From IMG/VR virus record IMGVR_UViG_3300024346_000654, positions 1 through 20,488 of that record: a DNA stretch of 20,488 nt. One strand, given 5' to 3'. Source of the DNA: a virus. Below are positions 1 to 20,488 of this stretch, one piece after another. The number at the start of each line of letters is the position of its first letter. Position 1 is the stretch's first letter. Below the pieces are notes generated by a model that worked only from the letters and a program-made list of their open reading frames with translations, searched no databases and had not been told where the DNA came from. Both the position numbers and the translations under genes were made by a program.

Positions 1-1691
1 TTAATGATATGTCGACCAGGCCTTCTTCCTATGTCATTTCTAGAGTAGAATTCACCTGTGTTAGGATCAACTTCTCCAAGTGCAGCTCTAACATAGTCAG
101 GCGTGCTAGTGCTCATTACCTGCCCAGCAGCGTCTCTTTGAACTCCTCTAAAGTTGTAGATATCTTTTCTTGTTTGGTTTGGACTTGTAAGTGGTTCAAT
201 TACATAACCATGACTACCTGCTTGTTTTGTAATCTCATCAAAGTCACTTAGTCTGCTAGCATCTGTTCCCTCAACGTCAGCATCTGGATCCATAGGATTC
301 ATACTGCGAACAACTTTCATTTGCGCTGCTTTAAGTGACAGAGCTCTACTCGGAGTTCTCGCAGGATCTACATATTGAAGAAGCTTATACTGGTCATCAA
401 CCTCAACATCCTTTCCACCGAATAATGTTGATCCAAGCCTCTGTCCTTGTTTAATGCTCCTGTCAATGAGACTCATAATCTGACCATCAGAGCGAACACT
501 TTTACCAGCCTTGTCTTTGCTTTCTTTCCCAAACAAGTATTCAAGTCCACTCATTATTTCGCTGCTTTGGTCTTTGTTGATTTGCATAACTTTGCCAGTT
601 GGGCTGTACATAACAGAACCAGCTGCGTCTCTATGGTAGACCTGGCCTCCTGTGCTCTCATCAACATAGTGAGCTAGGTCTTGCACTGGAACAAGAATGC
701 TTTCTGCGTTATCAGCGTCACCTATTCTGTATTGAGCATATCTAAATTTTTTATAATTACTTGTACCAATCTTTTGATTGATTTCTACAATATTAGATCT
801 CTGAAACGTAGCATCAACACCTCTTTTCTTAATCTTCCCTTCAAAGTCTTTAACTCTCTCAAGCTCTTGAGTCGTCAAGTCTGACTGAGAGAGAAAGTTT
901 ACATTTGATAAGGTATTGTTACCTGTTCCAAACTTAAGTAAGCCTCGTGATCCAGTATCAAACATAGCTCGATTGCCATGTAGTCTTTTTGAGAAAACAT
1001 CAGACATACCTTCAACACCGCCATAAAGCATATTAAAGCTATTTAACATAGGCTTTAATCCTCTCTGGGCTGCTTTGGAATTCATTGCACCAAAAGTTGT
1101 AGATTGAACCTGCTTTAAGAGTGCATCGTAACTTCTTTGTTTTTGCGTTCCGGTAAACATACCCGAGAAACGCTTGTTAGTCATAATATCAAGTAGAGTT
1201 TGTCTTGTAGCTTCTGCCTGTTGACCAATAAAAGTTTGACCATCTGCTCCAAATGAAAACTTTTTTAAAGGTGTGCGGCCTCCAAGGATTGGGATTCCAC
1301 TAGGAAATCCACTAACCCCCGCCGGTGTACTAGTAACAAACTTACTAGCTGGGGATATACCCCCTCCTTTCATCTTTTCACCGCTAAATCTTTCTTGGTG
1401 TTTTTCGAATAAATAAGCTAATTGTTCAGAACTTAAAGCCTGATTTACTGCATAAGCAAGAGAGTCATTGCTATTTACTTTTCTATTATTATTTCTGTAT
1501 TGCTGATTCAAGACATCGAAGAATGTCCCACCTTGAAAGTCAGAAAGCGTCTCGCCCGCAAGAGGAGAGACACTGCTGCCTGTAATCATATTACGGACAG
1601 CACTCATAGTTAGGTCTTTGCCTTTTGCTTTACCAAAAGCAAGTGCTCCTAATCCTATACTTAGCAAATTAAAAATCTTATCGCTAATCAT
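1..1691 (-). CDS. Large virion-associated protein of unknown function, C-terminus cut by window edge
   Basis: The minus-strand frame opens with ATG at 1691 and stays open to base 1, giving 563 complete codons without a stop, so the gene continues past the left edge. The protein begins MISDKIFNLLSIGLGALAFG, a short hydrophobic N-terminus, and continues as a mostly polar sequence with several Gly-rich stretches, such as a KGGG segment near residue 105. I do not recognise a family. It follows the 1631-residue protein by 8 bases and is clearly co-transcribed with it, so a role in the tail, as an internal virion protein or at the baseplate is inferred from position only. No good Shine-Dalgarno site precedes the ATG. 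The nearby sequence is GTAAGTT, which also precedes the 1631-residue gene. Composition is low in GC, like the neighbouring distal tail genes. The coding call is sure; the function is unknown. Confidence 0.85.
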   Translation of the reverse strand, partial: MISDKIFNLLSIGLGALAFGKAKGKDLTMSAVRNMITGSSVSPLAGETLSDFQGGTFFDVLNQQYRNNNRKVNSNDSLAYAVNQALSSEQLAYLFEKHQERFSGEKMKGGGISPASKFVTSTPAGVSGFPSGIPILGGRTPLKKFSFGADGQTFIGQQAEATRQTLLDIMTNKRFSGMFTGTQKQRSYDALLKQVQSTTFGAMNSKAAQRGLKPMLNSFNMLYGGVEGMSDVFSKRLHGNRAMFDTGSRGLLKFGTGNNTLSNVNFLSQSDLTTQELERVKDFEGKIKKRGVDATFQRSNIVEINQKIGTSNYKKFRYAQYRIGDADNAESILVPVQDLAHYVDESTGGQVYHRDAAGSVMYSPTGKVMQINKDQSSEIMSGLEYLFGKESKDKAGKSVRSDGQIMSLIDRSIKQGQRLGSTLFGGKDVEVDDQYKLLQYVDPARTPSRALSLKAAQMKVVRSMNPMDPDADVEGTDASRLSDFDEITKQAGSHGYVIEPLTSPNQTRKDIYNFRGVQRDAAGQVMSTSTPDYVRAALGEVDPNTGEFYSRNDIGRRPGRHII

Positions 1692-1699
1692 ATTTAAAC

Positions 1700-4600
1700 T
1701 TACATAAACGGATTAAGAGTATTGTACTCGTTAAATGTTAAGCTGACAAAGTCTTGGTTTCTATTAGGTCCTTGGATATTATAACTATTTACACCGTATG
1801 AGCTATATATCTTTGCCGCATTAGCTATTCCATTTAAACCATTTCTAGCGCTTAGGTTATTTAAATCTTGCATTGCCTTTTCATCTATGTATGGCTTTCT
1901 TGGCATATATGATGCACGACTTGGATAAATACCAAAGTCATGGTAATTCATACCTTCGCTTTCAATGTACTTTAACTTAACATCCTCTAAGTCTACCGCA
2001 GGATTAAATCCAATCCAGTCAACAGCTGGCATAGATCTATGATTAAAGAACTGAGATACTTCTTGTAGTTTTGCACTATCTACCATCTGAGGATCAGAAA
2101 CATCAAATCCTTCTTTCTGCTTTTTCACAATAAGATCTGCTGCATAATCCATACCATAGGTAGACATAGGAGCTGATCCAGATGCGCGGTTAATTGCTTC
2201 AAGGTCTTGGTTTAGGTAGAAACCTTCCATTAGTCTTGACTTATAATCCGGCAAAGCATCAATAATGTCCTGTTGCCTACCAGGATTCATTTCTCTAGCA
2301 AATCCAGCAGCAAACATAGACTCTCTGCCACCTAGAACATTCCCTAGTCTTTCTTCCGAAACATATCCTGTTCCTCCTACATAGGTATCTTGTGCAATAT
2401 TTTGATACTGATTGGCTAACTGTTCATTGCCTTGCATCCCTGCTGCTTGTGACAGTCCTGAGTACTTAACATATTTGAGTTTATCAAAATACTCTTCTGT
2501 GTCTCTTTTTTCTCTTAGACCAGGAGATTCAAAGTCAAACCCTAACCAATTATGTAATGCTGATTTAATAGCAGGCGCTATCCATCCTGCAACAGGACTA
2601 TCCCATCCTTTCATTTCTGTTCCGTAAAGTTCTCTTGATTCATATTCTTCAAGAGCATCTCGAAATGGTAATAGCTTGTTAACAGGAGACATACCAAACA
2701 TACCAATATGTTCTATTGGCTGTGCAACCCTATTTGCAATATGGGTTGTAGCTTCCCATGCTCTACCAAACATCTTACCAATAGGATTAGTCATTGCATA
2801 ATCCGCAATAGGCGAATCATCCTTTGCAAATCTACCTTCTTCTCTTATGTCCTTGTTTACATTAAAGCCATTATTGCTAACAGCACCCATAACTACGCCC
2901 CTCTCGTCAACGGCCTGACCAATACTTGCGGCAACATCAACAGTAACGCCTTGTCCTACTTGAATCTTGCTAGAGAAAGCTTTCTCGTTTCTAGTCTTAA
3001 GCTTTGCTGCTTGTTTGATTGATAAGTTAAAATCACTAATTAGAGCATCTGAATCATTTGATATTCCTGCTATGCCAAATCGACCACCATAGCCAGACAC
3101 AGTAAAGCTCATAGTAGATGCATCAACTGATGTAACATTACCACTAATAGTATCGTAAGTGCTTGGTTTGAATTGGTAAGAGTTAATGCCCTTATCACTT
3201 GCCTTATTTGCTACATTTTGTTTATGTCTGTAAAGGAATTTTTGTTCCTCTGGTGTCATTTCGCCTGCAGATCTCATAAGTTCTGCTTGGCGCAAATAAC
3301 CTTTATATTGCGGAGACTGAGGAGCAACGTCTCCTAAGATATTCATTTTATGTAGTAAAGGATAATCTTCTGGGTTTACACCTTTTAATTCTGTATGCAA
3401 GGCAACATATCCTTTGCCCGGCATTCTGTACTCACCTTCCCCATACCTAGTATTAGTGTATTGGTTTCCATACTGGAAGCTATCTGGCATCCAACTAGGC
3501 ATAGCATTTTTAATTGGATTGTATTGCTTTAAGTCATCCTTATGAAGGAATCGACGTATAGGTTCAGACACAAAGGGAACACCCAAGAATGAACCACCAC
3601 CTTGTAGATCATAGAATCTACTAGCCATATCCATGTTACGAGAGAAGGACTCTAACTCCTGTCTTTGGTCAGCAATGCCTGGTGTCCCTGTAAGATAGTT
3701 CTTTGCAGTTTTTGCATAGAAACCCACAAGGCCACCTAAAGAAGTTGTCTGTTCCCAAAAGTCTCCTAGTACTCTACCTGGAGAGTAAGGAGAATAAGGT
3801 GCAGGCATTCCTAGTCCGCCAATACTTAAATCTGGAATCTCGTCAAGTCCAGTAGATCTTTCTACAAACTTTACATTACCCTCAGAGTCTGAACGAGCCC
3901 ATTCTCCGACATGCATTAGTCTTGGCTTCTTGATAAGGTCAGCAATTGGCTGGATAAGTGGATATATAAAAGGAACTTGATCAAAAGCAGCCCCAGTAAT
4001 AGGAGCGGGTCTAGTCCAATAGTTTTCCTTTTCAAGTTTATAAGTAAAGTTTTTAAGTACCATTTCCGTTAATGGACCATGTCCGCCTGAAGCGCCCGCC
4101 TGTGCAGCTCCAGAACTTAAACGCGCAGTCAGACTAGGACGGTAATAAAGTATATCAGTTCCTTCATATCCTGTCTGACCCATTTCCCATTTCTGACCAC
4201 GCCGAACTGCCTCTAGTCTTTTGCCTTGATTTAGCTCTCTAAGCTCAGAGGGACGCTCAAGGGTACCCATACTCCCCGTCCCTACGAACCATGCCGCAGC
4301 AGCCACCGTAGAGGCATACAGAATGCTTCTAGTTCTAGGTGCAACGCGGATAGCTTCTCTTAGTCTTCCAAGTGCATTCTTTTCACTTGCAAAGATTTTG
4401 CTTTTTGCCTCTGCGTATGTATGATCAGTTACGTGTTCAGCTATCTCGTCGAAGTTAGAAACATCTGCAACCTTGCCTATTGGATTGTTTAATAGTCCGT
4501 ATTCTCCTTCCCTTTCAAGGGAAGAAATATAAGAATTCATATTCTGTTCTACAATCTCACTCTGCCTGTTAGACAGTCCTCCAGTATTGCCTCTTATTTT

Positions 4601-6595
4601 CTTTATAGTAGAATCTAAAGTTCTTCTCGCTCTTATTTTCTCTTTGTCAGAAAGCTTAGGATAAGCATCTTCATGAGCTTTAGTCGCCCTAAGAACTTTG
4701 CCAGCTTGTTCTCTTACTTCATTTCCCATTTCTGCAAGAGTAATGCTTTCTCTGTCTCTGAATTTAGCTCTTAAGAATTTTGCTCTTTCTTGTTGTTCAA
4801 CAATAACATCCTTAGATAGTCCTCCAATTTTAATATTGTCAGAGATTCTAATACCTCTAGTAGCAGCAACATAGCTAGCTCCAGCTAAGAATCCTACACC
4901 CAATGACGATATAACTCCAGTAGACCCAGGCATCATCTCTTCAACATTGCGTCGCCAGGCATTCACAGGTAGAACTTCTCCTACGTAACTTCTAATTTCA
5001 CTGCCTCTTGCTACAAGATTAGCAACTCCTGGTATTGGCCCAGCTGCAAACGGCCCAACCCCAGCCATACCTAGAACACCTAAGGCTGCACCCATTCCTG
5101 CGCCAACTAGTGTTCTTCTTTGTGAGTTATCCGTGACTTGCATTGCCATCTTTTTAAAGACAGGCGCAAATCCTAAATCATCAGATAGAACTTCTGGAAT
5201 TTTCTTTCCTAGATAAGCACCTAGTACAGTTAACCCAACTGTTTGTAGTCCACCTGATACTCCAGCAGTAACAGGATCTCCATTCATCATGTTCCAGCCA
5301 AGTTGATTAACTGTAGCTAAAGTAAAAGCAACCTTAGCAGCCATTCCTGCATATCTAACAAGCATCGCTGCTCCATGACCATGATCTATTCTTGGAGCAA
5401 GATTATTCTTAGACAAGAAATTGTAAATCTTTTGCTTTGGAGCTGGAGATATATACTCAAAGAAATCACCTACCTGATTATATAGTTCTGAGAATAGTCT
5501 TGAAGTTCTTTGTAACGCCATAGAACCATAAGCCTCAGTAAGCAAAGCTGTAGTCGCATATCGCTTTAAATTAGTTCCTTTAAAAAGACCAAGGTCAGCA
5601 AGCGAAGTTCCTTTTCCATTATTACCAGGTAAGAATCTAGCTCTAGTCAAATTTTGCATTCGGCCTATCATGCGAGTCAGCTCTGGATCTATATTCTTTT
5701 CAGCTAAAAGAACAAAACCTTCTTTGCCACCAATGCCTTCTGCAAAGGTTGCTCCTGTCTTTTTATTTTTAAGACCAAGTGAAGGTTCGATTACTCCAAG
5801 TAAAGCTTCAGTAAATAGTCCCTTGTCTACAAGTCTTGCTGCTTTTTTATTCAATCTTTTCTTAGGCCCTGCTGCTGCTACTACCTCTCCATACATATTC
5901 AATCTACCAGCAAACACATCTCCTTCTTCAAATATTAGATAGTCCAATAGTTCTAATTTCTTTCTATTCATATTCAATTGTTTAGAATATAAATCTAACG
6001 TCCTAGATCTATTAGTTGCACCTAGTGCATTCATACTTACGTTAAGTACTGTCTTCCCCTTTCTTTTTGTAGTATAGGATAAGACATCACTCATATAAGT
6101 AGCTTTTGCAAATAACTTAACAACGTTATCAAATATAGGCAGATTCAAACCGCTTTGTTCTACTTTCTTAATGCCAGCATACCAAAAACTTTGCGGGTCG
6201 TCAGATGAAGTAATATTCATTAACTCTTGGCTTGCTCTGAAAGTAACAGCTCTTAGAGTCTTCATGGCTTCTTTACCAGTCTTTAGGTTAAAGACATCGC
6301 TTACTTTATTTACATGGCTAAAGCTTCCACCTAATTGCCAAGACTGGAACTTGGTGCTCTTTGAGAGTTCACCTGCTCCACGTATTGCACTTGGTCCCAT
6401 AAAGAAAACAAGACCACCGGCTGCGCTTTTCATTGCAAGATCTAATGCCTGATCAGCAAGAGTAATTTCTTGGCCAGCGTTTCCTGAGCCTTCTGCCCAT
6501 GTTTGCTTATCTTCAGAATACTGTGACCTTTCCACGGATTGGCTAAGATCATGGTATTGAGCAAGTTGTTCTGCAATTACATTAGGTAGAGCCAT
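1700..6595 (-). CDS. Very large virion protein, probable tape measure or internal tail protein (1631 aa)
   Basis: It is the longest gene in the window and lies directly after two tail-assembly-chaperone-like genes, the position normally held by the tape measure protein, which sets tail length and fills the tube. Hydrophobic, Gly/Ala-rich stretches occur near residues 407-466, 495-530, 560-580 and 754-777. A charged helical region spans about 600-750. Residues about 1020-1130 form a Pro/Tyr/Gly-rich block containing LHKMNILGDVAP. Residues about 1148-1256 resemble a staphylococcal-nuclease OB fold lacking its catalytic residues (separate entry). It lacks the long uninterrupted coiled coil of many tape measures, so an internal or ejected virion protein remains possible. 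An in-frame stop lies two codons upstream of the ATG, which limits the 5' end. The Shine-Dalgarno site is weak. Many Arg codons are AGA/AGG and local GC is very low: a hand count at 5941-6000 gives 14 of 60. The coding call is sure; the tape-measure role is inferred from gene order. Confidence 0.9.
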   Translation of the reverse strand: MALPNVIAEQLAQYHDLSQSVERSQYSEDKQTWAEGSGNAGQEITLADQALDLAMKSAAGGLVFFMGPSAIRGAGELSKSTKFQSWQLGGSFSHVNKVSDVFNLKTGKEAMKTLRAVTFRASQELMNITSSDDPQSFWYAGIKKVEQSGLNLPIFDNVVKLFAKATYMSDVLSYTTKRKGKTVLNVSMNALGATNRSRTLDLYSKQLNMNRKKLELLDYLIFEEGDVFAGRLNMYGEVVAAAGPKKRLNKKAARLVDKGLFTEALLGVIEPSLGLKNKKTGATFAEGIGGKEGFVLLAEKNIDPELTRMIGRMQNLTRARFLPGNNGKGTSLADLGLFKGTNLKRYATTALLTEAYGSMALQRTSRLFSELYNQVGDFFEYISPAPKQKIYNFLSKNNLAPRIDHGHGAAMLVRYAGMAAKVAFTLATVNQLGWNMMNGDPVTAGVSGGLQTVGLTVLGAYLGKKIPEVLSDDLGFAPVFKKMAMQVTDNSQRRTLVGAGMGAALGVLGMAGVGPFAAGPIPGVANLVARGSEIRSYVGEVLPVNAWRRNVEEMMPGSTGVISSLGVGFLAGASYVAATRGIRISDNIKIGGLSKDVIVEQQERAKFLRAKFRDRESITLAEMGNEVREQAGKVLRATKAHEDAYPKLSDKEKIRARRTLDSTIKKIRGNTGGLSNRQSEIVEQNMNSYISSLEREGEYGLLNNPIGKVADVSNFDEIAEHVTDHTYAEAKSKIFASEKNALGRLREAIRVAPRTRSILYASTVAAAAWFVGTGSMGTLERPSELRELNQGKRLEAVRRGQKWEMGQTGYEGTDILYYRPSLTARLSSGAAQAGASGGHGPLTEMVLKNFTYKLEKENYWTRPAPITGAAFDQVPFIYPLIQPIADLIKKPRLMHVGEWARSDSEGNVKFVERSTGLDEIPDLSIGGLGMPAPYSPYSPGRVLGDFWEQTTSLGGLVGFYAKTAKNYLTGTPGIADQRQELESFSRNMDMASRFYDLQGGGSFLGVPFVSEPIRRFLHKDDLKQYNPIKNAMPSWMPDSFQYGNQYTNTRYGEGEYRMPGKGYVALHTELKGVNPEDYPLLHKMNILGDVAPQSPQYKGYLRQAELMRSAGEMTPEEQKFLYRHKQNVANKASDKGINSYQFKPSTYDTISGNVTSVDASTMSFTVSGYGGRFGIAGISNDSDALISDFNLSIKQAAKLKTRNEKAFSSKIQVGQGVTVDVAASIGQAVDERGVVMGAVSNNGFNVNKDIREEGRFAKDDSPIADYAMTNPIGKMFGRAWEATTHIANRVAQPIEHIGMFGMSPVNKLLPFRDALEEYESRELYGTEMKGWDSPVAGWIAPAIKSALHNWLGFDFESPGLREKRDTEEYFDKLKYVKYSGLSQAAGMQGNEQLANQYQNIAQDTYVGGTGYVSEERLGNVLGGRESMFAAGFAREMNPGRQQDIIDALPDYKSRLMEGFYLNQDLEAINRASGSAPMSTYGMDYAADLIVKKQKEGFDVSDPQMVDSAKLQEVSQFFNHRSMPAVDWIGFNPAVDLEDVKLKYIESEGMNYHDFGIYPSRASYMPRKPYIDEKAMQDLNNLSARNGLNGIANAAKIYSSYGVNSYNIQGPNRNQDFVSLTFNEYNTLNPFM
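2828..3154 (-). other. Degenerate staphylococcal-nuclease-like (SNase, OB-fold) domain within the 1631-aa protein
   Basis: This segment encodes residues about 1148-1256 of the 1631-residue protein. The order of motifs follows S. aureus nuclease as I recall its sequence: a strand and turn ISGNVTSVDASTMSFTV, then RFGIAGIS where nucleases have a (V/F)RLxGIDxPE motif, then a helix, then IQVGQGVTVDV, then an 18-residue block (DERGVVMGAVSNNGFNVN) that aligns without gaps to the DKYGR...GKMVN block, then a helix ending REEGRFA like LVRQGLA. At the catalytic positions D21, R35, D40 and R87 the aligned residues are Ser, Gly, Ser and Val. It is therefore probably a non-catalytic binding or structural OB fold. 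The alignment was done by eye. Confidence 0.55.
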
Positions 6596-6642
6596 ATTAA
6601 CTTACTATAAAAGAGTATATTCTTATTTTCTCCTAAACCTTC

Positions 6643-7701
6643 TTATTCGGGTTTAGTTTTAAACCTCTTTTTGAAATTTGGCTTTTGTTTTGGCATCTTA
6701 GCAGCTTCATCTCGGGCTCTTTCTTGTTTCTGGACAATCAATTCATAACCTGCTGGCATTAGTCCCATTTCCATTTGCATCGCTAATGCTTCAGCATCTG
6801 TCATGGTTGCCCCAGTAAAGTCTGAACTTTCAAATCCTCCAAGTCGATTTTCTCTGTTAATTCTAATACCTGGAACACTAACAGCAACACCATTTGAAAT
6901 TGCTACAGCATCTTTCGGTGGGATGTATTCAGTTCTACCTATCTTCTCTTCAACTTTCTTCTTGATCTCCTCTTCTTGCTTTGGCTTATTTTGCTGCTCT
7001 CTTCGGACGTCTTCTTCTTTCCTAAGTTTTGCTTCTTGTTTTTCTTGTTGCTCTCTTGCTTTCAATAGTTCCTTCAAGAAACTACCTTCTTCGGAATCTG
7101 GAGAAACATTAGTCTTTACGGGTTGCTTAGGCTCAGTCTTTTCTTCTGCAGCTTGATCTTCTGGATTATAAATTTCTAGAGGTTGTTTGAGCATTCCGTT
7201 CTCTAGCAGATATCTTTCAGCACTAGCAAATAGACTTGATATCTTGTCAAAGGATAACTTATCTAACATCTCAAATGTATAAGCTTTAAACACTAGACAT
7301 ATAACAGTATACATCTGGTATTCAACATTTGTTCTAGCAATGCTTCTGTACATATTTAACCTGAATGTGAATGCTGGGATATCAATCCTGCCATTCCTAT
7401 CCGGTATTATTCCAGAATCACTAACATACATAATAAGATCAGAAATAGTATCTATCACACCTGCGGGCAATAGATCTATTTCCGTATCACTCCAACCTGG
7501 ATCCCTAACCGTATAGTCCCTAAAGATTTTCATCTTTAGATCCCATGGAGGAATACTTTGAGCCCGTTCCGCAAAACGAATTCTCTTATATTCTCCCCAT
7601 GGGATACGAGTATAGAATACAGTCAACTTACTAGATAAGTTGTAAGGAATATCTATAACATATAAGGGAATATCTTTATGTTCAAAGATATCAATTTCCA
7701 T
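6643..7701 (-). CDS. Second tail-assembly-chaperone-like protein with charged C-terminal extension (352 aa)
   Basis: Residues about 22-98 follow the pattern of the preceding chaperone gene: a beta strand and LTVFYTRIPWGEYKRIR, a helical middle, then DLLPAGVIDTISDLIMYVSDSG, which matches that protein's DLPAGLPDLLVNMISRLSAF. Residues about 107-170 are helical with a FxAYTFExLDKLSF segment. Residues about 180-260 are rich in Lys, Glu and Gln and probably form a coiled coil or disordered arm. The C-terminus is strongly basic (KKRFKTK). It lies between the chaperone and the putative tape measure gene, where phages usually encode a longer chaperone form that binds the tape measure. Here it is a separate ATG-started gene rather than a frameshift product, because a stop (TAA) lies two codons upstream of the ATG in its own frame. 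A baseplate-hub assembly role is an alternative. The ATG is preceded by AAGAT, a poor ribosome-binding site. Confidence 0.85.
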   Translation of the reverse strand: MEIDIFEHKDIPLYVIDIPYNLSSKLTVFYTRIPWGEYKRIRFAERAQSIPPWDLKMKIFRDYTVRDPGWSDTEIDLLPAGVIDTISDLIMYVSDSGIIPDRNGRIDIPAFTFRLNMYRSIARTNVEYQMYTVICLVFKAYTFEMLDKLSFDKISSLFASAERYLLENGMLKQPLEIYNPEDQAAEEKTEPKQPVKTNVSPDSEEGSFLKELLKAREQQEKQEAKLRKEEDVRREQQNKPKQEEEIKKKVEEKIGRTEYIPPKDAVAISNGVAVSVPGIRINRENRLGGFESSDFTGATMTDAEALAMQMEMGLMPAGYELIVQKQERARDEAAKMPKQKPNFKKRFKTKPE

Positions 7702-7718
7702 TTTTTATCTTATTATGT

Positions 7719-8237
7719 TTAGAGCTCTTTGCTTAGCGAGAATGCAAGTTCGACTGGAATGAATGCACTAAGTCGGCTAATCATGTTAACAAGTAGGTCA
7801 GGAAGACCTGCAGGCAAATCAGAAATAGCTTCCTCTGAGAGCATTGGAAATACGCAACCAGCTTCAAGAAGTTCTCTGTTAAGCTTTTCTGCATCTTGTC
7901 CGGCAATCTCACGAATCATTTTCATCTCACGAACTCTTAATGGTCTGACAACAAACCACTTACCATCTTCATGAGGATAGACAATTACAGTACCATGTCG
8001 TTCTTTCATCTTCACAAGATAGGACTTGGAGCAGCCAAGCTTTTCAAGAGAGCTGTAAAGCAACTCTTTCTCATCCATTTCTTCGGCCTCTGGGCCATCA
8101 TCAGGAAGATCAGTCTCTCCAACAACAGAAGCAATAGTTTCAGCTTCTTTGGTTTCCTTTTCCTTTCTGGCCTTCTCTAGCTTTGCAGCTAACTTGATAT
8201 CTGACTCATCTTCTAGTTTATTGTCTAAATCTACCAT
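7719..8237 (-). CDS. Probable tail assembly chaperone (172 aa)
   Basis: The first 60 residues are acidic and charged with alternating Lys and Glu, probably a helix or disordered arm. Residues about 82-160 show the usual chaperone-like core: GTVIVYPHEDGKWFVVRPL strands, REMKMIREIA helix, then CVFPMLSEEAISDLPAGLP and a final helix LLVNMISRLSAF. In tailed phages such proteins lie between the tube and tape measure genes and hold the tape measure during tube polymerisation; they are usually absent from the virion. The location here, after three tube-like genes and before the very large gene, fits this well. A TAGGAGT ribosome-binding site precedes the ATG. I found no slippery heptamer at the 3' end, and the downstream chaperone-like gene has its own start. 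Family assignment rests on pattern and gene order, not on a search. Confidence 0.85.
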   Translation of the reverse strand: MVDLDNKLEDESDIKLAAKLEKARKEKETKEAETIASVVGETDLPDDGPEAEEMDEKELLYSSLEKLGCSKSYLVKMKERHGTVIVYPHEDGKWFVVRPLRVREMKMIREIAGQDAEKLNRELLEAGCVFPMLSEEAISDLPAGLPDLLVNMISRLSAFIPVELAFSLSKEL

Positions 8238-8251
8238 AAAAACTCCTACTG

Positions 8252-9136
8252 TTAATTTTGCTTTTCTTCTTTAATATCAGGTCTAATTAATGTATATTTG
8301 TCTCTGGCTATAAACTTATAGACCTCCATCACAGGTTGATCATCCGCCATTACCTGTTGGCTTTCGCCTATAAAATGAACACTTTTCAATACAGTTGAAA
8401 AGGAGTTACTATAGTCTAGGATACCAGTTTGTTCGTTATTAAATTTAGGATCACCATATGTAATTACAATGTCTATACCTGGCCATGTTGCTGCGCTTGA
8501 ATTATTGGAAAACTGATCTGGTCTTTTATAGAGAGAATCTTCGGCCCCAAGATCAACAAAGTGTTGAATGTTTCTTGGATCAGTTACTGACCCTGGAGCA
8601 TAGCCAAACTTACCATTGCTTTTAGTAAGATCAATTCCATTTAATTGGTTTTCTCTTGGAGAAAATGCAGAGCGATAATCTTGTAGCTTTGAAGGACTAT
8701 TGAATAAATCATTTAACAACTCATCATAGTTCTTGTCTTGCCTGGCCGCGCCACCCACTGTAGTTCCAGTTACTATTTCTCTTATAGTATTTTCCGCGTC
8801 CACCTGACCAGTCTCGTCACTCTGAATAAATGCGTTTCTGTCAATTACTCCAGTAACTCGATCTTTTTTATAATTGGTAATTAGATTCGGGAAATTGTAG
8901 TAATCTCTCATAATCTTAGAAAGATAATTTGCATGTTGATAAGTTAAATACAACTGACCTATTACAATAACCTGTCCAGTTGAAATAGCGTCAAATAGCA
9001 TACTATTGTATCCATAAATAGGTCTCTTGTTTTGAGAAAGATCATATGAGATACCAAAAGCATTCCCAATCAATGTCTCCCCTATAGTAAGAGAGATATT
9101 AGATCCAGTATATATACTTGCGACTTGTCTTCCCAT
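8252..9136 (-). CDS. Third tube-fold paralogue, probable tail tube-like or baseplate hub/initiator protein (294 aa)
   Basis: The N-terminal block TGSNISLTIGETLIGNAFGIS, followed by a KRPIYGYNS turn and GQVIVIGQLYLTYQHANYL, lines up with the tail tube protein's SGADIKAVF...VGNLMAVSYAIQ, KAPIYVLGE and KRGIAGSLIF blocks. The C-terminal block WPGIDIVITYGD, then VHFIGESQQVMADDQPVMEVYKFIARD, matches PPFDITVAACNE, then IHGCELMNEGWGM and YLARAV. A middle segment of about 120 residues (roughly 90-210), polar and Asn/Asp-rich, is absent from the tube protein. A tube-like fold with an insertion, placed last of the three paralogues and next to the chaperone, fits a baseplate hub or tube-initiation protein. 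This is an inference. A GGAGA ribosome-binding site lies just upstream of the ATG. The 46-base gap before it holds a TATACT hexamer of doubtful meaning. Confidence 0.85.
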   Translation of the reverse strand: MGRQVASIYTGSNISLTIGETLIGNAFGISYDLSQNKRPIYGYNSMLFDAISTGQVIVIGQLYLTYQHANYLSKIMRDYYNFPNLITNYKKDRVTGVIDRNAFIQSDETGQVDAENTIREIVTGTTVGGAARQDKNYDELLNDLFNSPSKLQDYRSAFSPRENQLNGIDLTKSNGKFGYAPGSVTDPRNIQHFVDLGAEDSLYKRPDQFSNNSSAATWPGIDIVITYGDPKFNNEQTGILDYSNSFSTVLKSVHFIGESQQVMADDQPVMEVYKFIARDKYTLIRPDIKEEKQN

Positions 9137-9182
9137 TCAATCTCCAGAAACTATTTCTAGTATATAAATTACCTATTAAAGC

Positions 9183-9974
9183 CTAATTTCCTATTTCTTG
9201 GTCTGGTGAAACAGATGCCGACGCAACTGCTGGCGTTGTAGACGGGGCAGGGGCAACATCTTCAGAAGCAACACTTGCAACCTTAGGTGCATTTTGTTGG
9301 CTTTTCCAACTACGTGTATCGCTAAGCCCAACAGCATGGAAATACTCAATGTCTCTTGCAATGTACTGATATTGTACTTCAGTATATATATCTTCTACTG
9401 ACATTGTTTGTGAATCATGTACAATGTCAACACCATATAGAATAATCTTGCCAACATCATTATCTTCGTTTAGAAACAAAATAATAATATCAAATGGCGG
9501 CAAGTCACTTGGCTTACTTACTTCTCCAAAAAGACTTGTATCCCAAGAAAAATCCCACTGCTTCTTTAGTTTTTCTTTGTTTATCTCTTCAGACTTTTCT
9601 GGGATTACATAGTCAACATCCCCTGAACTATAAGTAAGAAATCCTCCCTTATCGTTTAAGGTTGTGTACCCAGTTGCAAATGCATTCTCATTTAAAACGT
9701 GTAGATGCATTTGGTTAAAGATTAACGTACCAGCAATGGTTCTTCCCCCTCTTGCTACTGCAATTGGACTTTTAAATCCTAAAGCTTTTACAGGAGTTTT
9801 TGCATTATAAGTTGAAATACTTATAGTTTGCAAAGTACCAATATTAAATACTTTTTCTTCATTTAACTGCTGGGTCCCTCTCATGTACTGTGGTAAACGA
9901 ATAATAGCGTTTATGTCACAGCCAGAGAACCCCATTCTACCAGTTCTAGAATATCCAGTGAATGTACTTGACAT
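9183..9974 (-). CDS. Second tube-fold paralogue, probable tail tube-like protein (263 aa)
   Basis: Clear paralogue of the 212-residue tail tube gene. Shared blocks are GFSGCDINAII against SFSGADIKAVF; IGTLQTISIST against VGNLMAVSYAI; ARGGRTIAGTLIFNQMHLHVL against SRGKRGIAGSLIFIQFDTHAI; DLPPFDIIILFLNE against QIPPFDITVAACNE; and YQYIARDIEYF against TTYLARAVTRW. It has an extra loop near residues 105-145 and a low-complexity C-terminal tail (about 230-263) rich in Ala, Pro, Ser and Val that looks flexible. Because the first paralogue sits next to the sheath and looks highly expressed, this copy is more likely a specialised ring, such as a tube-initiator or baseplate part, than the main tube subunit. 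The ATG lies one base past the stop of the 42-residue membrane protein gene and uses an AAGG site inside that gene's end. Confidence 0.87.
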   Translation of the reverse strand: MSSTFTGYSRTGRMGFSGCDINAIIRLPQYMRGTQQLNEEKVFNIGTLQTISISTYNAKTPVKALGFKSPIAVARGGRTIAGTLIFNQMHLHVLNENAFATGYTTLNDKGGFLTYSSGDVDYVIPEKSEEINKEKLKKQWDFSWDTSLFGEVSKPSDLPPFDIIILFLNEDNDVGKIILYGVDIVHDSQTMSVEDIYTEVQYQYIARDIEYFHAVGLSDTRSWKSQQNAPKVASVASEDVAPAPSTTPAVASASVSPDQEIGN

Positions 9975-9975
9975 G

Positions 9976-10104
9976 TTACCTTTTTAAGTAAGACTCAAAT
10001 TTGTTTAGTATGTCTGTGAAATAGACATAAGCAAGAAATACTACAATTAGTATTATTATTGCTGCAGATATTTTTATTCTATCAGTTAAAGATTGTCTGT
10101 CCAT
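9976..10104 (-). CDS. Small single-span membrane protein (42 aa)
   Basis: A short gene with a near-ideal ribosome-binding site: GGAGGA six bases before the ATG at 10104. The product starts with a polar, net-basic segment (MDRQSLTDRIK), has a strongly hydrophobic span at about residues 12-30 (ISAAIIILIVVFLAYVYF), and ends with a charged amphipathic stretch (NKFESYLKR). It lies between the terminator after the tube gene and the second tube-like gene, and its stop is one base from the next ATG, so the two are probably translationally coupled. Small membrane proteins encoded in phages can be holins, spanin parts, superinfection-exclusion factors or entry factors, and nothing in the sequence decides between these. 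The coding call rests on the ribosome-binding site, tight packing and clean hydrophobic span. I do not recognise a family. Confidence 0.78.
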   Translation of the reverse strand: MDRQSLTDRIKISAAIIILIVVFLAYVYFTDILNKFESYLKR

Positions 10105-10110
10105 AAGCAA

Positions 10111-10116
10111 TCCTCC
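10111..10116 (-). promoter_or_regulatory. Strong Shine-Dalgarno site (GGAGGA) of the 42-aa membrane protein gene
   Basis: The minus strand reads GGAGGA, then six bases, then ATG at 10104. It lies a few bases after the U-tract of the upstream terminator. This site is the main reason for calling the 42-codon frame a gene. Confidence 0.75.
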
Positions 10117-10120
10117 ATAA

Positions 10121-10154
10121 ATAAAAAACCCACGTATATATTATATACGTGGGC
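10121..10154 (-). terminator. Intrinsic terminator after the tail tube gene
   Basis: On the minus strand the 12-base arms CCCACGTATATA and TATATACGTGGG are perfectly complementary around a single central base; in practice the stem is about 10 pairs with a small A/U loop. The 3' arm is followed at once by TTTTTTA (10122-10128). The hairpin starts about 23 bases after the tube stop codon. It should reduce transcription of the distal tail genes relative to sheath and tube. The opposite strand lacks a U-tract, so it is probably one-directional. Confidence 0.9.
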
Positions 10155-10176
10155 TTCTTATACTCTAACTTTAGTG

Positions 10177-10815
10177 TTAGGAGATAGTAATCGCGCCACC
10201 ATCGCGCTTGATTGTACCAACGTTAGAGACGCCAGAACCTGTGTCTCTGCTAGCGGTCCAGCGGGTAACCGCACGGGCAAGATATGTTGTCTGCATATCA
10301 GCCTGACGATCTTCGATGCCCATACCCCAACCTTCATTCATAAGCTCACAGCCATGAATAACGCAACGAGCTTGAATACCAAACTCATTACAAGCTGCGA
10401 CTGTAATGTCAAAAGGAGGAATCTGGTCTGCATAGAATGCCTTCGTAACTTCACCTAGAGCTGCTGTATCAAGATTTGATGTAATCGCAGAAAGAGCTGC
10501 ATCGTCTTTCTTCAGGTCTCCAGGAGAGATTTCATACTTCTTCTTTACGAAGTTACCAAGGTCTCCACCTTCGAACTGCTCAAGAATAGCATGTGTATCA
10601 AACTGGATAAAGATAAGTGAACCAGCAATACCACGCTTGCCACGTGAGAAACCACGAGGGTTGGCCTCACCTAGGACGTAGATAGGAGCCTTTTCACGCT
10701 GGATAGCGTAAGAGACTGCCATTAGGTTACCAACTTCCTTGGAACCGAAGACAGCTTTGATGTCTGCGCCAGAGAAGCTATTAAATGATCTTGTTGTAAA
10801 ATCTGCTGCGGCCAT
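10177..10815 (-). CDS. Tail tube protein (212 aa)
   Basis: It follows the sheath gene directly, the standard order for the tube of contractile tails. The sequence is beta-rich with the blocks SFSGADIKAVF (residues 13-23), VGNLMAVSYAIQREKAPIYVLGE (28-50), KRGIAGSLIFIQFDTHAIL (60-78), QIPPFDITVAACNE (131-144), then VIHGCELMNEGWGMGIEDRQ and TTYLARAV near 152-183. The tube subunit polymerises as hexameric rings inside the sheath and carries DNA during injection. Two further genes downstream share its blocks. Codon use and GC are closer to the capsid and sheath genes than to the distal tail genes, which fits an abundant virion part. An AAAGGAG site precedes the ATG, and an intrinsic terminator follows the stop. 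Assignment rests on order and pattern. Confidence 0.9.
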   Translation of the reverse strand: MAAADFTTRSFNSFSGADIKAVFGSKEVGNLMAVSYAIQREKAPIYVLGEANPRGFSRGKRGIAGSLIFIQFDTHAILEQFEGGDLGNFVKKKYEISPGDLKKDDAALSAITSNLDTAALGEVTKAFYADQIPPFDITVAACNEFGIQARCVIHGCELMNEGWGMGIEDRQADMQTTYLARAVTRWTASRDTGSGVSNVGTIKRDGGAITIS

Positions 10816-10833
10816 TTTTGTTCTCCTTTAGAA

Positions 10834-13800
10834 TTACTGTGCGCTTAAGTTGACTGAGAAGGTAATCTGGCGAAGCTCAAATACCGGAGTAATTGTAAGC
10901 TTCACTTTCATCTTACCAAGAACACGGTCTGAAGCGCTTTGCTCAATCTTGAACGAAGCACTAGTAACCGTCTGGATAGGTTCACCAGCAATGTTATCCT
11001 TAAGGACTTCACCAATGGCGGATTCAAGAGCAGCTCTCATAGGCGCGGAAAGACCCTTGCCAATGAAAGGACGAGTCGCAACTCTCAACTGATCAACTAG
11101 TCTTGAGATGATTCTGACCGTTGTAAGTCTTGTGTAGTCAGAGGTTGGTGATGCAAATGTCGGTGAGTCAGCAATTGATGCAGAAACACCATTAGGCTCG
11201 CTCTTAGCCATAACAAGACCAAGACCGCAACCAGCATCAATAACCTTAGTCTCAGTTCTGTAATCAATGGTAAGCTGTGAAAGCTTTTCGTTGATTAGTG
11301 AGTTAGCAACTGAGATGGTAGGAAGAAGACCAGCAACCATTGTTGCAGCATTTAGAATGTAGTTAGGACGACGAGGATTTAGGTCATCTGTCGTTCTACC
11401 GAAGAAGGCAACAACGCTGACGTACTTACCAAGATCAATCTTTCTTTGATTCTCATCTAGAATAAGGTTGGCTTCAGCATAATCAATTAGACCATCCTTT
11501 GTAAGGAATAGGCCACCATGCTTAAGACCATTGTTGAAGGTAGTATGACCACCAACAAACTTATGACCAAGAAGACCAGCGCCATTCTCTGTCACATAGT
11601 AAGCATTCTCTTCTCCGTCAAAGACGTAAGAGGGAGCGCTACCATAGTAAGCTCTAATAGCACGAGGATTAAGGCCAGTGGGAAGAGTTGTCCCAATTAC
11701 ACCATGAACAAACTTGTAATCACTTGAGTTCTCATGGCAGTACTTGGCTAGAAGATGAGCAAAGTTTACCTCAGTGTAAAGCAGAGAAGGAGAAGCATCC
11801 GCCGGAACACCAGCACTTGCAATCTTCGCAGCAATCGAATCATCTGACCAGTAGTAGGTATAAGTGTAGTCACCATTGTTAACAGTGGCAAGGTAACCAA
11901 GAACGTCCTTTGAGGACCCAGGAACTGGATAAGAACTATCAGCCCATGTAGTCTCAAGGCCATCTGCAATATTAGGACTATTTAGATGGACAGAAAGAGG
12001 AACAATAAAATCAAAAGCAGCAAGATCAAGATCTTCGAAAGCAGTATGGATCTTCTCGTATCTCTTTATAAGGGATAGGCTTTGACCCGTGTCACCAAGA
12101 TCATAAACAACTTGGCTGCTACCAAGATCATTGGCAGTTAGATAAGCTGAGGAACCCATTTGGTAGAAGGCAGCGCCACGAAGACCATAAGAGCTAACTG
12201 GACCACCATCTTTCACTTTTGATAGAGGGATGTAAACACCGCCCTGGACAGAAGAGAAGGCTCTGTCGAGAGATAGAGGATAAAGACCAATATCACGGCT
12301 AACACGATGTGAAGCAGAACTAGCAGCAATTGTTATGCCTGAACCACTAACAGTAGTAGGAGAGCTGGCAAAAGGTCTAGCTGCAAAGCCAGCCCAAGGA
12401 TGCTCAGAAGGATACACAAGCACACCAGATGTTGCATGCGTAACTTTGTTTGGTGTAAAGGTAACTTCGCCAGGATCACCAGCAATAGTGAAAATATCAT
12501 TTAGAGTAGAGTCTTGGAAACTTGCCCTTAGTGATGTAGCAATAGCAGTTGCCGTTAAGGGCTGCGATTGACGATTACCAGCAACACTGACAGTAGAGAT
12601 TAAACCAAGAGCATTCACACTTGTAACTGTAAGAGTAAGATCATGTGCAGTTGTTGAGCCACCTAGTGAGGTGCCTAAGATCTTAAGCGTGCTTGGAGTA
12701 GCGCCAGCCTTGAACGGCTTGTGAATGAATCTTGTACCTGAAACAATAAAGTTAGTAACTGTGCCGCCAGCACTGGCATCAACTTCAGTTACAGTAAGTA
12801 CAAGATTGTTTGCGCTGCTACCACCAAGGTCGGTACCGGCCCAAGTAAGAACGTCACCAACCTTATAGTTGATTCCCCCATCAGTGATTGATACTTGTGA
12901 AACTGTATAGGCACCTGATGTAGCGTAATTGATTGTAACAGCAATTTCAAGATCAGTGCCGTCAACTTCTTCGCCAAATCTTTCGACAAAATCGTCAACA
13001 GAGTTAGTGCCAGCAACAAGGCCATCATAAACTTTTGACTTTGTTGTCGCCTCAAGTCCGCCATCTACAACATTAACCTGAGCAGCAGTATATGCACCTG
13101 TAGTACTACCTGTTGGGAGTGTAACAGTAAACTTTGGCATCGCACGGAAATACCAACCTGTTTCGCCAACAGGCTGATTGATTTCAGTACCAGAAGCCGC
13201 AGAAAGCTCCTCATACACAGTCGATGAGACATCACCTGTAACAGTCACACCAGAAATTGTAACAGAATACTCTCCGCCGCTATAAGGACTGGTAACTCCA
13301 ACCTGGAGCTTTAAAGTCTCTACGGCATCAGAGGCTTCTGCAGAACCAATTCCAAGGTCAACGTCTGACATATCAAAGCTAACATCAACTTCACCGTTGT
13401 CAGAAGTAGCGCCATCAAAGGCATTGCCCATCCAGACAATGGCGTCAGTTGTAAGATTAACAACAACAAGCTGAGCAACAACGCGACTTGCATCTGCAGC
13501 AGCGCCTGGGCCATCAGTTGAGTACATTTCAGCATGCTTATAGGCCACAGCATAGTTTGCAGCTGCTTCTGGAGACTGCTGAATTGGAGTAACCTTAATA
13601 CCAGCAATGCCACCAAAAACGTCAGCACCAATGGCAGAGACAGAAGGAGCAGTGCCAGGAAGACGATATAGGTAAATGTTTGTACCGCCGCCTTTTTTGA
13701 CTTCAGAGGCACCACGAGTTAGCTCGGATGTTGCACCAAATTCACGAACGACAGAAGCAATATCAGTCACTTGATAGGGCTCACTTGTTAAACCTTTGCT

Positions 13801-13905
13801 AGCCGTACCAATTACTAGAACAGACTGACTAGTATTCGCCGAAATTTGGCCGAGGTTTCCGTCCTGAAGCTCTACATAACTACCAGGTAAATTTACATAT
13901 GGCAT
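10834..13905 (-). CDS. Tail sheath protein with large insertion domain (1023 aa)
   Basis: The N-terminus has the sheath signature: PGSYVELQDG, a SVLVIGTASKGL strand and turn, EPYQVTDIASVVREFG (about residues 7-57), then a GGGTNIYLYRL strand. Residues about 850-1023 show the conserved C-terminal sheath domain, with LINEKLSQLTI, DYTRLTTVRIISRLVDQLRVATRPFIGK, an SAPMRAALESAIGEVL helix and closing beta strands. Sheath subunits surround the tail tube and contract to drive it through the host envelope. Most myovirus sheaths are about 400-700 residues. The extra length lies mainly in residues about 150-480, a Ser/Thr/Gly/Val-rich beta region that includes a repeated unit (separate entry); it probably projects from the tail surface. 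An AAAGGAG site lies upstream of the ATG, and the tube gene follows after 18 bases. Confidence 0.95.
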   Translation of the reverse strand: MPYVNLPGSYVELQDGNLGQISANTSQSVLVIGTASKGLTSEPYQVTDIASVVREFGATSELTRGASEVKKGGGTNIYLYRLPGTAPSVSAIGADVFGGIAGIKVTPIQQSPEAAANYAVAYKHAEMYSTDGPGAAADASRVVAQLVVVNLTTDAIVWMGNAFDGATSDNGEVDVSFDMSDVDLGIGSAEASDAVETLKLQVGVTSPYSGGEYSVTISGVTVTGDVSSTVYEELSAASGTEINQPVGETGWYFRAMPKFTVTLPTGSTTGAYTAAQVNVVDGGLEATTKSKVYDGLVAGTNSVDDFVERFGEEVDGTDLEIAVTINYATSGAYTVSQVSITDGGINYKVGDVLTWAGTDLGGSSANNLVLTVTEVDASAGGTVTNFIVSGTRFIHKPFKAGATPSTLKILGTSLGGSTTAHDLTLTVTSVNALGLISTVSVAGNRQSQPLTATAIATSLRASFQDSTLNDIFTIAGDPGEVTFTPNKVTHATSGVLVYPSEHPWAGFAARPFASSPTTVSGSGITIAASSASHRVSRDIGLYPLSLDRAFSSVQGGVYIPLSKVKDGGPVSSYGLRGAAFYQMGSSAYLTANDLGSSQVVYDLGDTGQSLSLIKRYEKIHTAFEDLDLAAFDFIVPLSVHLNSPNIADGLETTWADSSYPVPGSSKDVLGYLATVNNGDYTYTYYWSDDSIAAKIASAGVPADASPSLLYTEVNFAHLLAKYCHENSSDYKFVHGVIGTTLPTGLNPRAIRAYYGSAPSYVFDGEENAYYVTENGAGLLGHKFVGGHTTFNNGLKHGGLFLTKDGLIDYAEANLILDENQRKIDLGKYVSVVAFFGRTTDDLNPRRPNYILNAATMVAGLLPTISVANSLINEKLSQLTIDYRTETKVIDAGCGLGLVMAKSEPNGVSASIADSPTFASPTSDYTRLTTVRIISRLVDQLRVATRPFIGKGLSAPMRAALESAIGEVLKDNIAGEPIQTVTSASFKIEQSASDRVLGKMKVKLTITPVFELRQITFSVNLSAQ
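12574..12915 (-). repeat. Diverged protein-level repeat within the tail sheath insertion
   Basis: Residues about 331-389 and 395-444 of the sheath are related: GDVLTWAGTDLGGSSANNLV with LTVTEVDASAGGTVTNFIVSG aligns with STLKILGTSLGGSTTAHDLT and LTVTSVNALGLISTVSVAG. An earlier partial copy, GAYTAAQVNVVDGG (about 271-283), matches GAYTVSQVSITDGG (331-344). The repeats are visible in protein more than in DNA, so they are not recent duplications. This Gly/Thr/Val beta-repeat style is common in phage surface and fibre proteins. Confidence 0.7.
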
Positions 13906-13925
13906 ATTTTCTCCTTTGAATTAAA

Positions 13926-14669
13926 TTAACTTGAGGGTGTTATCTGTAGAATAATTTGTTTGAGGACAAGAATACTGGTCCAAGTAAGTTTTTCAATTGA
14001 AACAGCATATTTTAAAGTTCTTTTGTGTCTAAGGGCTTCTGTATCATCTCCTGTATCCTCAACAAACGTGAAGTCTAGGACTCCACTGTATTTAACATAC
14101 CATAGATAAGTCTTTATAATATCTGCAATCCACTCCTTGATCTGGTCCGCTTCGTGCGCAGTTTTCCCATATATACTAAGATTGATATTGTAATCTAATC
14201 TTTGACCATATATGTAGACCTCAGAGGTATCATCCTGCGGATCAATATACTTCCCAAGGAGTATACTAGTTACCATTCTTCGAGAAGGTGAGTTAACTGG
14301 ACCACTACCAGCAGCACCAGGTTTTCCATCTCTTACTAAAAAGACAATATTAGGAGTTTCACTTTCAACGTTAATAATTGGTCTTTGAATTATAAGACGA
14401 TCATTATTTAACCAAGCTGGCTTCATAGTTGAAGTAGCCATATTAATAATCTGTTGGAGAATCTCCATAACCTCATAAATTGTATTTACTTTGAACCTTT
14501 CGTTCTGGAGTCTAACTATAGCTTTGCCCCCTGGCTCAAGAATTATATTAGGAGGCATTGGCTCAAGTTGGACATTGCCTAAATTCTCCGACTCCATAAT
14601 AGTAACAAGAGTCGTTTGCTGAGCTTCATTTAGATCTTTTAGAAGTTGAGGAGTTAAAGGATTCAACAT
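13926..14669 (-). CDS. Probable tail terminator (tail completion) protein (247 aa)
   Basis: The gene lies between neck genes and the sheath, where contractile phages encode the tail terminator that caps the tube and joins it to the head. The central part, VYIYGQRLDYNINLSIYGKTAHEADQ followed by a helix (IKEWIADIIKTYLWYVKY) and a strand pair ending in TLKYAVSIEKLTW, gives the beta-sheet plus flanking-helix pattern expected for this group. The N-terminal 100 residues hold a helix and an EPGGKAIVRLQNERF segment. There is no membrane span or signal peptide. The ATG follows the stop of the preceding gene by one base and uses a TAGGAAAT site. A head-closure protein is the main alternative. Functional confidence is moderate, because it depends on order and secondary-structure pattern. 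Confidence 0.85.
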   Translation of the reverse strand: MLNPLTPQLLKDLNEAQQTTLVTIMESENLGNVQLEPMPPNIILEPGGKAIVRLQNERFKVNTIYEVMEILQQIINMATSTMKPAWLNNDRLIIQRPIINVESETPNIVFLVRDGKPGAAGSGPVNSPSRRMVTSILLGKYIDPQDDTSEVYIYGQRLDYNINLSIYGKTAHEADQIKEWIADIIKTYLWYVKYSGVLDFTFVEDTGDDTEALRHKRTLKYAVSIEKLTWTSILVLKQIILQITPSS

Positions 14670-14670
14670 A

Positions 14671-15219
14671 TTAATATTTCCTACAGTATAAGATTATGTA
14701 CTCTATTCGACCAGTATCTGATCTTTTCTCATTCAATGTATTGATTGTCCAGATAATATTACGTCGCTCTGGTTTAACAAGAGCGCCATCAGGCTCTAAA
14801 GCTAACTCTATAATCTTGTCTTCGTAGTCTATACGAACTGTATCTTGAACATAGAACTTACAGAACTGCTTCTTGCTTCTGCCTATCTCAGTTAGAAGAG
14901 ATGCACCAGCTTTCTCTTGATCACTTCCAATATCTACTTTAAATGTATCAATATACTGCTCATCCCAAAGGTATCCCTCACCTAAGCAGACACTGCATTT
15001 CTGATGACCTTGTCCTTCTTTTGCGACGTTACAAGAACAGGGAATTCTATAGTTATTAGCATTCCGTCTGAACTTTCTAAGCATAACTTTAAAAGCCTTT
15101 GGAATTTCATAAACTGAACCTGTAAAGGTATCCTTGGTTTCTTTGCGCAAGTCTACTTCTTTCTGTGTAATCCTTGGACCTGAGCTAGACCGATAAAAAC
15201 GACTTCTTCCTACTGACAT
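14671..15219 (-). CDS. Neck/head-completion protein with DnaJ-like Cys4 zinc motif (182 aa)
   Basis: Residues 61-83 carry a CxC ... CxxCxGxGY arrangement with cysteines at 61, 63, 75 and 78, followed by LWDE. This resembles half of a DnaJ-type zinc module and would hold one zinc ion. The N-terminus (residues 1-30) is basic and Ser-rich. The rest is predicted to be beta-rich (VQDTVRIDYEDKIIELALEPDGALV and IIWTINTLNEK). Position between the probable connector and the probable tail terminator suggests a head-closure or neck component, with zinc stabilising the fold; this is inference. Two further cysteines (120, 179) are isolated. An AAGGGGGA ribosome-binding site precedes the ATG; the gap to the upstream stop is 9 bases. 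I cannot name the family. Confidence 0.87.
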   Translation of the reverse strand: MSVGRSRFYRSSSGPRITQKEVDLRKETKDTFTGSVYEIPKAFKVMLRKFRRNANNYRIPCSCNVAKEGQGHQKCSVCLGEGYLWDEQYIDTFKVDIGSDQEKAGASLLTEIGRSKKQFCKFYVQDTVRIDYEDKIIELALEPDGALVKPERRNIIWTINTLNEKRSDTGRIEYIILYCRKY

Positions 15220-15228
15220 TAGTCCCCC

Positions 15229-16317
15229 TTAGCTCCCAGTATCCGGCCAGTTTCCATTTATATTTCTATAGATGTACCGGTAACGATAACGGTTTTGATA
15301 AGCATAGTCTGGATAGTATCTGTAAGACCCAGGTAGTCTAGTTTTAATATTAACACTAGGCGCAAACCTAGGCATGTTATCAATTGACCTACCAAAGGCA
15401 GGATAGTCTGCTCCCATGTATCCTTTGATTGCCATACCAGCATTAAGGCTAGCACCATAAGAGAGATTTCCATTGCTGTGAAGAATTCTATGTAAGTCTT
15501 CATCACGCTTTCTCATTTGTTCAATCTTTGCTTTCAGTGCAGTAGCATTATCAGCCCATTCAACCTTAAGATCACCAAGTTGCTTTGAACGAGGAGACCC
15601 TAGAGCAAGTGAAATATTCTCAATAAGATCAACCGAACTATTAATAATTACATATTCCATCTTAACATAGTTAAGCCACTTTTGTGTACCGTTCTGCACT
15701 GGCATATTAAAGACCATTGCATCAACAATCTTTGAATATCTATAGATAAGATAGTTAACTGTATCAGCATCTACGTCGCCTACAATACTACCTACGCTAG
15801 ACAGCACCTGATCATAGGTTGCATACATAGGAGTATATCTACTAGTAAACCATGACTCGTCTTCTACGCCAACAGAATCAACAGCAGCGCCAATTTCTTT
15901 AATACCTCTAATCTCAATGACATATTGATTGTTATTAAGTAAAGTATCAAAGCCTTCGTCCTGTGAGTATGCATTAGCATTGTTCCCACTAGAGTTAATA
16001 GTAAATGGGATAAGGCTTGTAAACATAACAGGAACAAGCGCTGTCCCAACATTTACTTCAAAATAAGCCCACCACTCGCCAACTTGCGCGTCATCAGCAG
16101 TTAAATAACTATAAGTGTACTGGCCGTATTTAGTTGGCGCACCGGGGTCCTCTTGATAGACAATAGCATCATCCTCAAGGTTTACACCAGGAAGTCCTGG
16201 CTTTCTACCATAAGGATAAATAGACACAACAGGATCAAGCCCATTAGCTAAGTAGCCATTGCCATCTCTGACTTGGCAAACAATATCAACTGTGTCTCCT
16301 TGGCTTACGGTTAACAT
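15229..16317 (-). CDS. Probable head-tail connector/adaptor protein with N-terminal beta domain (362 aa)
   Basis: Residues 1-107 look like an Ig-like beta sandwich (VSQGDTVDIVCQVRDGNG, GEWWAYFEVNVGTA). Residues about 160-290 are helical, with TPMYATYDQVLSSVGSIVGDVDADTVNYLIYRYSKIVDA and a later charged helix near 258-278; this resembles the helical fold of gp6/gp15-type head-tail adaptors that sit under the portal. The C-terminus (about 331-352) is unusually rich in Tyr and Arg (SYRYYPDYAY, NRYRYRYIYRN) and may be a flexible or nucleic-acid-contacting tail. The gene follows the Ig-like protein gene by one base and uses an AAGGGA site lying within that gene's end. The connector role is inferred from gene order and helix pattern. 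Confidence 0.87.
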   Translation of the reverse strand: MLTVSQGDTVDIVCQVRDGNGYLANGLDPVVSIYPYGRKPGLPGVNLEDDAIVYQEDPGAPTKYGQYTYSYLTADDAQVGEWWAYFEVNVGTALVPVMFTSLIPFTINSSGNNANAYSQDEGFDTLLNNNQYVIEIRGIKEIGAAVDSVGVEDESWFTSRYTPMYATYDQVLSSVGSIVGDVDADTVNYLIYRYSKIVDAMVFNMPVQNGTQKWLNYVKMEYVIINSSVDLIENISLALGSPRSKQLGDLKVEWADNATALKAKIEQMRKRDEDLHRILHSNGNLSYGASLNAGMAIKGYMGADYPAFGRSIDNMPRFAPSVNIKTRLPGSYRYYPDYAYQNRYRYRYIYRNINGNWPDTGS

Positions 16318-16318
16318 A

Positions 16319-17425
16319 TTATTCCCTTATTATGTTAATGATAATTTTTTTGCCATTAACAATCCAAGAGTAGCCAACGTCGACTGCATCTTGATTGCCA
16401 TCCATAATATTTCTAAACAACTTAACAGTATCTGCCGTTACAGTCGCAGGATCAACATTTTTATTGAAAGTAAGAATGATTTGCTTAGTCTTCAGAGAAA
16501 TATTACTAGAGCCATACTCGGGCTCAATTTTTACTAATTGAAATTCAGTAGCAGCTATATTTATCTCTGCCTGAGTTGGAGCATCTAGTCCAATTGGGCT
16601 TTGTGAGACAGCAGTAGGTAATTCTTTAACTTGATTTACTGCAGTTGAAAAATCAACCTTATAAGTATCCGCAAGATATTCTATTGGACGTAAATTGATA
16701 GTCCAGGCATCACCTATTTTAAATGCGTCAGATGCCCCGCCAATTAACTCTAAATAGATATCCTTATCTTTGGCAATCTTATTGCGTCCAGTTAAAGGCA
16801 ACAAATCATGTGTCACAAGTGAGCTGCTTTCAAAGTACCAACTTAGTTTACACGTTGAGGAGCTTCCTGCTTTGATAACTTCAACAACAAGAACATCCTC
16901 TGTTTCACCAGTGTAATATCCACTAGCTCTTAGTATCCCTTCTCCAGTTGAAGTCAGTAGATCTTTCTCTGCATCAAATACAGTTCGAGATCCAATATAA
17001 CTCCATTCATTGTCAGGAGTAGATGAGCCACTAATTAGTAGGCGGTAATCTGTCTTCTCTTGTAAAAAAGATTTAGGTCTAACAATTAATTTGCTTTTAA
17101 CATCCGCGTCATATGCATAACTCATTTGATCTTCAAGAGTTGTACCAGAAGCGTCGCATCTGACAATTTCTAATTCTACTGGAACTTCACCTTTAAGATG
17201 TAGAGTCTCAAGTACTTTTGAATAGTTTGTATCATTTGAGAACTTATAAAGTCTTTCTTCAAATTCAATACCAGTAACAATATGATTATCAGGGCCAACT
17301 AAACTAATACTATTCTCAGCAAGAAACTCAGAGACTTCTTGATTAAAAAGAATTTCAATCTTTTCCCCTGTAGGGAAAACATTAAAGCCATCATCTGGCC
17401 AAACTGAATGAATAGTGAAAGCCAT
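16319..17425 (-). CDS. Ig-like (SbsA/Big_5-type) domain structural protein (368 aa)
   Basis: The N-terminal segment (VWPDDGFNVFPTGEKIEILFNQEV, NSISLVG, residues 8-43) and the C-terminal segment (IEPEYGSSNISLKTKQIILTFNKNVDPATVTADTVKLF, residues 300-337) both show the SbsA-type Ig pattern: Pro, a G/S-N turn, an I.I.FN strand, then the V....V..d.V.L tail. The middle (about 165-255) is another beta domain with SGYYTGETEDVLVVEVIKAG and a GDAWTINL strand. Such domains usually mediate protein-protein or surface contacts on virions. The position between capsid and connector genes suggests a neck-, collar- or head-surface protein. It starts 2 bases after the upstream stop with a GAGGAGT site, so it is translated from the same message as the 72-residue gene. 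Confidence 0.88.
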   Translation of the reverse strand: MAFTIHSVWPDDGFNVFPTGEKIEILFNQEVSEFLAENSISLVGPDNHIVTGIEFEERLYKFSNDTNYSKVLETLHLKGEVPVELEIVRCDASGTTLEDQMSYAYDADVKSKLIVRPKSFLQEKTDYRLLISGSSTPDNEWSYIGSRTVFDAEKDLLTSTGEGILRASGYYTGETEDVLVVEVIKAGSSSTCKLSWYFESSSLVTHDLLPLTGRNKIAKDKDIYLELIGGASDAFKIGDAWTINLRPIEYLADTYKVDFSTAVNQVKELPTAVSQSPIGLDAPTQAEINIAATEFQLVKIEPEYGSSNISLKTKQIILTFNKNVDPATVTADTVKLFRNIMDGNQDAVDVGYSWIVNGKKIIINIIRE

Positions 17426-17427
17426 TG

Positions 17428-17646
17428 TTAGAACTCCTCAATATAAGATTCAAGAGTACACTCAACTTCACAACCAGTAACTAGAGTAATTTCTTGCGTC
17501 TCAAGACTTTCAGCTTCTATAACGCAATCTTCTGCCTCCATAATTGCCTGATGCTCTTCAAAAGCTAATCTCCTGAATAAAGCCTCCATATCCTTATGAG
17601 ACATAACATTCGCTAAGGCTTTTGCAACTTTATCTTCTACTTTCAT
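17428..17646 (-). CDS. Small acidic helical protein of unknown function (72 aa)
   Basis: The product (MKVEDKVAKALANVMSHKDM...) has a helical first half, is rich in Glu and ends in EEF. It has four Cys or Met-rich turns but no metal motif that I can define. The ATG at 17646 is chosen because AGGAGT sits four bases upstream of it. The in-frame ATG at 17682 has no ribosome-binding site and overlaps the -10 element of the promoter described below, so it would lie upstream of the predicted transcript start. It is the first gene of the neck and tail transcript. The product may be an assembly or accessory factor; function is unknown. Confidence 0.8.
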   Translation of the reverse strand: MKVEDKVAKALANVMSHKDMEALFRRLAFEEHQAIMEAEDCVIEAESLETQEITLVTGCEVECTLESYIEEF

Positions 17647-17650
17647 ATCC

Positions 17651-17656
17651 ACTCCT
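17651..17656 (-). promoter_or_regulatory. Shine-Dalgarno site (AGGAGT) that fixes the start of the 72-aa gene
   Basis: The minus strand reads AGGAGT, then GGAT, then ATG at 17646. The alternative in-frame ATG 12 codons upstream has no such site. Confidence 0.8.
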
Positions 17657-17680
17657 AGTAATTGATATCTAGATACGGAC

Positions 17681-17689
17681 ATTATAACA
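17681..17689 (-). promoter_or_regulatory. Extended -10 promoter for the neck and tail genes
   Basis: The minus strand reads TGTTATAAT, a perfect match to the bacterial extended -10 consensus TGnTATAAT. No TTGACA-like -35 element is present about 17 bases upstream; extended -10 promoters can work without one. The expected start point is near 17674, leaving a short leader before the AGGAGT site. The promoter begins directly after the terminator U-tract. It would restart transcription downstream of the capsid terminator. Confidence 0.6.
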
Positions 17690-17724
17690 AAAAGAAAGCC
17701 CCCAGGCCTTTCGACCTGAGGGCT
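17690..17724 (-). terminator. Intrinsic terminator after the major capsid gene
   Basis: The minus-strand arms AGCCCTCAGG and CCTGGGGGCT pair over 10 positions with one G-U pair and an 8-base loop (TCGAAAGG). The 3' arm is followed by TTTCTTTTTG. It lies 27 bases after the capsid stop codon. It should end most capsid transcripts and so raise capsid messenger over tail messenger. Confidence 0.92.
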
Positions 17725-17751
17725 ATTTATCTATTACCTGTTACCTAACTA

Positions 17752-19038
17752 TTAGTCAGGGAACTGGGTGCTAACCGGAGAAGCACCAGGCACCGCTGCA
17801 AGGAACTCACCATCCGTAATATTGTAGTAAGGACGTGCAATCTCAGGAGCGTAGAAGTTCTGGTCGCAGAAGATATTCTTAAGCGTAACAAGACCCTGAC
17901 CTTCGTTGTACATGAAAAGACCCCATTTCTCTGACCACTTCATCTTGAAGGTCTCAAAGTACTTATCTTCCCACTCGTCAGCAACAATGCCTGAACCAAC
18001 GATTAGAGCACCAAGTGACTTGCTATCGCAAAGAACGATATCGGTAAGCTTAGTAGCAGGATCGTAAGGCATGAAACGTGAAGTCACGATGCGGAGACCA
18101 AACGGAAGACCAACGGGAAGCTGAGGAGCCGCCGTAATGGCATTGACGTTGAAGTCCTTAAGCGAGGCCTTGGAGCCATCGGCACCAGTACCAAGCTGGC
18201 CGCGTGAATAACCCTTCGAAAGAACACCCTTAACGGCGTCAGGGACACCGGTAACGTTGGCAGCTGAACCCGAGTAGTTACCAAATAAATTGCCGCTGCC
18301 GCTCTGCATAGCAAATGCACGAAGGACGGGGTCACGGACAAACATGAGGTACGTAAGGGGATGGCAGATTAGCGTATCAGGCGTAAAACCTCTCTGAATG
18401 AGAAGGTGATAAGCGTTGAAAAGATCATCCATGGTAAGAGTACCATTGGTCTTCATCTTGATGTCACGACCAGTCGTGATGCCAAGAGCTGACTGAGTAG
18501 GATTAAGATTGTCAAACGCAGGAACGCTGATGTTCGTGATATGCTTAGCGATTTCGGTCTCCTTGCGGCGAGCGAAAGCACGACCAGCCTCACGGGCAAG
18601 GTAACCAAGAAGATTCCAGTTGGAAGCCTTGATAGCCTCTTGCGTAAGGGAGATCATAACACCCCACTTGTCGATGGCGGCCGTAGCCATACAACCGCCA
18701 GTTGTCACACGCTCTTCACGGTAGCCTTCAAGCTCAGTGACCTTATGGACAGTGAAAGCTGAAAGGGCGGGAAGGCGGAACTCAGTGATACCATCCGGCG
18801 CAGGAATGGTGTCAAGGAGTGGAGTTAGCGTGAGCATAGGCTCCATGGGCTCCATCATAATCTCAACAATTGAGTGCTTGACCCAGGGCCCAAGCTCAGC
18901 TGATGTAATCGCGTCTTCGATTGAAAGACGTGAGTCGCTGCTATGGTCTGAGCCAGGAAGCCAACCGTTGTTCTTGATGAGCGCTGTAAGCTCACTCTGA
19001 TCAGCAATTTCTAGGTTCTTATGCTTTAGTCTTGACAT
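17752..19038 (-). CDS. Major capsid protein, HK97 fold (428 aa)
   Basis: After a polar N-terminal arm (about residues 1-45), the sequence LGPWVKHSIVEIMMEPMEPMLTLTPLLDTI is the usual first helix and strand of HK97-fold capsid proteins. It is followed by an extended-loop segment (EFRLPALSAFTVHKVTELEGYREERVTTGGC), the IDKWGVMISLTQEAI strand-helix start, and the long spine helix LLGYLAREAGRAFARRKETEIAKHI. The later DDLFNAYHLLIQRGFTPDTLICHPLTYLMFVRDP block is the common central domain motif, and PQLPVGLPFGLRIVTSRFMPYD matches the following strand. The length suits a capsid subunit. It assembles into the icosahedral shell. GC is higher than in the tail genes (hand count 33 of 60 at 18301-18360) with many CGT/CGC Arg codons, fitting very high expression. 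An AAGGAGA site lies upstream. No obvious cleavage site could be placed. Confidence 0.93.
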   Translation of the reverse strand: MSRLKHKNLEIADQSELTALIKNNGWLPGSDHSSDSRLSIEDAITSAELGPWVKHSIVEIMMEPMEPMLTLTPLLDTIPAPDGITEFRLPALSAFTVHKVTELEGYREERVTTGGCMATAAIDKWGVMISLTQEAIKASNWNLLGYLAREAGRAFARRKETEIAKHITNISVPAFDNLNPTQSALGITTGRDIKMKTNGTLTMDDLFNAYHLLIQRGFTPDTLICHPLTYLMFVRDPVLRAFAMQSGSGNLFGNYSGSAANVTGVPDAVKGVLSKGYSRGQLGTGADGSKASLKDFNVNAITAAPQLPVGLPFGLRIVTSRFMPYDPATKLTDIVLCDSKSLGALIVGSGIVADEWEDKYFETFKMKWSEKWGLFMYNEGQGLVTLKNIFCDQNFYAPEIARPYYNITDGEFLAAVPGASPVSTQFPD

Positions 19039-19072
19039 TTTTCGGTTCTCCTTATTGAGATTATGATTTTAA

Positions 19073-20488
19073 TTAGAGTAGGACGCGCACGATGGCAGCA
19101 AACTGACCACCGAATGACTGATGAATTTCTGCAGGATGACCATCATTAGCCGAGCCAGGAGTACGATCAGCGAGTGACACGCCTTCATAATCATGGAAAG
19201 TCTTAACAGCGGCTAGGTCAGCCTTAGGTGAACGATCAAGTGTATAGCACTTGCCAACAATGTCTTCAGGACGATGGTATAGAAGTGGGCTAACATAAGC
19301 AGTAGCGCTTACCACAGCATCATCATTTGCGTCTGCAGTGCTTGCACCATCAGTCGCAACAACCTCGGTCTCGTCAGGGCGAGCTATGTAAGGAACAAAG
19401 TTAGAGAATCTATCATATGTAAGATAGTCACCAGGCTTAACAGCCTTACCAACAGCAGCAAAAACATTACCACTGTACGACTCGACATCCGTAGCAAGAC
19501 GGAAAGCAACAAGATAGTCACCAGTAGCAGGGCAGTCAGTGTGCACAAAAAGAAGACCAAGATCACGGTCCACAAAGTAATCGCCAGCAGCCTTAACACC
19601 AGCAGGAGCTGCCTTCTCTTTGGCTAGCCAGGTTGATGTAAGATCAGTACCCTGTGTAAGGGTAGCTGTACCAGCACCAGTCACTGACCAAAGTTCAATG
19701 GTATTGTAGATGTTGCTTTCAATACCCTGATGACCAAGAACAAGCACCTTGGCACTCGCATTAGTAGCAAGATCAGCATAACGCTCATCAAACATAGCCT
19801 TTACGTTGGCATAGGTAGCTTGCTTAGCAAAGTCAGCACCATGATAGTAGTTTGAAAGTGTAGTAGCTGCGCTTGCAGCTGCAACTGCCGCACCATCACC
19901 AAGTAGTACAAGCTTCTTAGTTCCATCCCAAGAGGCACTCGCGTTTGCGTCAACCGTAAGATTAAGAGCCGAGATGTCATAAGACTTTGCAGGAGCAACA
20001 GGAAGACGAAGAGTGTGATCCTGACCAGTCCAGAAGGTTGATTTGTTCTCACGACGATAGTTCATGAAACGAAGCTTATTAGGCTGCGTACCATCGCCAC
20101 CGGCCCAAGCGTAAACCACGTTAGCAGCAACACCAATCGGGCGAGAAATTAGAGCATCAAGAGTTTCACCGTCGCCAAGAAGGCCACGCTCTTGGAGCTT
20201 AAGGGTAAGAGCAGTCTTAGTGTAGCTCTTAGGACCAGTAACAGGACGGCCTGTGCCAAGGTCTTCAATTCTCTCAGCCACGTCAACAGCAGTATACTGA
20301 AGAACAGTAACGGATGTGGGATGAGCAGCCTTCCAAGCAAGACGAATACCAGCAGGAACAAGACGACCAACGGTACCCTGATTGATTGAAGAGATAGCAT
20401 TATCACCCGTAAGGCTTTCACGCGTAAGAGCGACAAGCTTACCAGGCATGATAACAACCTTGTCGGTGAAGACATGGCGTTGGTAGTC
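19073..20488 (-). CDS. Structural protein upstream of the capsid gene, N-terminus beyond the window (unknown family)
   Basis: The first ATG in this frame is at 20449 (458 residues), but the 13 codons before it (encoding DYQRHVFTDKVVI) are open to the window edge, use the same favoured codons (GTC, ACC, GAC, AAG, GTT, ATC) and read smoothly into MPGKLVALTRESLTG. The only ribosome-binding candidate before that ATG is a weak AAGG. I therefore treat the gene as partial, with its start to the right. The product is rich in Ala, Thr and Val and largely beta-like, with YFVDRDLGLLFVHTDCPATGDYLVAFRLAT and GDYLTYDRFSNFVPYI blocks and an HQSFGGQFAAIVRVLL end. Position next to the capsid gene and capsid-like codon use suggest an abundant head protein such as a decoration, scaffold-related or second shell protein. 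I do not recognise the family. Confidence 0.87.
   Translation of the reverse strand, partial: DYQRHVFTDKVVIMPGKLVALTRESLTGDNAISSINQGTVGRLVPAGIRLAWKAAHPTSVTVLQYTAVDVAERIEDLGTGRPVTGPKSYTKTALTLKLQERGLLGDGETLDALISRPIGVAANVVYAWAGGDGTQPNKLRFMNYRRENKSTFWTGQDHTLRLPVAPAKSYDISALNLTVDANASASWDGTKKLVLLGDGAAVAAASAATTLSNYYHGADFAKQATYANVKAMFDERYADLATNASAKVLVLGHQGIESNIYNTIELWSVTGAGTATLTQGTDLTSTWLAKEKAAPAGVKAAGDYFVDRDLGLLFVHTDCPATGDYLVAFRLATDVESYSGNVFAAVGKAVKPGDYLTYDRFSNFVPYIARPDETEVVATDGASTADANDDAVVSATAYVSPLLYHRPEDIVGKCYTLDRSPKADLAAVKTFHDYEGVSLADRTPGSANDGHPAEIHQSFGGQFAAIVRVLL

Follow-up and report, generated by a model that had tools for sequence, protein, structure and literature searches.

Gene content and lineage of the window

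The stretch of DNA analysed here, positions 1 to 20,488 of the IMG/VR virus record IMGVR_UViG_3300024346_000654 and hereafter called the window, is a 20.5-kb virus fragment with head, sheath, tube-like, chaperonin-slot and large-protein genes on the minus strand (Table 1). Its tail sheath matches known sheaths, so that the window can be assigned to a phage with a contractile tail from the ME3 lineage. Proteins of the window match Acinetobacter phage ME3, Bacillus phage KLEB27-3 and Moorella phage MTATph1, and the ME3 record itself annotates homology of the corresponding region to Bacillus phage 0305phi8-36; the source is a freshwater jumbo-type phage, a myovirus of the 0305phi8-36/ME3 lineage. 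When the window and the relative L010 were compared with ME3 and with the published map (PMC2147016), the gene order of the lineage was found, running from the sheath through the tube paralogues and the chaperonin-slot genes to a large virion protein and the tape-measure slot. Neither ORF in the chaperonin slot could be assigned to a family, the 352-aa product giving no match in Pfam or PHROG searches and the 172-aa product none above the cut-off in the same searches. Elsewhere in the window, a 368-aa ORF of the head-tail region (16319-17425, minus strand) has a Big_5 bacterial Ig-like domain at its end (44.5 bits).

Table 1. Features of the window, and an intact SNase domain found in related phages
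Feature	Position	Strand	Basis
Next gene, N-terminal 563 aa, tape-measure slot; cut by the window end	3..1691	-	gene order per PMC2147016
Large virion-type protein carrying the domain, 1631 aa	1700..6595	-	ORF
Conserved helical region flanking the domain, residues 1026-1388	2432..3520	-	alignment, model, linker lengths
Degenerate SNase-like OB domain, residues ~1147-1253 of the 1631-aa protein	2837..3157	-	AlphaFold, Foldseek, PDB profile search, alignment
352-aa ORF, tail-chaperonin slot, between tail-tube genes and the 1631-aa gene	6643..7701	-	gene order/position only
172-aa ORF, tail-chaperonin slot	7719..8237	-	gene order/position only
Tail sheath, 1023 aa	10834..13905	-	phrog_16991 tail sheath, E 1.7e-45; tblastn to ME3 and MTATph1 sheaths
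Intact SNase in a large ORF of 1315-1320 aa	G001:C1:170875-171207 (L113:4558-8001; also L118:2553-6497)	-	SNase near the C-terminus

The large protein and its slot

The gene of interest encodes a 1631-aa protein and is the first long gene past the chaperonin slot. The published order in 0305phi8-36 is chaperonins 143/144, then 145, the tape measure 146 and the hub 147 (PMC2147016), with 145 lying between the chaperonins and the tape measure. The original prediction had spoken of a tape-measure position; the tail region stands, while for the exact slot it is more likely that the 1631-aa protein corresponds to orf145 and that the next gene, whose full-length product in the 97%-identical relative L010 has 2294 aa (L010:10908-17792), occupies the tape-measure slot. 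The virion location of the 1631-aa protein is deduced solely from this order of chaperonin slot, 1631-aa protein, tape-measure slot and hub; its homologues in ME3 (ME3_35) and KLEB27-3 (gp033) are annotated as structural. Six loci in IMG/VR encode full-length proteins that are 54-97% identical to it, and a profile search reached 225 relatives, 80 of which were kept; as single-sequence queries against viral contigs, the MTATph1 and KLEB27-3 proteins gave no matches. The helical region around the domain is intact in homologues that have no domain. In KLEB27-3 (L001:923-8076, gp031-gp033) a 211-aa ORF, gp032, divides the homologue into gp031 and gp033; gp032 has no Pfam match and is possibly an inserted mobile gene.

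A nuclease fold recognised through homologues

The original prediction had read an SNase-like OB fold with lost catalytic positions into this very large protein, and the residues it named lie in the 1631-aa ORF where it had put them. Its pairwise evidence, however, does not rise above chance, because the 18-residue block DERGVVMGAVSNNGFNVN, starting at residue 1230, shares 5 of 18 identities with the nuclease while shuffling the region yields 5-7 of 18, and because Pfam and PDB searches with the window sequence miss SNase. The window protein is not matched by PF00565 (gathering threshold 21 bits); searches of Pfam, PHROG and PDB with the protein or the domain alone returned nothing useful and no SNase, and when the domain by itself was compared with phage records by tblastn, the matches were at chance level only. 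CarG-like and HsbA Pfam matches with E of 0.02-0.07 fell below the cut-off and were dismissed.

The observation is nevertheless real, since a homologue profile, a leave-clade-out HMM and AlphaFold/Foldseek agree on it. Within the homologous domains the PF00565 cut-off is passed twice (L080/G046 at 26.2 bits and L064/G035 at 23.8 bits), with 12.8-16.2 bits inside the same-site domain of three further homologues, and at the same place KLEB27-3 gp033 and MTATph1 CDS0026 have a far clearer SNase-like stretch, which in the latter reads IRVAGV...TVTIAYD...IRAVVY...LARELINKGIAKE. With an HMM made from 15 members, none of them in the window clade, the window domain scores 17.2 bits, while the highest score among 2000 shuffles is 9.8; the same HMM finds the window-clade member L014 at E 2.8e-5. 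The profile of 29 homologous domains, with no annotated SNase included, gave a significant match (best E 4.9e-7) when run against all PDB sequences (177,635 distinct), with thermonucleases in all of the best 60 listed. In hhalign, the homologues align with SNases of the same phages (96%, E 1.8e-9) and the window clade with the homologues (86%, E 5.2e-6); the direct comparison of the window clade with 12 intact SNases is weak when taken alone (34%, E 4e-4) and reproduces the register of the original prediction, so that the alignment of the 18-residue block stands even though its identities, taken alone, are at chance level. At the level of sequence, the link of the window domain to SNases runs through its homologues, the window copy alone being below PF00565.

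The structural models point the same way. In an AlphaFold model of the domain (152 aa, 29-row alignment), with core pLDDT of about 90, the elements follow the SNase order b1-b2-b3-a1-b4-b5-a2, with strands at 1147-1158, 1163-1166, 1172-1175, 1216-1222 and 1234-1241 and helices at 1182-1189/1193-1210 (a1) and 1246-1253 (a2). A 363-aa model that includes the flanks, computed from 48 rows both with and without the domain, repeats this order, with block pLDDT of 91-96 across most of the domain, and sets the domain between helical segments. With both models, the best 50 Foldseek matches listed in the PDB were all staphylococcal nuclease (probability 0.97-1.00; best E 2.9e-4 and 7.1e-3). The TM-scores are moderate (0.38-0.59; by target 0.41-0.59), which is consistent with a long helical insert after strand 3 and with a third helix that seems to be missing or replaced; this C-terminal SNase helix, which ends near a conserved Trp, is not seen in the sequence, and the model is of low confidence after residue 1270. 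The best matches in BFVD were two large viral proteins and a COG1525 thermonuclease; the second-best viral fold match was A7KUR9, a large protein aligned over 151 internal columns (E 6.1e-5) that, by its accession series, is probably from Bacillus phage 0305phi8-36.

It could be argued that the region is an unrelated small beta-barrel domain that resembles a nuclease by chance, as the lack of a direct PF00565 match for the window copy and the chance-level identity of the 18-mer would suggest. Such a coincidence would have to yield both a homologue profile that finds SNases only among its best 60 listed matches and two independent models whose best 50 Foldseek matches are all SNase, along with the transitive hhalign chain; it is already largely refuted, and we give it hardly any credence.

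Loss of the catalytic residues

The catalytic positions were compared in 29 same-site copies and in 12 SNase domains found elsewhere in the same phage records. The window copy lacks all five: D21 is replaced by Thr (or, with the neighbouring residue, Ser), R35 by Gly, D40 by Ser, E43 by Ser and R87 by Val, which bears out the loss of D21, R35, D40 and R87 in the original prediction. The loss extends to the homologues, with Asp21 absent from 29/29 copies, Arg87 from 28/29 (the sole exception, L030, being alignment-uncertain), Glu43 from 27/29 and Asp40 from 24/29; the position of Arg35 holds Arg in 10 of the 29 and Lys in 7. All 12 domains elsewhere keep Asp21, Arg35, Glu43 and Arg87, and 10 of them Asp40. 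The conserved columns among the 29 copies are core residues G, A, V, F and N plus one acidic position, and no substitute catalytic constellation or conserved polar cluster is visible across them. With the metal ligand Asp21 and the other catalytic residues lost and no conserved polar replacements, we infer that nucleic acid is not cleaved, and predict with high confidence that the domain is catalytically inactive in the window copy and in its same-site homologues. A nuclease that is still active through a remodelled site might be sought in L051, L052, L053 and L090, which keep R35 and D40 together; given that Asp21 is missing everywhere, that E43 and R87 are missing nearly always and that nothing conserved takes their place, this reading is very improbable.

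A domain that no longer cuts could still hold nucleic acid. The original prediction had suggested DNA binding, and one can envision a pseudo-nuclease whose OB groove holds DNA or RNA without cutting it, be it the genome of the phage inside the tail or the DNA of the host after entry. OB and SNase folds commonly bind nucleic acid, and RNA is bound by the SN domains of SND1/Tudor-SN, which are catalytically degenerate. RNA binding by SND1 has been reported (PMC10617981). A few of the homologues are basic (e.g., L075, with K+R 22 and D+E 13), but the window copy (K+R 11, D+E 11) and most homologues are neutral or acidic, there is no conserved basic patch, and the two phosphate-binding arginines, Arg35 and Arg87, are missing from the window clade. 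The suggestion of DNA binding thus found no support in the composition of the domain, and we regard nucleic-acid binding as unlikely.

Maintenance and repeated exchange of the dead domain

The dead domain is under purifying selection. Its dN/dS within the window clade is 0.04-0.22, a range as in the flanks, which argues that it is maintained and not decaying. The linker between the conserved flanks measures 30-73 aa without the domain and about 145-185 aa with it, the few rows of other linker length being incomplete flank matches. On a tree of the flanks with 63 rows, 33 carry the domain (L026, L028, L032 and L048 being scored as carriers by linker length alone) and 30 are without it, which takes 7 changes, at least 5 of them forced by well-supported branches. 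A single origin with no later loss or gain was considered and is incompatible with the tree (at least 5 changes). The domain is thus an all-or-none insertion that has been repeatedly lost or exchanged. Its sharing deep in the tree, together with the repeated changes, implies that the dead domain is old, and the existence of sister phages that are cleanly without it, ME3-like relatives among them, implies that it is dispensable over evolution.

One might take the same pattern for the passive loss of a relic, an ancestral virion nuclease having fallen out of use, since the catalytic residues are gone everywhere and absence recurs across the tree. A decaying sequence would not be expected to keep its open frame and fold core among homologues at about 20% identity, nor to show flank-like dN/dS and conserved G, A, V, F and N columns in its core, and we think this reading quite improbable. 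That related phages keep or drop a dead module at the same spot suggests instead that it is probably a building or docking block and not a DNA cutter.

Intact SNase modules in the same phages

Complete SNase domains occur in other large proteins of these phages. In the 97%-identical relative G001, a different ORF of 1320 aa, 33 kb upstream, carries a second SNase domain with its DADT, R, DAPE and FGR motifs intact (PF00565, 48.8 bits), and the same holds for G002 and G003. The large ORFs in L113 and L118 have an N-terminal DIETGG/DIETTG motif that recalls DEDD exonucleases, as a motif only and with no confirmation from Pfam, and MTATph1 CDS0027 has a PF00929 exonuclease match at the cut-off (24.2 bits). 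In the 2333-aa protein of ME3 (L115:4988-11986), which follows the tape-measure slot, the SNase adjoins a Peptidase_M23 domain, a pairing that resembles the published hub fusions of BtI1 and 0305phi8-36; the hub of BtI1, an element related to 0305phi8-36, bears an SNase domain (PMC2147016). In G040 (L117:1581-5880) the homologue of the 1631-aa protein itself is split into overlapping ORFs of 914 and 526 aa, the latter being the C-terminal part, and a catalytically complete SNase lies at residues 600-713 of the 914-aa ORF, at another site than the dead domain. The modules of G040 and G021 resemble each other over 203 aa, beyond the limits of the SNase domain, as a mobile module would.

The intact modules elsewhere, together with this extended similarity, support, though they do not prove, an origin of the dead domain from such a module. 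It is plausible that it arose from an active SNase module like those in other genes of the same phages. The ancestral nuclease proposed in the original prediction is therefore a plausible if indirect reading, favoured by the complete modules elsewhere; against it, none of the 29 aligned copies at the site is catalytically complete.

Interpretation and comparison with known systems

We consider it probable that this virion protein, encoded next to the tape-measure gene, carries an exchangeable module of the SNase fold that has long been inactive and has a structural or docking function. Residues ~1147-1253 descend from the staphylococcal nuclease fold, inserted between conserved helical segments of the large protein; with the catalytic residues lost across the same-site homologues, the domain would no longer cleave nucleic acid, and its fold is kept by selection, most likely to pack against or dock another protein. 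The structural or docking role is the most likely one by exclusion of the alternatives. The original reading of the locus was thus largely right and is partly supported overall, with significant profile matches that come through the homologues, a predicted structure with the strand and helix order of SNase and no departure from the barrel, and Asp21 gone from every copy aligned.

The next gene (in full at L010:10908-17792; also L045:11145-18446, L073:11199-18566, L012, L013, L039, L075, L076, L079, L080, L115 and L117) has a conserved DxDGD/DxDxD motif, with an upstream R-x-P-T in some members, an arrangement that resembles RNA polymerase beta', and PF00623 (RNA_pol_Rpb1_2) matches at the motif below its threshold (17.7 bits, E 0.0043, cut-off 25.3). 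The product is possibly a virion RNA polymerase. In P23-45, a tape-measure fusion with a virion RNA polymerase has been described (PMC10770324); the reported polymerase of 0305phi8-36 is orf99, a different gene from that in the tape-measure slot. It can be speculated, with little confidence, that the virion pseudo-nuclease docks or regulates the intact SNase module or the RNA-polymerase-like neighbour in the same virion, the dead paralogue acting as a subunit for assembly or inhibition within an injected cargo that processes nucleic acids.

Eukaryotes are known to have dead SNase domains. In the papers searched we found no report of a conserved dead SNase module at this site in a phage protein; SNase domains on tail proteins of the lineage were noted in 2007, and exchangeable domains on its virion proteins have been proposed (PMC2147016). 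Here, at one site in a widespread virion protein of jumbo phages, the SNase fold is dead in every copy seen, while further large proteins of these phages have complete modules circulating among them. The site thus lends itself to studying how imported enzyme domains turn into structural parts of virions, and it marks a deletable module in a little-understood region of the tail.

Compared with staphylococcal nuclease (PF00565; Thermonuclease 1SNC/1STN), the window domain has in common the element order of the OB fold, the IxLAGV/RLxGID strand, the DxxG...AVV...GxNxN...G block and a C-terminal helix after the barrel; it differs in that Asp21, Arg35, Asp40, Glu43 and Arg87 are all replaced, that a long extra helical insert follows strand 3 and that the third C-terminal helix is unrecognisable. 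Tudor-SN/SND1 offers a second comparison, with SN domains that are eukaryotic, tandem and RNA-binding; there, too, SNase domains have degenerated catalytically and are retained for a non-enzymatic role. Further parallels are the BtI1 hub and the 2333-aa hub-position protein of ME3, where, in the same lineage, an SNase is likewise fused into a large tail protein; however, the window domain lies in another gene, before the tape measure rather than in the hub, and the ME3 copy keeps its catalytic residues and passes PF00565.
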